This document shows positions 1-64,000 of a DNA stretch of 64,000 bases, piece after piece (the first letter of the stretch is position 1; every line of letters starts with the position of its first letter). Source of the stretch: Azoarcus sp. DN11 (GTDB taxonomy: Bacteria; Pseudomonadota; Gammaproteobacteria; Burkholderiales; Rhodocyclaceae); the NCBI RefSeq assembly GCF_003628555.1, contig NZ_CP021731.1, positions 3,596,001 to 3,660,000 on the forward strand, in the 5' to 3' direction. A program made the position numbers and the translations under genes. The notes beneath the pieces are model-generated. The model did no database searches and was not told where the DNA came from. It saw nothing but the letters and a program-made list of their open reading frames with translations.

Positions 1-585
1 GCCGATCATGTCCGAGCCGAGATCGACGGCGATCACGATGTCCGCCCCCATCGCACGGCACAGCGACACCGGAACGGGGTTCACCAGTCCGCCATCAACC
101 AGGAGACGCCCATCGCGCGAGATGGGCGTGAGCAGCCCCGGGTGCGCGATTGACGCACGCACCGCCTGAGAGACGCTGCCTTCGCGCAGCCACACCTCGC
201 GGCCGGTCTCGAGTTCGGTCGCGACACAGGCAAAACGACGATCGAGCTGGGAAAAATCGCAGTCCACGAAGTTGCGCTCGAAGAACTGGATGAGCTTCTG
301 CCCCTTGATGAGTCCGCCCCGCAGACTGACATCGAGAAGTGAGACGACGTCCTGCCACTTCAGTGCCTCAGCCCATTGGGTGAGCTTCTCAAGGTCGCCG
401 GAGGCCATCGCGGCACCGACAAACGCCCCGATCGAACAACCGCAGATGATCTGCGGCTCGATGCCCTCGCGCGCCAGTGCGCGCAGTACGCCAAGGTGAG
501 CCCAGCCGCGCGCCGCGCCGCTGCCCAGCGCCAATCCGATGACCGGGTCGGCCTTGTCGGATTTCGGCGGCATCGGCTCGAACAT
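1..585 (-). CDS. Patatin-like phospholipase (RssA/NTE type), 3' end beyond the window
   Basis: Predicted serine acyl hydrolase of the bacterial patatin family. The 195 visible codons hold the whole catalytic set: an oxyanion-hole stretch GSGAARG near residue 22, the nucleophile elbow GCSIGA near residue 49, and the Asp of the DGG motif near residue 170. The reading frame runs open to base 1, so the C-terminus is missing. ATG at 585 is 12 nt after the rimO stop, so the two genes are probably cotranscribed. Family members of this shape (YchK/RssA) are small cytoplasmic or membrane-associated esterases; the substrate is not predictable. It is unrelated in architecture to the reductase-patatin fusion at 15.2-17.4 kb. 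Confidence 0.85.
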   Translation of the reverse strand, partial: MFEPMPPKSDKADPVIGLALGSGAARGWAHLGVLRALAREGIEPQIICGCSIGAFVGAAMASGDLEKLTQWAEALKWQDVVSLLDVSLRGGLIKGQKLIQFFERNFVDCDFSQLDRRFACVATELETGREVWLREGSVSQAVRASIAHPGLLTPISRDGRLLVDGGLVNPVPVSLCRAMGADIVIAVDLGSDMIG

Positions 586-597
586 CGGCGGGTTCCG

Positions 598-1929
598 TCA
601 GGCGAGCGGCTCGGCGTACAGGTCGTGCACGTCGCAATCGGTGATGCGCACGCGGGCGAATTCGCCGGGCACCAGGCCCTCGCCGTTCGGAATGATGACG
701 AGGCCGTCGATCTCGGGAGCATCTCCCGGCGAACGGGCAATCGCGCTGTCCTCGTCGAGGTCGTCCACGAGGACCGTGATTTCACGATCGATCCAGCGTT
801 CCAGCCGCTGGGTCGAGATGTCCTCCTGAAACTCCATCAGACGCATGCGGCGCTCCTCGCGGATCTCGTCCGGGACGGGATCCGCGAGCTGATTGGCTTC
901 AGCCCCCTCGACGGGGGAGTATGCGAACGCGCCGACACGGTCGAGCCGGGCTTCTTCGAGGAACTGCAGCAGCAGTTCGAAGTCCTCGTCGGTCTCGCCG
1001 GGGAAGCCGGTGATGAAGGTCGAACGAATCGTCAGATCGGGACAGATGCTCCGCCACGCACGGACACGTTCAAGCACGTTCTCGGCGTTTGCCGGGCGCC
1101 GCATCGCCTTGAGGATACGCGGGCTGGCATGCTGGAACGGCACATCCAGATACGGCAGGATCTTGCCTTCCGCCATCAGCGGAATCAGCTCGTCCACGCT
1201 GGGGTACGGATACACATAATGCATGCGCACCCAGACGCCGAGTTCGCCGAGCGCCTTCGCCAGGTCGATCAGCTTCGTCTTGAGCGGCCGACCGTTCCAG
1301 AATCCCGTGCGGTACTTGGTATCGACGCCGTAGGCGCTGGTATCCTGCGAGATCACCAGAAGCTCCTTCACCCCCGAATCGACCAGCGCCTCGGCTTCGC
1401 GCATCACGTCGTGGATGGGCCGGGACACGAGGTCGCCGCGCATCGACGGGATGATGCAGAAGGAACAGCGGTGGTTGCAGCCTTCCGAGATCTTCAGGTA
1501 GGCGTAGTGATTCGGCGTGAGGCGGATGCCCTGCGGCGGCACGAGGTCGGTGAACGGGTCGTGCGGCTTGGGCAGATGCTGATGCACCGCCTTCATCACC
1601 GCATCGGTCGCATGCGGCCCGGTAACGGCAAGGACCTGCGGATGCGCGGCCAACACCACGTCGTCCTTGGCCCCGAGGCAGCCGGTGACGATGACCTTGC
1701 CGTTCTCGGCAAGCGCTTCGCCGATGGCATCGAGGGACTCCTCGACGGCAGCATCGATGAAGCCGCAGGTATTCACCACGACGATGTCCGCGTCGTCGTA
1801 ACTGCCGGAAATCTCGTACCCCTCGCCCCGCAGGCGCGTGAGGATGTGTTCGGAGTCGACGGTCGCCTTCGGGCATCCGAGGGAGACGAAACCGACTCGC
1901 GGTACGCCGGAGGTCTTGTGTTGGGTCAT
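598..1929 (-). CDS. rimO: Ribosomal protein uS12 methylthiotransferase RimO
   Basis: Radical-SAM enzyme that adds a methylthio group to the conserved aspartate of ribosomal protein S12. The 443-residue product matches the usual RimO length. The N-terminal domain carries the cysteines of [17 protein letters not shown] and GCLGAK that bind the auxiliary cluster. The radical-SAM site is the Cys-x3-Cys-x2-Cys of CNHRCSFC, and a TRAM-like C-terminal domain follows. MTQHKTS at 1929 was chosen because homology starts directly after it; upstream in-frame codons run into the phaR tail. It lies 49 nt downstream of phaR on the same strand. Confidence 0.95.
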
Positions 1930-1978
1930 GCTCTGAGGGGGAGGTATTGCCCGGGGTCGAGGCGCCCCGGTCGAAATT

Positions 1979-2608
1979 TTACTTCTGGCTTGAGCGACCG
2001 GTTTTCGCCGTTGCGGCTTCCGCCTTCTCGTCCTTGGCCTGCTGGGGCGCAGCCCGCTCTTCCCTGGCGGCGGGGGCATAGCTCGGGAACGGGAAACCGG
2101 TGAAAATGTTGCGGGTCTGGCTCTCGATCTGTTCCTGCATCTGCGAGAACATCTTCTTGCTTTGATCGACGTAGGTGCCCATCACGCTCTGCAGCGCCGG
2201 CCCCTGGAAGTTCAGGAACTGGGCCCACAAGTCCTGGCTGATCGGGCTGTTTTCGCCGTAGATCGCCTGGGCCTGCTCCTGCAGTTTCGCCTGCATCTCG
2301 GTGAACGCCTTGATGTTGTTCTCGAGATACTTTCCCATCATCCCCTGCGTTGCATTGCCGTAGAAACGGATCATGTGTGCAAGCAGGTCACTGGTGAACA
2401 TCGGGGCGCCGCCAGCCTCTTCTTCGAGGATGATCTGGAGCAGGATGCTGCGCGTGAGGTCTTCGCCCGTCTTGGCGTCAACGACCTGGAACTCTTCGCG
2501 TCCGAGCACGAGCTCCTTCACGTCGGCCAACGTGATGTAGGAACTGGTCCGGGTGTCGTATAGACGACGATTCGGATACTTCTTGATGAGACGGGCCTGT
2601 TCAGCCAT
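1979..2608 (-). CDS. phaR: Polyhydroxyalkanoate synthesis repressor PhaR
   Basis: DNA-binding and PHB-binding regulator that represses phasin and PHB genes until polymer granules titrate it away. The 209-residue product opens with the family signature [11 protein letters not shown] at residues 9-19 (PHB accumulation regulatory domain). Granule-binding repeat regions follow, around residues 65-105 and 105-145, and the tail is rich in Ala, Lys and Glu. ATG at 2608 is preceded by a GAGAGG Shine-Dalgarno. It is the last gene of the phaC-phaB2-phaB1-phaR row but is separated from phaB1 by a terminator, so it probably also has its own promoter. Confidence 0.95.
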
Positions 2609-2673
2609 CACTACCTCTCCTCGGCGGCGGTCGTTCCGCTCTGCATGTACGTGAAAATTATACCGCGGTGCAG

Positions 2674-2700
2674 AAATAAAAACCCCGCCAATTGGCGGGG
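2674..2700 (-). terminator. Intrinsic terminator after phaB1
   Basis: A perfect 18-bp palindrome (CCCCGCCA and its complement, 2683-2700) is followed on the minus strand by TTTTTATTT. This is a textbook rho-independent terminator 33 nt after the phaB1 stop. It separates phaB1 from phaR. Confidence 0.85.
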
Positions 2701-2733
2701 TCTCGCAGGGGTCCGCGGGAGCGGAATACTGCA

Positions 2734-3474
2734 TCAGCACATGTGCAGGCCACCGTTGATGTTGATGGTCGCACCGGTAACATAGCCAGCCAGTTCGGAC
2801 GCAAGGTAGGAGCACAGCGCGCCGATTTCCTCGGGCTTGCCGAGACGCTTCATCGGGACGGTGTCGATGATGCCCTGGCGGATATCCTCGCGGATCGCCA
2901 TGACCATCTCGGTACCGATATAGCCCGGGGCGATGGCGTTCACGGTGACGCCCTTGGTTGCGAGTTCGGCGGCGAGAGCCTTGGTGAAGCCGAGCACGCC
3001 AGCCTTGGCGGTCGAGTAGTTGGTTTGACCGGCCTGGCCCTTGACGCCGTTCACCGACGAGATGTTGATGATGCGACCCCAGCCGCGCTCGGCCATCTTC
3101 GGCGATACGTGGTGCGTGACGTTGAACAGGCTGTTCAGGTTGGTGTTGATCACCGCATCCCACTGCCCCTTCTCCATCTTGGGGAAGAATTTGTCGCGGG
3201 TGATGCCGGCGTTGTTCACCAGGACGTCGATCGCGCCGACTTCGGCCTCGATCTTCGCGACCATCGCCTTGCAGGATTCGTAATCGGACACATCGCCTTC
3301 AGCGGAGATGAACTCGAAGCCGAGTTCCTTCTGCTTGGCAAGCCATTCATCCTTCTGCGGGAAACCCGGCAGGCAGTTGGCGACGACCTTCAGGCCGTCC
3401 TTGGCCAGCGACTGACAGATCGCGGTGCCCAACCCCCCCATGGCGCCGGTAACGAGTGCGACTTTCTGAGTCAT
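2734..3474 (-). CDS. phaB: Acetoacetyl-CoA reductase, copy 1 (PhaB)
   Basis: NADPH-dependent short-chain dehydrogenase that reduces acetoacetyl-CoA to (R)-3-hydroxybutyryl-CoA, the PHB monomer. The 246-residue product has the cofactor motif TGAMGGLG at the N-terminus, NNAGITRD near residue 90, catalytic Ser in SSVNG and the YSTAK catalytic Tyr-Lys. It ends in the PhaB-type NGGLHMC. ATG at 3474 has an AGAGGA ribosome binding site. The gene is a tandem paralogue of the next gene upstream. The two share length and motifs but differ clearly in the N-terminal cofactor region, so this is an old duplication. Confidence 0.93.
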   Translation of the reverse strand: MTQKVALVTGAMGGLGTAICQSLAKDGLKVVANCLPGFPQKDEWLAKQKELGFEFISAEGDVSDYESCKAMVAKIEAEVGAIDVLVNNAGITRDKFFPKMEKGQWDAVINTNLNSLFNVTHHVSPKMAERGWGRIINISSVNGVKGQAGQTNYSTAKAGVLGFTKALAAELATKGVTVNAIAPGYIGTEMVMAIREDIRQGIIDTVPMKRLGKPEEIGALCSYLASELAGYVTGATININGGLHMC

Positions 3475-3622
3475 GGTGCAATCCTCTTGCAGATTGGTGA
3501 TGGGAAGCGCGCGGGTCGCACCACAACCGTACGCAGCGCACTTCCTCTGGCAACCATGCGGCATTGCATTAACCGCAAAGCGGACAAATTATAGGCAGTT
3601 TTTGGATTTTTTGCTGCGCCGC

Positions 3623-3661
3623 AAAACGAAACGGCGCACCCCCCTCAGGAAGCGCGCCGTT
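3623..3661 (-). terminator. Probable terminator after phaB2
   Basis: An 8-bp inverted repeat AACGGCGC/GCGCCGTT (3630-3637 and 3654-3661) with a 16-nt loop is followed on the minus strand by TTCGTTTTGC. The T-tract is interrupted, so termination may be partial, leaving some read-through into phaB1. Confidence 0.5.
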
Positions 3662-3682
3662 CTCGGACCGTTCCGCTCCAGG

Positions 3683-4423
3683 TCAGAACATGTGCTGACC
3701 GCCGTTGATGGAGATGTTGGCGCCGGTCACGAACGCGGCCTCATCGGAGGCGAGGTAGGCCACCAGCCCGGCGATTTCCTCCGGCTTACCCAGACGCGAC
3801 ACGGGAATCTGCGGCAGGATCTTGGATTCAAGGATTTCCTGCGGGATTGCCGTCACCATCTTGGTGCCGATGTAGCCCGGCGAGATGGTGTTGACGGTTA
3901 TGCCACTACGCGCAACTTCCAGCGCCAGCGCCTTGGTGAAGCCGTGCATCCCCGCCTTCGCGGCGGAGTAGTTGGTCTGACCGAACGCGCCTTTCTGGCC
4001 GTTGACCGACGAAACGTTGATGACGCGCCCCCACTTGCGCTCGACCATGCCGTCCATGACCTGCTTGGTCATGTTGAACACGCTGTCCAGGTTGGTGGCG
4101 ATGACGGCATCCCAGTCGGCCTTGGTCATCTTCTTGAAGGTCATGTCGCGGGTGATCCCGGCGTTATTCACCAGCACGTCCACGGGCCCCACTTCCCGGG
4201 TGACGGTCTCGACGCAGGTCTTGCACGAATCGAAGTCCGATACGTCACAGGGATAGGCCTTGAAGCCGTAGCCCATGTTGTTCATGGTCTGCAGCCATTC
4301 AGCGGCCTTGGTGTTGCCCGGGGAATGCGTCGTCACGACCCTGTAGCCCAGCGCAGCGAGCTTGATGCAGACCGCCTCGCCCAGACCACCCATACCACCG
4401 GTCACGAGTGCAACTCTTGCCAT
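3683..4423 (-). CDS. phaB: Acetoacetyl-CoA reductase, copy 2 (PhaB)
   Basis: Second 246-residue PhaB-type reductase, with TGGMGGLG, NNAGITRD, SSVNG and YSAAK motifs and an NGGQHMF end. It lies between phaC and phaB1. The ribosome binding site is strong (GAGAGGAG, 6 nt from ATG 4423). The reaction is reduction of acetoacetyl-CoA with NADPH. Differences from copy 1 around residues 30-60, next to the cofactor and substrate pocket, could reflect different NADH/NADPH preference or chain-length preference; this is inference. No beta-ketothiolase (phaA) is present next to either copy. Confidence 0.92.
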   Translation of the reverse strand: MARVALVTGGMGGLGEAVCIKLAALGYRVVTTHSPGNTKAAEWLQTMNNMGYGFKAYPCDVSDFDSCKTCVETVTREVGPVDVLVNNAGITRDMTFKKMTKADWDAVIATNLDSVFNMTKQVMDGMVERKWGRVINVSSVNGQKGAFGQTNYSAAKAGMHGFTKALALEVARSGITVNTISPGYIGTKMVTAIPQEILESKILPQIPVSRLGKPEEIAGLVAYLASDEAAFVTGANISINGGQHMF

Positions 4424-4535
4424 AAACTTTCTCCTCTCCCGTTGATCGATTCACGAAGGGTTTCCATGCATTTGCGGCAGCGCCCCCGTGTCCGCTGCCG
4501 CGGGATAATTCTTGTTGTGCCGCCAACCCGACCTG

Positions 4536-6278
4536 TCAGGCTTTTTCCTTCACGTAGCGCCCCGGCGCAGGCTCGATCGGCGCATATTTCGCGTTACCCA
4601 TCCGGCCGCGCGCGGCGACCTGCTTGCCGCCGTGCGTCTTAAGCCATTCGATCCAGTGCAGCCACCAGCTGCCTTTCTGCTCTCCAGCCCCGTCCAGCCA
4701 TTCGTCCGGATCGGCGGCGCCGGAAACATTCACCCAATAGCTGCGCCGATTCTTCGATGCCGGGTTGACCGCGCCGGCAATGTGGCCGCTGGCGCCGAGC
4801 ACGAAGGTCGTTTCTCCACCCAGCAGGCCGCGCGACAGGTAGGCGCCCTTCCACGGAACGATGTGATCCTCGCGCGCCGCGAACAGATACGCCGGCACCT
4901 CGACCTTGCCGAGATCGACCTTCACGCCGAGCATCTTGAGCTTCCCCGGCATGCGGAGGTTATTTTCCAGATACATGTTACGCAAATACCATGTCAGGAA
5001 CGGTCCCGGCAGATTCGTGCTGTCGGAATTCCAGTACAGCAGGTCAAACGCCTGCGGCTTGTTCCCCTTCAGGTAGTTGCCCACGACGTATTGCCATATG
5101 AGGTCATTGGCGCGCAGCGCGGAGAACACGTTCGCCAGTTCCTGCCCAGGCAGCAGCCCCCCCTTGCCGATCGCGGCTTCGCGTGCCGCCACGCTGGCCT
5201 CGTCGACCAAGCAGCCGAGCTCGCCCGCATCGGCGAAATCCAGCAGCGTCGTCATCAGCGTGAGGCTCGCGACGGGATCTTCACCACGCGCACGCGCAAC
5301 ACCGAGCGCGGATGTCAATATCGTGCCACCGACGCAGAACCCGAGCACGTTCGGCTTCTTCACGCGCGTGACGGCACGCACGACCTCGAGTGCCTTGAGG
5401 GGGCCCTTTTCGATGTAATCGTCCCAGGTGGCGGTCGCTTCGGGCGCCTTGGGGTTCTTCCACGAGATGAGGAAGACCGTGAATCCCTGCTCCACGGCAA
5501 AGCGCACCAGCGAATTGTCGGGCTGGAGATCGAGGACGTAGAACTTGTTGATGCACGGCGGCACGATCAGCAGCGGCACCTGGGCGACCTTGTCGGTCAG
5601 CGGCGCGTACTGGATGAGCTGCATCAGCTCGTTTTCGTAGATGACCGCGCCGGGTGACACCGCGATGTTGCGTCCGACCTCGAACGCCGCGTCGTCGGTC
5701 ATCGACACGCGGCCCTTCTCGAGGTCGGCGATCAGGTTCTTGATCCCGCGCGTGATGCTCTCGCCCTCGGTGTCGAGGGCAGTCTTGATGAATTCCGGAT
5801 TGGTCGCGGCAAAGTTGGACGGCGCAAGCGCGTCGATGTACTGCCGCGTCAGGAACTGCAGGCGCGACTTGGCGCGGCCGTCGGCCATCGGCAGTTCGTC
5901 GGACACCTGCCTGAGGAAGCTGGCATTGAGCAGATAGGCCTGGCGGATGTAGTCGAAGACCGGGCTCGCCGTCCATTCGGGCGAGGCAAACCGCCGGTCC
6001 CCCGGTTCCGCCGATACGACCGGCGTCACCGTTTCACCCGGCTTCACTTGCAGCATCGTCGACCACAGCACGGCGTGGCGCTCGGCGAACTCCTTTTGCA
6101 GGCGCATAAACACTTCCGTTTCCGGCATGGGGACGTTGGGCGCCGCTTCGCCGCTGCTGTCCTGCATGACGGCATGCTGGCGCGCGATAGCCTGGAAGAA
6201 GTTCTGCGCCATCGCCTGGCCGAACTGAAGCATCCCTTGAATTGCCGGGTTGCCCTGGTTGTTGTCGGATTCGGACAT
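4536..6278 (-). CDS. phaC: Class I poly(3-hydroxyalkanoate) synthase PhaC
   Basis: Polymerises (R)-3-hydroxybutyryl-CoA into PHB on the granule surface. The 580-residue length is typical for class I. The alpha/beta-hydrolase core has the lipase-like box GFCVGG with nucleophile Cys315, catalytic Asp471 in EDHIVPW and His499 in GASGHIAG. ATG at 6278 follows a strong AGGAGGGG site; longer in-frame readings upstream lack homology. It is the first gene of the PHB row, 112 nt before phaB2. A second, more divergent synthase lies at 53.4-55.1 kb. Confidence 0.96.
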   Translation of the reverse strand: MSESDNNQGNPAIQGMLQFGQAMAQNFFQAIARQHAVMQDSSGEAAPNVPMPETEVFMRLQKEFAERHAVLWSTMLQVKPGETVTPVVSAEPGDRRFASPEWTASPVFDYIRQAYLLNASFLRQVSDELPMADGRAKSRLQFLTRQYIDALAPSNFAATNPEFIKTALDTEGESITRGIKNLIADLEKGRVSMTDDAAFEVGRNIAVSPGAVIYENELMQLIQYAPLTDKVAQVPLLIVPPCINKFYVLDLQPDNSLVRFAVEQGFTVFLISWKNPKAPEATATWDDYIEKGPLKALEVVRAVTRVKKPNVLGFCVGGTILTSALGVARARGEDPVASLTLMTTLLDFADAGELGCLVDEASVAAREAAIGKGGLLPGQELANVFSALRANDLIWQYVVGNYLKGNKPQAFDLLYWNSDSTNLPGPFLTWYLRNMYLENNLRMPGKLKMLGVKVDLGKVEVPAYLFAAREDHIVPWKGAYLSRGLLGGETTFVLGASGHIAGAVNPASKNRRSYWVNVSGAADPDEWLDGAGEQKGSWWLHWIEWLKTHGGKQVAARGRMGNAKYAPIEPAPGRYVKEKA

Positions 6279-6400
6279 CAGCCCCTCCTGAGGCGCGGGT
6301 TCGGGCGCATGCGGAACTCGCCGATCACCCTGTTGATTTTCCCTGGACCGCGGACGGCCCCTGGCGACGGACCTGCGTTGCCGCGGGTAGAATCGGCGCC

Positions 6401-6625
6401 ATGTACATAATCGCAATCGCCTGGCTGTACGTCGTGCTGATCGCGGCGATCTCCGACACGACGATCACCGGCGGGGTTCTCACGTTCGTCTTCTGGGGGG
6501 CCGCCCCCCTGGCATTGTTTCTCTGGCTCGCGGGGACCCCTGCTCGTCGTCGTGCCGCAGCCCGTCAGGAAGACGCGAGCGAGGCACCGTCGAACGATAG
6601 ATCCGATTCGAATATCGATCAATAG
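6401..6625 (+). CDS. Small membrane protein, unknown function
   Basis: A 74-residue protein. Residues 1-19 (MYIIAIAWLYVVLIAAI) and about 25-45 are two hydrophobic segments predicted to span the membrane. The tail is charged and polar, rich in Arg then Asp, Glu and Ser. A TAGAAT -10-like hexamer lies at 6388-6393, only 8 nt before the ATG, so the leader would be very short. It is divergent from phaC. I do not recognise a family; similar tiny two-helix proteins sit beside phaC in related genomes, but that is from general memory. Confidence 0.65.
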   Translation: MYIIAIAWLYVVLIAAISDTTITGGVLTFVFWGAAPLALFLWLAGTPARRRAAARQEDASEAPSNDRSDSNIDQ

Positions 6626-6641
6626 CCAAGCCGGCGAGCGC

Positions 6642-7385
6642 TCAATCCGAGAGCCACACCAGGGAAGCCAGGCGGCCCGTGACCCCGTCGCGGCGATAGG
6701 AAAACCAGCGCGAGGGGTCGGAATGGGTGCACACGTCGCCGCCGAACACGCGCTCGACGCCGATCGACCGCAGGCGCTGGCGCGCAAGCTCGAACAGGTC
6801 GGCATACCATTTTCCATCCGATGGCGCGGGATGGAACGCCCGCTCGGCGTTTGCGTCGGCCGCGATGAAGCGCTCCCGCACTTCGCCGCCGACCTCGAAG
6901 GCCTCCGGCCCGATCGCGGGGCCCATCCAGGCCATGATGCGCCCGGGCGAGACGCCCATGCGCACGATCGTGGCATCGAGGATGCCCGCCGCGAGGCCGC
7001 GCCATCCCGCGTGGGCGGCAGCCACGACCGACCCTTCGTCATCGCAGAAGAGCACCGGCAGGCAGTCCGCCGTCATGACGACGCATACCGCACCGGCCTC
7101 GCGCGCGAATGAAGCGTCAGCACGCGGCGGAGCGCCACCGGCGTCCGTGCTCGCGGCATCCCACACGGCGGTGCCATGGACCTGATCCAGCCAGCGGGGT
7201 TCCGACGGCACGACGGCGCGCAGGATTGCCCGGTTGCGGGCCACCGCAATCGGCGAGTCGCCGACGTGGCTGCCGAGATTCATGCTCGCCCACGGCCCCT
7301 CGCTGACGCCGCCATGTCGTGTCGTCATCAGGGCCCGCACGCGCTCGGGAGCGGGCCAGTCGGGTTCGAACCAGTCGGGACTCAT
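6642..7385 (-). CDS. pgeF: Peptidoglycan editing factor / multicopper polyphenol oxidase family (YfiH)
   Basis: A 247-residue member of the YfiH/PgeF family. These proteins remove wrongly incorporated residues from peptidoglycan precursors and have also been described as purine nucleoside phosphorylase or laccase-like enzymes. The metal-site motifs are visible: ADCLPVLF (Cys), AHAGWRG (His) and the late VCTHSDP (Cys/His). Its ATG at 7385 overlaps the rluD stop in an ATGA arrangement, so the two are translationally coupled. This rluD-pgeF pairing is very common in proteobacteria. Confidence 0.9.
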   Translation of the reverse strand: MSPDWFEPDWPAPERVRALMTTRHGGVSEGPWASMNLGSHVGDSPIAVARNRAILRAVVPSEPRWLDQVHGTAVWDAASTDAGGAPPRADASFAREAGAVCVVMTADCLPVLFCDDEGSVVAAAHAGWRGLAAGILDATIVRMGVSPGRIMAWMGPAIGPEAFEVGGEVRERFIAADANAERAFHPAPSDGKWYADLFELARQRLRSIGVERVFGGDVCTHSDPSRWFSYRRDGVTGRLASLVWLSD

Positions 7386-8344
7386 ATGACCAGCTCCGTA
7401 CAGATGATTGCCAGGAGGTTTTCGAAATCCTGCGGCAGGGGCGACTCCCACACCATGTCCTCGCCGGTCGCGGGATGAACGAGGCCGAGGCGGAAGGCAT
7501 GCAGGGCCTGCCGCGGGAAGGCGTCCAGGACCGCGTTGCCGCAGCGCCGCCGGCCGTAGGTCGCATCGCCGATGAGCGGATGGCCGATGTGCGCCATGTG
7601 GACGCGGATCTGGTGCGTGCGCCCGGTCTCGAGCCGGCACTCGACGAGCGTCGCGCGCGCGAAGCGTTCGCGTACGGAATAACGCGTCACGGCGACGCGT
7701 CCGGCCGAATGCACGGCCATCTTCGTGCGTTGCGACGGGTGGCGGCCGATCGCGGCGTCGACGACACCGGGGCCGGTCACCGTGCCATGCACGAGCGCGA
7801 GATAGTGTCGCCTCACCGTACGTGCCTGGAGCTGGCGCACGAGGTCGGTCTGGGCTTCGAGGGTCCGGGCGACGACCATCAGGCCGCTGGTATCCTTGTC
7901 GAGGCGATGCACGATGCCCGCGCGCGGCACGCCCGCGAGTTCGGGCGCGTGGTGCAGCAACGCGTTGAGGAGCGTGCCGCTCCAGTTTCCGCTGCCCGGA
8001 TGCACGACAAGTCCGACCGGCTTGTCGATGACGAGGATGTGGGCATCCTCGAAAACAATGTTCAGCGGGATGTCTTCGGGAGCCTCGGCGACCTCCTCGG
8101 GCGCAGGCGCCGCATCCACTTCGAGGACTTCACCGCCCCACACCTTGAATTTTGCGTCGTGCAGGCCGCCGTTGAGACTGACCCGCCCGGACTTCAGCCA
8201 CCCCTGCAGGCGGCTGCGCGAATGCGCGGGAAACAGCTGCGCGAGCGCCTGGTCGAGCCGCAGCCCCGCGCAATCGGCCGGGATCGTCAGCCACTGGTGC
8301 GAAGCAGCCCCTTCCTGTGGGCTATAATCGCCCGGTTCATTCAC
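7382..8344 (-). CDS. rluD: 23S rRNA pseudouridine synthase RluD
   Basis: Makes pseudouridines in helix 69 of 23S rRNA. An S4 RNA-binding domain occupies about residues 15-75. The catalytic domain has the family motif HRLDKDTSGLMVVA with the catalytic Asp, followed by GRTHQIRVH. No ATG exists at the N-terminus. GTG at 8344 gives 320 residues without invading bamD; GTG at 8371 adds nine residues and overlaps the divergent bamD start by 14 nt. Neither has a clear Shine-Dalgarno, so the start is uncertain. The first codons overlap the bamD -10 region. Confidence 0.9.
   Translation of the reverse strand: MNEPGDYSPQEGAASHQWLTIPADCAGLRLDQALAQLFPAHSRSRLQGWLKSGRVSLNGGLHDAKFKVWGGEVLEVDAAPAPEEVAEAPEDIPLNIVFEDAHILVIDKPVGLVVHPGSGNWSGTLLNALLHHAPELAGVPRAGIVHRLDKDTSGLMVVARTLEAQTDLVRQLQARTVRRHYLALVHGTVTGPGVVDAAIGRHPSQRTKMAVHSAGRVAVTRYSVRERFARATLVECRLETGRTHQIRVHMAHIGHPLIGDATYGRRRCGNAVLDAFPRQALHAFRLGLVHPATGEDMVWESPLPQDFENLLAIICTELVI
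8323..8328 (+). promoter_or_regulatory. -10 element of the bamD promoter
   Basis: A perfect TATAAT ends 29 nt before the bamD ATG. No good -35 hexamer is seen at 16-18 nt. The element sits inside the first codons of the divergent rluD. Confidence 0.6.
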
Positions 8345-8357
8345 GCGAGTTTTTTCG

Positions 8358-9155
8358 ATGGCCAGGTTCACTCTTGGAAGTTTAGCGGTTATCGGTGCAT
8401 TGCTGCTCGGCGGCTGCGGCCTTTTGCCGGAACAGGTCGACGAGACGGCCGGCTGGAACGCCCAGAAGCTGTACTCGGAAGCAAAGAATTACATGGCCGA
8501 GGGTTCCTACGAACAGGCGATCAAACTCTTCGAAAAACTCGAGGCGCGATTCCCCTACGGCCGCTATGCCCAGCAGGCGCAGATCGAGGAGGCCTACGCT
8601 CACTACAAGTCCTATGAGCCGGCACTGGCGATCGCGGCGGCGGATCGCTTCATCAAGCTGCATCCGAACCATCCGAATACGGACTACATGTATTACCTGA
8701 AGGGCCTCGCTACCTTCAACGAGGACCTCGGCCTGCTCGGGGGGCTGTCGAACCAGGACCTCTCGGAGCGCGATCCGAAAGCGGCGCAGGAGTCCTTCGA
8801 CACCTTCGGCCAGCTCGTGAGCCGCTTCCCGAACAGCAAGTATGCCGACGACTCGCGCCAGCGCATGCAGTACCTCGTGAATTCGCTCGCACAGCACGAG
8901 GTGCATGTCGCACGCTATTACTACAAGCGCGGCGCCTACGTGGCGGCGATCAACCGCGCGCAGGCGGTGTTCAAGACCTATCCGAACGCGCCGGCGAACG
9001 AAGAAGCGCTGTTCATGCTGGTCAAGAGCTACGACGCGCTGGGAATGAAGGATCTGCGCGACGATGCCGACCGCGTGATGCACAAGAACTTCCCGAACAG
9101 CGTGTATTACGCGGGCGGCCCGAAGGATGGCCGCCCGTGGTGGCAGCTCTGGTAA
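8358..9155 (+). CDS. bamD: Outer membrane protein assembly lipoprotein BamD (ComL)
   Basis: Essential lipoprotein of the beta-barrel assembly (BAM) complex at the inner face of the outer membrane. The 265-residue product starts with a lipoprotein signal ending in the lipobox LLGGC (acylated Cys near residue 21). Five TPR-like helical repeats follow, starting at AQKLYSEAKNYMAEGSYEQA and including the typical FPNSKYADDSRQRM. Length and motifs match BamD. It is transcribed alone, divergent from rluD. Confidence 0.95.
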   Translation: MARFTLGSLAVIGALLLGGCGLLPEQVDETAGWNAQKLYSEAKNYMAEGSYEQAIKLFEKLEARFPYGRYAQQAQIEEAYAHYKSYEPALAIAAADRFIKLHPNHPNTDYMYYLKGLATFNEDLGLLGGLSNQDLSERDPKAAQESFDTFGQLVSRFPNSKYADDSRQRMQYLVNSLAQHEVHVARYYYKRGAYVAAINRAQAVFKTYPNAPANEEALFMLVKSYDALGMKDLRDDADRVMHKNFPNSVYYAGGPKDGRPWWQLW

Positions 9156-9170
9156 CCCGGAACGACTTGC

Positions 9171-9191
9171 GGACGGGTGCAAGGCCCGTCC
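9171..9191 (+). terminator. Stem-loop after bamD
   Basis: GGACGGG and CCCGTCC (7-bp stem, 7-nt loop) begin 15 nt after the bamD stop. A C-rich stretch rather than a T-run follows, so this is at best a weak or Rho-assisted terminator. Confidence 0.35.
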
Positions 9192-9366
9192 GCCCGCCCC
9201 CCTCCCGGTCGCGGCCGTACGCAAGCCCCCCGCGACCGGCGGATCTCGCGACGCGCGTAAACCTGGCTGCGATTATCGACCCTGCGGCGTGAGGCGATCT
9301 GCCTGACGTCCTGCCTACGCTCCTCGCGGACGGCCATCACGGCCGCGCAACGACGCATCCCGACTG

Positions 9367-10302
9367 TCAGGTGTGCAGCACCAGCAACAGTGTCGACAAG
9401 CTCAGCGCGGACAGCATCGTGGAAAGGAAGACTGCCGAGGCGGAGGTCGCCAGGCCGGCCTGATAGCGCTGCGCAAATAGATAGGGCGTGACACCGGTCG
9501 GCAAGGCTGCGAGCGTCACGGCGACGGTCGCCCACAGTGCGGGGACCTCGAACACGCGGGTCGCGAGCAGCCAGACGAGTGCGGGATGGACGATGGTCTT
9601 CAGCAGCACGAGCGTCAGGGGCTCACGCAGATTACCGCCCGCCCGGTAGCGGGTGAGCGAGGCGCCGAGGGCGAACAGTGCGCACGGTGGAGCGGCGCTA
9701 CCGAGGCTCTTTGCCACGGCATCCACCGGCCCGGGAAGTGCCACGCCCAGCGTGGCCAGCGTCAGTCCGATGCTCAGCCCCCAGATGATCGGCGTTGCGG
9801 CGATGCTGCGCATGAGGCCGAGCAGAAGCCCAGCGGGCGACTGATTGCCCCCGCGCGCGGTTTCGATCAGCGCTGTCGTCGGTGGCAGCATCACGAGGCT
9901 ATGGACCGCGATCAGCATGAACAGCGGCAGCGCCGCCGACGGACCATAGGCAGTCACGACCAGCGGAATGCCGAGCATTGCGGTATTGGAGAAGCTCGCC
10001 CCCAACCCCAGCACCCCCTGCTCCGCGAGGGTTCGCCCAAACAGCAGCCTGCTGGCAAGCATCGACAGGCCAAACACGGAGAACGCGCCGATGAAATACG
10101 ACAGCAGGTAACCCCACGGCAAGACTTCCGGAAGATCCGTCTGTGCGATCGCGCGAAACAGCATCAGCGGCAGGGCGAAGTTGAACACGAATACGGACAA
10201 GCCGCGGTTCGCCGCCTCGTCGAACAGCCCCGCGCGTGCGGCGAGATAGCCGAGTCCCAGAGTGCCGAACACCGGCAGGATGATTCCTAACACGACTTCC
10301 AT
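9367..10302 (-). CDS. AEC-family (auxin efflux carrier type) transporter
   Basis: A 311-residue inner-membrane carrier with about ten hydrophobic helices in two halves, as in bacterial AEC/MadM-like permeases. Helpful signatures are NFALPLMLFRAI early, GASFSNTAMLGIPL in the first half and ALFALGASL plus TGVTPYLFAQRYQ in the second half. Bacterial members export or exchange organic acids such as malonate or malate; the substrate here is unknown. ATG at 10302 was chosen because the first helix starts at residue 4. It is divergent from the transglycosylase gene, 154 nt away. Confidence 0.85.
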   Translation of the reverse strand: MEVVLGIILPVFGTLGLGYLAARAGLFDEAANRGLSVFVFNFALPLMLFRAIAQTDLPEVLPWGYLLSYFIGAFSVFGLSMLASRLLFGRTLAEQGVLGLGASFSNTAMLGIPLVVTAYGPSAALPLFMLIAVHSLVMLPPTTALIETARGGNQSPAGLLLGLMRSIAATPIIWGLSIGLTLATLGVALPGPVDAVAKSLGSAAPPCALFALGASLTRYRAGGNLREPLTLVLLKTIVHPALVWLLATRVFEVPALWATVAVTLAALPTGVTPYLFAQRYQAGLATSASAVFLSTMLSALSLSTLLLVLHT

Positions 10303-10456
10303 CGAAGGGCTCGCAGGGCGCGCAGCGGGTACAAGCTGCGCTACATTGGCAAAACAGGCAAGAATGCCACAAGTATCTGCGCATCTTGCCTTCGCTCGGC
10401 GAGACGGGCGCAAGGGGAGTACCATCGGCATACTCGTGCCCCGAATCCAGCCAGCG

Positions 10457-11671
10457 ATGAACCTGAAGCCTGCATTTGTCTGCAGCATCCTCACGACCAC
10501 CCTGCTCTCCCTGCCTGCCGCCGCCGACGCTTCGTTCGACCGCTGCATCGGCGATCTGCGCACGGAGGCACAAACCCGCGGCATCAAGCCCGAAACGTTC
10601 GACACCTACGCGAAGGGCCTCGAACCGGATAACTCGGTGCTCGGCCAGCTCGACTCCCAGCCCGAGTTCCGCACGCCGATCTGGGATTACCTGGCGGGAC
10701 TGGTGGACGACGAACGCATCGCCGACGGGCATGCGATGATGCAACGGTGGGCCACGACCCTGCAGGCCGTGGAAACCGCCTACGGCGTCGACGCGGCCAC
10801 GATCGTGGCGGTATGGGGCGTGGAGAGCGACTTCGGCCGAAACATCGGCAAGCGCCCGCTGCTCACCTCGCTCGCCACCCTCTCCTGCCAGGGGCGGAGG
10901 CAGGGTTTCTTTCGCAGCGAGTTTTTCGCAACGCTGCGAATCATCGAGAATGGAGACGTCGACGCGGCCCGCCTGACCGGCTCCTGGGCAGGCGCATTCG
11001 GGCACACGCAGTTCATGCCCTCCACTTTTGCCCGGGTCGCGGTGGACTTCGACGGCGACGGACGGCGCGATCTCGTCGACAGTGTTCCCGACGCCCTCGC
11101 CTCGACCGCGAACTTCCTCGCCAAGGCCGGCTGGATCAGCGGACAGCCCTGGGGCTACGAAGTAACGCTGCCGGCGGGATTCGACGCGTCCCTCGCAGGC
11201 CGGCACAACAAGCGTTCGATCGGCGACTGGATGCGCCTCGGCATCCAGCGCATCGACGGAGTGCCGCTCGAACCCTCAACCACTGCGGCGGCCATCCTGA
11301 TGCCCGCCGGTGAAGGCGGCCCGGCCTTCCTGGTGCTGCAGAACTTCGACGCACTTTACTCGTACAACGCCGCCGAAAGCTACGCGCTCGCCATTGCCCA
11401 CCTGTCGGATCGCCTCCGCGGCGCTGCGGCATTCGTCAGACCGTGGCCGACCGATGACCCCGGACTGTCCCGGGCCGAACGGCGAGAAGTGCAGACCCTT
11501 CTCGCGCGCCTCGGATACCCGGTCGGAGAAATCGACGGGGTCATCGGCAAGATCAGCCGCGAAGCGATCGAGGACGTACAGCGGCAGAACGGGCTGGAAC
11601 CCAGCGGCCGCGCCGGGCGCTACATGCTCGGCGTGCTGCGACGCCTGGCCGGCGCGGGCACAGGGAGTTGA
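10457..11671 (+). CDS. Lytic murein transglycosylase (MltB family) with peptidoglycan-binding domain
   Basis: Periplasmic enzyme that cleaves peptidoglycan glycan strands to 1,6-anhydro products. The 404-residue product has a signal peptide cleaved near AAADA. The SLT_2 catalytic domain has the acid Glu in VWGVESDFGR and the signatures LATLSC and GHTQFMPSTF. The C-terminal 60 residues form a PG_binding_1 domain (EVQTLLARLGYPVGEIDGVI). There is no lipobox, so it is a soluble MltB-like protein rather than the lipoprotein. It has no evident operon partner. Confidence 0.92.
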   Translation: MNLKPAFVCSILTTTLLSLPAAADASFDRCIGDLRTEAQTRGIKPETFDTYAKGLEPDNSVLGQLDSQPEFRTPIWDYLAGLVDDERIADGHAMMQRWATTLQAVETAYGVDAATIVAVWGVESDFGRNIGKRPLLTSLATLSCQGRRQGFFRSEFFATLRIIENGDVDAARLTGSWAGAFGHTQFMPSTFARVAVDFDGDGRRDLVDSVPDALASTANFLAKAGWISGQPWGYEVTLPAGFDASLAGRHNKRSIGDWMRLGIQRIDGVPLEPSTTAAAILMPAGEGGPAFLVLQNFDALYSYNAAESYALAIAHLSDRLRGAAAFVRPWPTDDPGLSRAERREVQTLLARLGYPVGEIDGVIGKISREAIEDVQRQNGLEPSGRAGRYMLGVLRRLAGAGTGS

Positions 11672-11696
11672 CCCCGCGCTTCGCCGCACCGGCGAA

Positions 11697-11970
11697 GCCC
11701 TGATCCGCATCATCGGTTTCACGACCGGCATCGGCGTCCTGATCCTGCTGGGCCAGATTCCGCCGGGCTGGGAATCGAAGCCAAGAGGCATGACATCATC
11801 GAAAAACTCGCCTTCGCCCCATGAGCGGCGGCACGGAAAAGACGGCCGCCATCGTCCTCGCCGCGTTCGTCGCACTGCTGTACGAATTCATCAGCATGTT
11901 GCCCATGGCTTCGCTCGCCGCCGCCCTCCTCCTCACCGCACAACGCCTCATCGAAGTGCATGAAATCCGC
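11697..11970 (+). pseudogene. Decayed SulP-family anion permease remnant
   Basis: Two blocks resemble SulP sulfate/bicarbonate permeases but lie close together and in different frames. The first, from 11697, reads LIRIIGFTTGIGVLILLGQ, like the transmembrane stretch that follows the conserved VLTGF region. After a frame change come GIEAKRHDIIEKLAF-like codons. The second block, from 11821, reads VLAAFVALLYEFISMLP then MASLAAALLLTAQRLIEVHE, like the late helices before the STAS domain. In an intact permease these blocks are separated by roughly 180 residues, so the gene has an internal deletion plus a frameshift, and the STAS domain is lost. The family call is by eye. Confidence 0.55.
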
Positions 11971-12173
11971 ACCGGCATCCGAGCCGGCATCCGGGGCAAC
12001 ATGCCCCAACGCCACCTGAACGAGGGACGCTGCTTTGCGTCCTTCTTTCGTGCTCCGTGCAAAAATTCCTTGGACTCCGCGGGAGGGACGCCTAACGTAT
12101 CCTCAAGGGGCGGATCGTCCAACGACACGCCCCGACCCCGACGCATAGATAGGTTCGGGAGGAGGTGTCGATC

Positions 12174-12380
12174 ATGTCAACCGCCAACTATTACTCCGGC
12201 CCGGGTACGCCGCCGGAGCTTTCCACCGAGGACCGCCGCACGCACGCGGCCCCTCTCTCCGAATCACCGCACCGGAGAATCAACGACACTTGGTTCAACA
12301 AGGTCCGCTGGCCCGCATTTCTAGCGTTCTGGATCGTAATGGGCCTCGCCGCATTCGCCTACCTGTTCGGCAAGATCTGA
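12174..12380 (+). CDS. Small single-span membrane protein, unknown function
   Basis: A 68-residue protein with a polar, Pro/Ser/Thr-rich N-terminal half (about 45 residues) and one hydrophobic C-terminal helix (FLAFWIVMGLAAFAYLFG). It ends Lys-Ile. ATG at 12174 was chosen over the GTG at 12165 because GGAGGAGG sits 8 nt before it. This is one of the strongest ribosome binding sites in the window and the main evidence that the gene is real. I do not recognise the family. Confidence 0.6.
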   Translation: MSTANYYSGPGTPPELSTEDRRTHAAPLSESPHRRINDTWFNKVRWPAFLAFWIVMGLAAFAYLFGKI

Positions 12381-12771
12381 GAAAGGCAGGAGTATCGCCC
12401 GCGCGCGCAGAATCGAAAATCGCGACACTGCGCGCGGGGGTCCGTCACGCGCCCCGGCGCATCAAACGGCAGCGGCAGATTTCGATCCCGGATGACCCGT
12501 TTCATCACTAAGATCGCCGAGCCATCCCGGAACGAGACCTCGGCCTTTTCCCTGCGGCCAGCTTGAGCCAAACGAGCGGCGGGAATATTGTGTACGATGG
12601 CCACGGGGCGCTCATGCCGGCTGAACGGGTAGCCACGGCTCGCTCGGACTTGCCGTTTTCAGCTCCATACGCCCTCCGACTAGACCGCTTTTGCGCCATC
12701 AGCGGGTCTCGATCCCTCTCGAAGGCATCCTCTGGATGAGGCCCGAACCGGGCACACCGACATACTCTTCA
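12381..12771 (+). other. Intergenic stretch before metZ, nothing recognised
   Basis: About 390 bp without a convincing gene. A minus-strand reading of 81 codons (12604-12359) starts MAIVHNIPAARLAQ but has no ribosome binding site or recognisable domain. A short inverted repeat CATCC/GGATG lies near 12727-12738, close to metZ. I could not match it to a SAM or SAH riboswitch. Confidence 0.4.
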
Positions 12772-14019
12772 ATGACACATTCACCAACCGATAGCCGTGT
12801 GCTCCGCACGGACAACGTCCACTCCGATCGCCACTTCGGCGTCGAGCACGGAGGACTCCACAAGCCGATCCACACCTCGGTCCAATACGGTTTCGACCGC
12901 GTCGAGGACTTGATCGGAGCGTTTCAGGGAACCTACAAGGGTGGCTACCAGTACGCGCGCCAAGGCACGCCGACCACGGCCGCTCTCGAGGCCAAGATCA
13001 CCGCGCTGGAGGGCGGCGTGGGAACGGTATGCTTCGCAACCGGAATGGGGGCGATTGCGGCGACCGTGCTCACGCTTCTGCGCGCGGGCGACCATCTCGT
13101 GGCGAGCCGGTACATTTTCGGCAACACGAACAGCCTGCTCGGCACCATCGAGGGCTTGGGAGTCGCCGTCGACAAGGTCGACGCCTGCTCCGTCGAGACC
13201 GTCGCCGCGGCGATCCGTCCTGAAACCCGCATGGTATTCGTCGAAACCATCGCCAATCCACGCACACAGGTCGCCGATCTCGCGGCCATCGGAAAGTTGT
13301 GCAGCGAGCGCGGACTCATCTATGTGGTTGACAACACCATCACCTCGCCGGCGCTGTTCCAGCCGCGCACGGTCGGCGCGAGCCTGGTGATCAACTCGCT
13401 GACCAAGACCATTGCCGGTCACGGCGAAGCACTCGGCGGTGCCGTCACGGACACCGGACTGTTCGACTGGTCACTCAACCCGAACATTTTCCCGTCCTAT
13501 CGCAAGGGCGATCCCAAAGGCTGGGGGCTGCTGCAGATCCGCAAGAAAGGCCTGCGCGACATGGGCGGCACGATGTGCTCGGACCAGGCACATCGGATCA
13601 GCGTCGGCAGCGAGACCCTGGCACTGCGCGTAAGGCAGACGAGCAGCACGGCGCTCGCCTTGGCACACTGGCTCGAGGGCCACCCGAAAGTTCAAGCGGT
13701 CCACTACCCTTTCCTGCCCTCACACGCCGAACACGAGCGTGCAAGGAGCCTCTTCGCCGCCGGTTCGTGGCTGTTCAGCTTCGAACTGCGTGACCCGTCG
13801 TCGATGGTCGACGTGCTCAACCGCCTAACCCTGCCGATCAAGGCCACAGGTCTTGGCGATACGCGCACCTTGATCATTCCGGTGGCACCGACCATCTTCT
13901 GGGAGGCCGGACCGGCGGTACGCGCGGCAATGGGCATTGCCGAAGGTTTGATCCGCGTGTCGATCGGTCTCGAAGACGAAGCCGATCTGATCTCGGACTT
14001 CGATCGCGCCCTCGGGTAA
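12772..14019 (+). CDS. metZ: O-succinylhomoserine sulfhydrylase-type PLP enzyme
   Basis: Cys/Met metabolism PLP-dependent enzyme of the cystathionine gamma-synthase fold, 415 residues. It probably joins sulfide to an activated homoserine to give homocysteine. Seen motifs are YQYARQGTPT near residue 60, the CFATGMGAI loop, VDNTITSP and the Schiff-base lysine in SLTKTIAGHG near residue 205. The retained-substrate end ARTLI-like loop reads GDTRTLIIPV, followed by IRVSIGLED. The sulfhydrylase call is preferred over cystathionine gamma-synthase or beta-lyase because of the long DWSLNPNIFPSYRKGDPKGW insertion typical of this betaproteobacterial group. Substrate choice (O-succinyl or O-acetyl) is inferred. 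Confidence 0.82.
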   Translation: MTHSPTDSRVLRTDNVHSDRHFGVEHGGLHKPIHTSVQYGFDRVEDLIGAFQGTYKGGYQYARQGTPTTAALEAKITALEGGVGTVCFATGMGAIAATVLTLLRAGDHLVASRYIFGNTNSLLGTIEGLGVAVDKVDACSVETVAAAIRPETRMVFVETIANPRTQVADLAAIGKLCSERGLIYVVDNTITSPALFQPRTVGASLVINSLTKTIAGHGEALGGAVTDTGLFDWSLNPNIFPSYRKGDPKGWGLLQIRKKGLRDMGGTMCSDQAHRISVGSETLALRVRQTSSTALALAHWLEGHPKVQAVHYPFLPSHAEHERARSLFAAGSWLFSFELRDPSSMVDVLNRLTLPIKATGLGDTRTLIIPVAPTIFWEAGPAVRAAMGIAEGLIRVSIGLEDEADLISDFDRALG

Positions 14020-14155
14020 GGGCATCCGCTCCGCGCAAAATTTCAGCCAGAAGCGACTGGCCCGGCCCATGCGGCTGAAAGACCGGCCCACCGCGACTCC
14101 CCCTGCACGGCGGGCGCTACCGTTCGACAACGGCAACGCACGCCATTCCGCGCCC

Positions 14156-14935
14156 TTACTGCATGTGCCAGCCGTGGCTGACGACGAACGACTGGCCGGT
14201 CAGGGCCCCGTTCGGGAAGGCCGCCAGGAACAGGGCGGTCTGCGCCACGTCGTCGGTGGCAGTGAATACTCCGTCGACGGTGTCGCTGAGCATGATGTTC
14301 TTGACCACCTCGGCTTCGCTGATCCCGAGTTCCTTCGCCTGCTCGGGAATCTGCTTGGCGACCAGCGGAGTGCGCACGAAACCCGGACAGATCACATGCG
14401 AATGCACGTTGTGCTCCGCCCCTTCCTTGGCAAGCACGCGCGACAGGCCGAGCAAGGCGTGTTTGGCGGCGCAATAGGCCGATTTGAGCTTCGACCCTTC
14501 GTGCGAATGCACCGAACCCATGTAGATCACCTTGCCTCCGCGGTTGTTCGGGTACATGTACTGCAGCGCCGCCTTGGTGGTGAGAAAGGCGCCGTCCACA
14601 TGGATGGCCTGCATCTTCTTCCAGTCGGCGAAGGTGTAGTCGACAATCGGATTGACGATCTGGATCCCGGCATTCGACACCAGGATATCGAGCGCACCGA
14701 ACGCATCGACCACCGCCTTGGTCCCCGCATTGACCGCGTCCTCGTTGGTGACGTCCATCGCCACGCCCATCGCACGGCCGCCATCGGCCTTGATCTCTTC
14801 GGCGGTCTGCTGCGCGGCGGCCAGGTTGATGTCGGCGATCGCCACGGCCGCGCCGGCCTTGGCATAGACGAACGCGATTTCCTTGCCGATGCCGCTCGCG
14901 GCACCGGTGATGAGGGCAACTTTTCCATTCAACAT
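14156..14935 (-). CDS. bdhA: D-3-hydroxybutyrate dehydrogenase
   Basis: NAD-dependent short-chain dehydrogenase that oxidises (R)-3-hydroxybutyrate to acetoacetate during PHB use. The 259-residue product has GAASGIGK at the N-terminus, NAGIQ near residue 88, the [19 protein letters not shown] active-site segment and the family end GWHMQ. ATG at 14935 was chosen; the 16 extra upstream codons are not conserved. It follows, on the same strand, the remnant of acetoacetate decarboxylase and the reductase-patatin fusion, which together form a PHB or ketone-body mobilisation cluster. Confidence 0.93.
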
Positions 14936-14954
14936 GGTGGGGCTCCTTGTTGTT

Positions 14955-15130
14955 TCAGCCAGGATAATCGAAGACCACTTCACCCAGCCCGAGGTTCAGG
15001 CCAGCCTGGCGGCAGGCTTGGTAACGGACGATGAAATATTCGCGGTTGGTGAAGCGGTAGGGCCCGACCCGGAACGCCGGACCGGTGAGCGGCATCGCGA
15101 GCCCTGCTCGCGGATCGTTTCAATCTTCAT
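14955..15130 (-). pseudogene. Acetoacetate decarboxylase remnant (adc), frameshifted and internally deleted
   Basis: The start is intact: an AGAGGAGAG ribosome binding site and ATG at 15130, reading MKIETIREQG. A single-base change after about codon 11 shifts the frame into MPLTGPAFRVGPYRF then TNREYFIVRYQ, the typical N-terminus of acetoacetate decarboxylase. The frame then jumps directly to [14 protein letters not shown] and stop, which matches the C-terminal end of the family (GxVVxDY). About 200 central residues, including the catalytic lysine region, are missing. The product cannot be active. Its position between the patatin gene and bdhA fits the intact three-gene cluster known in other betaproteobacteria. 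Confidence 0.75.
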
Positions 15131-15207
15131 GCAAACGGCTCTCCTCTGTTGGTTGCTGCCGAACAATCGCCGGCGTGCCGGCGTCGTTTCGTGAACCGGT
15201 GCCCAGC

Positions 15208-17448
15208 TCACAGCCCCAGGGCCTTGCGAGTCATGCCGTAGCCCGACTCGATCAGCTGGTCGATGGTCAGCCGCGAGAAGTCGTAATCCTTCGACGACGG
15301 CTCGTCTTCGCTGTCTTCGCGGATGATGCGGGTGATCGTCATCGGGGCGTCCTCGCCCATCAACGCAATGAAGCGCGGGCGATGGCGGATGCGCTCGGCG
15401 GTGGCGGCCGGCAGTTCGGCGACGATTTCATCGACCAGCCTGCGGAAATCGTTCACCAGTTCGCGGGTGCTCAAATCGCTGCGAACGCGTTCGCAGTAAA
15501 GGATCTCGCTCTGCCTGGCCATGGCTTCCACCAGGTTGGCGGGCATGGCATTCCGCTTGCCGGGAAACAGGTCGATGATGAAGACGCGCTTGCCGGCGGA
15601 GCCGCAACGTTGCACCACCAGGTCCAGCGGCGAGTTGCTCACGATGCCGCCATCCCAGTAATGCTTGCCGTCGATCGTCGTCCACGGGAAGCCGAGCGGC
15701 AGACTGCCGCTGGCGATGATGTGCGCGGGCGTCAGGTCGTCCACGTAACTGTCGAAAACGACGAGTTCGCTGGTCTGCACGTCGACCGCACTCACCATGA
15801 GCCGGGTCGGGCTGGACCTGAGCTTGCTGAAGTCGACGTACTTTTCGAGCAGCTTGACGGCCGGCGCGGTGTCGTAGAGGCTGAACCAGCGGTTCGGCAA
15901 CTGCTCCGGGCTGAGCATCGGCAGGAACCAGCGCGGCTGGAAAAATTGGGGCACCCCGAACAGCGCGATCTGCCCGCAGGCGATCTGCCGCCGCAGATTT
16001 TCGTCCGGCAGGGCCGGCGTGGCGGTGGCCAGGTCATTCCAGAAGGCAGTCAGCGCTGCCGCGGCGTGGTCGGGATTGCCGGCGATGATGGCGCCATTGA
16101 ACGCGCCGATCGACACGCCGGCGACCACATCCGGACGGACGTCGGACTCCTCCAGCGCCCGAACTGCGCCGCACTCAAATGCGCCGAAGGCGCCGCCGCC
16201 CTGCAGGATGTAGATGGTCTGGTTGGGGATGTGGCACAGCGTGTAGTCCGGATCGGACAGGCGTGCCCTGCTGGACTTGAGGTTCACCCGGTTTTTGATG
16301 AGCAGCTCCGTCACCTTCATCTCTTCCGTCGGCCGCCCGAACGAGAACAGCGCGCGCGGCACGTCGTGCCGCAGGAAGAAGGACGCGAAGGATCTGGACT
16401 GCAGCGATCCGCGCTCGATCTTTTCATCGCCGGCTTCGAATTGACCGAGCAGGTTGAAGCTCAGATCGAACATCTCGCTGTAGAAATAGGTGACTTCGTC
16501 GTAAGACACGCGCTGGTCAAGCATGTTGCGGGCCGCGATGCGGCCCTGCCGGATAGCGTTGTCCCAATGTTCGACGCGGCGCTGACGGCTGAAGATGGGG
16601 TCGAAAAAATTGGCCACGTCGCCGGCAGCAAAGACCCCGGGCTGGCTTGTCCGCAGGAAGCGATCGACGACGATGCCGTTGTCTACCGCGATGCCGCTGC
16701 CCTCGAGGAAGCCGGTTTCCGGCGCCACGCCTGCGCCGATGACCACCATGTCGCAGGCGACCGTTCTGCCGCCCTGCGTCACCACGGCCTCGACCGCCGT
16801 TTTACCGCGGATTGCCGCCGGGCTATCGCCGACGATGACTTCAACCCCGTGCTTGGCAAAGCCGCGCCGGAAGAAGGCGGAAACCTCCGGCATGTGGAGC
16901 TTCCCGAGCAATTCGCTGCGTTCGAGCAGCGTAACCTCGATACCCTTTTGCCGTAGCGAAGCCGCGGCCTCCAGGCCGATGAAGCTGCCGCCGATCACGA
17001 CGGCCCGCCTCGCCGTTTGCGCACCCCCACGGATCGCTTCGGCATCCTCCAGCGAGCGCAGATAAAAAACGCCGGGCAGCGCCGCCCCGGGCAGCGACAG
17101 GCGCCTCGGTGATGCCCCGGTGGCGATGAGCAGGCGCTTGTAGTGGATATCCGCGCCCGGCCGGGTGTGGACCATCTGCCCCGCGGGATCGATGGCGGAA
17201 ACGGGGGTGCCGAGAAGCAGTTCGACTCCCAGCTCGCGGTATTGGTCCTTGCTGAGCACCAGCGTGGGCGGCGGCGCCTGCTCGGCCGTGAGGGCGCTCT
17301 TCGACAGCGGTGGCCGGTGGTAGGGGAGATGCGGCTCGGCGGCGAGCAGGAGGATGCTTCCCTTCGCGCCTTCGGTCCGCAAGGTTTCCACCGCGGTGGC
17401 GCCGGCCAGGCCACCGCCGACGACGACGAAATCAAAGTTCTTTGTCAT
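15208..17448 (-). CDS. Fusion: FAD-dependent NAD(P)H:ferredoxin-type reductase plus patatin-like phospholipase
   Basis: A 746-residue two-domain protein. Residues 1-400 form a pyridine-nucleotide disulfide oxidoreductase of the ferredoxin/rubredoxin reductase type: FAD motif GGGLAGA at 11-17, PYHRPPLSK at 42-50, NAD motif VIGGSFIGLEAA at 151-162, second FAD motif [10 protein letters not shown] at 271-280 and a reductase C-terminal domain to about 400. Residues 410-746 form a patatin domain: QGGGAFGAFECG at 416-427, nucleophile Ser446 in GVSIGA and Asp599 in DGG. The frame is continuous, with no start site at the junction. It leads the adc-remnant/bdhA row, so PHB or acyl-ester turnover is plausible. 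How the redox domain serves the hydrolase is unknown. Confidence 0.85.
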   Translation of the reverse strand: MTKNFDFVVVGGGLAGATAVETLRTEGAKGSILLLAAEPHLPYHRPPLSKSALTAEQAPPPTLVLSKDQYRELGVELLLGTPVSAIDPAGQMVHTRPGADIHYKRLLIATGASPRRLSLPGAALPGVFYLRSLEDAEAIRGGAQTARRAVVIGGSFIGLEAAASLRQKGIEVTLLERSELLGKLHMPEVSAFFRRGFAKHGVEVIVGDSPAAIRGKTAVEAVVTQGGRTVACDMVVIGAGVAPETGFLEGSGIAVDNGIVVDRFLRTSQPGVFAAGDVANFFDPIFSRQRRVEHWDNAIRQGRIAARNMLDQRVSYDEVTYFYSEMFDLSFNLLGQFEAGDEKIERGSLQSRSFASFFLRHDVPRALFSFGRPTEEMKVTELLIKNRVNLKSSRARLSDPDYTLCHIPNQTIYILQGGGAFGAFECGAVRALEESDVRPDVVAGVSIGAFNGAIIAGNPDHAAAALTAFWNDLATATPALPDENLRRQIACGQIALFGVPQFFQPRWFLPMLSPEQLPNRWFSLYDTAPAVKLLEKYVDFSKLRSSPTRLMVSAVDVQTSELVVFDSYVDDLTPAHIIASGSLPLGFPWTTIDGKHYWDGGIVSNSPLDLVVQRCGSAGKRVFIIDLFPGKRNAMPANLVEAMARQSEILYCERVRSDLSTRELVNDFRRLVDEIVAELPAATAERIRHRPRFIALMGEDAPMTITRIIREDSEDEPSSKDYDFSRLTIDQLIESGYGMTRKALGL

Positions 17449-18011
17449 GTTCCGGTTTCCGATGTCGGTTCGGGCACTTCATCGCGATGATGACACCATG
17501 GCGCGGTGCCGGCATCCCGAGGCGGGCACACGCGGCAAGGAGACGGGGATGGAGGCGTGGACCGGAGGTCGGCCGCACATTGAAGGGCAATGTCGCATAT
17601 TCAGATAAGCGGGCTGGCCATCCGGGGGCACGCCCTGGTCGAGCCCGGCACCGGGCGCGGCGTCGACGGCTTGGCCAGGACTGCCTCCAACGTCATGACG
17701 GACTTTCGGTCTGGATGCCCCCGAGTGCAGCGCAAGCATGTCGTCCGGTGCGTCACGCTATCAGGGCGCGCCGCTGTTCTTGTGCCGACTGAAGTCAATT
17801 TAGTCGGCCATGTCCGGAAAGCAAAAAACACTGATACGACACTATGTTAATAATATTTCATAAATAGCGGCGTCGTTGCACTCCACGCATGGCTTGTCTA
17901 TCTTTCAGTCACTGCAGCGAGGGGAACCGTGACGCTTCGGCGTACGGCAGTTGCGGGGCGTGGTGACTTGCGGTTAGCGCGTCATCCCGTGCAAGAGGCA
18001 GGAGTAGTGAC
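17449..18011 (+). other. Intergenic region with AT-rich core
   Basis: About 560 bp between the divergent fusion gene and a small reading frame. The stretch 17815-17895 is much more AT-rich than its surroundings and contains TTAATAATATTTCATAAAT, a plausible promoter or regulator site. A 7-bp inverted repeat GCCGACT/AGTCGGC lies at 17784-17808. No gene was recognised on either strand. Confidence 0.4.
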
Positions 18012-18188
18012 ATGGACGCCCGCGTTGATGATCACGGCCACCCGATGTGCCAGGGGTACGACCCGGTGGGACGCGGCCTGCTTGTCGGTTTGGTTGAAGC
18101 CCACGTCACTTCCCTGATCTCCTGGGCGCTTGCGCGGCCGATGACGGGAATCGCGGCGCCTTTTTTGCAGGGTCCGCCCTCGAAATGA
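18012..18188 (+). CDS. Possible small protein, 58 residues
   Basis: ATG at 18012 follows an AGGAG site at good spacing (7 nt). The product starts MDARVDDHGHPMCQGYDP and ends APFLQGPPSK. The middle, GLLVGLVEAHVTSLISWALA, is mildly hydrophobic. It lies 39 nt before an FMN reductase gene and may be cotranscribed with it. I do not recognise a family. It could be a chance reading frame; the ribosome binding site and position are the only support. Confidence 0.35.
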   Translation: MDARVDDHGHPMCQGYDPVGRGLLVGLVEAHVTSLISWALARPMTGIAAPFLQGPPSK

Positions 18189-18227
18189 GGTCGGATTATT
18201 GCCACACCGCGGATCAAGGAGACTCTC

Positions 18228-18800
18228 ATGAGAAAGTACAAGGTCGGGTATTTCGTTGGCAGCCTCTCGAGCACGTCGATCAATCGCCTGCTGGCGAAGG
18301 CGCTGGTAAGGCTCGCCCCGCCGGAACTCGAATTGACCGAAATACCGATCCGGGACTTGCCGCTGTACAGCCAGGACTACGATGCGGACTATCCTCCTGT
18401 CGCGCGCGCTTTCAAAAAGGCCATCGCCGGTGTCGACGGGGTGCTCTTTGTCACGCCCGAATTCAACCGCTCCATTCCCGGCGGACTGAAGAACGCCATC
18501 GACTGGGCGAGCCGGCCGTGGGGCCAGAACTCCTTCGCCCGCAAGCCTTCGGGGGTGATCGGTACGTCGCCCGGATCGATCGGCACTGCAGTCGCGCAGC
18601 AGAGCCTGCGGGGCGTGCTGTGTTTCTGCAACTCACCGCTGATGAATACGGTCGAGGCGTACATCCAGTTCAAGCCCGGGCTCATCACCGAAGACGGACA
18701 GGTCACCGACAACTCGACCGCCGAGTTCCTGCGCAACTACATGAACGAGTTGCACGCGTTCATCGTACGGGTGCTGACCGTGTTGCCGCGGGACGCTTGA
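18228..18800 (+). CDS. NAD(P)H-dependent FMN reductase (ChrR/AzoR-like flavodoxin fold)
   Basis: A 190-residue flavoprotein of the NADPH-dependent FMN reductase family. The phosphate-binding loop is GSLSSTSINRLLAKAL at residues 11-26. The family signature TPEFNRSIPGGLKNAIDW is near residues 76-93, and GTSPGSIGT follows. Members reduce FMN, quinones, chromate or azo dyes; the physiological acceptor is unknown. The ribosome binding site AAGGAG precedes ATG 18228 by 7 nt. Confidence 0.88.
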   Translation: MRKYKVGYFVGSLSSTSINRLLAKALVRLAPPELELTEIPIRDLPLYSQDYDADYPPVARAFKKAIAGVDGVLFVTPEFNRSIPGGLKNAIDWASRPWGQNSFARKPSGVIGTSPGSIGTAVAQQSLRGVLCFCNSPLMNTVEAYIQFKPGLITEDGQVTDNSTAEFLRNYMNELHAFIVRVLTVLPRDA

Positions 18801-18924
18801 CGGAGGGAATCCCGCTCCGACAGATCCGAACAAACGTGCTGGGCGTCCACGGCGTGATTTCGTTTAAACGTGGATGCCTTGCAGCACCTGTCGCTGGACT
18901 TCGCTCCCTACGAAGGAGGACTCC

Positions 18925-19143
18925 ATGCTCTGCCCCCATTGCGCTGATGGTCACGACCGTCAATCGGCTCATCGCGCCCACGTGCTGCAACTCCTGGCTT
19001 TGATCGAACACCCCACCGCGCTGCCGCCGGACGCGGCGCTGCGGATCGCATGCGAACTTCTCGCGTGGACGGGACTCGAGGCGTCGGATGGCGAATGCGA
19101 CCATTCCGACGCCCGGGTGGCCGAATTCGAGACGGCAGCCTGA
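18925..19143 (+). CDS. Small hypothetical protein with N-terminal CPHC motif
   Basis: A 72-residue acidic protein beginning MLCPHCADGHDRQSAHRAH. The Cys-x2-Cys with nearby His residues could bind a metal, though there is no second pair. The rest is predicted helical, with one further Cys pair position (C48, C62 region) not arranged as a known finger. ATG 18925 has a GGAGGA site; the in-frame start at 18874 has none. It ends 11 nt before the amidohydrolase gene and is probably cotranscribed with it. Family not recognised. Confidence 0.6.
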   Translation: MLCPHCADGHDRQSAHRAHVLQLLALIEHPTALPPDAALRIACELLAWTGLEASDGECDHSDARVAEFETAA

Positions 19144-19154
19144 GGGAGGGCGGG

Positions 19155-20462
19155 ATGAAACGGAAGAGCGCGGAAGACGGGGCGGCGCGGGCAGGTCTGC
19201 CGGGCCCGTCCGGAGCGTTGCTCGCGCGCCTCGAAGGCATCTACCAGGACATCCACGCGAATCCCGAGCTGTCGATGCAGGAGCATCGCACTGCCGGCAT
19301 CGTCGCATCCTGGCTGCGCGAGCGCGGGTACGAGGTGACCGAAGCGGTCGGCGCGACCGGTGTCGTGGGCTTGCTGCGCAATGGCGAAGGGCCGACCGTG
19401 CTGATGCGCGCCGACATGGATGCGCTGCCAATCGCGGAAAGCACCGGCCTGCCCTATGCCAGCCGGAAGACCGGCACGGACAGGTTCGGGCAGCCGACCG
19501 CGATTGCGCATTCCTGCGGGCACGACATGCACGTCGCGTGGCTGATGGGCGCGAGCGAGATCCTGGCGAGTAACCGCGAAGCGTGGCGCGGCACGGCGAT
19601 GGTGGTGTTCCAGCCGGGCGAGGAAACCGGCCAGGGTGCGCGCGCGATGATCGAGGACGGGATGATCAGACGCTTCCCCAAGCCCGACGTCACGCTGGCC
19701 CAGCACGTGATGCCGCTCTCGGCCGGCCGGATCGGCTGGCGCACCGGAACGATGCTGTCGGCCGGCGATAGCTGGGAAGTGACGCTGTTCGGCCGCGGCG
19801 CTCATGGCTCGATGCCGCAGAAGAGCGTCGATCCGGTAGTGATGGCCGCGTCGGCGGTGATGCGCCTGCAGACCGTCGTGTCGCGCGAAGTCGCGATGAC
19901 CGATTCGGCCGTGGTGAGCGTCTGCACGCTGCGGGCGGGCATGAACGAGAACGTGATCCCCGATCAGGCGCTGCTCCGTCTCAACATCCGCACCTTCAAG
20001 GATGAAGTGCGGACCCGGGTGCTCGCGGTCGTCAGGCGCATCCTGGAAGCGGAGGCGGCCGCGTCGGGGGCGCCGAGGCCGCCGGAGTTCTCCGTGCTGA
20101 GCGAGTTTCCCCTCACCCGCAATGACGAAGACGCGACACGGAAAGTCGTTGCCGCGCTCGAACAGCACTTCGGCGGCGACCGGATTGCGGAGATTTCGCC
20201 CGCGAGCGCGAGCGAGGACTTCGGGCTGTTCGGCACGGCGTGGAACGTTCCGACCGTATTCTGGGTGATCGGCGGCATCGACCCGGCGCTTTACGAGGAG
20301 GCGCGCAAGGCCGGCAGGCTGGACGAGTTGCCGGCCAACCATGCACCGAATTTCGCGCCGGTGCTCGACCCGACGCTGCGCACCGGTATCGAAGCCATGC
20401 TGGCCGCCGCCGGCGCCTGGATCTGCCCGCCGACCGATACGGCCGCCAACCGGGCGCACTGA
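19155..20462 (+). CDS. M20-family amidohydrolase (hippurate hydrolase / aminoacylase type)
   Basis: A 435-residue metallo-amidohydrolase of the IAA-amino acid hydrolase/hippuricase group, which removes acyl groups from amino acids or related amides. Motifs are HANPELSMQEH near residue 34, VLMRADMDALPI, HSCGHDMHVAW with metal ligands near residue 120, and FQPGEETGQGA. The dimerisation-domain stretch GRGAHGSMPQ follows, with a late SASEDFGLF. ATG 19155 follows GAGGGAGG. It is cytoplasmic, with no signal peptide. The natural substrate is unknown. The next gene starts 18 nt later. Confidence 0.88.
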   Translation: MKRKSAEDGAARAGLPGPSGALLARLEGIYQDIHANPELSMQEHRTAGIVASWLRERGYEVTEAVGATGVVGLLRNGEGPTVLMRADMDALPIAESTGLPYASRKTGTDRFGQPTAIAHSCGHDMHVAWLMGASEILASNREAWRGTAMVVFQPGEETGQGARAMIEDGMIRRFPKPDVTLAQHVMPLSAGRIGWRTGTMLSAGDSWEVTLFGRGAHGSMPQKSVDPVVMAASAVMRLQTVVSREVAMTDSAVVSVCTLRAGMNENVIPDQALLRLNIRTFKDEVRTRVLAVVRRILEAEAAASGAPRPPEFSVLSEFPLTRNDEDATRKVVAALEQHFGGDRIAEISPASASEDFGLFGTAWNVPTVFWVIGGIDPALYEEARKAGRLDELPANHAPNFAPVLDPTLRTGIEAMLAAAGAWICPPTDTAANRAH

Positions 20463-20480
20463 AGCGGCCCGGCCCTGACC

Positions 20481-21134
20481 ATGAGTACGGTGCTGCTACC
20501 GGATCTGGTGAAACTGCTCGACTGGGTGGGCACACTGGCGTTCGCCTTCAGCGGCGGCCTGCTGGGAGCGAGAAAGGGATTCGACCTGTTCGGCGTGCTC
20601 TTCCTGTCCTTCGTCGTCGCGGTCGGCGGCGGCATGGTGCGCGATGTGCTGATCGGCGCCGTGCCGCCGGTGGCGATCACGGAAATCCACTACTTCCTGA
20701 TCGCGATCGGCGGTGGCCTGATCACCTTCTACTGGTATCCCAGGGTGGTTTCGCTCGAACGCCCCATCGTGCTCTGCGACGCCGTCGGCCTCGGCCTGTT
20801 CACGGTCATCGGCACGCAGAAGGCGATCGAGTACGGCATCCATCCGCTCATGGCCGCCCTGCTGGGGATGATGACCGGGATAGGCGGGGGGATGACACGC
20901 GACGTTCTCGCCGGAGAGCCCCCCTTCGTGCTGCGCAGCGAGCTGTATGCGGTGGCGGCGCTGGCAGGTGGCGCGATCGTGTCCGCGGGGTACGCAATCG
21001 GCGCTGCGCGCGCGTATTCGCTGCTGCTCGGCGCCGGTGCGTGCATCTTCCTGCGCCTGATGGCGATCTATCGCGGCTGGCGGGTTCCGGTCGCACGTCA
21101 TCGCATCGATCCGGGCAGCCCGGGCGGCCGGTGA
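20481..21134 (+). CDS. TRIC-family (UPF0126/YicG) membrane protein
   Basis: A 217-residue inner-membrane protein with about seven hydrophobic helices and an internal repeat typical of bacterial TRIC cation channels. Each half contains GGGMxRDVL (GGGMVRDVLIGAVPP near residue 49 and GGGMTRDVLAGEPPF near residue 135). It is likely trimeric and cation-permeable, based on characterised homologues. It follows the amidohydrolase gene by 18 nt, so is probably in the same transcript, though no functional link is obvious. Confidence 0.88.
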   Translation: MSTVLLPDLVKLLDWVGTLAFAFSGGLLGARKGFDLFGVLFLSFVVAVGGGMVRDVLIGAVPPVAITEIHYFLIAIGGGLITFYWYPRVVSLERPIVLCDAVGLGLFTVIGTQKAIEYGIHPLMAALLGMMTGIGGGMTRDVLAGEPPFVLRSELYAVAALAGGAIVSAGYAIGAARAYSLLLGAGACIFLRLMAIYRGWRVPVARHRIDPGSPGGR

Positions 21135-21259
21135 AGGGCGGGCAGCATCAGGCTGTGACTCGGGCGGCGTGACGGGGCAGGCCGCCTGGGTGGAATAGGC
21201 GAGGATTCCTGCTATGGATCCCGTATACCCTGTGAAGCGTTGCATGCCTGGAGTCCGCG

Positions 21260-22726
21260 ATGACCATCCATACGGGAAGCCCCGCCCGGTATCAGGGGAA
21301 CGACAGGCTGCTCTTCGGCATCATCATGGGCGTCCTGAACTTCTGGCTCTTCGCGCAGACCACGCTGAACGTCGCCCCCGACATGCAGAAGGATCTGGGG
21401 CTCGATGCAAGCATGATGAACATTGCCGTCGCGATCACCGCCCTGTTCTCCGGCATCTTCACCGTCGTGCTCGGCGGCCTGGCCGACGCCATCGGCCGCG
21501 TCCGGCTGGTCAGGGCAGGTTTCTTTCTTCATATTGCCGGTTCGCTGCTGGTCGGACTGACTCCCACCGGTGATCTGGCAGTCGCGGCATTGATGGCGGG
21601 CCGGGCTCTGCAGGGGCTGTCTGCCGCCTGCATCATGCCGGCCAGCCTGGCGCTGGTGAAGACCTACTGGGACGGCCCCGCGCGTCAGCGCGCGGTCAGC
21701 CTGTGGTCCATCGGGTCCTGGGGCGGCTCCGGCATCTGTTCGCTGTTCGGCGGTTTCGTCTCGCAGAGCTTCGGCTGGCGCTACATCTTCTTCGCCTCCA
21801 TCGTCGTCGCTGTCGTCGGTCTCGCGATGATCAAGGGAACGCCCGAGAGCAAGGCGGAAACGACGGACAATTATAAATTCGACGTCGCCGGCGTGCTGAC
21901 CTTCATGCTCGCCATGGTCGCGCTGCAGATCCTCGTGACCCAGGGCAACAAACTCGGCTGGACCAGCCCCGCCATACTCGGGATGATTGCCGTGGCGCTC
22001 GTCTTCGGTACCCTGTTCTTCATGGTCGAGGCGCGCGCCGTCCACGGGTTCGTCGATTTCAAACTGTTCCGGAACCCGACCTATACCGGCGCGACGATCT
22101 CGAATTTCCTGCTCAACGGCGTGGCCGGCACGCTGCTCGTGTCGTTGCAACTGGTGCAGATCGGCGGCAACATGACCGCGCAGGAGGCGGGCGGGCTGAC
22201 CCTCGGCTATGCGATCGCGATCATTGCCTTCATCCGCGTGGGCGAGAAGCTGCTGCAGCGCTTCGGCACCCGCAAGCCGATGATCTGGGGCTGCCTGATC
22301 ACCGGCCTGGCCATCCTGATGCTGTCCCCGGCCAACCTGCTGCTCACCGATTACAAGATCCTCGCAATCGTCGGCTACACGCTGTTCGGCGTCGGTCTTG
22401 CCTTCTACGCCACCCCCTCGACCGATGCGGCGCTGTCTTCCCTGCCGACCGCGCAAGCAGGTGCGGGTGCCGGCATCTACAAGATGGCTTCCTCGCTCGG
22501 CGCCGCTTTTGGCGTGGCCATCTCCGCGGCGATCTTCACCGCGCTGCGGGCCAGCCCGGAACACGTTTCATGGCTCGAAGGCGTCATCACCTTCGTCGGC
22601 CGCCAGGACAACCTGGCCGTCAGGCAAGCCGCGATGATCGCCCTGACGTTCAACGCGTTCATGGTGCTCGTGGCGATCATGTCGATCATGCTGACGGTGC
22701 CCAAGGGCGGCCCCAGGAAGGCCTGA
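21260..22726 (+). CDS. MFS transporter, 14-helix drug:proton antiporter type
   Basis: A 488-residue DHA2-like exporter with about 14 hydrophobic helices. The inter-helix motif A reads GGLADAIGRVRLVRAG near residue 73, and the antiporter motif C-like helix contains GSWGGSGICSLFGG near residue 155. Such proteins expel cationic drugs or metabolites using the proton gradient; the substrate is unknown. It ends 40 nt before the first tRNA-Arg direct repeat, on the opposite strand from the tRNA. Confidence 0.88.
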   Translation: MTIHTGSPARYQGNDRLLFGIIMGVLNFWLFAQTTLNVAPDMQKDLGLDASMMNIAVAITALFSGIFTVVLGGLADAIGRVRLVRAGFFLHIAGSLLVGLTPTGDLAVAALMAGRALQGLSAACIMPASLALVKTYWDGPARQRAVSLWSIGSWGGSGICSLFGGFVSQSFGWRYIFFASIVVAVVGLAMIKGTPESKAETTDNYKFDVAGVLTFMLAMVALQILVTQGNKLGWTSPAILGMIAVALVFGTLFFMVEARAVHGFVDFKLFRNPTYTGATISNFLLNGVAGTLLVSLQLVQIGGNMTAQEAGGLTLGYAIAIIAFIRVGEKLLQRFGTRKPMIWGCLITGLAILMLSPANLLLTDYKILAIVGYTLFGVGLAFYATPSTDAALSSLPTAQAGAGAGIYKMASSLGAAFGVAISAAIFTALRASPEHVSWLEGVITFVGRQDNLAVRQAAMIALTFNAFMVLVAIMSIMLTVPKGGPRKA

Positions 22727-22814
22727 GTCAGACCTTGACCACGATCTTCCGCCGGACGGCGCCTTTGGAGTTCAATCGAGGGCCTCACGGGCAATCGAAT
22801 AACACACCCGGGCC

Positions 22815-22851
22815 CAAAAAACACAAACGCCACCTCAAGGGTGGCGTTTGT
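22815..22851 (-). terminator. Terminator of tRNA-Arg copy 1
   Basis: A 12-bp stem (ACAAACGCCACC and complement, loop 5 nt, 22823-22851) is followed on the minus strand by GTTTTTT. It starts 11 nt after the CCA end of the tRNA. Confidence 0.85.
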
Positions 22852-22861
22852 GTCTGAAACT

Positions 22862-22938
22862 TGGCGCGCCCGGCAGGATTCGAACCCACGACCCCCTGGT
22901 TCGTAGCCAGGTACTCTATCCAACTGAGCTACGGGCGC
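22862..22938 (-). tRNA. tRNA-Arg (anticodon ACG), copy 1
   Basis: A 77-nt cloverleaf with encoded CCA. The acceptor is GCGCCCG/CGGGCGC with discriminator G, and the D-arm begins AGCTCAGTTGG. The anticodon loop is CTACGAA on a CCTGG/CCAGG stem, and the T-loop is TTCGAAT. A34 would be deaminated to inosine. The sequence is identical to copy 2 at 29.6 kb. This copy has its own strong promoter, whereas copy 2 does not. Confidence 0.97.
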
Positions 22939-22950
22939 TAAAGAAAGCGC

Positions 22951-22978
22951 ATTATAGACAGATTTGTAATCCAGTCAA
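22951..22978 (-). promoter_or_regulatory. Promoter of tRNA-Arg copy 1
   Basis: TTGACT (-35, 22973-22978) and TATAAT (-10, 22951-22956) are spaced by 16 nt on the minus strand. The -10 ends 12 nt before the tRNA 5' end, and a GC-rich discriminator (GCGC) follows it, as in stringently controlled stable-RNA promoters. Confidence 0.85.
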
Positions 22979-23022
22979 GATCGGACGCTAAAAATCACGC
23001 GCCCCTGAAACCATAATCCGGA

Positions 23023-23098
23023 AATGAAAAGAGCATCCGAAGATGCCTCCCCTCCCCAGGAATGCTGGCGCGCCCGGCGGGATTCGAACCCACGCCCC
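23023..23098 (-). pseudogene. Decayed tRNA gene (3' part) with its terminator
   Basis: 23066-23098 matches the last 33 nt of the tRNA-Arg gene: T-arm GTGGG-TTCGAAT-CCCGC, acceptor CGGGCGC, discriminator G and encoded CCA. One base is missing and one substituted relative to tRNA-Arg(ACG). The sequence upstream (23099-23140) no longer folds into D- and anticodon arms. About 20 nt beyond the CCA end a stem GCATC-TTCG-GATGC (23033-23046) followed by TCTTTTC on the minus strand still looks like a tRNA terminator. It is therefore a former tRNA gene rather than a chance match. Confidence 0.65.
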
Positions 23099-23360
23099 CT
23101 TGAACACGCAGGCCGCCAATTACACATCGCCGAGTCGCAGCCTGTCTCCATATCCCTCACGACAGCGCTCGTCCTCCGTCCGACGGCAAGACTCGACGTC
23201 GTGACTCCTGACCTTACGCCACACACTTTACGCTGACGCCCCCGCGCCCATCCTCAGCTCTCGAAACAATGAATGGCGAATTCCGCCGCTCATAGGGGGC
23301 AAGTCCGGCAACGCCGAAACGAACGAGTCCTGCCGACGGTTTAGATTGACTACATATTGT
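23099..23360 (+). other. Intergenic region at the left edge of the rnf module
   Basis: No gene was recognised. It runs from the decayed tRNA to the promoter of the rseC-rnf operon. Readings on either strand lack ribosome binding sites and similarity. Confidence 0.4.
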
Positions 23361-23389
23361 TTGATTACAAATCATTTGTGCGATATGCT
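23361..23389 (+). promoter_or_regulatory. Probable promoter of the rseC-rnf operon
   Basis: TTGATT (23361-23366) and TATGCT (23384-23389) are separated by 17 nt in an AT-rich patch. The -35 overlaps an inverted repeat TGATT-ACA-AATCA, a possible operator. The transcript would have a leader of about 90 nt before rseC. Confidence 0.55.
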
Positions 23390-23484
23390 GCGATGCAAGA
23401 ATTACCGGACGCGTCTTGAAACCACGTCTCGGTGCAACGTAGCTGTCATGCGTATCGGATTGTCGATCGGTAAGGGATGGGTAA

Positions 23485-24006
23485 ATGTCTGGTTCGATGA
23501 TTGGAGGACTCGGCCTCCCCCCCGACAAGAGGGAAAACGGGCACCCGTTTGTCGAAGGACGAGCGCGGGTCGTTGCGGTCGATAAGGGCATCGCGTGGCT
23601 CGAGCCCGAACAAACCGGCAGTTGCGGGGGCTGTGCATCCGCGGCCCTTTGCGGCAGCAAGGGGCTCGGCACCCTGACAAGCCGTCTCCAGGCGCGGCGT
23701 TTTCCCCTTCCCGACGGGGCCGGGCTTCATGTTGGCGACCGCGTCATTGTCGGCGTCCGCGAGGATGCGCTGGTCAAGGCGAGCATGACGGCCTACGCGC
23801 TGCCGCTGGCAACGTGCTTTGCCGCCGGCGCCCTCGCCCAGGCTGTCACGCACCGTGACGGCATCACGATGGCCGCCAGCGCTGCGGGCCTGCTCGTCGG
23901 ACTCGTTCTCGCTCGCATATTCGCCCGCGTCCTCGAAACCTGTGGCGAGATCGCACCGCGACTGGTACGCCGGGACGCGCCCGCTTGTCACCCCGAACAA
24001 GGCTGA
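23485..24006 (+). CDS. rseC: RseC/SoxR-reducing system protein
   Basis: A 173-residue RseC-family protein. It has a cytoplasmic Cys-rich segment (GSCGGCASAALCG, Cys47, Cys50, Cys56) that could bind an iron-sulfur cluster. Two membrane helices (about 97-117 and 121-143) form a hairpin. In E. coli RseC acts with the Rnf-like Rsx complex to keep SoxR reduced; in rnf operons it is thought to help Rnf assembly. It is the first gene of the operon, with rnfA starting 4 nt after its stop. The start at 23485 is chosen for its position after GGGATGGG; Met5 is an alternative. Confidence 0.85.
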   Translation: MSGSMIGGLGLPPDKRENGHPFVEGRARVVAVDKGIAWLEPEQTGSCGGCASAALCGSKGLGTLTSRLQARRFPLPDGAGLHVGDRVIVGVREDALVKASMTAYALPLATCFAAGALAQAVTHRDGITMAASAAGLLVGLVLARIFARVLETCGEIAPRLVRRDAPACHPEQG

Positions 24007-24010
24007 CCCC

Positions 24011-24592
24011 ATGCAGGAATACGTCCTCCTCTTCGTCAGCGCGGCGCTGGTCAACAACGTTATCCTCGCCCGCTTCCTCGGGCTGTGCTCCTTCATGGGC
24101 GTCACGACTCGGGTCGACACCGCGGTCGGCATGGGCATGGCGACGACCTTTGTCATCACGGTATCGTCGATGATCGACTGGGCGGTCGAGGCCTGGCTGC
24201 TGCAGCCGTATGGCCTCGGCTACTTGCGTACGGTGACTTTCATCCTGGTGATTGCCGCTGCCGTGCAATTCACCGAGATGACGATCCGCAAGGTCTCGCC
24301 ACCCCTGTTCCAGATGCTGGGCATCTACCTGCCGCTGATCACGACCAATTGCGCGGTGCTGGGCGTCGCTTTGTTGCTCGTCGAAAGCCACATGAATTTC
24401 TTCGCCAGCGCGCTCTTCGCTTTCGCGTCGTCGATCGGCTACAGCCTCGTCATGGTGATCTTTGCCGGACTGCGCGAACGCCTCGCGCTGGCCGAGGTGC
24501 CGCGCCTGTTCGCCGGCCCGCCGGTGGGCTTCATCACGGCAAGCCTGCTGGCGCTGGCCTTCATGGGCTTCTCCGGCATGAGCACGAACTGA
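24011..24592 (+). CDS. rnfA: Rnf electron transport complex subunit RnfA
   Basis: Integral membrane subunit of the Rnf NADH:ferredoxin oxidoreductase, which couples electron transfer to ion movement. The 193-residue product has six helices. The conserved half-helix cysteine regions that carry the intramembrane Fe-S cluster with RnfE are visible: NNVILARFLGLCSFMG near residue 15 and PLITTNCAVLG near residue 108. It is inverted-topology homologous to RnfE. Length and sequence match the family fully. Confidence 0.96.
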   Translation: MQEYVLLFVSAALVNNVILARFLGLCSFMGVTTRVDTAVGMGMATTFVITVSSMIDWAVEAWLLQPYGLGYLRTVTFILVIAAAVQFTEMTIRKVSPPLFQMLGIYLPLITTNCAVLGVALLLVESHMNFFASALFAFASSIGYSLVMVIFAGLRERLALAEVPRLFAGPPVGFITASLLALAFMGFSGMSTN

Positions 24593-24602
24593 GGAACCGG
24601 TC

Positions 24603-25148
24603 ATGTTGATCGACGTCGGAAGTCTCACGCTGATGGGCATCGCGCTTGGCAGCCTGCTCGGCACCGCGGCCCGCTACCTCGCTGTTCAGGAAGACCCGCT
24701 CGAAGAGGAACTCAGGGCGATGCTTCCGGGATCGCAGTGCGGCCAATGCGGGTACGTGGGCTGTGCTCAGGCCGCCGCGGCGCTGGCACGCGGCGAAGCG
24801 GCCGTTACGGTGTGCCCGCCGGGCGGCAAGGCAGTTGCCGAGGCGCTGGCGAAGAAGCTGGGGGTCAGTGCGGACCTGTCGGAGCACGTCGAACAGGTGC
24901 CGGTGTACGCCCGCATCGAGGAAAACCTGTGCATCGGCTGCACCCGCTGTCTCAAGGAATGCTCCGTCGACGCGATCTACGGCGCCACCAAGCTGATGCA
25001 TACGGTGATCACCGACGCGTGCCATGGCTGCGGCAAGTGCGCGCTTGTCTGTCCCACCGACGCGATCGAAATGCTTCCGGTCGCGCAAACCCTCGCCACC
25101 TGGTACTGGCCCAAGCCCGCGACGGTGGGCGACGGGGCGGTCCACTGA
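24603..25148 (+). CDS. rnfB: Rnf complex iron-sulfur subunit RnfB
   Basis: Membrane-anchored ferredoxin-like subunit that passes electrons between soluble ferredoxin and the complex. The 181-residue product has an N-terminal helix. A four-Cys cluster motif follows (Cys46, Cys49, Cys54, Cys71: CGQCGYVGC then VCPPGG). Two 4Fe-4S ferredoxin motifs come next, CIGCTRCLKEC (110-120) and CHGCGKCALVC (140-150). It starts 10 nt after rnfA. Confidence 0.96.
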   Translation: MLIDVGSLTLMGIALGSLLGTAARYLAVQEDPLEEELRAMLPGSQCGQCGYVGCAQAAAALARGEAAVTVCPPGGKAVAEALAKKLGVSADLSEHVEQVPVYARIEENLCIGCTRCLKECSVDAIYGATKLMHTVITDACHGCGKCALVCPTDAIEMLPVAQTLATWYWPKPATVGDGAVH

Positions 25149-25161
25149 CAGGAGCCCGGCC

Positions 25162-26628
25162 ATGAAACTCTTTCCGGTCCGAGGCGGCATTCATCCGGAC
25201 TATCGCAAGTCGCTGTCGAGCAACGAGGCCATCGTCGTGATGCCGATGCCTCGACGGCTCGTCCTCCCGCTGCAGCAGCACATTGGCGCACCAGCCGAAG
25301 TGCTCGTCGCCGCCGGTGAGCAGGTCCGCAAGGGCCAGCTGCTCGCGCGCGGTCAGGGGCCGGTGTCGGCACCGCTGCACGCGCCCACCTCGGGCGTCAT
25401 CGAAGCCATCAGCCAGATCCCGGCTCCGCATCCTTCCGGCCTGCCGCAGACTGCCATCGTGCTGCTGCCCGACGGACTCGACGCGTGGGCGCCCCTGCCC
25501 GCGCCGCTTGCCGACCCGTTCGAGGCTCCGCCCGAGGCGATCCGCGAGCACGTTGCGCAGGCCGGCATTGTCGGCATGGGCGGCGCGGCCTTCCCCGCAG
25601 CGGTCAAGCTTGGGCTCGGTGGTCAGCATCGCATCGACACCTTGCTCATCAACGGCGCCGAGTGCGAACCCTATCTCACCTGCGACGATCGCGTGATGCG
25701 CGAGCATGCGGACGACGTGGTCGACGGCGCGCGACTGATGGCCCGTGCGCTGGACGCGCCGTGCGTGATCATCGCCATCGAGGCCAACAAGCCGGAGGCG
25801 ATCGACAGCATCTCGCACGCGGCAGCGAAGTTTGCCGAGGTGCAGGTCGTCGCCGTGCCGGTGCAGTACCCGATGGGCTCGGAACGCCATCTGGTGCAGG
25901 CGATCACCGGCCGCGAAACACCCGCGCGACGGCTCACCGCGGACATCGGCGTGGTCGTCCACAATCCGGGCACCGCGCGTGCCGTGCATGAGGCGGTGCG
26001 CCACGGCCGGCCGTTGACGCACCGGGTCGTCACCGTGAGTGGCGGCGCCGTTCGCCACCCGCGCAATGTCGACGTCGCGCTCGGCACGCCGGTTGCCGAC
26101 CTGCTGGCCTTCTGTGGCGGACTGACCGGCATGGAGGAACAACTGGTCCAGGGCGGACCGATGATGGGGCAGCCCCTCCCCAGCCTGGACGTTCCGGTGG
26201 TCAAGGGCACCTCGGGCATTCTGGCGCTCACCGCCGAGGAAGTCGCCGAGCAGCCCGCAAGCCCCTGCATCCGCTGCGGCAGTTGCGTCAGCGTGTGCCC
26301 CTGCGGACTGGTACCCGTCGAACTCGCCGCCTACATCCGCAAGGACCGCCTGGAGGACGCCGCCAAACTGGGCGTCCAGGATTGCCTGTCCTGCGGCAGT
26401 TGCGCCTGGGTGTGCCCTTCGCACATCCCGCTGGTTCAGTACTTCAACTACGCAAAGGGCCGGCTCAACGCCGACGCGGCCGTGCAGCGCAAGAACGACC
26501 GTACGCGCACGCTGGCCGAAGCGCGAACGCTGCGACTCGAAAAGGCCGAGGCAGCCAAACGGGCCGCGGCAGCCGTCCGTCAGGCCGCAGCGACGGCAAA
26601 CGCTGCCACGGGAGACATCAACGCATGA
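25162..26628 (+). CDS. rnfC: Rnf complex NADH-binding subunit RnfC
   Basis: Peripheral subunit carrying FMN, NADH site and two 4Fe-4S clusters; it is the entry point for NADH electrons. The 488-residue product starts MKLFPVRGGIHP, typical of RnfC. The flavin/NADH region includes GIVGMGGAAFPAAVKL and LLINGAECEPYLTCDDR. The cluster motifs are CIRCGSCVSVCPCG and CLSCGSCAWVCP. The Ala/Lys-rich C-terminal tail is short (about 35 residues) compared with the long repeats of E. coli RsxC. Its stop overlaps the rnfD start (ATGA). Confidence 0.96.
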   Translation: MKLFPVRGGIHPDYRKSLSSNEAIVVMPMPRRLVLPLQQHIGAPAEVLVAAGEQVRKGQLLARGQGPVSAPLHAPTSGVIEAISQIPAPHPSGLPQTAIVLLPDGLDAWAPLPAPLADPFEAPPEAIREHVAQAGIVGMGGAAFPAAVKLGLGGQHRIDTLLINGAECEPYLTCDDRVMREHADDVVDGARLMARALDAPCVIIAIEANKPEAIDSISHAAAKFAEVQVVAVPVQYPMGSERHLVQAITGRETPARRLTADIGVVVHNPGTARAVHEAVRHGRPLTHRVVTVSGGAVRHPRNVDVALGTPVADLLAFCGGLTGMEEQLVQGGPMMGQPLPSLDVPVVKGTSGILALTAEEVAEQPASPCIRCGSCVSVCPCGLVPVELAAYIRKDRLEDAAKLGVQDCLSCGSCAWVCPSHIPLVQYFNYAKGRLNADAAVQRKNDRTRTLAEARTLRLEKAEAAKRAAAAVRQAAATANAATGDINA

Positions 26629-27737
26629 CGACACCCCCTCCTGCGCGCCGCGGTCGCAGCGGCCACCCTCTCCGCGCAGCCCATAGCGGCCCCTTCACTC
26701 ACGCACCGAGAAGCGTGCAGCGCACGATGCTGACGGTGCTCCTTGCGCTGACACCCGCCACCGTATTCGGCTGGTGGCTGTTCGGCTTGCCGGCGATCCT
26801 GCTGTTCGGTGTGACGGTCGGCGCCTGCGTCGTGGTCGAGGCGGTGTGCCTGGTGCTCCAGGGCCGATCCGTACAGATCGGAATCGCGGATGGCTCGGCG
26901 ATCCTCACGGGCTGGCTGCTCGCGATGAGCCTTCCGCCCTGGGCGCCCTGGTGGACCGGCGCGCTCGGTGCGGTCTTCGCCATCGCACTGGCCAAGCATG
27001 CTTTCGGCGGACTCGGGCAAAACGTGTTCAATCCGGCGATGGTGGCACGCGTTGCGCTGCTGGTCTCCTTCCCGGTCGTGATGACGGCTTGGGTCAGCCC
27101 GCAGCCGCTGTTCTCGCCCGGAGCACCTGCGCTCGGTGCGGCGCTCGATATCACCTTCGGCCCCGGAGTGCCGGACGCTGTGACCTCCGCTACCACGCTG
27201 GGACACGTCAAGACGGAATTGTCTCGCGGCATACCGGTTACGCAATCGGTGGCCGAGGTACCTGCGCTGCGCGATCTGGTCTTCGGCCTGCGCGGTGGCA
27301 GCCTCGGCGAAACCTCGGCAATCTTCGTCCTCGCGGGCGGCCTGCTCCTGCTGGCGCGGCGAATCATCTCGTGGCACATCCCGGTCGCCGTGCTCGGCAG
27401 CCTGTTCGCGATGGGGACGCTCTTCCATGCGGTCAATCCCGCGCGTTTCGCGGACGGGAGTTTCCACCTGTTGTCGGGCGCCAGCTTCCTGGGGGCCTTC
27501 TTTATCGCCACCGACTACGTGACCTCCCCGGTCTCGAAGACCGGACAGCTCGTCTTCGGCATCGGCTGCGGCGTCCTCGCATGGGTGATCCGGACTTTCG
27601 CCGGCTACCCGGAGGGAATGGCCTTCGCGGTCCTGCTGATGAACGCGCTCACACCGATCATCGACCAATACACCCGGCCTCGGCTCTTCGGCCGCAGCCG
27701 CGACGGCGCACCGCTGCCGCTGAGGGAGGACGCATGA
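26625..27737 (+). CDS. rnfD: Rnf complex subunit RnfD (covalent FMN)
   Basis: NqrB-like membrane subunit with about ten helices, 370 residues. The covalent-FMN threonine lies in TSATTLGHVKTE near residue 195. Conserved segments GIADGSAILTGWLLA and QNVFNPAMVARVALL are present. It has an unusually long polar N-terminus (about 35 residues). It overlaps both neighbours by 4 nt, indicating translational coupling. Confidence 0.94.
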   Translation: MTTPPPARRGRSGHPLRAAHSGPFTHAPRSVQRTMLTVLLALTPATVFGWWLFGLPAILLFGVTVGACVVVEAVCLVLQGRSVQIGIADGSAILTGWLLAMSLPPWAPWWTGALGAVFAIALAKHAFGGLGQNVFNPAMVARVALLVSFPVVMTAWVSPQPLFSPGAPALGAALDITFGPGVPDAVTSATTLGHVKTELSRGIPVTQSVAEVPALRDLVFGLRGGSLGETSAIFVLAGGLLLLARRIISWHIPVAVLGSLFAMGTLFHAVNPARFADGSFHLLSGASFLGAFFIATDYVTSPVSKTGQLVFGIGCGVLAWVIRTFAGYPEGMAFAVLLMNALTPIIDQYTRPRLFGRSRDGAPLPLREDA

Positions 27738-28333
27738 AACCGCGCACCTGGATTCATGCGGCGATCCTGGGCAGCTTCTGCCTCGGCTTCGGCGTGGTCC
27801 TCGCCGTCACCGACCGCATGACGACCGACCCGATCGCGGAGCGGGCGCGCGAAGACAAGCTCAATTCGCTCGCCCAGGTCCTCCCCGAAAACCTGCGCGA
27901 CAACAACCCGGTCGCCGATGCGCTGACCCTGCAGGACGCCCACGGCCGGCCCCTCACGATCTACCGCGCGCGCAAGGGCGGCAAGGTCACGGGCGCCGCG
28001 TGGGAGATCCGCGGCTCCGGATACGCCGGCGAGATTCGCCTGATGATGGGCGTCGACGCCGGCGGCCGGATTCTCGGCGTACGCGCGCTCGCCCACAAGG
28101 AAACGCCGGGACTGGGTGACAGGATCGGGGTCAAGAAGGGCAACTGGATCTTGCACTTCACCGGACGTTCGCTCGACGCGCCCGCACCCGAGCGATGGAA
28201 GGTGAAGAAGGACGGCGGCGATTTCGACCAGTTCGCGGGCGCCACGATCACACCGCGCGGCGTCGTCGCAGCCATTCGCGGCGGGCTCGAGTTCTTCGCG
28301 GAACACAAGTCGGAACTGACCGGAGCGAACTGA
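27734..28333 (+). CDS. rnfG: Rnf complex subunit RnfG (covalent FMN)
   Basis: A 199-residue subunit with one N-terminal helix and an FMN-binding domain facing the periplasm. FMN is attached through a phosphodiester to Thr171 in the motif FAGATITP. HKETPGLGDRI is another family signature. It overlaps rnfD by 4 nt and is followed 1 nt later by rnfE. Confidence 0.95.
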   Translation: MKPRTWIHAAILGSFCLGFGVVLAVTDRMTTDPIAERAREDKLNSLAQVLPENLRDNNPVADALTLQDAHGRPLTIYRARKGGKVTGAAWEIRGSGYAGEIRLMMGVDAGGRILGVRALAHKETPGLGDRIGVKKGNWILHFTGRSLDAPAPERWKVKKDGGDFDQFAGATITPRGVVAAIRGGLEFFAEHKSELTGAN

Positions 28334-28334
28334 A

Positions 28335-29009
28335 ATGTCAAACGATTACAGCCGCATCGCCCGCGACGGCCTGTGGGACAACAACGGCGTGCTGTGCATG
28401 CTGCTTGGCATGTGCCCGACGATGGCGATGACGACCAGTGCCACCAACGGTCTCGGCATGGGCCTTGCCACCGCCGCGGTGATGGCGGCCTCGAACCTGC
28501 TGGTCGCGCTGTTCCGCGGTTACATCACGCAGGAAGTTCGGATTCCCGTCTACATCCTGATCGTCGCCGCGATGGTGACGCTCGTCGACCTGACGATGAA
28601 CGCGTGGATGCACGAGTTGTACAAGGTGCTGGGCTTGTTCATACCGCTGATTGTGTCGAACTGCCTGCCGCTGGCGCGCCTGGAAGCCTTTGCTGCAAAG
28701 GAACCGGTGTTGCCCTCGCTGCTGGACGGCATCTTCATGGGACTGGGCTTCACGCTGGCGCTGACCGCCATTGGAGCGGTGCGGGAGATCATCGGCTCGG
28801 GCACGCTCTTCGCGGACGCCTCGCTGCTGCTCGGCCCCGCGTTCCATTTCATGGAAATCCGCCTGATGCCGGCCGACAGCGGCGTGCTGATGATGATCCT
28901 GCCCCCGGGGGGATTCCTGACCGCGGGCCTGATGGTGGTCGGCAAACGCATGCTCGATGTGCGCGCCGGCAAGGGCATACAGATGGCCGGCGCACACAGC
29001 GTCGGCTGA
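28335..29009 (+). CDS. rnfE: Rnf complex subunit RnfE
   Basis: A 224-residue membrane subunit that pairs with RnfA around the intramembrane Fe-S cluster. Conserved segments are NNGVLCMLLGMCPTMA near residue 16 and FIPLIVSNCLPLARLEAFA near residue 100, plus PPGGFLTAGLMV near the end. Six helices are predicted. All core subunits A, B, C, D, G and E are present and intact, so a working complex is expected. Confidence 0.95.
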   Translation: MSNDYSRIARDGLWDNNGVLCMLLGMCPTMAMTTSATNGLGMGLATAAVMAASNLLVALFRGYITQEVRIPVYILIVAAMVTLVDLTMNAWMHELYKVLGLFIPLIVSNCLPLARLEAFAAKEPVLPSLLDGIFMGLGFTLALTAIGAVREIIGSGTLFADASLLLGPAFHFMEIRLMPADSGVLMMILPPGGFLTAGLMVVGKRMLDVRAGKGIQMAGAHSVG

Positions 29010-29018
29010 GGTGGAAAA

Positions 29019-29285
29019 ATGAAAGTCGGTATTGCGTACGGGCTTCCGCAACGCCAAACGTGGCTCACGCTCGAAGTGCCCGAGGGCACGACCGTCGGTG
29101 ACGCGATCGCGCGCTCCGGCATTACCGGCCAGTTCCCGGACATCGACCTCGAAAAACAGAAGGTCGGTATCTTCGGCAAACTCGCCAGCCTCGATGCGGT
29201 CCTCGAGGAAGGTGACCGTGTCGAAATCTATCGCCCGATCATCTGTGACCCGAAAACAGTGCGCAAGAAAAACGCCGGCGACTGA
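29019..29285 (+). CDS. rnfH: RnfH / RatB-family small protein
   Basis: An 88-residue UPF0125 protein with a ubiquitin-like (beta-grasp) fold. It begins MKVGIAYGLPQRQTWLTLEV and contains the family motifs VGIFGK and RVEIYRPI. RnfH is associated with rnf operons in Rhodobacter and related nitrogen fixers; its biochemical role is unclear. It is the last gene of the operon. The C-terminus is Lys-rich. Confidence 0.9.
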   Translation: MKVGIAYGLPQRQTWLTLEVPEGTTVGDAIARSGITGQFPDIDLEKQKVGIFGKLASLDAVLEEGDRVEIYRPIICDPKTVRKKNAGD

Positions 29286-29301
29286 ACTTCGACCGGCAGA
29301 T

Positions 29302-29351
29302 GGGTGTTCCGGGATGGCGATAAGGACACATCGGCCGAATCCGGAACACCC
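29302..29351 (+). terminator. Stem-loop after the rnf operon
   Basis: A perfect 11-bp inverted repeat GGGTGTTCCGG/CCGGAACACCC (29302-29312, 29341-29351) with a 28-nt loop lies 16 nt after rnfH. Only a weak T-tract follows (GATTTC), so termination efficiency is uncertain. Confidence 0.5.
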
Positions 29352-29371
29352 GATTTCACACGCGACTGGCC

Positions 29372-29504
29372 TCAGCCTTTCATGATTTTTAGGGTCTGGC
29401 TGGAGGTGTACTCCTCCAGCCCGTAGCGCCCGAACTCGACGCCCAGGCCCGACTGCTTCACGCCGCCGAAAGGGGCATCAGGCTGTATCGCGCCGTGCTC
29501 ATGC
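29372..29504 (-). pseudogene. Aldehyde dehydrogenase C-terminal stub
   Basis: Minus-strand codons read HGAIQPDAPFGGVKQSGLG then VEFGRYGLEEYTSSQT and end LKIMKG-stop at 29372. This is the characteristic C-terminal end of NAD-dependent aldehyde dehydrogenases (PFGGxKxSGxGxE). Only about 44 codons remain; the other roughly 430 are absent. The similarity runs up to the first base of direct repeat copy 2, so the break coincides with the repeat boundary. Confidence 0.8.
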
Positions 29505-29560
29505 GGAGCTCAATCGAGTGCCTCACGGGCAATCGAATAACACAGCCGGGTCCCATTAAC

Positions 29561-29589
29561 ACAAACGCCACCTCAAGGGTGGCGTTTGT
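29561..29589 (-). terminator. Stem-loop after tRNA-Arg copy 2
   Basis: The 12-bp stem ACAAACGCCACC and complement with loop TCAAG is kept as in copy 1. The downstream T-run is broken, so it may serve mainly for 3'-end processing or weak termination. Confidence 0.55.
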
Positions 29590-29599
29590 ACTTGAAACT

Positions 29600-29676
29600 T
29601 GGCGCGCCCGGCAGGATTCGAACCCACGACCCCCTGGTTCGTAGCCAGGTACTCTATCCAACTGAGCTACGGGCGC
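29600..29676 (-). tRNA. tRNA-Arg (anticodon ACG), copy 2
   Basis: Identical in all 77 nt to the gene at 22862-22938, including the encoded CCA. It lies 38 nt after the tRNA-Ser gene and has no promoter of its own in that gap, so the two are probably transcribed together from the promoter at 29839-29866. Confidence 0.97.
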
Positions 29677-29714
29677 TTTTGCCGACCCGGCCTGCTACCA
29701 AGCCGTTCAGCGAT

Positions 29715-29804
<90 letters not shown>

Positions 29805-29838
29805 GACTCCCGCATGGCCTCGCCTTGCGGGAGGCCGA

Positions 29839-29866
29839 ATTATACGCAGAAAATTCCGCGGGACAA
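29839..29866 (-). promoter_or_regulatory. Promoter of the tRNA-Ser/tRNA-Arg unit
   Basis: On the minus strand TTGTCC (29861-29866) and TATAAT (29839-29844) are spaced by 16 nt. The -10 is 34 nt from the tRNA-Ser 5' end. The -35 overlaps the plus-strand stem-loop at 29856-29877. Confidence 0.65.
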
Positions 29867-29887
29867 CAACACCGCGGGATTTTTTTT
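29856..29887 (+). terminator. Intrinsic terminator, plus strand
   Basis: Two CCGCGG blocks (29856-29861, 29872-29877) form a stem with a 10-nt loop, followed by eight T (29880-29887). It could end plus-strand read-through from the rnf operon, and would shield the downstream mltF from upstream transcription. Confidence 0.6.
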
Positions 29888-30078
29888 ATGCATGCTGCGG
29901 CGGCATCCAGGCGGTCACCTTCACAAACACAGCCGGAACCCCCTTTCTGAACGCGCACAGACGCAAACCCCTCTTCGTCGCCGACTGTCCAGCGCGCGGG
30001 GCACCGGAATTCTTTCAGCATTGCCCATTCCGATGGGCTCACGCAGAATCATTCGGTCATGTCGAATGGACCGGCCTC

Positions 30079-32801
<2,723 letters not shown>

Positions 32802-32913
32802 TCAATTCAATGAATAGGCGATGAATACTGCGGCGGAACCTTCGGATCCGCCGCCAACTCGTTCTGTTTCCATGACATTCTAGGGCAAAACCGCCCGCAT
32901 GCCGCGATGCACA

Positions 32914-32919
32914 ATTATA
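32914..32919 (-). promoter_or_regulatory. -10 element, probable serS promoter
   Basis: A TATAAT on the minus strand lies 130 nt before the serS start in an AT-rich patch. TTGAGT at 32939-32944 could be the -35 but at a long 19-nt spacing. A 7-bp stem ATCGTTT/AAACGAT (32932-32950) overlaps it. Confidence 0.45.
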
Positions 32920-32965
32920 TTAATCAAATCAATCGTTTACTCAAAACGATCGGCACAAACTTTCC

Positions 32966-32993
32966 TTGAATTCGACCGCCCCTAGCTTATAGT
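32966..32993 (+). promoter_or_regulatory. Promoter of the 87-residue hypothetical gene
   Basis: TTGAAT (32966-32971) and TATAGT (32988-32993) with a 16-nt spacer, plus strand. The predicted leader is about 50 nt, ending in an AGGAG ribosome binding site before ATG 33051. Confidence 0.6.
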
Positions 32994-33050
32994 TAAGGTT
33001 CTCAGGGAAGCGCCGCACAGACGACGAACGCCACATATGAGGAGACACCC

Positions 33051-33314
33051 ATGCTGTCGATCCGAGACTGCCTTGATTACTGCGATTTGACCGACGACGA
33101 AGTTGCGCTGATTGCCGAGCACGAAGGAATTCCCGACGGGGCCGCTGCTCAGATCGTCTGCGGGATGGTCCAGACAGCCGAAGGCGTTCTCGTGCTCACC
33201 GGCTATATGCAGGACCTCATCGACCGCGCCACGGAGCGCGGCGACCTCGAACAAGCCGAGCGCGCCAGGAACGTCCAGGCCCGCTTCGTGGCCGACCATC
33301 CCCTGCCCCACTGA
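33051..33314 (+). CDS. Conserved-looking small acidic protein, unknown function
   Basis: An 87-residue, mainly helical, acidic protein (MLSIRDCLDYCDLTDDEVALIAEHEGIP). It has good expression signals: a promoter at 32966-32993, AGGAG 7 nt before ATG, and a hairpin directly at its stop codon. Three Cys residues (7, 11, 37) are not in a known motif. The sequence resembles small hypothetical proteins annotated in Azoarcus-like genomes, but no function is known to me. Confidence 0.7.
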   Translation: MLSIRDCLDYCDLTDDEVALIAEHEGIPDGAAAQIVCGMVQTAEGVLVLTGYMQDLIDRATERGDLEQAERARNVQARFVADHPLPH

Positions 33315-33330
33315 GGGCGCGACCGCCCTC
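33313..33330 (+). terminator. Hairpin between convergent genes
   Basis: GAGGGCG-CGAC-CGCCCTC (7-bp stem) starts inside the stop codon of the 87-residue gene and ends at the rarA stop codon. A second, 11-bp stem CCTCGTCGGGC/GCCCGACGAGG (33347-33373) lies in the last codons of rarA. Neither has a long T-run. Confidence 0.5.
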
Positions 33331-34670
33331 TAATCCTGCTTCCCACCCTCGTCGGGCCGCCGGCCCGACGAGGCGGCGGCATCCAGTTCGCGCAGATGCT
33401 CGAGCTTGGCGGCGATGCGCGCCTCCATGCCGTAGGGTGTCGGTCGATACCATCCGGGTGGCGCCATGCCTTCGGGGAGGTAGGTTTCGCCCGCAGCATA
33501 GGCGTCGGGTTCGTCATGGGCATAGCGGTAGGTCTTGCCGTAACCCAGTTCCTTCATGAGCCGCGTCGGCGCGTTGCGCAGGTGCAGGGGCACCGGGCGC
33601 GACACGTCGTTCGCCACATGCTGGCGCGCGGCGTTGTAGGCCTTGTACACCGCGTTCGATTTTGCCGCGCACGCGAGAAAGATCGTCGCCTGCGCGAGCG
33701 CGAGTTCGCCCTCCGGCGAGCCAAGCCGCTCGTAGGTCGTGCAGGCGTTCAGTGCGATTTCGAGTGCGCGCGGATCGGCCAAGCCGATATCCTCGACCGC
33801 CATCCGCACCAGCCGGCGGCCGAGGTAGAGCGCGTCCGCCCCGCCATCGAGCATCCGGCACAGCCAGTACAGCGCGCCGTCGGGATTCGAGCCGCGCACC
33901 GACTTGTGCAGGGCGGAGATCTGGTCATAGAAGGCCTCCCCGCCCTTGTCGAAGCGCCTGAGCTTGCTCGACAGCGCCTCGTCGACAAACTCCGGCGTGA
34001 CGGGATCCACCCCGGCCGTCTCCGCGGCGACCTGCACCTGTTCGATCAGGTTCATCAGCCGCCGCGCATCGCCGTCGGCGAAACCGATCATGCGTTCGCG
34101 CGCCGTCTCGTCGAAGGCGAGTTGCGGACAGGCAAGCGCCCGCGCCCGCTCGAAGAGCCCGCCCATCGCGTCGTTGTCGAGCGGTTCGAGCACATACACG
34201 GACGCGCGCGAGAGCAGCGCCGAATTGACCTCGAAGGACGGATTTTCGGTCGTCGCGCCGATGAAGGTCACGAGGCCCTGTTCGACGTAGGGCAGGAAGG
34301 CGTCCTGCTGGGCCTTGTTGAAGCGATGCACCTCGTCGACGAAGAGGATCGTGTGGCGGCCGCGTGCCTTCGCGGCCTGCGCCTGGCTGACGGCCTCGCG
34401 GATGTCCTTGACGCCGGAGAACACCGCCGACAGGGCGATGAAATCGGCGTCGAACGCCTGCGCCATCAGGCGCGCCAGCGTCGTCTTGCCGACACCGGGC
34501 GGCCCCCACAGGATCATCGAGTGGAGCTTGCCGGACTCGAAGGCAAGCCGCAGCGGCTTACCCGGCCCGACGAGGTGGCGCTGCCCGGCAATCTCGTCGA
34601 GCCGCTGCGGCCGCATGCGCTCGGCGAGCGGTACGCGCGGCGGTTCCAGTGAATCGAAGAGATCAGCCAT
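33330..34670 (-). CDS. rarA: Replication-associated recombination protein A (RarA/MgsA)
   Basis: AAA+ ATPase related to clamp loaders that acts at stalled replication forks. The 446-residue product has Walker A GPPGVGKTTLAR near residue 52, Walker B LFVDEVHRF near 105, sensor 1 FIGATTENPSF and a C-terminal tetramerisation domain (RMLDGGADALYLGRRLVRMAVEDIG). It starts 36 nt after the lolA stop, so ftsK-lolA-rarA is one minus-strand row, an arrangement seen in many proteobacteria with serS next to it. Confidence 0.95.
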   Translation of the reverse strand: MADLFDSLEPPRVPLAERMRPQRLDEIAGQRHLVGPGKPLRLAFESGKLHSMILWGPPGVGKTTLARLMAQAFDADFIALSAVFSGVKDIREAVSQAQAAKARGRHTILFVDEVHRFNKAQQDAFLPYVEQGLVTFIGATTENPSFEVNSALLSRASVYVLEPLDNDAMGGLFERARALACPQLAFDETARERMIGFADGDARRLMNLIEQVQVAAETAGVDPVTPEFVDEALSSKLRRFDKGGEAFYDQISALHKSVRGSNPDGALYWLCRMLDGGADALYLGRRLVRMAVEDIGLADPRALEIALNACTTYERLGSPEGELALAQATIFLACAAKSNAVYKAYNAARQHVANDVSRPVPLHLRNAPTRLMKELGYGKTYRYAHDEPDAYAAGETYLPEGMAPPGWYRPTPYGMEARIAAKLEHLRELDAAASSGRRPDEGGKQD

Positions 34671-34706
34671 CGGCTGCGTCGGCCTCGGTTGCCACTTAGT
34701 TGCCGC

Positions 34707-35344
34707 TCAGTTGCCGATCACGTCGGCACCCGGCGGCGGCACGAAGCGGAACTGCGCGGGATCCGGGCGCGCCCCGGCCGTCAGGGAACGGAATTCGATC
34801 AGCGTCGTCTGCCCGAAGTGGTCCTTCAACTCCATCCGCTTCAGGGTGCCGCCGGCGAAGCCCATGCGCATGGACTCGAAGCTGCTCTCGGCCAGCTTCG
34901 GTTTCGCGTACACCCATTCGATCCCGTCGCCGGAACCCGCTTCGGAGAGTTCGAAATTGCGTTCGATGGCCCCGTCGCCGGCAAGAATCGCCGCCGGCGT
35001 GCTGCCCAGGGCATCGCCCAGACGCTTGACGGTCACCTGATTGAGGTCACGATCCCAGGACCACAGCTTTTCCCCGTCGCTGACGAGAACCTGCGGGTAC
35101 GGCTTCTCGTAAGTCCAGCGGAACTTGCCCGGACGCGCGAACACGAAACTGCCGCTCGCGCGCTGCGGCTTGCGGCCCGAGGCGGCAAAGACGGTCTGGT
35201 CGAACTCGCCCTGCGCCGTGCGTGCGCCGTCGATGAACTGGCGCAGCTGCGCGATCCCGCCCGCGGATGCGAGACCCGCCCCGCACATCAGCGCAAGCGC
35301 CACCCCCAGCCGCAAGGCGGCTTGCAGGAACCTTGCCGAAACCC

Positions 35345-35348
<4 letters not shown>
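34707..35348 (-). CDS. lolA: Outer-membrane lipoprotein carrier protein LolA
   Basis: Periplasmic chaperone that carries lipoproteins from the LolCDE complex to LolB. The 213-residue product has a signal peptide cleaved after GLASA and the half-barrel fold signatures [28 protein letters not shown] and [11 protein letters not shown]. Its ATG overlaps the ftsK stop (ATGA). Confidence 0.95.
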
Positions 35349-37657
<2,309 letters not shown>

Positions 37658-37696
37658 CGGCTCGGGAACGAATGCCCAGGTAATCGACAATTCGCG

Positions 37697-37702
37697 ATTA
37701 TA
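37697..37702 (-). promoter_or_regulatory. -10 element of the ftsK promoter
   Basis: A minus-strand TATAAT lies 40 nt before the ftsK ATG. No matching -35 is seen at 17 nt. It is also downstream of the Crp-like gene's stop. Confidence 0.45.
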
Positions 37703-37768
37703 TGCGATCAGTCGCCGCGGCCGATGCCGCTGTTGCGAAGCGATACAGCAGCCCCCGCCCGGCGTTCC

Positions 37769-38440
37769 TCACAGATCGTTCAAGCGGTCCCGCAGCACGA
37801 TGCCGTGTTCGGTTTCCTCGATGAGGCCCTGCGATCCGAGATCCTTCATCACGCGGCTGACCATTTCGCGCGAGGCGCCGATCATCTTCGCGATGTCCTG
37901 CTTGGTGATCTTGCGCACCACCACCGCTTCGCCGTTCACGTCCTCCGACATCTCCAGCAGCAGTCGCGCGACCCGCCCATACACATCCATCAGCGCCAGC
38001 GACTCGATCTTGCGGTCCGCATTGCGCAGGCGGTCGGCGAGGTTGCACATGATGCGCCAGGCCACCTCGAAGTTATCCTGCAAGATGCGACGGAAGTCGT
38101 GCTTTGCGATCAGCACGAGATCGGCCGGCGTCACGGCGACGACGGAGGCGGAGCGCGGCTGCTCGCCGAACATCCCCATTTCCCCGAAAAGCTCCCCTTG
38201 CCCGAGGATGCTGAGGATCACTTCGCGCCCGTCCTCGTCGCTGACGATCACCTTGAGGCTGCCCGTCAGCACGAAATACACGAAATCGCTGCGATCCCCC
38301 GCATGCAGCACCCCCTGACCGCGGGGAATGCGCCGCATCACCGCAGAGTGCGCCACCGCCTGCAGGGTATCGTCGGACAAGCCCTGGAACAGGGGGAAGG
38401 TCCTGAGCGCCGCGGTGGAAACTGCAGTAGCCTGTGTCAT
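37769..38440 (-). CDS. Crp/Fnr-family transcription regulator (CRP-like)
   Basis: A 223-residue regulator with an N-terminal cyclic-nucleotide-binding beta-barrel (residues about 15-130, with GELFGEMGMFGEQPRSASVVA matching the phosphate-binding cassette and its key Arg). A dimerisation helix follows, then a C-terminal helix-turn-helix (ITKQDIAKMIGASREMVSRVMKDL). There are no N-terminal Fe-S cysteines, and the intact cassette favours a cAMP-type or ligand-sensing CRP rather than an oxygen sensor. It lies between ftsK (same strand) and the divergent trxB, whose region it may regulate. Confidence 0.9.
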   Translation of the reverse strand: MTQATAVSTAALRTFPLFQGLSDDTLQAVAHSAVMRRIPRGQGVLHAGDRSDFVYFVLTGSLKVIVSDEDGREVILSILGQGELFGEMGMFGEQPRSASVVAVTPADLVLIAKHDFRRILQDNFEVAWRIMCNLADRLRNADRKIESLALMDVYGRVARLLLEMSEDVNGEAVVVRKITKQDIAKMIGASREMVSRVMKDLGSQGLIEETEHGIVLRDRLNDL

Positions 38441-38584
38441 GAAACCTCCGGGAACAGCAGTGCAATGGGACCGGTTCGAACAGTACGCCGACGGCGTGGA
38501 TGGTTTGTTCCAGTATAAACCGTTTCATGCGTTTCGAATCCATCACTCAAACGGGATTTCGATCGCGATCCGGCAAGCGATTAG

Positions 38585-39622
<1,038 letters not shown>

Positions 39623-39626
39623 TCCC

Positions 39627-40685
39627 ATGCCGCGCCCGCCCCGCTCGGCCCGCTCCCAACCGGCTGACCGGAGCGGACCGTCGCACAGTCCCTTCGACGA
39701 GCTTGCCGCCCTGCGCGGCAAGCTGCGCGAGGAGCGGGTACTCGGCCGGCGCATCGAACCTGCGGCGCCTGCCCGAAAGAGCGGGAACGACACCCGTTCG
39801 GAAGAGGATGGCGGTGCCGGCCTTTTCCAGGCAGCCCTCCAGGGGGTGAAGCCGCTTGCGCACTCGGCCCGCAGGGCCGAAGTCGAAGCCCCGAAACCAC
39901 CTCCCGTCCCTCGACCGCGCGCCCCCGAGCCCGAGGACGAAACGCCTGCGGCGTCGCCACGTCGCGGCCCGCCACGCACCGACGACGAATTCTTCCGCTT
40001 CGCGATGGAGGACGTGATCCCGATCGACCACGGCAATCGCGCCGAAGTCGGCGTCGATCACCGGCACACGCGACGTCACGATGCCCCCGGTCCGGCGTCG
40101 CCCCCCATCGACCCGTTCCTGCTGCTGCCCCCAGACGGGGAAGGCACCGATCCGGCGGACCTGTTCCGCTATGCAGCCCGCGGCGCGCAGCCCGTCGATA
40201 CGCGCAATCGCGCGGAGGTCAACAGTCCGCAGCCACTGCCCCATCCGCTGAAGCATTTCGAGGACGAGCGCGAAGCCCTGCGCGAGTCGATGGAAGCGCC
40301 GATGACGCTGGAGGACAGGCTGGAGACAGGCGAGGAAGCCGCGTTCCTGCGCCCCGGACTGCCGCGCCGCGTACTCACGGACCTGCGCCGCGGCCGCTGG
40401 GTACTGCAGGCCCAGCTCGACCTGCACGGCTGCAACCGCGACGAGGCTCGCGCCGCGCTGGCGGACTTCCTCGCCGCAAGCCTGCAGCAGGGCCGGCGCT
40501 GCGTGCGCGTGATCCACGGCAAGGGTCACGGCTCGCCGGGCAAACAATCCATCCTGAAACACCTGTCGCGCGGCTGGCTGGCGCAGCGCGAGGAGATCCT
40601 GGCCTTCTGCCAGGCGGGCCCGCACGACGGCGGATCGGGGGCCCTGCTGGTGCTGCTCAGGGCGGGGAACCCCGCCCGCAGCTGA
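39627..40685 (+). CDS. Smr-domain protein with triplicated N-terminal motif
   Basis: A 352-residue protein. The C-terminal Smr domain (about 262-346; LDLHGCNRDEARAAL and VIHGKGHGSPG) is a DNA/RNA nuclease-type fold related to the MutS2 tail. The N-terminal half is low-complexity and Pro/Arg-rich. A motif of about 20 residues occurs three times at 57-residue spacing: LFQAALQGVKPLAHSARRAE at 66, FFRFAMEDVIPIDHGNRAEV at 122 and LFRYAARGAQPVDTRNRAEV at 179. Relatives usually show one such block (LFRxAxxGVxPL). It starts 4 nt after trxB and is probably cotranscribed with it. The role is unknown. Confidence 0.85.
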   Translation: MPRPPRSARSQPADRSGPSHSPFDELAALRGKLREERVLGRRIEPAAPARKSGNDTRSEEDGGAGLFQAALQGVKPLAHSARRAEVEAPKPPPVPRPRAPEPEDETPAASPRRGPPRTDDEFFRFAMEDVIPIDHGNRAEVGVDHRHTRRHDAPGPASPPIDPFLLLPPDGEGTDPADLFRYAARGAQPVDTRNRAEVNSPQPLPHPLKHFEDEREALRESMEAPMTLEDRLETGEEAAFLRPGLPRRVLTDLRRGRWVLQAQLDLHGCNRDEARAALADFLAASLQQGRRCVRVIHGKGHGSPGKQSILKHLSRGWLAQREEILAFCQAGPHDGGSGALLVLLRAGNPARS

Positions 40686-40697
40686 ACGCGGCCGCGA

Positions 40698-41084
<387 letters not shown>

Positions 41085-42710
41085 TCAATATTCGTCCTGG
41101 TAACGCGATGTTATCGGATAACGCCAGTCCCTGCCGAATCCCCGCTTGGTGACACGGATTCCGACCGGCGCCTGACGGCGCTTGTATTCGTTGCGCTTGA
41201 GCATGGCAACGGTGCGCCGCACGTCGGCCTCGGGGTAACCGGCAGCGATGATGTCGCGCGGCGCTTCGTCGCGCTCCATGTAGGCCTCGATGATCGCATC
41301 GAGGACCTCGTACGGCGGCAGCGAATCCTGATCCTTCTGGTCCGGCTTGAGCTCGGCCGACGGCGGGCGCGTGATGATGTTCTCGGGAATCACGGGGCTG
41401 ACGGTATTGCGCCAGCGCGTGAGCCGGAACACGAAGGTCTTGTAGAGATCCTTGAGCACGGCGAAGCCCCCCGCCATGTCGCCATACAGGGTCGCGTAGC
41501 CGGTCGCCATCTCGCTCTTGTTGCCGGTCGTGAGCACGATCGCGCCGGTCTTGTTCGACAGCGCCATGAGAATCATGCCGCGGATGCGGCTCTGCAGGTT
41601 TTCCTCGGTGGTATCGGCCGGCAGGCCCTTGAACTGGTCCGCGAGCATGCCGGCGAACGTCGTCATCGCCGGCTCGATCGGAATCTCGTCGTAGCGCACG
41701 CCCAGGTTGGCGACGAGCGCGCGCGAGTCGTCGAGGCTCATCTGCGCCGTGTAGGGCGACTGCATCATCACCGCCCGCACCTTGTCGGCGCCGAGAGCAT
41801 CCACTGCGATGCACAGGGTCAGCGCGGAATCGATGCCGCCGGAAAGCCCGATCAGGGCCCCCGGGAAACCGTTCTTGCCGAGGTAGTCGCGCACGCCCAC
41901 CTTGAGCGCCTCGTAGACTTCGGCCTCGATCGGACGCGGCTCGATCCGCTCGCCGTCCGCCCAGCGTCCGTCGCGCAGCTGCACGAGGTCGACACGCTCG
42001 TCGAACGCGGACGCCTGCCACGCCAACGAGCCGTCGCCGTTCAGCGCAAACGACGCCCCGTCGAACACGAGCTCATCCTGCCCGCCGACCATGTTGCAAT
42101 ACACCACCGGCAAGCCGGTCGCGGCAACCCGCTCGCGCAGCACCTCGTAACGGCGCTGCAGCTTGTTCATGTGATACGGCGACGCGTTGAGCCCCAGCAG
42201 CACCTGCGCGCCCTCGGCCCGCGCCAGTTCGGCCGGGCCGGATTCCCAGAGGTCCGCGCAGATGTTCACCCCGAGCTTGACGCCCTTGAGCTCGAACACG
42301 CACGCGGCACGCCCGTGCTCGAAATAGCGCTCCTCGTCGAACACTTCGTAGTTCGGCAGGAGATGCTTGTGGTAGGTGGTCAGGACCAGGCCGTCGCGAA
42401 TCACCGACGCCGCGTTGAAGCGCTTCGCATGGCGCAGCTCGGGATGGCCTAGGACGAGGGTGATGCCCTGCGTCTGCTCGGCGATCCGTGCGACCTCACG
42501 CGCGCAGGCACGGTAAAAATCCGGACGCAGGAGCAGGTCTTCGGGCGGATAGCCCGACAGGGCGAGCTCCGGCGTCAGGAGCAGGTCTGCCCCGAGCGCT
42601 CTGGTCCGCGCCAGGGCATGGATGATCCGGTCGGCGTTGGCCTTCAGGTCACCCACGGTGCAATTGATCTGGGCGACGGCAATGGAGAGCGATTGATCAT
42701 GCGATTTCAT
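41085..42710 (-). CDS. nadE: Glutamine-dependent NAD+ synthetase
   Basis: Converts nicotinate adenine dinucleotide to NAD+ using glutamine. The 541-residue product has an N-terminal nitrilase-type amidase domain (1-270; catalytic Cys in LGVNICADLWE, Glu in LLLTPELALSGYPPED). The synthetase domain that follows has the P-loop LSGGIDSALTL near residue 290 and NKSEMATGY. ATG 42710 is preferred over GTG 42716. It precedes glnB by 48 nt on the same strand; GlnB is known to control NadE in some bacteria, so the pairing may be functional. Confidence 0.96.
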   Translation of the reverse strand: MKSHDQSLSIAVAQINCTVGDLKANADRIIHALARTRALGADLLLTPELALSGYPPEDLLLRPDFYRACAREVARIAEQTQGITLVLGHPELRHAKRFNAASVIRDGLVLTTYHKHLLPNYEVFDEERYFEHGRAACVFELKGVKLGVNICADLWESGPAELARAEGAQVLLGLNASPYHMNKLQRRYEVLRERVAATGLPVVYCNMVGGQDELVFDGASFALNGDGSLAWQASAFDERVDLVQLRDGRWADGERIEPRPIEAEVYEALKVGVRDYLGKNGFPGALIGLSGGIDSALTLCIAVDALGADKVRAVMMQSPYTAQMSLDDSRALVANLGVRYDEIPIEPAMTTFAGMLADQFKGLPADTTEENLQSRIRGMILMALSNKTGAIVLTTGNKSEMATGYATLYGDMAGGFAVLKDLYKTFVFRLTRWRNTVSPVIPENIITRPPSAELKPDQKDQDSLPPYEVLDAIIEAYMERDEAPRDIIAAGYPEADVRRTVAMLKRNEYKRRQAPVGIRVTKRGFGRDWRYPITSRYQDEY

Positions 42711-42876
42711 GGGCACAACTATACCGCGTCGGCCCGCAGCGCGGCAGCCAGCCCGGCAGGCGCACGCGTCGCGGCAGGGGGAAACCTTCTGTTACCCTTG
42801 ATTGCGCTAAGCCCCACGGAATAGCGCCCCGGCAGAATCTAAAATGAAATCGTCAAGTTCTGCTACAGGTCACGCA

Positions 42877-43272
42877 ATGTCCGCCCGCCTCACGCTCCTC
42901 GCCTCGGTACTGGCGCTTTCTGCCTGCGCAACGCCTCCCTCCGCACCTCCGGCCGCGACTGCTCCGTCGGGCATTGTCGAGCAGCCCGAAGTCATCGGGA
43001 ATCAGCAACTGGATTTCAAGCTCGCGAGCGGGACTTACCACTGCGAAATGGGTCAGCGCGTCGACGTGCAGCGCCCGTCCAACAACGCGAACCAGATCCT
43101 GATCAGCTGGACCGGCAGGCGCTACCAGCTCGCGCGCAACCCTTCCCGTTCGGGCCTGCCGCGTTTCGAGGACGAGCGCAACGGCCTGGTGTGGATCGAT
43201 CTGCCGTGGAAGAGCATCCTCCTCGACCGGGATAGCAACAAGCCGCTTGCCAGCGACTGCAAGCTCGGCTGA
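42877..43272 (+). CDS. Putative outer-membrane lipoprotein, MliC-like possibility
   Basis: A 131-residue product with a lipoprotein signal (MSARLTLLASVLALSAC, Cys17) and a Pro/Ala-rich linker. A beta-rich domain with one Cys pair follows (GTYHCEMGQRVDVQR and LASDCKLG at the end). The YxCxxGxxxxV pattern recalls the MliC/PliC C-type lysozyme inhibitors, but this is a weak, by-eye similarity. ATG 42844 is an alternative start that adds 11 residues. It is divergent from nadE and convergent with ppa. Confidence 0.7.
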   Translation: MSARLTLLASVLALSACATPPSAPPAATAPSGIVEQPEVIGNQQLDFKLASGTYHCEMGQRVDVQRPSNNANQILISWTGRRYQLARNPSRSGLPRFEDERNGLVWIDLPWKSILLDRDSNKPLASDCKLG

Positions 43273-43298
43273 CGCTCCGTTTCACGACGTCCCGAAAT

Positions 43299-43330
43299 GC
43301 AGATGGCCCGCGCTCAGGCGGGCCATCTGC
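43299..43330 (-). terminator. Bidirectional stem-loop between the lipoprotein gene and ppa
   Basis: A perfect 13-bp stem (GCAGATGGCCCGC and complement) with loop GCTCAG lies between two convergent genes, 26 nt after the plus-strand stop and 24 nt after the ppa stop. The T-tracts are short on both sides. Confidence 0.65.
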
Positions 43331-43353
43331 GATTCTGCGGACGAATGTCCGGC

Positions 43354-43884
43354 TTACTTGCCAGCCGCCTTGTTCAGGCCATCAAGGATTTCCTTCTTGG
43401 CATCTTCAACCGAACCCCAGCCCAGCACCTTGACCCACTTGCCCGGCTCGAGATCCTTGTAGTGCTCGAAGAAATGCACGGTCTGCTTCATCAGCAGCTC
43501 GGGCAGGTCGTCGGTGGTCTGCACCTTGTCGTACAGCGGGGTCAGCTTGGAGACGGGAACCGCGACGACTTTCGCATCCTGGCCCGACTCGTCCTCCATC
43601 TTCAGCACGCCGACCGGGCGGCAACGGATCACCACGCCCGGCAGCAGCGGGAAGGGCGTCACGACCAGCACGTCCACCGGGTCGCCGTCACCGGCGATGG
43701 TGTGCGGCACATAGCCGTAGTTGATCGGATAACGCATCGAGGTGCCCATGAAGCGGTCGACGAACACGGCGCCGCTGTCCTTGTCCACCTCGAACTTGAT
43801 CGGATCGGCCTGCGCCGGAATCTCGATGATGACGTTGATGTCGTTCGGCACGTCCTTGCCGGCCTTGACCTGATCGAAACCCAT
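43354..43884 (-). CDS. ppa: Inorganic pyrophosphatase (family I)
   Basis: Hydrolyses pyrophosphate and drives biosynthetic reactions. The 176-residue product has KFEVDKDSG, the [12 protein letters not shown] segment and the metal-binding signature DGDPVDVLV near residue 67. ATG 43884 starts at the family's usual position. Confidence 0.97.
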
Positions 43885-43958
43885 ACAACCCTCCCGTGAA
43901 AATTGTGGAGCGGATTATATGTGGAAAATGCCTCCTGCCGTACGGGCGCGCGCTCCCG

Positions 43959-44168
43959 TCAGGCAGGGCAGCCGAACCCCGCATCCTCCACCGCCCCGCG
44001 CATCGCCTCGACGGTCACCTTCGCCGGATCGTACTGGACCACTGCCTGCGCCGCATCGAGGGACACCTGCGCATCGGTCACGCCGGGCAGGGCCTTCAAC
44101 ACCGTCGTCACGTTGCGCACGCACCCGCCGCAGCTCATGTCCTCGACCTTGATCGTCACTTCCGCCAT
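43959..44168 (-). CDS. copZ: Copper chaperone, heavy-metal-associated domain (CopZ)
   Basis: A 69-residue HMA-domain protein with metal site MSCGGC at residues 11-16. It delivers Cu(I) to the exporter. It starts 23 nt after the copA stop on the same strand. The domain is the usual beta-alpha-beta-beta-alpha-beta length and ends GFGCPA with an extra C-terminal Cys. Confidence 0.93.
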   Translation of the reverse strand: MAEVTIKVEDMSCGGCVRNVTTVLKALPGVTDAQVSLDAAQAVVQYDPAKVTVEAMRGAVEDAGFGCPA

Positions 44169-44191
44169 TTCAGCTTCTCCTAAAAATTCGC

Positions 44192-46594
44192 TCACCTGCC
44201 GGAAGCCCAACGCCGCAACAGCAGCGAATTGGTCACCACCGACACCGAGCTCATCGCCATCGCCGCCGCCGCGATCACCGGGTTGAGCAAGCCGAACGCT
44301 GCGAGCGGGATGCCCAATACGTTGTAAATGAAGGCAAAGAACAGATTCTGCCGGATCTTCGACAACGTTGCCTGCGACAACTCGATCGCGTCGGCAACGC
44401 CGTGGAGGCTGTTCCTGACCAGGGTGATGTCCGCGGCCTCCACTGCGACGTCGGCGCCGACGCCGATTGCAAACGACACATCCGCAGCCGCGAGCGCGGG
44501 CGCGTCGTTGATGCCGTCCCCTGCCATTCCGACGCGCCCGCCCCCCGCCAGGGACCGGACGGCCGCGGCCTTGTCGCCCGGCATCACCCCCGCCCGCCAG
44601 TCCGTGATCCCGGTCTGCGCCGCGATCGCCGCGGCCGTCGCCGGATGGTCGCCCGTGAGCATGACGACCCGCAGGCCGCGCGCCTGGAGCCGCGCCACCG
44701 CTGCCGCCGAATCCTCGCGCACACGGTCGGCGACGCCGATGACTCCGGCGAACACCCCATCGACGGCGACCGCGACCAGCGTCTGGCCACCCGCCGCCAG
44801 CCGCGCGCACGATGCGGCATCCACTGCGATCTGCCGCTCCTGCAGGAAGCCAGGCGCCCCCAGCACCACGTCATGGCCATCCACCCGCCCCGCCAGTCCC
44901 TGGCCGGGCACGGCGACGACATTCTCCGCGGCAGGCATGAGCTGACCGGCGGCACGCGCGGCGCCGACGATCGCCGCGGCAATCGGGTGCGCGCTCGTCG
45001 CCTCCAGCGCGCCCGCGATGGACAGCAGCGCCTCGCGCTGCCAGCCCGGTGCCGGCAGCACCGCGCTCACGGCCGGCGCGCCTTCGGTCAGGGTGCCGGT
45101 CTTGTCGACCGCGAGCACGGCGATCTTCTCGGCCAGCTCCAGCGCTTCCGCGTTCTTCACGAGCATGCCGGCGCGCGCGCCCTGCCCCGTTCCGACCATG
45201 ATCGCCGTCGGCGTCGCCAAGCCGAGCGCGCAGGGGCAGGCGATCACCAGCACCGCGACGGCATTGATCAATGCCTGCGCGAAATCGCCCGCCAGCCACC
45301 ACCAGCCGACGAAGGTGAGCGCCGCGATCGCCACGACGACCGGCACGAAGACGGCCGCAATGCGATCCGCCAGCCTTTGCACCGGCGCCTTCGATCCCTG
45401 CGCCTGCTCGACCATGCGGATAATGCCGGCGAGAAGCGTATGCGCACCGACCCCGGTCGCGCGGCAACGCAGCGCGCCCTGGCCGTTGAGCGTCGCGGCA
45501 AACACCTTGCCCCCGGAACGCTTGTCGACCGGCATGCTCTCCCCGGTGAGCATCGCCTCGTTGATCGCGGATTCGCCCGACTCGACCTCGCCGTCCACGG
45601 GCACGGCGTCGCCGGGACGCACGACGAAGCGATCGCCCGGCTGCAGTTTTTCCACCGGAACCGCCACGAGTTCGCCGTCGCGTTCGACATAGGCGAGCCT
45701 GGGCTGCAGCCGCAGCAGGGCATCCAGCGCGGCCGTCGTGCGGGCCTTGGCACGCGCTTCCAGAAGCTTGCCGAGCAGGATCAGGGTGATGATCGTCGCC
45801 GACGCCTCGAAATACACGTGCAGGTCGTGGCGGCCGAGCAGCGTCACGACGGTGCTGTAGATCCACGCCATCGATGTGCCGAGCACGACGAGCACGTCCA
45901 TGTTGGCGCCGCCGCCGCGCAGCGACGACCAGGCGCCGCGGTAGAACCGCGCCCCGATCCAGAACTGCACGGGCGTCGCGAGCACCAGTTGCAGCCAGCG
46001 CGGGACGAGGTCGTGCCCGGTAGCCGCGTCTGCGCCGAACATCAGCGGCATCTGCGCGAGCAGGGGCAACGTGAGCAGCGCCGCGATCCAGAAGCGACGC
46101 ATCTCCGCCTGCCACGCCTGTGCCTGCCGCATGCGCTGTTGCTCGCGTGCCGCGATGCCCGTCTCGACACCCTCGAAACCGGCGCGGCGGACCGCCTCGC
46201 GCACCGTCTCCGGCGCCACCAGTCCGGGCTGGTAGCGCAGGCTTGCCCGCTCCGTCGCAAAATTCACCGTCGCATCGACACCGGGGAGCCGGTTCAGGAC
46301 CTTTTCCAGCCGTGTCGCGCAGGCCGCGCAGGTCATCCCGGAAATCGCCAGTTCCAGCGAGGCCTGCGGGACCTCGAAGCCCGCCTTGCGGATCGCCGCG
46401 ACCACCTGATCCGGATTGCTGCGGGCGTCCGCAAATGTCACACGCGCCTTTTCCGCGGCCAGATTGACCGAAGCGGCAACACCGGGCAAGCGGTTCAGCA
46501 CCTTCTCGATCCGCGCGGCGCACGCGGCACAGGTCATCCCGGCAACCGGCAATTCGAGGGAGGAATGCTTGACCATCGATTCGGGGGCACTCAT
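44192..46594 (-). CDS. copA: Cu(I)-exporting P1B-type ATPase CopA
   Basis: Inner-membrane copper pump, 800 residues. Two N-terminal HMA domains carry GMTCAACAARIEKVL and GMTCAACATRLEKVL, nearly repeats of one another. Eight membrane helices are predicted. The motifs are TGESMPVDK, the translocation-site CPCALGLATP, the phosphorylation site DKTGTLTEG, HP in SAHPIAAAI and GDGINDAPALAAAD. The late NVLGIPLAA and MAMSSVSVVTNSLLLRR are typical of Cu(I) pumps. ATG 46594 was taken; Met7 is possible. Transcription starts at the MerR-type promoter at 46674-46705. Confidence 0.96.
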   Translation of the reverse strand: MSAPESMVKHSSLELPVAGMTCAACAARIEKVLNRLPGVAASVNLAAEKARVTFADARSNPDQVVAAIRKAGFEVPQASLELAISGMTCAACATRLEKVLNRLPGVDATVNFATERASLRYQPGLVAPETVREAVRRAGFEGVETGIAAREQQRMRQAQAWQAEMRRFWIAALLTLPLLAQMPLMFGADAATGHDLVPRWLQLVLATPVQFWIGARFYRGAWSSLRGGGANMDVLVVLGTSMAWIYSTVVTLLGRHDLHVYFEASATIITLILLGKLLEARAKARTTAALDALLRLQPRLAYVERDGELVAVPVEKLQPGDRFVVRPGDAVPVDGEVESGESAINEAMLTGESMPVDKRSGGKVFAATLNGQGALRCRATGVGAHTLLAGIIRMVEQAQGSKAPVQRLADRIAAVFVPVVVAIAALTFVGWWWLAGDFAQALINAVAVLVIACPCALGLATPTAIMVGTGQGARAGMLVKNAEALELAEKIAVLAVDKTGTLTEGAPAVSAVLPAPGWQREALLSIAGALEATSAHPIAAAIVGAARAAGQLMPAAENVVAVPGQGLAGRVDGHDVVLGAPGFLQERQIAVDAASCARLAAGGQTLVAVAVDGVFAGVIGVADRVREDSAAAVARLQARGLRVVMLTGDHPATAAAIAAQTGITDWRAGVMPGDKAAAVRSLAGGGRVGMAGDGINDAPALAAADVSFAIGVGADVAVEAADITLVRNSLHGVADAIELSQATLSKIRQNLFFAFIYNVLGIPLAAFGLLNPVIAAAAMAMSSVSVVTNSLLLRRWASGR

Positions 46595-46673
46595 GCACGA
46601 CTCCAATCTCTATCTTCACAATCCCGAGGGGCGCTGCATCCCGCCGCCATTGCAGAAACGGGACGACTGGGGC

Positions 46674-46705
46674 AGTCTAGACCCTGTACCAAAGTACGGA
46701 GTCAA
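46674..46705 (-). promoter_or_regulatory. MerR-type operator-promoter of copA
   Basis: On the minus strand TTGACT (46700-46705) and TAGACT (46674-46679) are separated by an over-long 20-nt spacer. The spacer contains an imperfect dyad with two GTAC half-sites (CCGTAC-TTTG-GTACAGG). Over-long spacers with a central dyad are the hallmark of promoters that MerR-family activators untwist. The regulator gene starts 5 nt beyond the -35, on the opposite strand. Confidence 0.8.
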
Positions 46706-46710
46706 TCCCC

Positions 46711-47172
46711 ATGAGCGAGCTCACGATCGGAACCCTGGCGAAGTCAGCCGGCGTCGGCGTCGAAACCGTGCGCTACTACCAGCGTCGCGGCCTGCTCCCG
46801 CAAGGCGGTGCGCACAAGGGCGCCTTCCGCGTCTACGGCACCGACGAACTCGCGCGCCTGCGTTTCATCCGTCGCGCGCAGACGCTCGGCTTCAGCCTCG
46901 AGGAGATCTCGGAACTGCTCGCCCTGGACGAAGAGACAGACCGCGAGCGTGCACGCGCGTTCGCGCAGGCGAAGATCGCCGACGTCGAATCCCGCATCCG
47001 GCAGCTCGAGGAGATGCGCAGTGCGCTGCAAGGCCTCGTGACCTGCTGCGAACACACCGAAGCGCCCGCCCCCTGCCCGATCCTGCACGCGCTCTCGACG
47101 GCATCCGAGGAGCCGCCCACTTCGCCGCCCGAGGCACACGCTCACGGCTCGCGAACGCGAACATCCTCGTGA
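46711..47172 (+). CDS. MerR-family metal-responsive activator of copA
   Basis: A 153-residue regulator with an N-terminal winged helix (TIGTLAKSAGVGVETVRYYQRRGLL), a long dimerisation helix and a metal-binding loop. Its Cys residues are Cys112, Cys113 and Cys122 (TCCEHTEAPAPCPILHAL). The Cys113-Cys122 spacing resembles MerR or ZntR rather than CueR, but the third thiol at about position 77-82 of those proteins is replaced (LDEETDRERAR). Location next to copA suggests Cu(I) sensing; specificity is therefore uncertain. The C-terminal tail is His/Ser/Thr-rich. Confidence 0.88.
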   Translation: MSELTIGTLAKSAGVGVETVRYYQRRGLLPQGGAHKGAFRVYGTDELARLRFIRRAQTLGFSLEEISELLALDEETDRERARAFAQAKIADVESRIRQLEEMRSALQGLVTCCEHTEAPAPCPILHALSTASEEPPTSPPEAHAHGSRTRTSS

Positions 47173-47178
47173 GGCGAC

Positions 47179-47886
47179 TCACACCTCGCAGACGACGCCC
47201 TTCCACAAGGCTCCGCCGAGCGTGGGCGCATGGAACAGCCCGAACACGCCGAAGCCCAGCACGAGCGTCCCCGCCACGAATCGCACGCGCCGGTTGCGGG
47301 TAATGTCGCGGAAGCGCTTGAACAGCATGCCCGCCAACATCAGATTCGGCAGCGTCCCCAGGCCAAAGGCGAGCATCAGCCCTGCGCCGCGCCCGGCGGA
47401 CCCGGTGACCAGCGCGGTGGTCAGCACGCTATAGACGAGGCCGCAAGGCAGGAAGCCCCACAGCAGCCCGAGGGGCAAGGCGTGCCCCACCGAACGCGCC
47501 GGGATGAAACGCGCGGTGAAAGGCTGGACACGCTTCCACAGCACCAATCCGGCCCGCTCGACGGGCGCGAGCAGGCCCGTGAATCCCGTCAGGTACAGCC
47601 CCAGCGCGACGAGCATGAGGTTCGCCAGCACATACAAGGCCATCTGGACCGGAAGGACGTTGGAGAACAGCATGCCGACGGTCCCGAGGGCGCCGAGCAA
47701 TCCCCCCAGGATCGTGTAAGTCGCGACCCGCCCGAGATTGTAGGCCAGGTGCACCGGCCACTGCCGCCCGGCGCGACCCGGCATGTTCACAGTCAGAGCG
47801 CCGACGATCCCGCCGCACATGCTGACGCAGTGTGTGCCGCCCAGAAGGCCGATCAGGAAGGCTGCGATGTAACCGGTTTCAGGCAT
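47179..47886 (-). CDS. Sulfite exporter TauE/DsbD-like membrane protein (cbb3-associated type)
   Basis: A 235-residue inner-membrane protein with six to seven helices. The conserved cysteine-bearing segments GGTHCVSMCGGI near residue 16 and WGFLPCGLVYS near residue 140 place it in the DsbD_2/TauE-like group. Members commonly lie beside cco genes and appear to help copper or thiol handling during cbb3 oxidase assembly; this is inference from context. It is convergent with the MerR gene (6-nt gap) and upstream of hemN on the same strand. Confidence 0.8.
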   Translation of the reverse strand: MPETGYIAAFLIGLLGGTHCVSMCGGIVGALTVNMPGRAGRQWPVHLAYNLGRVATYTILGGLLGALGTVGMLFSNVLPVQMALYVLANLMLVALGLYLTGFTGLLAPVERAGLVLWKRVQPFTARFIPARSVGHALPLGLLWGFLPCGLVYSVLTTALVTGSAGRGAGLMLAFGLGTLPNLMLAGMLFKRFRDITRNRRVRFVAGTLVLGFGVFGLFHAPTLGGALWKGVVCEV

Positions 47887-48014
47887 GGCAAGGACAAAAG
47901 GGCGGGAAACTCACGCGGGCGGGACACGAAAGAAGAACGGGCGCCCGAGGACGCCCGCACTGTACCACCTTCTCCCGCCCCAGGCAGCCCGCGACAACGG
48001 GCCGCCGGCCGGAC

Positions 48015-49406
48015 TCAGATGACCTTCGAATAACGCGCGCGCTCGCGGTCGGCGCGCAGGTAACGGTCGAAGACCATCGCGATGCCGCGCACCAGCAGGC
48101 GCCCCGGCGGCAGCACGCTGATCCACTTGTCGCTGACCTTCAGCAGGCCGGCCTCCTCCATCGCCTTGAGATCCTCGAGTTCGGCGGCGAAGTATTCGTC
48201 GAACTTGATCAGGTGCGCGATCTCGATCGAATCGATCGACAGCTCGAAATGGCACATCAGCGCCTGGATGATCGAACGACGCAGCAGGTCGTCGGCCGTC
48301 AGCTCGACGCCGCGCAGGACCGGCAGTTCGTCGCGATCGAGGGCGTCGTAGTACTCGTCGAGCGTCTTCACGTTCTGCGAGTACACCGGGCCGATCTTGC
48401 CGATCGCCGACACGCCGAAGGCCAGCAGGTCGCATTCGGCCTGCGTCGAATAGCCCTGGAAATTGCGGTGCAGGCGCCCCTGGCGCTGGGCGATCGTGAG
48501 CTCGTCGTCCGGCTTGGCAAAGTGGTCCATGCCGATATAGACGTAGCCCGCCTCCGTCAGCCGGCGGATCGCCATCTGCAGGATCTGCAGCTTGGTGTCC
48601 GAGGTCGGCATGTCGTTGATCGAGATACGGCGCTGCGGCTTGAACAGGCCCGGCAGGTGCGCGTAGCTGTACAGCGAGATGCGATCCGGCGACAGCTCCA
48701 GTACCTGCTCCAGCGTGCGGTTGAAGCTGATGATGTTCTGGCGCGGCAGGCCGTAGATCAGGTCCATGCTGATGGACTTGAAGCCGGTGGCGCGGGCCGA
48801 CTCGATCACGAGCCTGGTTTCATCGAAGCTCTGGATGCGATTGACCGCTTCCTGCACGTCTTCGTTGAAGTCCTGCACGCCCACGCTCATGCGGTTGAAG
48901 CCGAGGTCGGCGAGCAGCTTCACGGTGTCGAAGTCGACCTTGCGCGGATCGACCTCGATCGAGTATTCGCCGTTCGGCACCAGCGTGAAGCGCTTGTGCA
49001 CCGAATCCATGAGCTGGCGCAGCTCGTCATGCGACAGGAAGGTCGGCGTGCCGCCGCCGAGGTGAAGCTGCGTGACCTGGTGGCTACCGCCCAATGCGGC
49101 GGCCTGCATCCCGATTTCCTTATCGAGATACTTCAGGTACTTCGCCGAACGTGCATGATCTTTCGTGATGATCTTGTTGCACGCGCAGTAGTAGCAGATC
49201 GTGTTACAGAACGGGATGTGGAAGTATAATGAGAGCGGTTTGCTCACGCCCCCGACACCGCGTTGCGCCAGCCAGTCCCGCAATGCACGGGCATCGAACG
49301 CTTCGACGAAGCGGTCGGCCGTCGGGTAGGACGTGTAGCGCGGCCCATTGATGTCGAACCGGCGAATCAGCTGCTGGTCGAACACAAGATCTTTCTGACT
49401 GGTCAT
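48015..49406 (-). CDS. hemN: Oxygen-independent coproporphyrinogen III oxidase HemN
   Basis: Radical-SAM enzyme for anaerobic haem synthesis. The 463-residue product has the cluster motif CNTICYYCAC near residue 60, the GGGTPTFL SAM-binding segment, and the HemN C-terminal domain. It begins MTSQKDLVFDQQLI; Met7 codons upstream (49427) is a weaker start. An FNR box 55 nt upstream (49461-49474) fits anaerobic induction. It is divergent from fnr. Confidence 0.95.
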   Translation of the reverse strand: MTSQKDLVFDQQLIRRFDINGPRYTSYPTADRFVEAFDARALRDWLAQRGVGGVSKPLSLYFHIPFCNTICYYCACNKIITKDHARSAKYLKYLDKEIGMQAAALGGSHQVTQLHLGGGTPTFLSHDELRQLMDSVHKRFTLVPNGEYSIEVDPRKVDFDTVKLLADLGFNRMSVGVQDFNEDVQEAVNRIQSFDETRLVIESARATGFKSISMDLIYGLPRQNIISFNRTLEQVLELSPDRISLYSYAHLPGLFKPQRRISINDMPTSDTKLQILQMAIRRLTEAGYVYIGMDHFAKPDDELTIAQRQGRLHRNFQGYSTQAECDLLAFGVSAIGKIGPVYSQNVKTLDEYYDALDRDELPVLRGVELTADDLLRRSIIQALMCHFELSIDSIEIAHLIKFDEYFAAELEDLKAMEEAGLLKVSDKWISVLPPGRLLVRGIAMVFDRYLRADRERARYSKVI

Positions 49407-49460
49407 GGATGTTTCGCTTGAGTGCATTCCGTACGATCTCAAAAAGCCGCAGTTTTGTGG

Positions 49461-49474
49461 TTGACGTGGATCAA
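49461..49474. promoter_or_regulatory. FNR box between hemN and fnr
   Basis: TTGAC-GTGG-ATCAA, one base from the consensus TTGAT-N4-ATCAA. It could activate hemN (minus strand, box 54 nt from the start codon) and/or autoregulate fnr. At the exact class II distance for hemN the -10 is poor (GATCGT at 49433-49438). Confidence 0.75.
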
Positions 49475-49533
49475 CGGTCCATTCCGCCGGGCGCCTGCCA
49501 CTTCTCGGTCGATGTAGAAGGAACAATATTATC

Positions 49534-50286
49534 GTGCAAATGAAGGCGACGGTGCCGATTACAGTCGCGAGCCTGAAGGTCGCATGCTCCCAGTGCAACC
49601 TGGTCGAACTGTGCCTGCCCTTCGGGATGTCGGAATCGGAAATCGACCGTCTCGACGAACTGGTCGGTGCGCGGCGCAAGATCAAGCGGCAGCAGCATCT
49701 GTATCGCGCGGGCGATCCGTTCGAGGCGATCTACGCGATCCGCGCAGGTTCGTTCAAGACCGACGTGCTACTCGAGGACGGGCGCGAACAGGTCACCGGC
49801 TTCCAGATGACCGGCGAAATGCTCGGTCTCGACGGCATCAGCACCGAAGCCCATTCCTGCAATGCGATCGCGCTCGAAGACAGCGAAGTCTGCGTGATCG
49901 CCTACAGCAAGCTCGAGGAACTGTCGCGCGTGGTCGAAGGCCTACAGCTCCAGTTCCACAAGGTCATGAGCCGCGAGATCGTGCGCGACCACGGCGTGAT
50001 GACCCTCCTCGGCTCGATGCGCGCCGAAGAGCGCCTGGCGGCCTTCCTGCTCAACATGTCGCAGCGTTTCACGGCGCGCGGCTTCTCCCCCGCGGAATTC
50101 CACCTTCGCATGACCCGCGAGGAGATCGGCTCCTATCTGGGCCTCAAGCTCGAAACGGTGTCGCGGGCCTTCTCGAAGTTCCAGGACGAAGGCCTGATCG
50201 CGGTCCAGCAGAAGCACATCCGCATTCTCGACATCGTCGGCCTGAAGCGGCTGATCCAGCACCCGTCGCCGTCGCCCCGCCCCTGA
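49534..50286 (+). CDS. fnr: Oxygen-sensing regulator FNR
   Basis: Crp/Fnr-family activator that senses oxygen with a [4Fe-4S] cluster. The 250-residue product has the N-terminal ligands Cys18, Cys21 and Cys27 (CSQCNLVELC) and the fourth, Cys120, in EVCVIAY. The helix-turn-helix TREEIGSYLGLKLETVSRAFSKF has the E--SR recognition residues for TTGAT half-sites. GTG 49534 lies 11 nt after AAGGA; ATG 49540 gives a protein two residues shorter and is equally possible. It lies beside its likely target hemN. Confidence 0.95.
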   Translation: MQMKATVPITVASLKVACSQCNLVELCLPFGMSESEIDRLDELVGARRKIKRQQHLYRAGDPFEAIYAIRAGSFKTDVLLEDGREQVTGFQMTGEMLGLDGISTEAHSCNAIALEDSEVCVIAYSKLEELSRVVEGLQLQFHKVMSREIVRDHGVMTLLGSMRAEERLAAFLLNMSQRFTARGFSPAEFHLRMTREEIGSYLGLKLETVSRAFSKFQDEGLIAVQQKHIRILDIVGLKRLIQHPSPSPRP

Positions 50287-50325
50287 CCGGGGTGCGTGCC
50301 GTGCCGCCGATTGCGGCGCCCCGCC

Positions 50326-50856
50326 CTATTGGCGCCGCCGCGCAGTCATCGTTCCCGACAGCACCTCGATATCCTGCGCGCCGAGCACGCTGCGGGCGAC
50401 GGGGAGCAATTCGCCTTCCTCCCGCGCGATGTGACGCCGGTAAGCGCCCGCGAATTCCTCCACCGCGGCCGGCGTCAGGTCGGCACTTTCTCCGCGCGCG
50501 ATGCACTCGAGCCGCGCGCGCATCTGCGCCCAGCCCGCGAACAGCCGCTGGTGATCCGCCAGGATCCAGTCGATGAGCGTACCGAGCTCGCCCCGCCGGG
50601 CCTCATCGACGCGCTCGCGCAGGACGGGAAAGAGATCGTCCTCCTCGTCCTGGTGGTGCTTCACCGCGGCAACATCGAAGTAGCGCATCACGTTGGTCGC
50701 GGCCTGTTGCGCCTGGCGGTCGGGACCATGCTCGGGAAGCCAGGCCGCGAGCCGGGCCAGCGTGGCCAGTTGTGCCTGCAGGCGCTCATGGCAGGCTTCG
50801 AGCATCTCGAGCGGGGTTTCGAAACCCGGCGACGTGGGGATCAGCGAATCGGCCAT
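50326..50856 (-). CDS. Hemerythrin HHE-domain protein
   Basis: A 176-residue four-helix protein with the non-haem di-iron ligands HHxDEE (KHHQDEEDDLFP), an HQ-type helix (DWILADHQRLFAGW) and a late RRHIAREEGELLP. Such domains bind oxygen or nitric oxide or act in iron-sulfur repair. It starts by ATGA overlap with the SirB gene, so SirB, NnrS and this protein are one unit of NO-related genes. It is convergent with fnr. Confidence 0.88.
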   Translation of the reverse strand: MADSLIPTSPGFETPLEMLEACHERLQAQLATLARLAAWLPEHGPDRQAQQAATNVMRYFDVAAVKHHQDEEDDLFPVLRERVDEARRGELGTLIDWILADHQRLFAGWAQMRARLECIARGESADLTPAAVEEFAGAYRRHIAREEGELLPVARSVLGAQDIEVLSGTMTARRRQ

Positions 50857-51251
50857 CAAAACACTCCGGTAAGAGTCAGGAATCCGGCGGGGTTCTTGCT
50901 CAACGCCACCGAGACGATCCACGAGAAAGTGACGACGGCCGCGGCCAGCGCCAGCACGCGGGTCCGCATCGTGCGACCCCAGCGCAGCGCAGTCGCGCCG
51001 AGAAGGATGTAGACGACGAGACCGATGACCTTCGCGGTGACCCAGGGCACGACGAAGGGATACTGCCCGCTCATCACCGCAAGCGTGATCGCGCTCCCCA
51101 GGAATACCGTATCGATGATGTGCGGCAGGATGCGCGTCACACGATGATCGACGAGGGGACTCCGGAGCATCATCCATAGGCCCTGCAGCAGGAAGCCGCT
51201 GCCGCTCAGAACGGCACACGTGACGTGCAGGTGCTTGACCGTCAGGTACAT
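50856..51251 (-). CDS. SirB2-family membrane protein
   Basis: A 131-residue inner-membrane protein with four helices and conserved His residues early in the chain (VKHLHVTCAVLSGSGFLLQG). It belongs to the SirB2 (invasion gene expression up-regulator) family; in denitrifiers it is often next to nnrS. A haem or NO-related function has been proposed but is unproven. Its ATG at 51251 is 3 nt past the nnrS stop. Confidence 0.85.
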   Translation of the reverse strand: MYLTVKHLHVTCAVLSGSGFLLQGLWMMLRSPLVDHRVTRILPHIIDTVFLGSAITLAVMSGQYPFVVPWVTAKVIGLVVYILLGATALRWGRTMRTRVLALAAAVVTFSWIVSVALSKNPAGFLTLTGVF

Positions 51252-51254
51252 GGA

Positions 51255-52571
51255 TCACCCAGGGCGACCGTCGCTGCGCGGCCGCCAGTAGATTGGCAGG
51301 TAGCGTGTGGCCCAGGCGCCGAACACGCCCAGCCAGCCCAGGACGGCGAGCAGCATGACCGTGGCGGACCAGCCCGCGGGAACCACTTCAGCAAGGACCC
51401 GGATCACGACCACCAGTTCCAGCCCGAGGAACAGTCCCCAGGTCAGCCGGTCGGCGACGAGCTTGCGTCCGGAGTGGCCCAGGCTGACACGCGAGACCAT
51501 CGCCAACAGGACGGATCCGAAGAAGCCGACGCCGATCGCATGCAGGGGCGCCAGCCCCAGGACCGCGTAACCCAGCAACGATGCGACGCCCTGGATGGAG
51601 AACAGCGTCAGCGCGATTCCGAGCCAGAGAAAGCCGATGTGCAGCATCCCCAGCAGCGGCACCTTCAGCGCCGGAACCGGCCTCCACTGCCGCGACAGCC
51701 ACAGCGCGGCAAAGGCGGCGGGCGCATCGACCACCCAGCGCAGCGCCTGCAATCCCGCGACGTCCAGCACCGCATGCAGGGCGCTTCCGCCGACGACCAG
51801 GACCATGACCCACAGCGGGCGCACCATCACGTAGGCGGGGATCACGCCGCTCGAGAAGAACGGCACCATGCGATGACACACGCCGAAGAACACCGGCAGC
51901 AGTGAGCAGAACACAGCGACCTCGATCGCGACGCGCGCCCAGATCGGGTTGCCGCTCGCCGCAAAGCCGAGCCAGGCGAGGACGGCGGCCATTCCGGCGA
52001 TCATCGCATAGCACACGAGACGGGCATGCAGGGCCTCCAGATCCCCGTGATGCGCGACCTGCCACAGGATGCGCTGCAGCCCGCCCCAGCCGACGAGTAC
52101 CAGCATCAGCCCCAGGATGGCGATGCCGGGCACGAGCATGCCCGCGACAGTCAATGCCCATCCCGCCGCCAGCAGGCGCCACGCCCACAGCCAGCGCCCC
52201 GGCGCAATCTCGTCGTAGCCCTGCCAGCGCGGCATGGCGGTGAGAAGGAAGCCGAACATGAAGAACGGGAACACGCCGGACGTGACGAGCAGCGCGTGCA
52301 TCCATGCCGGAGGGAGCACCCAGCCGATTGCGGGCATCAGCCCCGCGCGGGCGCTGAGTTCCAGTGCCCACATCGCAAAGCTCACGAGCAGCATCACCGC
52401 ACCCGACAGGAACATTGCCCGGTGCGGCGCGACAAACAGCATGGGTGAGGCCTGAGCCGGTTGCGCGCGCTGTTGCGTGCGCGTCTGCGCGTTGTCTCCG
52501 GAGTTGCCGAGCGGGGACAGGCGGCGGGGTGCCGGATCACGGCCCGTGTTGGGTTGCGGGTTAGAATGCAT
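51255..52571 (-). CDS. nnrS: NnrS family haem-copper membrane protein
   Basis: Inner-membrane protein with 12 helices that protects cells from nitric oxide stress. The core starts LFVAPHRAMFLSGA, matching the family's N-terminus, and continues with GFLLTAMPRW and HARLVCYAMIAG, FFGVCHRMVPFF and MVSRVSLGHSGR, which hold the conserved His residues. ATG 52571 gives 438 residues with a polar leader of 43; ATG 52442 would give a 395-residue protein of typical size. With the first start only 22 nt separate it from the divergent DNR gene, so the shorter form leaves more room for promoters. Confidence 0.88.
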   Translation of the reverse strand: MHSNPQPNTGRDPAPRRLSPLGNSGDNAQTRTQQRAQPAQASPMLFVAPHRAMFLSGAVMLLVSFAMWALELSARAGLMPAIGWVLPPAWMHALLVTSGVFPFFMFGFLLTAMPRWQGYDEIAPGRWLWAWRLLAAGWALTVAGMLVPGIAILGLMLVLVGWGGLQRILWQVAHHGDLEALHARLVCYAMIAGMAAVLAWLGFAASGNPIWARVAIEVAVFCSLLPVFFGVCHRMVPFFSSGVIPAYVMVRPLWVMVLVVGGSALHAVLDVAGLQALRWVVDAPAAFAALWLSRQWRPVPALKVPLLGMLHIGFLWLGIALTLFSIQGVASLLGYAVLGLAPLHAIGVGFFGSVLLAMVSRVSLGHSGRKLVADRLTWGLFLGLELVVVIRVLAEVVPAGWSATVMLLAVLGWLGVFGAWATRYLPIYWRPRSDGRPG

Positions 52572-52593
52572 GAGTTTCCCTACGGAGTCCGAG

Positions 52594-53280
52594 ATGTCCA
52601 ATCGTCCAGTCGATATTCCCGCCACACTGCGAAAAGTTTCCTTCTTCAGCGAACTGTCCGCAGAGGAGATCGACCGCGTTGCCCGCTTCACCCGCGAACG
52701 TCACCTCGAGAAGGGCGAAATCCTCTTCCAGCGCGGTGATCCCGTGCACGGTTTCTATTATGTGGTCTCGGGCCAGATGAAGCTCGCCGTCTCGTCCGCG
52801 CAGGGCAACGAGAAGGTGGTCGAGATCATCAGCCCGATGCACAGCTTCGGCGAAGCGGTGATGTTCCTCAACCGCCCCTACCCGGTTTTCGCCGAGGCCC
52901 TTACGTCGACGCAATTGCTGCACATCGGCCAGGCCGTCGTCTCCGACCTCATCGACCAGGATCCGGGATTCGCCCGCAAACTCCTTGCCGGCATGGCAAT
53001 CCGCCTGCACGGCATGGTCCAGGACGTCGAGACCTACTCCCTGCGCTCGAGCATGCAACGCGTGATCGGCTACCTCCTGCAGCAGGTCGACAACGAAAGC
53101 GAGGGCGCAAGCGATATCGCGCTGCCGACCAGCAAGCAGGTCATCGCCTCGCGGCTCAACCTCACGCCCGAAACCCTTTCGCGCATTTTTCACGACCTGA
53201 CCGAGGCCGGGCTCATCACGGTACACGGCAAGCACATCTCCCTGCTCGACCCCGCCCGACTGGCCCGCCATCAGGGCTGA
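52594..53280 (+). CDS. DNR/NnrR-type Crp-Fnr regulator
   Basis: A 228-residue regulator. The sensor barrel (15-125) lacks Fe-S cysteines. The C-terminal helix-turn-helix (TSKQVIASRLNLTPETLSRIFHDL) has the E--SR residues that recognise TTGAT-type half-sites, as FNR does. This combination is typical of DNR/NnrR, the haem- and NO-dependent regulators of denitrification, and the divergent nnrS neighbour agrees. ATG 52594 has a CGGAG site. An FNR box lies just beyond its 3' end. Confidence 0.85.
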   Translation: MSNRPVDIPATLRKVSFFSELSAEEIDRVARFTRERHLEKGEILFQRGDPVHGFYYVVSGQMKLAVSSAQGNEKVVEIISPMHSFGEAVMFLNRPYPVFAEALTSTQLLHIGQAVVSDLIDQDPGFARKLLAGMAIRLHGMVQDVETYSLRSSMQRVIGYLLQQVDNESEGASDIALPTSKQVIASRLNLTPETLSRIFHDLTEAGLITVHGKHISLLDPARLARHQG

Positions 53281-53306
53281 CCCCCGAGCGCGGGATTACG
53301 GAAGAG

Positions 53307-53348
53307 ATTCTGGGTTGGGAAGCCGCGCGCAACCTTGACTCGCATCAA
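53307..53348 (-). promoter_or_regulatory. FNR box with spaced -10, pointing antisense into the DNR gene
   Basis: TTGAC-TCGC-ATCAA (53335-53348) lies between two convergent genes. On the minus strand CAGAAT (53307-53312) sits exactly at class II spacing; the predicted start is about 53300, box centre -41.5. The transcript would run antisense into the DNR-like gene. On the plus strand no -10 exists at the matching distance. Confidence 0.45.
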
Positions 53349-53394
53349 TCGGGCCAAGGCCTCCATGCCCCGGCCCGGCAAGCCGGATCGCCGC

Positions 53395-55146
53395 TCAGCG
53401 TTCCAGCACGTATCGACCGGGAGCCTTCTCGAGTGCCGGGAATGCCTGCGATGCTGCAGGACGCGCGTCGACGAGCTCACCGCAACGCGGCTTGAGCCAG
53501 GCCATCCAGTCATCCCACCAGCTGCCGTCGTGCTCGGCAGCATGCTTGCGCCAATCGGCAGCCTTGTCGGTGCGACGGGCAGGCGCAACCCAGTACTTGC
53601 GCTTGGGCGGATTCACCGGTGGATTGACGATTCCGAGGATATGGCCCGAACTCGACAGGACGAAACGCCGAGCCCCGGTAACGAGATTGTTGATCCGGTA
53701 AGCCTGCTCCCACGGCGCGATGTGATCGTCCTCGGCGCCAACGGCATACAGCGGCTGCACGATCCGGGAAAGATCGATCGGCTGCCCTGAGATCTTCAGC
53801 GCATCGACCTCGATCAGGCGATTTTCGAGGTACAGCTCGCGCAAGTACCACGCGTGCATCGCGTACGGCATGCGCGTGGCGTCCATGTTCCAGTACAGCA
53901 CGTCGAACGGCGCCGGCGCCTCGCCGTAGAGCCAGCCGTGCACGACGTAATGCCAGATCAGGCTGTTGGACCGCAACAGGCGGAAGGCGGATGCCATCTC
54001 CTTGCCCTCGAGGAAGCCCTTGCGTGCCATGTTCTCCGAGATGTAGCGCACGCTCGCATCGTCCACGAACACCTCGATGTCGCCGGGCTTGCGAAAATCG
54101 ACCAGCGTCGTGAAGAGCGTCCAGTCCGCGACCGGCACCTCCTCCGGCCCGAATCGGCGGTTCGCCCAGGCCATGTACATCGCCAGCGCCGTGCCGCCGA
54201 TGCAGTATCCGACCGCATGCACCTTGGCGGCGCCGGTAAACGCGCGCGCCGTCTCAACGATGGCGTGCACGCCGTCCTCCAGATAGCTGTCGAACGTGAC
54301 ATCGCGCATCGGCGCGTCGGGGTTCTTCCAGCTCGTGATGAACACGTCGAACCCCTGGTCGAGCAGGTAGCGCACCATGCTCTTCTTCGGCGTCAGATCG
54401 AGGATGTAGAACTTGTTGATCCAGGGCGTGACGATCACCACCGGCTCCGCATGCACCCGGGGCCGAGTGGGCGCATAGTGGATCACCTCGAGCAGCCGAT
54501 TGCGGAACACCACGGCGCCCTCGGTCGTCCCGAGCGTCACGCCGACCTTGAAATCCCCCGGGCTGCTCATGCGGATCTCCCCGGCTTCGAGGTCCGTGAG
54601 CATGTTCCGGATTCCGCTCCTGATGCTCTCCCCCTTCGATTCGATGGCCCTGCGCATCGCGACGGGGTTCGTCCAGAAGAAATTCGTCGGAGCCACGGCA
54701 TTGAGCCACTTCCGCCACCAGAACGCGGCACGGCGGCGTTCCTTGCTCGAGAGGCCGGGCGTGTCGAAGAGCATGTCCTGCACGTGGTGCGTACAGGCGA
54801 GGTACCACTCCTTCGTCAGGTCCCACGTCGGCGAGTCGGTCCAGGCGGCATCGGCAAACCGCACATCATCTGCATGGGGAACAACCGGATCCTCGCTGCG
54901 CAATCCCATCGCCCGGCAGGCCGAATGCCACTGCAGACGCAGCAGGTCGCTCGACAGCTCCGCGATGCGCTCGGCCAGTTCCTGAGGATGGGAGAGCCAT
55001 GCGAGCTGCGCATGCACGATGGGCGCCGCCATGCCCAATGGATCGATGTTGCCCTCGACCCGGTCGTGGATCTCGCGCAACGCCCGCTGGACGGCCCGTG
55101 CAGGATCCCCCCCGCCGGTTTTCCTTGCCAACCTTCCTTGACTCAT
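53395..55146 (-). CDS. phaC: Second class I PHA synthase (PhaC paralogue)
   Basis: A 583-residue synthase paralogue of the one at 4.5-6.3 kb. It has box GYCIGG with Cys315, Asp474 in DDHIAPW and His502 in SSSGHILG, so all catalytic residues are kept. The N-terminal 100 residues differ strongly from copy 1, and the protein is rich in Trp and Arg. No phaB or phasin gene is adjacent; it sits between the DNR-like gene and the beta-CASP nuclease in an anaerobic-response region. A role with different monomers or under oxygen limitation is inference. Confidence 0.92.
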   Translation of the reverse strand: MSQGRLARKTGGGDPARAVQRALREIHDRVEGNIDPLGMAAPIVHAQLAWLSHPQELAERIAELSSDLLRLQWHSACRAMGLRSEDPVVPHADDVRFADAAWTDSPTWDLTKEWYLACTHHVQDMLFDTPGLSSKERRRAAFWWRKWLNAVAPTNFFWTNPVAMRRAIESKGESIRSGIRNMLTDLEAGEIRMSSPGDFKVGVTLGTTEGAVVFRNRLLEVIHYAPTRPRVHAEPVVIVTPWINKFYILDLTPKKSMVRYLLDQGFDVFITSWKNPDAPMRDVTFDSYLEDGVHAIVETARAFTGAAKVHAVGYCIGGTALAMYMAWANRRFGPEEVPVADWTLFTTLVDFRKPGDIEVFVDDASVRYISENMARKGFLEGKEMASAFRLLRSNSLIWHYVVHGWLYGEAPAPFDVLYWNMDATRMPYAMHAWYLRELYLENRLIEVDALKISGQPIDLSRIVQPLYAVGAEDDHIAPWEQAYRINNLVTGARRFVLSSSGHILGIVNPPVNPPKRKYWVAPARRTDKAADWRKHAAEHDGSWWDDWMAWLKPRCGELVDARPAASQAFPALEKAPGRYVLER

Positions 55147-55171
55147 CCCCCGCCACTCCCTGACAACGCTC

Positions 55172-56581
55172 TCAGGTCAGAGTGTATCCGTGTCCCGCCA
55201 CGGGAATCGTGACATTCGGCCAGGCGAACCGCTCGGTGACCGCATCCGCCAGCGCGGAGGAAGCCTCCCGTTCGCCGTGGACCACGAACGTATTCCGGGG
55301 CGGTCGCGCAAAATGTGACAGCCACGCCAGCAGCGCCGGCTGGTCCGCATGGGCGGACAAGCCGCCAATCGTGTGAATGGCCGCGCGCACCGGGAATTTC
55401 TCGCCGAACAAGGTGATCGTGCGGGCCCCATCCACCAGCCGCCGACCGAGCGTGCCGGCCGCCTGGAAACCGCAGATGACCACGCTGCATTCGCTGCGGC
55501 CGATGTTGTACTGCAGGTGATGCTTGATGCGGCCGGCTTCGCACATCCCGCTTGCCGAAATGATGACCAGCCCCGAGCGCTCGTTGTTCAGTGCCTTCGA
55601 TTCCTCGACATCCTGCACGAACCTCACCCGCATGCGTTCCGGATGTCCGCGCATCCAGGCCAGCAGGTCGCGCGTCTCCTCATCCCAGAGGTCATCGTAA
55701 CGCAGCGTGAGTTCCGTGACCGCCGCTGCCATGGGCGAATCGACGACAACGTGCAGCGACGCAAGCTTGCCCTGGCGCACGATGTCGGCCAGGACGAACA
55801 GCATTTCCTGCGTTCGCCCCACGGCAAACGCCGGGATGACGACGTTCCCCTTCCTGCGCTCGAGCGTGTCGCGCAATACGGAGACCAGCTCGGTCTCCGT
55901 TTCCGCCAGGGCACGGTGGGCACGGTTGCCGTAGGTCGACTCGACAACCAGACAATCCGCCTCGGACAAGGGGGTGGGATCGCGCAGCACCGGGCGGGCC
56001 GGCTGTCCCAGATCACCGCTGAAGACGAGCCTGCGCCTGGCGCCACCGGATTCCACATCGATCTCGATCACCGCGGAGCCGAGGATGTGCCCGGCGTCAT
56101 GGAACCGGCAGCGGACTCCGGGATGCGGACTGAACTCCTCGCCATACGCCATCTTGCGCAAGCTGACGAGGCTCGTCCGGGCCTGGTTGACCGTGTACAG
56201 GGGGCCGGCCTCGTAGCCGCGACGCAGGTTCCGCTGCCGCTTGCCACGATTGACCCACTCGGCCTCCTTTTCCATGATGTGCGCCGAGTCGAGCAGCAGC
56301 ACACCCACCAAGTCCACGGTGGCGGCGGTCGCATAGATCTTTCCCCGGTAGCCCAACGACACCAGGCGCGGCACGAGGCCCGAGTGGTCGAGATGGGCAT
56401 GCGTCAGGAGCACGAAGTCGATACCGCGCAGGTCAAAGTCGAGTGCCTGCAGGTTCTTTCGGTCTGCATCCCTCCCGCCCTGGAAAAGGCCGCAGTCCAC
56501 GAGGAAAATTCCACCGTCGTAACGCACCCGCGCGCATGAGCCGGTGACCTCTCCGGCTGCGCCGAAAAATGTCAGTTCCAT
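55172..56581 (-). CDS. Beta-CASP metallo-beta-lactamase-fold nuclease (YSH1-like)
   Basis: A 469-residue RNA-processing type nuclease. The metallo-beta-lactamase motifs are HAHLDHSG near residue 60, FHDAGHILGSA and FSGDLG. The beta-CASP insertion contains VVESTYGNR, PAFAVGRTQEML and GMCEAGRI. The last metal ligands lie in GGLSAHADQ. Bacterial members resemble RNase J or CPSF-73. It is often found with universal stress protein and PHB genes in anaerobe-responsive clusters. It is transcribed divergently from the stress-protein gene, with an FNR box in between, and precedes phaC2 by 25 nt. Confidence 0.9.
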   Translation of the reverse strand: MELTFFGAAGEVTGSCARVRYDGGIFLVDCGLFQGGRDADRKNLQALDFDLRGIDFVLLTHAHLDHSGLVPRLVSLGYRGKIYATAATVDLVGVLLLDSAHIMEKEAEWVNRGKRQRNLRRGYEAGPLYTVNQARTSLVSLRKMAYGEEFSPHPGVRCRFHDAGHILGSAVIEIDVESGGARRRLVFSGDLGQPARPVLRDPTPLSEADCLVVESTYGNRAHRALAETETELVSVLRDTLERRKGNVVIPAFAVGRTQEMLFVLADIVRQGKLASLHVVVDSPMAAAVTELTLRYDDLWDEETRDLLAWMRGHPERMRVRFVQDVEESKALNNERSGLVIISASGMCEAGRIKHHLQYNIGRSECSVVICGFQAAGTLGRRLVDGARTITLFGEKFPVRAAIHTIGGLSAHADQPALLAWLSHFARPPRNTFVVHGEREASSALADAVTERFAWPNVTIPVAGHGYTLT

Positions 56582-56629
56582 GTCGCCTCCGTCATGGCCG
56601 CAGATTGCGCCGGGCCGTGGCCGAGCGGA

Positions 56630-56692
56630 TTGACGAGGATCAATACCCCAACCGGATTACCATCGCTTTCGCACAAGTTCGGTCGCTATAAT
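56630..56692 (+). promoter_or_regulatory. FNR-type promoter of the universal stress gene
   Basis: FNR box TTGAC-GAGG-ATCAA (56630-56643) and TATAAT (56687-56692). The predicted start is near 56699 and the box centre near -62, the usual class I position. The -35 region is poor (CGCTTT), consistent with activator dependence. The same box lies 49 nt before the divergent nuclease gene. Confidence 0.75.
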
Positions 56693-56726
56693 CGGGCTGT
56701 CCTCGTGAACCCATCGGAGATGCACG

Positions 56727-57170
56727 ATGTTCAAGCACATACTCGTACCCACCGACGGCTCCCCGCTGTCCGAAAGCACCGTGGCCCGTGCAGTGTCCTT
56801 CGCAAAGGATGCCGGCGCCCGCATCACGTTCTTCTATGCCCAACCGGATTTCCCCATGCCGATCTACGGCGAAGGAGCCCTGATCGACCCGACGACGCCG
56901 GAACAGTTCGGCAAGGCCGCGGCTGACGAAGCCAAGCGGATCCTGGATGCAGCAAGGGTCGCAGCCGACGAAGCCGGTGTCGCCTCCGATACCGACACGG
57001 TCGTCAATGAGGTGCCCTACGAGGCCGTCATCGATGCCGCGCAGCGTCACGGATGCGACCTGATCTTCATGGCATCCCACGGCCGCCGCGGAATTGCCGG
57101 CCTGCTTTTGGGCAGCGAGACGCAAAAGGTCCTGACCCACAGCAAGATCCCGGTTCTCGTTTACCGCTGA
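56727..57170 (+). CDS. Universal stress protein (UspA family)
   Basis: A 147-residue single-domain Usp. It begins MFKHILVPTDGSPLSE and ends with the ATP-binding signature GSETQKVLTHSKIPVLVYR, preceded by MASHGRRGIAGLLLG (G-2x-G-9x-G-S/T type). It is therefore an ATP-binding member. The upstream FNR promoter indicates induction when oxygen falls. Confidence 0.93.
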   Translation: MFKHILVPTDGSPLSESTVARAVSFAKDAGARITFFYAQPDFPMPIYGEGALIDPTTPEQFGKAAADEAKRILDAARVAADEAGVASDTDTVVNEVPYEAVIDAAQRHGCDLIFMASHGRRGIAGLLLGSETQKVLTHSKIPVLVYR

Positions 57171-57231
57171 TTGGGGAAGCGTGCCGCACGCGCAGCGGGG
57201 AAGCAGATGACTGCTTGCCCGGCGCGGCCGC

Positions 57232-57468
57232 TCACGCTTTCCGGTTGACTTCGGCGGCGCTGCGCTTGACGAACAGCGTCAATAGACTGGACGCCGCCCC
57301 CACCAGCCAGAAGCCGAAGAAACCAATCGAATAGGTGGCGGTGAGCGAGTAATGCACCGACTCACCGAAGAGGTAAAGTTCCTGCGGGTCGATCACCGTG
57401 AAGAACACGGCTTCGGCAAGACCGGCCACCATGAACGACGGCCACAGCACCTGTATCCATTTCAGCAT
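57232..57468 (-). CDS. Small two-helix membrane protein of the cco region
   Basis: A 78-residue protein, MLKWIQVLWPSFMVAGLAEAVFF at the start, with helices at about 8-26 and 42-65 and a charged KRSAAEVNRKA end. It lies 22 nt after fixH on the same strand. Comparable small proteins follow fixH in Azoarcus and Thauera cco regions; function unknown. Confidence 0.75.
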   Translation of the reverse strand: MLKWIQVLWPSFMVAGLAEAVFFTVIDPQELYLFGESVHYSLTATYSIGFFGFWLVGAASSLLTLFVKRSAAEVNRKA

Positions 57469-57490
57469 TGCATCCCCAATGACACGGTGA

Positions 57491-58003
57491 TCAGGATCTG
57501 AAGGGCACGATGCGGATCACGGAATCGGCAGGAATGTTGGCCGTCCCGTTCATGCGCCAGGTATGCGATTCGTCCTCGAGTTGCAGCAGCCATCGCCCTG
57601 CCGTCAAGGGCGCGACCGGCGCCACGAAAACCCCGTCCCGGCGCTTCAGGAGCACCACCTGATCCATTCCGGAGCGCGTCGGATGGGAAATCGTGAGCAC
57701 GACAGTCGGCGGAAGGGGCGCCCGGGACGCAGTGGAAAGATCCAGGGTCACCTCGTCTGCGCGAATACGGACGTCGGCGACAAGGCCCATTTCCGCCGCC
57801 TTCTGCGAACGCGCGATCGTCTTTTCGATCGTCTTGCCCTCCTGATAGTAATCATCCACCACGAGTCCGTCCCACGTACTCACGGCAAGCCACAGAGTCG
57901 TCATGCCCATGACCACGGCCACCGCCGGAATGGAGATCAGAAACCAGGGCCATCCCTGTCGATACCAGGGTTCGATGGTCTTCTGCATGGTTGCACTGCG
58001 CAT
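57491..58003 (-). CDS. fixH: FixH / CcoH cbb3 oxidase assembly protein
   Basis: A 170-residue protein with one N-terminal membrane helix (about 20-42) followed by a periplasmic beta-rich domain. It contains the family motif VVDDYYQEGKTI. CcoH/FixH is needed for stable assembly of cbb3 oxidase. ATG 58003 has an AGGAG site 8 nt upstream and is preferred over Met6. It starts 14 nt after the ccoG stop. Confidence 0.9.
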   Translation of the reverse strand: MRSATMQKTIEPWYRQGWPWFLISIPAVAVVMGMTTLWLAVSTWDGLVVDDYYQEGKTIEKTIARSQKAAEMGLVADVRIRADEVTLDLSTASRAPLPPTVVLTISHPTRSGMDQVVLLKRRDGVFVAPVAPLTAGRWLLQLEDESHTWRMNGTANIPADSVIRIVPFRS

Positions 58004-58017
58004 GCCTCTGCTCCTGA

Positions 58018-59448
58018 TTAACGCGGAAGTAGGAAAGTGGTGTGCTCGCGCACGGTGACGCCGGGATCACCCGACACACCGACGTCGAAATAGATCTCGT
58101 GGCTTCCCGGGGTTGCAGCCTCGGGTGGGACCTGAACCTGCACCGTCAGCGACTCCGTCGTCGCCGGGGCGATCTCGAACTGCTGCGGCCCATCGAGCCG
58201 GATTCCGTCCAGCCCCGACACGCGCACGACGATCGGACGAGAGACTTCCTGCATGTTCATGATGCGAAGCTGATAGACGTTCTCGATCAGCCCCCCCGCA
58301 ACCTCCCGCGCCAGCGTGGCGCGGTCGCGGATCACATCCACGCGCAGATCGGACCGCGTCGCCAGGCTCCAGATCGTCCCCAGCGTGATCAGGACGAGGA
58401 TGCCTCCGTAGATCAGCGTGCGGGGACGCAGCACGTGCATCACGATTTCCTTCGTCCCCCAGCGCTGCCGTACCGCGTTGTCGGTCGAGTAACGGATCAG
58501 GCCGCGCGGGTATCCCATCTTGTCCATCACCTGATCGCAGCCGTCTATGCAGGCGCCACAGCCGATGCACTCATACTGCAACCCCTGGCGGATGTCGATG
58601 CCCGTCGGGCAGACCTGCACGCAGATGTTGCAGTCGATGCAGCTTCCCAGTCCGAGGCTGCGCGGTTCGACTCCCTTGCGGCGCGATCCCCGCGGCTCGC
58701 CACGCTCCTCGTCATACGTGACGACGAGCGTGTCCGGATCGAACATCACGCTCTGGAAGCGTGCATAGGGACACATGTACTTGCACACCTGTTCGCGCAG
58801 CACCCCCGCGAACAGATACGTGAACGCTGCGTAGAACAGTATCCAGAAGATTTCCCACGGCCCGAAGGCGAAGGTGCGGGCGGACTGGAGAAGTTCATCA
58901 ACCGGCGTGAAATACGCAACGAGTGTGAAGCCGGTCCATAACGAGAACAGCGCCCAAATCGAATACTTGGCCGCCCGCAGGCCGAATTTCCGGGCGTCCA
59001 TCGGCGCCGCCTCGAGCTTGCGCCGCTTGATGTGGTCACCCTCGATCTTCTCCTCGATCCACATGAAAATTTCCGTGTAGACCGTTTGGGGACAGGCGTA
59101 TCCGCACCACAGGCGACCGGCGATCGCGGTGAAGAAGAACAGCGCATACGCCGAAAGGATCAGCAGGATGGCGAGATAGAACACATCCTGCGGCCAGAAC
59201 ACCCAGCCGAAAATGTAGAACTTGCGTTCGGCGAGATGAAACAGGAAGGCTTGGCGATCGTTCCACCGCAGCCACGGCAAGCCGTAATAGAGGATCTGTG
59301 TCAGCCAGACAAGGGCCCAGCGCCAGTTCGCGAAAACGCCCTTGATTGACCGGACATGAAGCTTTTGCCTCGCAACATACAGGTCAGTCGACTGCTCATC
59401 CTGTAGCTGCGATTTCGGGACCACCCGTATCCGAGCCGGATCGCTCAT
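58018..59448 (-). CDS. ccoG: Cytochrome c oxidase accessory protein CcoG (Cu(II) reductase)
   Basis: A 476-residue membrane iron-sulfur protein, shown in Rhodobacter to reduce Cu(II) to Cu(I) for cbb3 assembly. Several N-terminal helices carry the NosR/RdxA-type segment LWCGYACPQTVYTEIF. Two ferredoxin motifs are CIDCNICVQVCP and CIGCGACIDGC. A C-terminal immunoglobulin-like periplasmic domain follows. It is the first gene of ccoG-fixH-small protein, downstream of the ccoNOQP terminator. Confidence 0.96.
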   Translation of the reverse strand: MSDPARIRVVPKSQLQDEQSTDLYVARQKLHVRSIKGVFANWRWALVWLTQILYYGLPWLRWNDRQAFLFHLAERKFYIFGWVFWPQDVFYLAILLILSAYALFFFTAIAGRLWCGYACPQTVYTEIFMWIEEKIEGDHIKRRKLEAAPMDARKFGLRAAKYSIWALFSLWTGFTLVAYFTPVDELLQSARTFAFGPWEIFWILFYAAFTYLFAGVLREQVCKYMCPYARFQSVMFDPDTLVVTYDEERGEPRGSRRKGVEPRSLGLGSCIDCNICVQVCPTGIDIRQGLQYECIGCGACIDGCDQVMDKMGYPRGLIRYSTDNAVRQRWGTKEIVMHVLRPRTLIYGGILVLITLGTIWSLATRSDLRVDVIRDRATLAREVAGGLIENVYQLRIMNMQEVSRPIVVRVSGLDGIRLDGPQQFEIAPATTESLTVQVQVPPEAATPGSHEIYFDVGVSGDPGVTVREHTTFLLPR

Positions 59449-59490
59449 TATCGCAATATCCGTATTTTCTGATTTACTTACTTCAAATTT

Positions 59491-59510
59491 CCCCGGGGAA
59501 GCCCCCGGGG
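59491..59510 (-). terminator. Terminator of the ccoNOQP operon
   Basis: Two CCCCGGGG blocks separated by AAGC form an 8-bp stem, followed on the minus strand by AAATTTG. It lies 32 nt after the ccoP stop. The T-run is short but the stem is very stable. Confidence 0.6.
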
Positions 59511-59542
59511 ACGACTGCCGCAAAAGAACTCAGCCGTTGGAC

Positions 59543-60448
59543 TTACTTGGCGGCCGGTTTGTTCGAAAGTCCGTAGACATACGACGCCAGCAGATGGATC
59601 TTCGCCTCGCCGAGAAACTCGCCGAAGCCGGGCATGCGGTTGGTGCGCCCCTTTTCCACCGTCTCCATGATCGTGGCTTCCGAGGAGCCATACAGCCAGT
59701 CGCTGTCGGTCAGGTTCGGCGCTCCCATTGCCGGGGTGCCCTTGCCCTCCGGTCCGTGACAGGCCACGCAGTTCTGCTGGAAGATTTCCGCCCCGCGCTG
59801 CGCGCGCAGCGAATCATGGGCGAGTCCCGACAGGGAGCGCACGTAGTTCGCCACGTCCTTGACCCCTTCCGCACCGAGCGTGGGCCCGAACGGCGGCATC
59901 ATGGCCTGACGGCCGCCGGTGATCGTCGCCTTGATCGTTTCCGGTTCGCCGCCCCAGTTCCAGACGGTGTCGGTGAGGTTCGGGAAGCCCTTGGCGCCGC
60001 GGGCATCCGCGCCATGGCACTGCGCGCAGTAGGTCACGAAGAGGCGCTTGCCGGCCCCCCTCGCCTCCTCGTCGGCGGCAACGGCGACCATGTCCATGCC
60101 CTGGTACTTCGCGAAGATCGGTGCGTAACGCTCATCCGCATTGCGCATCTCCGTTTCGTACTGTCCAACCGAACTCCAGCCGAGCGCCCCCTTGTTGTTC
60201 CCGAAGCCGGGGTACATCGTCAGGTACACCACCGCAAAGATCACCGTGCCCAGGAACAGGAACAGCCACCAACGCGGCAGCGGGTTGTTGTACTCGGCCA
60301 GGGTCTCGTCCCACACGTGGCCATGCAGTTCGACCGGGCCCTTCGCACGCTTGTTGTTCGACACCAGAACGAACAGGCAGAACAGCAGGCTCAGGCCTAC
60401 CAGGACCATCACGTACGCGTTCCAGAAGCCGCTAATAAAGTCAGCCAT
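59543..60448 (-). CDS. ccoP: cbb3-type cytochrome c oxidase subunit III (di-haem CcoP)
   Basis: Membrane-anchored di-haem cytochrome c that feeds electrons to CcoO/CcoN. The 301-residue product has two N-terminal helices (about 10-30 and 58-78). Two haem-c motifs are CAQCH near residue 141 and CVACH near residue 229, with Met ligand candidates in the MMPPFG and RMPGFG segments. Its start is 2 nt from the ccoQ stop. Confidence 0.97.
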   Translation of the reverse strand: MADFISGFWNAYVMVLVGLSLLFCLFVLVSNNKRAKGPVELHGHVWDETLAEYNNPLPRWWLFLFLGTVIFAVVYLTMYPGFGNNKGALGWSSVGQYETEMRNADERYAPIFAKYQGMDMVAVAADEEARGAGKRLFVTYCAQCHGADARGAKGFPNLTDTVWNWGGEPETIKATITGGRQAMMPPFGPTLGAEGVKDVANYVRSLSGLAHDSLRAQRGAEIFQQNCVACHGPEGKGTPAMGAPNLTDSDWLYGSSEATIMETVEKGRTNRMPGFGEFLGEAKIHLLASYVYGLSNKPAAK

Positions 60449-60450
60449 TT

Positions 60451-60630
60451 TTATCCTTCCTTGCTGTGCCGGCCGCCCGCGCTGACCGGCGCATCGTCAT
60501 CGGTGAAGGGGAGACGCGCCGCCTCGTCGAACCCTGCCCGCGCACCTCTGCTGTATGCCCACAGGCAGATGCCGACGAAACAGGCGAGACAAAGGACGGT
60601 GAGCAGGGAACGGAGATCATTGATATCCAC
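60451..60630 (-). CDS. ccoQ: cbb3-type oxidase subunit CcoQ
   Basis: A 59-residue single-helix subunit that stabilises the cbb3 complex. It starts at GTG 60630 (after AGGAG) and reads MDINDLRSLLTVLCLACFVG then ICLWAYSRGARAGFDEAARL, with a polar tail ending HSKEG. The family pattern (helix, then W-A-Y/F-S-x-x-x-x-x-x-F-x-E-A-A) is clear. It lies between ccoO (17 nt) and ccoP (2 nt), the canonical place. Confidence 0.9.
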   Translation of the reverse strand: MDINDLRSLLTVLCLACFVGICLWAYSRGARAGFDEAARLPFTDDDAPVSAGGRHSKEG

Positions 60631-60647
60631 GGCGCTTCTCCTTTTCT

Positions 60648-61280
60648 TTACTTGAAGTTCGACAGCGCCGTACCCATCCCCTGGAGGTAGGCGACGACAG
60701 CGTCCAGTTCGGTCTTGCCTTCCAGCGCCGCCCGCGCACCGGCGATCTCCTCGTCGGTGTAGGGGTGGCCCAGCGTGCGCAGCGCGCGCATCTTGGCCTC
60801 GATGTCGTCAGACTTCAGCGGGCGATGCAGCCACGGGAACGCCGGCATGTTCGACTCCGGCACGACATCGCGCGGATTGTTCAGGTGCACGCGGTGCCAT
60901 TCGTCCGAGTAGCGGCCGCCGACGCGCGCCAGATCCGGCCCCGTACGCTTGGAGCCCCACTGGAACGGGCGGTCATAGATGAACTCGCCGGCGACCGAGT
61001 AATGGCCGTAGCGCTCGGTTTCGGCACGGAAGGGGCGGATCATCTGCGAGTGGCAGTTGTAGCAGCCTTCGCGCACGTAGATGTCGCGACCGGACAGCCG
61101 CAGTGCATCGTACGGCTTGACGTCGAGCGGCTTGCCCGTCCGGTCGATCGCGCTGGTCGTGGTCTTCTGGAAGAACAGCGGAACGATCTCGACCAGGCCG
61201 CCGATACTGACCGTCAGAAGGGACAGCACGATCAGCCAGCCGACCCTGCGCTCGATGAATTCATGTTTCGATTGAGCCAT
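60648..61280 (-). CDS. ccoO: cbb3-type oxidase subunit II (mono-haem CcoO)
   Basis: Membrane-anchored mono-haem cytochrome c, 210 residues. It has an N-terminal helix (about 12-34), haem motif [12 protein letters not shown] near residue 72 and a distal Met in [10 protein letters not shown]. It starts 15 nt after the ccoN stop. Confidence 0.97.
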
Positions 61281-61295
61281 GTCTAGTCTCTCCGA

Positions 61296-62720
61296 TTATG
61301 CGTGGGCGGCAGCGGGGGCGACCACGGGCGCCTCATACGCCTTCTCGCCAGCGATCGTTCGGACCATGTTGTAGAACATGATGAGCATGCCGGTCAGGAA
61401 CATCACGCCTCCCACCAGGCGGATCGTCCAGAACGGGTAGCTCGCCTTCACGCTCTCGACAAAGGAATAGGTCAGCGTACCGTCCGGGTTGGTGGCACGC
61501 CACATCAGGCCCTGCATCACCCCGGCAATCCACATCGAGGCGATGTACAGCACGATGCCGATCGTCGCGATCCAGAAGTGGGCGTTGATCAGGCCCACCG
61601 AGTACATCTGGGTTTTGCCGTACATGCGCGGGATCAGGTAATACATCGAGCCGATCGTGATCATCGCGACCCAGCCGAGCGCGCCCGAATGCACGTGGCC
61701 GATGGTCCAGTCCGTGTAGTGCGACAGGGCATTGACCGTCTTGATCGACATCATCGGGCCTTCGAAGGTCGACATGCCGTAGAAGGAAAGCGCGGTGATC
61801 AGGAACTTCAGGATCGGGTCGGTGCGCAGCTTGTGCCAGGCGCCCGACAGCGTCATCACGCCGTTGATCATGCCGCCCCAGGACGGCGCCAGCAGGATGA
61901 GCGAGAACACCATGCCCACCGACTGGGTCCAGTCCGGCAGCGCCGTGTAGTGCAGGTGGTGCGGACCCGCCCACATATAGGTGAAGATCAGCGCCCAGAA
62001 GTGCACCACCGAGAGCCGGTACGAATACACCGGACGCTCTGCCTGCTTCGGGACGAAGTAGTACATCATCCCGAGGAAGCCCGCGGTGAGGAAGAAACCC
62101 ACCGCGTTGTGCCCGTACCACCACTGGACCATTGCGTCCTGAACGCCCGCGTAGGCCGAGTAGGACTTCGTCAGGGTCACCGGGAGTTCGGCGCTATTGA
62201 CGATGTGGAGCAGCGCGACCGTGAGAATGAAGCCGCCGAAGAACCAGTTCGCGACATAGATATGACTGGTCTTGCGCTTCGCGATCGTGCCGAAGAACAC
62301 GATGGCGTAGGACACCCACACGACGGCGATCAGGATGTCGATCGGCCACTCCAGCTCGGCGTACTCCTTGCCGGTGGTGAGGCCCATCGGCAGGGTGATC
62401 ACCGCCAGGACGATCACCAGCTGCCAGCCCCAGAACGTGAAGCTTGCGAGCCGGGGCGCGAACAGCGGCGTGTGGCAGGTGCGCTGCACGCAGAAATACG
62501 AGGTCGCGAACAGGGCACAGCCGCCAAAAGCGAAAATCACGGCGTTCGTGTGTAGCGGACGCAGCCTGCCGAAGTGCAGCCACTCGCCCAGATTCAGCTC
62601 GGGCCAGACAAGCTGCGCCGCGATGATCACCCCCACCAGCATGCCCACCACTCCCCACACGACCGTCATGATGGAGAACTGGCGGACGACTTTGTAGTTA
62701 TAAGTCGCCTGCGATTGCAT
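61296..62720 (-). CDS. ccoN: cbb3-type oxidase catalytic subunit I (CcoN)
   Basis: High-affinity terminal oxidase core subunit with 12 helices, haem b, haem b3 and CuB. The 474-residue product has the low-spin haem His in [14 protein letters not shown], CuB ligands in [11 protein letters not shown] and AGPHHLHYT, and the haem ligands in [17 protein letters not shown] 62720 follows AAGGGGAAG. Promoters: a weak TTTCAC-17-TAGAAT (62810-62838, minus strand), and possibly read-through from the FNR promoter at 63021-63062. Confidence 0.97.
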
Positions 62721-62909
62721 GGAACTTCCCCTTGAGATGAAGAAAACTTCCGCACCGGTCCGGGAGAGCAGATGTAACGGCTCGCCACGGGCTTGTGACA
62801 TCGGCCGACATTCTATTGCACTGCAGAAATGGGTGAAAGTACCCAGTTACAAAAAAAACCTGTTGTCAGAGTGGTTTTAATTAATCCATCATAGCCCAAA
62901 GTGCTAGGC

Positions 62910-62938
62910 AAAAAAAAGGGTGCGCATCAAGCGCACCC
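62910..62938 (-). terminator. Strong intrinsic terminator between ccoS and ccoN
   Basis: GGGTGCGC and GCGCACCC (62918-62938) form an 8-bp stem with loop TTGAT on the minus strand, followed by eight T (62910-62917). It can end the ccoI-ccoS transcript and/or the candidate small RNA. Confidence 0.9.
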
Positions 62939-63014
62939 CCAACCCCAACAGAGAGACAAATTACCCTTACCAGATTGGCGCGCACGAACAGCCCGCACCA
63001 ACCTCGAAAACCGT
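62910..63014 (-). ncRNA. Candidate FNR-activated small RNA (or attenuated ccoN leader)
   Basis: A 105-nt unit defined by an exactly spaced FNR class II promoter (start predicted at 63014) and a strong intrinsic terminator (T-run 62910-62917). No reading frame longer than a few codons with a ribosome binding site lies inside. The middle contains an unpaired C/U-rich stretch (TTTGTCTCTCTGTTGG, minus strand, about 62950-62965) that could pair with Shine-Dalgarno sequences. The design is like FNR-controlled RNAs FnrS (E. coli) and AniS (Neisseria), with no claim of sequence homology. Confidence 0.55.
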
Positions 63015-63020
63015 GGGTAA

Positions 63021-63062
63021 AGTATGCCCATGCTCGCTGTTCGGGGCTTTGACGTAAGTCAA
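63021..63062 (-). promoter_or_regulatory. FNR class II promoter between ccoS and ccoN
   Basis: A fully symmetric box TTGAC-GTAA-GTCAA (63049-63062) is followed by CATACT (63021-63026) as -10 on the minus strand. The box centre falls at exactly -41.5 from the predicted start 63014, the classical FNR class II geometry. Confidence 0.7.
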
Positions 63063-63105
63063 CACTCCGCGCACCTCGCGCGGAGGCCTTCCTGCGAGGC
63101 CGGAA

Positions 63106-63309
63106 TCACTCGTCCCTGGCGGGTGAAGCCGGACCATCGGCCTTTTCGGGACGGCGGGGTACGGGCGCGTCGCGATCGTCCATGAGCATCCGGTACGCCG
63201 GTCCCTCCATGTCGTCGTACTGGCCGGAGCGCACCGACCACCAGAAAATCACCCCGATCACGAACACCAGTACCACCGAAAGCGGCACGAGGATGTAGAG
63301 ACTTTCCAT
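63106..63309 (-). CDS. ccoS: cbb3 oxidase maturation protein CcoS
   Basis: A 67-residue protein with one N-terminal helix (LYILVPLSVVLVFVIGVIFWW) followed by the CcoS hallmark SVRSGQYDDMEGPAYRML and a polar tail. It is needed for haem and copper insertion into CcoN. It starts 6 nt after the ccoI stop. Confidence 0.95.
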   Translation of the reverse strand: MESLYILVPLSVVLVFVIGVIFWWSVRSGQYDDMEGPAYRMLMDDRDAPVPRRPEKADGPASPARDE

Positions 63310-63315
63310 AAGCGT

Positions 63316-64000
63316 TCAATCCATCCGACAACCGCGCTGCAGGCGCAGGGCATTCAGCACGACCAGCAACGAACTTCCCGCCATGCCTATTCCTGCCATC
63401 CAGGGGGTGACGAGGCCCGCCATGGCAAGCGGGATCGAGATGAAATTGTAGGCGAACGACCACCACAGGTTCTGCCGGATGATGCGCAATGTCCGGCGGG
63501 CCAGGTCGATTCCGCGACCGAGCCCGGCAAGATTCTCGCTGAGCAGCACGATATCGCCCTGATTGCGCGCGAGCTCGGTCCCGTCGCCCATCGCGACCGA
63601 AACGTGCGCCTGGGCCAGGACGGGCGCATCGTTCACGCCATCGCCGACCATCGCGACCACCGCAGTCGGGGCACGTTGCAGCGCCTCGATGAACGCCTGC
63701 TTCCCTTGCGGCGTCATCGCGCCGCGCGCCTCATCCATGCCCAGTTGTCGTGCGATCGAACTCGCAACGGCCTGTGCATCGCCGCTCAGCACGGTCGTCC
63801 GGATGCCTTCGCGCGCCAGCTTCGCCGTCAATTGAGCAGCCTCGGGCCGTGGCACGTCGGCAAGGCGGAAGAGTCCCAGCCAGCGCCCCTCGCCGCCGAG
63901 CGCGACAATCGAGCCGCCGCGCGCGGCCAGGTCCTGCAGTTGGGGCGGCAGATCGCGCTGCAGCTGCGCCGCGACGAAATCCGGGCGCCCCAGCCAATGG
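63316..64000 (-). CDS. ccoI: Copper-transporting P-type ATPase CcoI (3' part)
   Basis: The last 228 codons of a P1B-type ATPase, cut by the window edge. Visible are the phosphorylation-domain segment TTVLSGDAQAVASSIA, the hinge motif MVGDGVNDAPVLAQA and the final helices (NLWWSFAYNFISIPLAMAGLVTPW) with GMAGSSLLVVLNALRL. The direct ccoS neighbour identifies it as CcoI, the pump that supplies copper for cbb3 assembly, rather than the detoxifying CopA at 44-46 kb. Confidence 0.93.
   Translation of the reverse strand, partial: HWLGRPDFVAAQLQRDLPPQLQDLAARGGSIVALGGEGRWLGLFRLADVPRPEAAQLTAKLAREGIRTTVLSGDAQAVASSIARQLGMDEARGAMTPQGKQAFIEALQRAPTAVVAMVGDGVNDAPVLAQAHVSVAMGDGTELARNQGDIVLLSENLAGLGRGIDLARRTLRIIRQNLWWSFAYNFISIPLAMAGLVTPWMAGIGMAGSSLLVVLNALRLQRGCRMD

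Follow-up and report, generated by a model that had tools for sequence, protein, structure and literature searches.

The analysed window is a stretch of 64,000 nucleotides from the genome of Azoarcus sp. DN11. The unit described here lies on its minus strand, in the gap between two ORFs of that strand. The upstream ORF is presumably ccoS, as judged from its position and sequence features, and the downstream ORF is taken to be ccoN, from its features and the name given to it in a preliminary description of the sequence. The features of the locus are listed in the direction of transcription.

63106..63309, minus strand: presumed ccoS, the upstream neighbour
63049..63062, minus strand: FNR box TTGACTTACGTCAA, centred at -41.5 relative to the predicted start
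63021..63026, minus strand: -10 hexamer CATACT, at -12/-7 if the start is 63014
62910..63014, minus strand: predicted sRNA of 105 nt, from promoter and terminator geometry, fold and covariance model; the start is predicted
62972..63004, minus strand: 5′ stem-loop of variable sequence, from the fold
62937..62957, minus strand: predicted target-pairing core GUCUCUCUGUUGGGGUUGGGG, from the invariance of UCUGUUGGGGUU and complements at ribosome-binding sites
62910..62938, minus strand: intrinsic terminator, an 8-bp hairpin and 8 U, from the sequence, with its pairs kept in the alignment
62795..62808, minus strand: TCGGCCGATGTCAC, degenerate counterpart of the FNR box that relatives carry for ccoN
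61296..62720, minus strand: presumed ccoN, the downstream neighbour, whose leader is not a predicted target

The FNR box, the -10 hexamer at class II spacing and the terminator all stand where the preliminary description had placed them, and that observation is confirmed. The box (63062-63049) had been called perfectly symmetric, which holds for its arms; the 4-nt spacer is asymmetric. By sequence, a start at 63014 would put the centre of the box at the class II, activating position. The terminator hairpin, GGGTGCGC-TTGAT-GCGCACCC, occupies 62938-62918 and is followed by eight T at 62917-62910. Folding of 63014-62908 gives an energy of -44.6 kcal/mol (z -4.45), equalled by 0 of 200 shuffles. 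The fold of the predicted sRNA comprises the 5′ stem-loop, a mainly unpaired segment and the terminator. Two ORFs of at least 40 aa overlap the unit, one of 56 aa in a minus-strand frame that starts 5′ of the promoter and one of 45 aa in a plus-strand frame. The sequence supports the short minus-strand RNA that had been proposed, a non-coding transcript of 105 nt with an FNR promoter of its own and an intrinsic terminator at its end.

Conservation of the unit in the Rhodocyclaceae

Two sets of loci were compared, which may have species in common: named ccoN loci, the best 80 of a larger number, and 38 genome loci, consisting of the window's own and the top-scoring ones from the family and order-wide samples. 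The term family refers to that of the source genome, the Rhodocyclaceae, from which 150 genomes were sampled. The covariance model, R1, represents the 3′ half of the RNA and leaves out the promoter and the FNR box.

The core is found upstream of ccoN in 21 of the best 80 named loci, with two mismatches in one of them (L011). These include Denitromonas, Accumulibacter, Dechloromonas, Tepidiphilus and an Azoarcus MAG. A perfect FNR box precedes the core in all 21, at a distance of 74-116 nt, and in all 38 genome loci, window included, at 78-124 nt. As the box recurs in relatives though absent from the search model, its conservation is beyond chance. Most of 22 units also have a -10-like hexamer (CATACT, ATAATx, CATTAT and others) some 21-22 nt past the box. 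Alignment of the 3′ modules of the 21 named loci and the window shows UCUGUUGGGGUU to be invariant in 22/22, together with most of the terminator. The seven modelled terminator pairs form in 100% of alignment cells, and two of them show compensatory change, both within one sequence. Relatives share both the box and the terminator.

At E<=1e-3 R1 matches 119 of the 150 family genomes, and 117 still match at E<=1e-7; the other 31 have no R1 match at E 1e-3. A single strong copy is present in each of the 117 genomes apart from G296, which has two equal copies close to contig ends. From an order-wide sample of 200, eight matched at E<1e-15, six of these being Rhodocyclaceae. Many order-level matches with E from 1e-4 to 1e-2 involve the terminator half alone and were not counted as members. 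The 5′ segment differs in sequence between relatives and its stem-loop tends to persist, with a mean folding z of -2.2 over 59 sequences and 76% of them at z<-1.

Zoogloea dura (L005) and Thauera phenolivorans (L007) have a different sequence upstream of ccoN, where the core is absent; in these species the sRNA may lie elsewhere in the genome or be missing. A weak model match in another genome (L156, G247), preceded by an FNR box and with a core of the GGGGTTAGGGGG type, could be a diverged copy of the sRNA. No Rfam 15 family reaches its gathering threshold at the unit, and full-text searches of a literature collection returned no description of the sRNA. Judged by these comparisons the sRNA family is real and conserved and, within the searches made, apparently undescribed.

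Complements of the core at ribosome-binding sites

The preliminary description had suggested that a C/U-rich segment at 62950-62965 could pair with ribosome-binding sites. The complementarity is borne out and the extent is not: conserved pairing covers 62957-62937, with GUUGGGGUUGGGG inside it, and is not confined to the C/U-rich stretch. R1 itself returned 15 weak extra matches from relatives (L150-L164), nine of which read as copies of the core in antisense orientation, placed at or close to ribosome-binding sites. They belong to a DsrC/TusE-like gene in three genomes, catechol 2,3-dioxygenase, a GcdH-like acyl-CoA dehydrogenase, two lipoprotein-like genes and, in two genomes, a weakly desaturase/AurF-like protein; the dehydrogenase and lipoprotein-like genes were named by reading. 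A long complement of the core with 83% identity and a duplex energy of -34.6 was also observed in the source genome (L002:1501-1541; G000:C1:3376358-3376406). It is situated between korB- and ferredoxin-like genes (names by reading), on their mRNA strand, and stops some 33 nt short of the ferredoxin start. Read in the sense of the sRNA, this match is antisense to those genes; it is a complement and was ruled out as a paralogue.

Searching the source genome for CCCCAACAGAGAG at <=2 mismatches gave 48 matches vs 55 for a backward control, so the number is not raised. Of the 47 non-self matches 46 were inspected, and ten read as standing at a plausible start codon, a reading made without a location control. 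The ten genes encode the phenylacetate-CoA ligase PaaK, PaaN, acetaldehyde dehydrogenase, BoxD (3,4-dehydroadipyl-CoA semialdehyde dehydrogenase), a GST-domain protein like glutathionyl-hydroquinone reductase, pirin, an MBL hydrolase, a polyketide-cyclase/START-like protein, CobJ and an RpoE-like sigma factor, the reductase and sigma factor names being by reading.

Across 101 family genomes, CCCCAACAGAGARA at <=1 mismatch gave at least 74 non-self matches, with two more in the source genome. Among the matches listed, 24 of the 74 inspected sites passed a start-codon filter, 18 of them with ATG, and 50 failed. The filter is automatic, and some passes that look spurious (GTG/TTG: L262, L296, L317) are kept in the count. 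A control pattern that keeps AGAGARA, CACCACCAGAGARA, passed in only 2 of 30 sites, one with ATG; these were taken one per genome, and the L241 match is off-centre. The 24 passing sites include those of a TusE-type gene (3 genomes), SodB, ErpA, an oxygenase-reductase-like protein, an LLM-type monooxygenase-like protein, acetaldehyde dehydrogenase and a BoxD-like gene in G241. The site on glutathione peroxidase (L263) did not clear the filter and is absent from the count. It belongs with a group of sites that lie at a greater distance or outside the filter, the others being those of an aromatic FAD hydroxylase-like gene, isocitrate lyase and an amidohydrolase. In two genera (G238, G187), a complement was observed at the ribosome-binding site of a 151-residue protein (L304, L314), for which the L304 sequence gave no Pfam match.

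Site density was 82 in 287 Mb of genomes with the sRNA vs 3 in 74 Mb of genomes without it (p 6.6e-6), and the backward control gave 51 vs 7 (p 0.14); normalised to that control, as a ratio of ratios, the difference has a p of 0.09 only. For this count one self-match per sRNA genome was assumed and subtracted, G217 excepted, and G247 was placed in the sRNA-lacking group despite its possible diverged copy.

Individual genes were assessed against a control of 480 leaders, drawn from ccoN-neighbourhood genes only and with starts set at the first Met of the ORF, which placed the 5% cut at -23.0 kcal/mol. TusE-type leaders fell below the cut in 13/13 sampled family genomes with the sRNA; G207, G209 and G268 had suggested the gene beforehand, and the other ten genomes are independent. 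Two family genomes in which no sRNA was detected gave one marginal pass (G260, -23.4) and one failure (-21.0). Among dsrC-type paralogues within the family 1/15 passed, and outside the family 0 of 23 dsrC/tusE-type leaders did (23 measured of 27), only about six of which read as close TusE-type orthologues. The source genome itself has no TusE-type match. With this good comparative evidence, the TusE-type gene is the best supported single target. SodB leaders passed in 13 of 26 cases (26 measured of 30), the strongest pairing being -44.7 in G220, the query's own genome. In five genomes that lack the sRNA or have a weak match only, SodB leaders gave -12.3 to -26.1, with 2/5 below the cut. The case for SodB as a family-wide target is weakened, because pairing does not track the presence of the sRNA. 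A CGACTAAAATAGTCGG-like palindrome, reminiscent of an IscR type 1 site, is present in several of the family's sodB and tusE-type leaders (L329-L358, L359-L373, L406).

The core paired with 16 chosen leaders at -25.5 to -44.7; for every one of them the S17-family seed and two scrambled seeds gave weaker pairing. BoxD no longer counts as firm target evidence, since the core (-25.5) barely beats one scrambled seed (-24.5).

These data are suggestive of an aerobic regulon. The same FNR-sRNA mechanism could serve another regulon, with a few true targets (such as the TusE-type gene and Fe-S genes) and with aromatic and oxidative-stress sites that mostly reflect chance similarity to a purine-rich, Shine-Dalgarno-like pattern; this is a realistic possibility, though one short of even odds. 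It is favoured by the similarity of AGAGAG to the Shine-Dalgarno sequence, by the two mismatches in most of the own-genome sites, which are no commoner than in the backward control, and by the scarcely seed-specific pairing of BoxD. Most oxygen-linked candidates, moreover, were found in one or two genomes each. According to PMC9765128, Aromatoleum aromaticum EbN1, which has FNR and lacks ArcBA, makes transcripts and proteins for both benzoate routes under essentially all conditions, and it expresses the phenylacetate-CoA ligase genes padJ and paak1 with and without oxygen. Such expression is evidence against box and PaaK being strongly shut off. On the other side stand the control pattern ending in AGAGARA, with its low pass rate at start codons, and the strong complements on oxygen-linked genes: C23O (-38.5), GPx (-38.0) and PaaK (-35.5).

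Relation to ccoN and to described small RNAs

The preliminary description offered, as an alternative, a ccoN leader attenuated by the terminator. The FNR promoter would then be that of ccoN, and the terminator would set read-through into the cbb3 oxidase genes. The unit does lie on ccoN's strand in the ccoS-ccoN gap; between terminator and ccoN the window has no FNR box at <=2 mismatches, as had been noted there, and ccoN's own box is degenerate both here and in the genus-mate G241 (L204). The relatives speak against it. A further perfect FNR box lies 3′ of the terminator, nearer ccoN, in 21/21 core-bearing named loci and in 36/38 genome loci (45-383 nt downstream of the core), the two exceptions being this window and one locus that ends soon after the core. 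These boxes are located where the ccoN promoter is expected, at the position matching the degenerate box at 62795-62808 in this window. No pairing of ccoN leaders with the RNA was seen (0/21 under the 5% control cut), a result that also goes against the control of cbb3 oxidase envisaged in the preliminary description. Because of the further boxes and the unpaired leaders, an attenuator of ccoN is improbable. In addition, conservation of the core far exceeds the needs of a terminator, and the core has complements at other sites of the genomes. Read-through into ccoN may nevertheless occur in this genome and in G241, where the ccoN box is degenerate; another genus-mate, G294 (L203), retains an intact one, so control of ccoN may have changed inside one genus. 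Taken as a whole, the interpretation given in the preliminary description is partly supported.

The preferred reading, a trans-acting sRNA induced by FNR, has its closest functional parallel in FnrS of Escherichia coli. FnrS is FNR-activated, as the gap sRNA would be, and repression of aerobic and oxidative-stress mRNAs is likewise predicted for the latter; PMC10993149 lists sodB among the targets of FnrS. Rfam searches gave no FnrS match for the gap sRNA. Unlike FnrS, its core is different and adjoins the terminator, its gene lies beside ccoN, and its predicted targets include aromatic catabolism. The best reading of the sequence comparison is that the gap sRNA would work like FnrS, with no recognised sequence kinship.

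Another short C/U-rich RNA with a terminator is found in the 'toxic sRNA' family RF02278 (S17 of Bordetella pertussis, bdhR1 of Burkholderia), and the gap sRNA resembles it further in its predicted complementarity to the ribosome-binding sites of many mRNAs. To our knowledge S17 has no tie to FNR. UGUCUC followed by a terminator is common to both, and in Table 1 of PMC11722255 PaaN is a predicted target of S17 as it is of the gap sRNA. The same source ties the level of S17 to the Bvg mode and, with PMC3110155, describes conservation of S17 as far as Aromatoleum aromaticum and its relation to bdhR1/RF02278. Processing by RNase E is also reported for S17. As the source genome has five RF02278 members at other places, the gap sRNA is most likely a different RNA from that S17 homologue. 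That the gap sRNA is a diverged member of RF02278 is very improbable, as the model scores 20.6 bits there against a gathering score of 50, the S17-family seed pairs less strongly with the candidate targets, and five real members with a different, GUCUCCUCCACC-type seed are encoded elsewhere in this genome (L440-L444; G000:C1 3481080, 3481386, 3478304, 1523052 and 1227037; 55.7-65.1 bits). A perfect FNR box precedes the member at 1227037 (L442), about 140 nt upstream of the modelled RNA.

SorX (RF02784) and SorY (RF02651) of Rhodobacter are RpoH-controlled and have other targets; they share CUCyCUGUUGG followed by a terminator with the gap sRNA. The SorX model gives E 1.7e-5 at the gap sRNA, with 28.6 bits vs a cut-off of 46.6, and the SorY model 21.3 bits vs 111. 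AniS (RF02274), an FNR-dependent sRNA of Neisseria, is betaproteobacterial and FNR-linked like the gap sRNA, and its model scores 14.7 bits vs a cut-off of 50. Membership of the SorX, SorY, AniS and RF02278 families was rejected, all scores being under the curated cut-offs; SorX may share an origin with the gap sRNA. In another bacterial family, two tandem C/U-rich terminator RNAs, the first being CUCCUCCCCCUGUUGGGGUU, lie by a succinyl-CoA synthetase-like gene (L099:1375-1560, minus strand). They resemble a hybrid of the S17 seed and the gap sRNA core, and were set aside as look-alikes.

Proposed mechanism and regulon

At low oxygen FNR would occupy its box and activate transcription, in class II fashion, from about 63014. 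The transcript would stop at the hairpin and U-run, yielding an RNA of ~105 nt in which the 5′ stem-loop and the terminator stand on either side of the near-invariant, largely single-stranded core GUCUCUCUGUUGGGGUUGGGG. The sRNA would act in trans, probably with the aid of Hfq; an hfq gene is present in the source genome. The core would pair with CCCCAACAGAGAG-like sequence that covers the target Shine-Dalgarno or lies immediately upstream of it, and pairing would stop translation of the target mRNA. Such an FNR-induced, trans-acting mechanism is considered probable from the sequence.

Many of the predicted targets are genes of use under oxygen or oxidative stress, for aerobic aromatic and phenylacetate breakdown, oxygenases, reductases, superoxide dismutase and glutathione peroxidase. 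Since the core complements the start sites of genes of oxygen use, the RNA probably turns those genes down. The chance that the regulon is mainly aerobic is put at about even. The full reading is that a family-wide, FNR-driven sRNA silences translation for the aerobic (hybrid and meta-cleavage) aromatic pathways, oxidative defence and a TusE-type sulfur carrier when anaerobic routes run. It is held tentatively, with a probability of roughly 0.4.

If true, it would amount to a post-transcriptional oxygen switch of denitrifying aromatic degraders, in which an unrelated RNA fulfils the role of FnrS. With the sRNA, the family would have an RNA regulon that responds to oxygen, parallel to that of FnrS and based on a different core. 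Members of the family are important for denitrification, phosphorus removal and pollutant breakdown, and the sRNA makes their choice between aerobic and anaerobic aromatic pathways testable.
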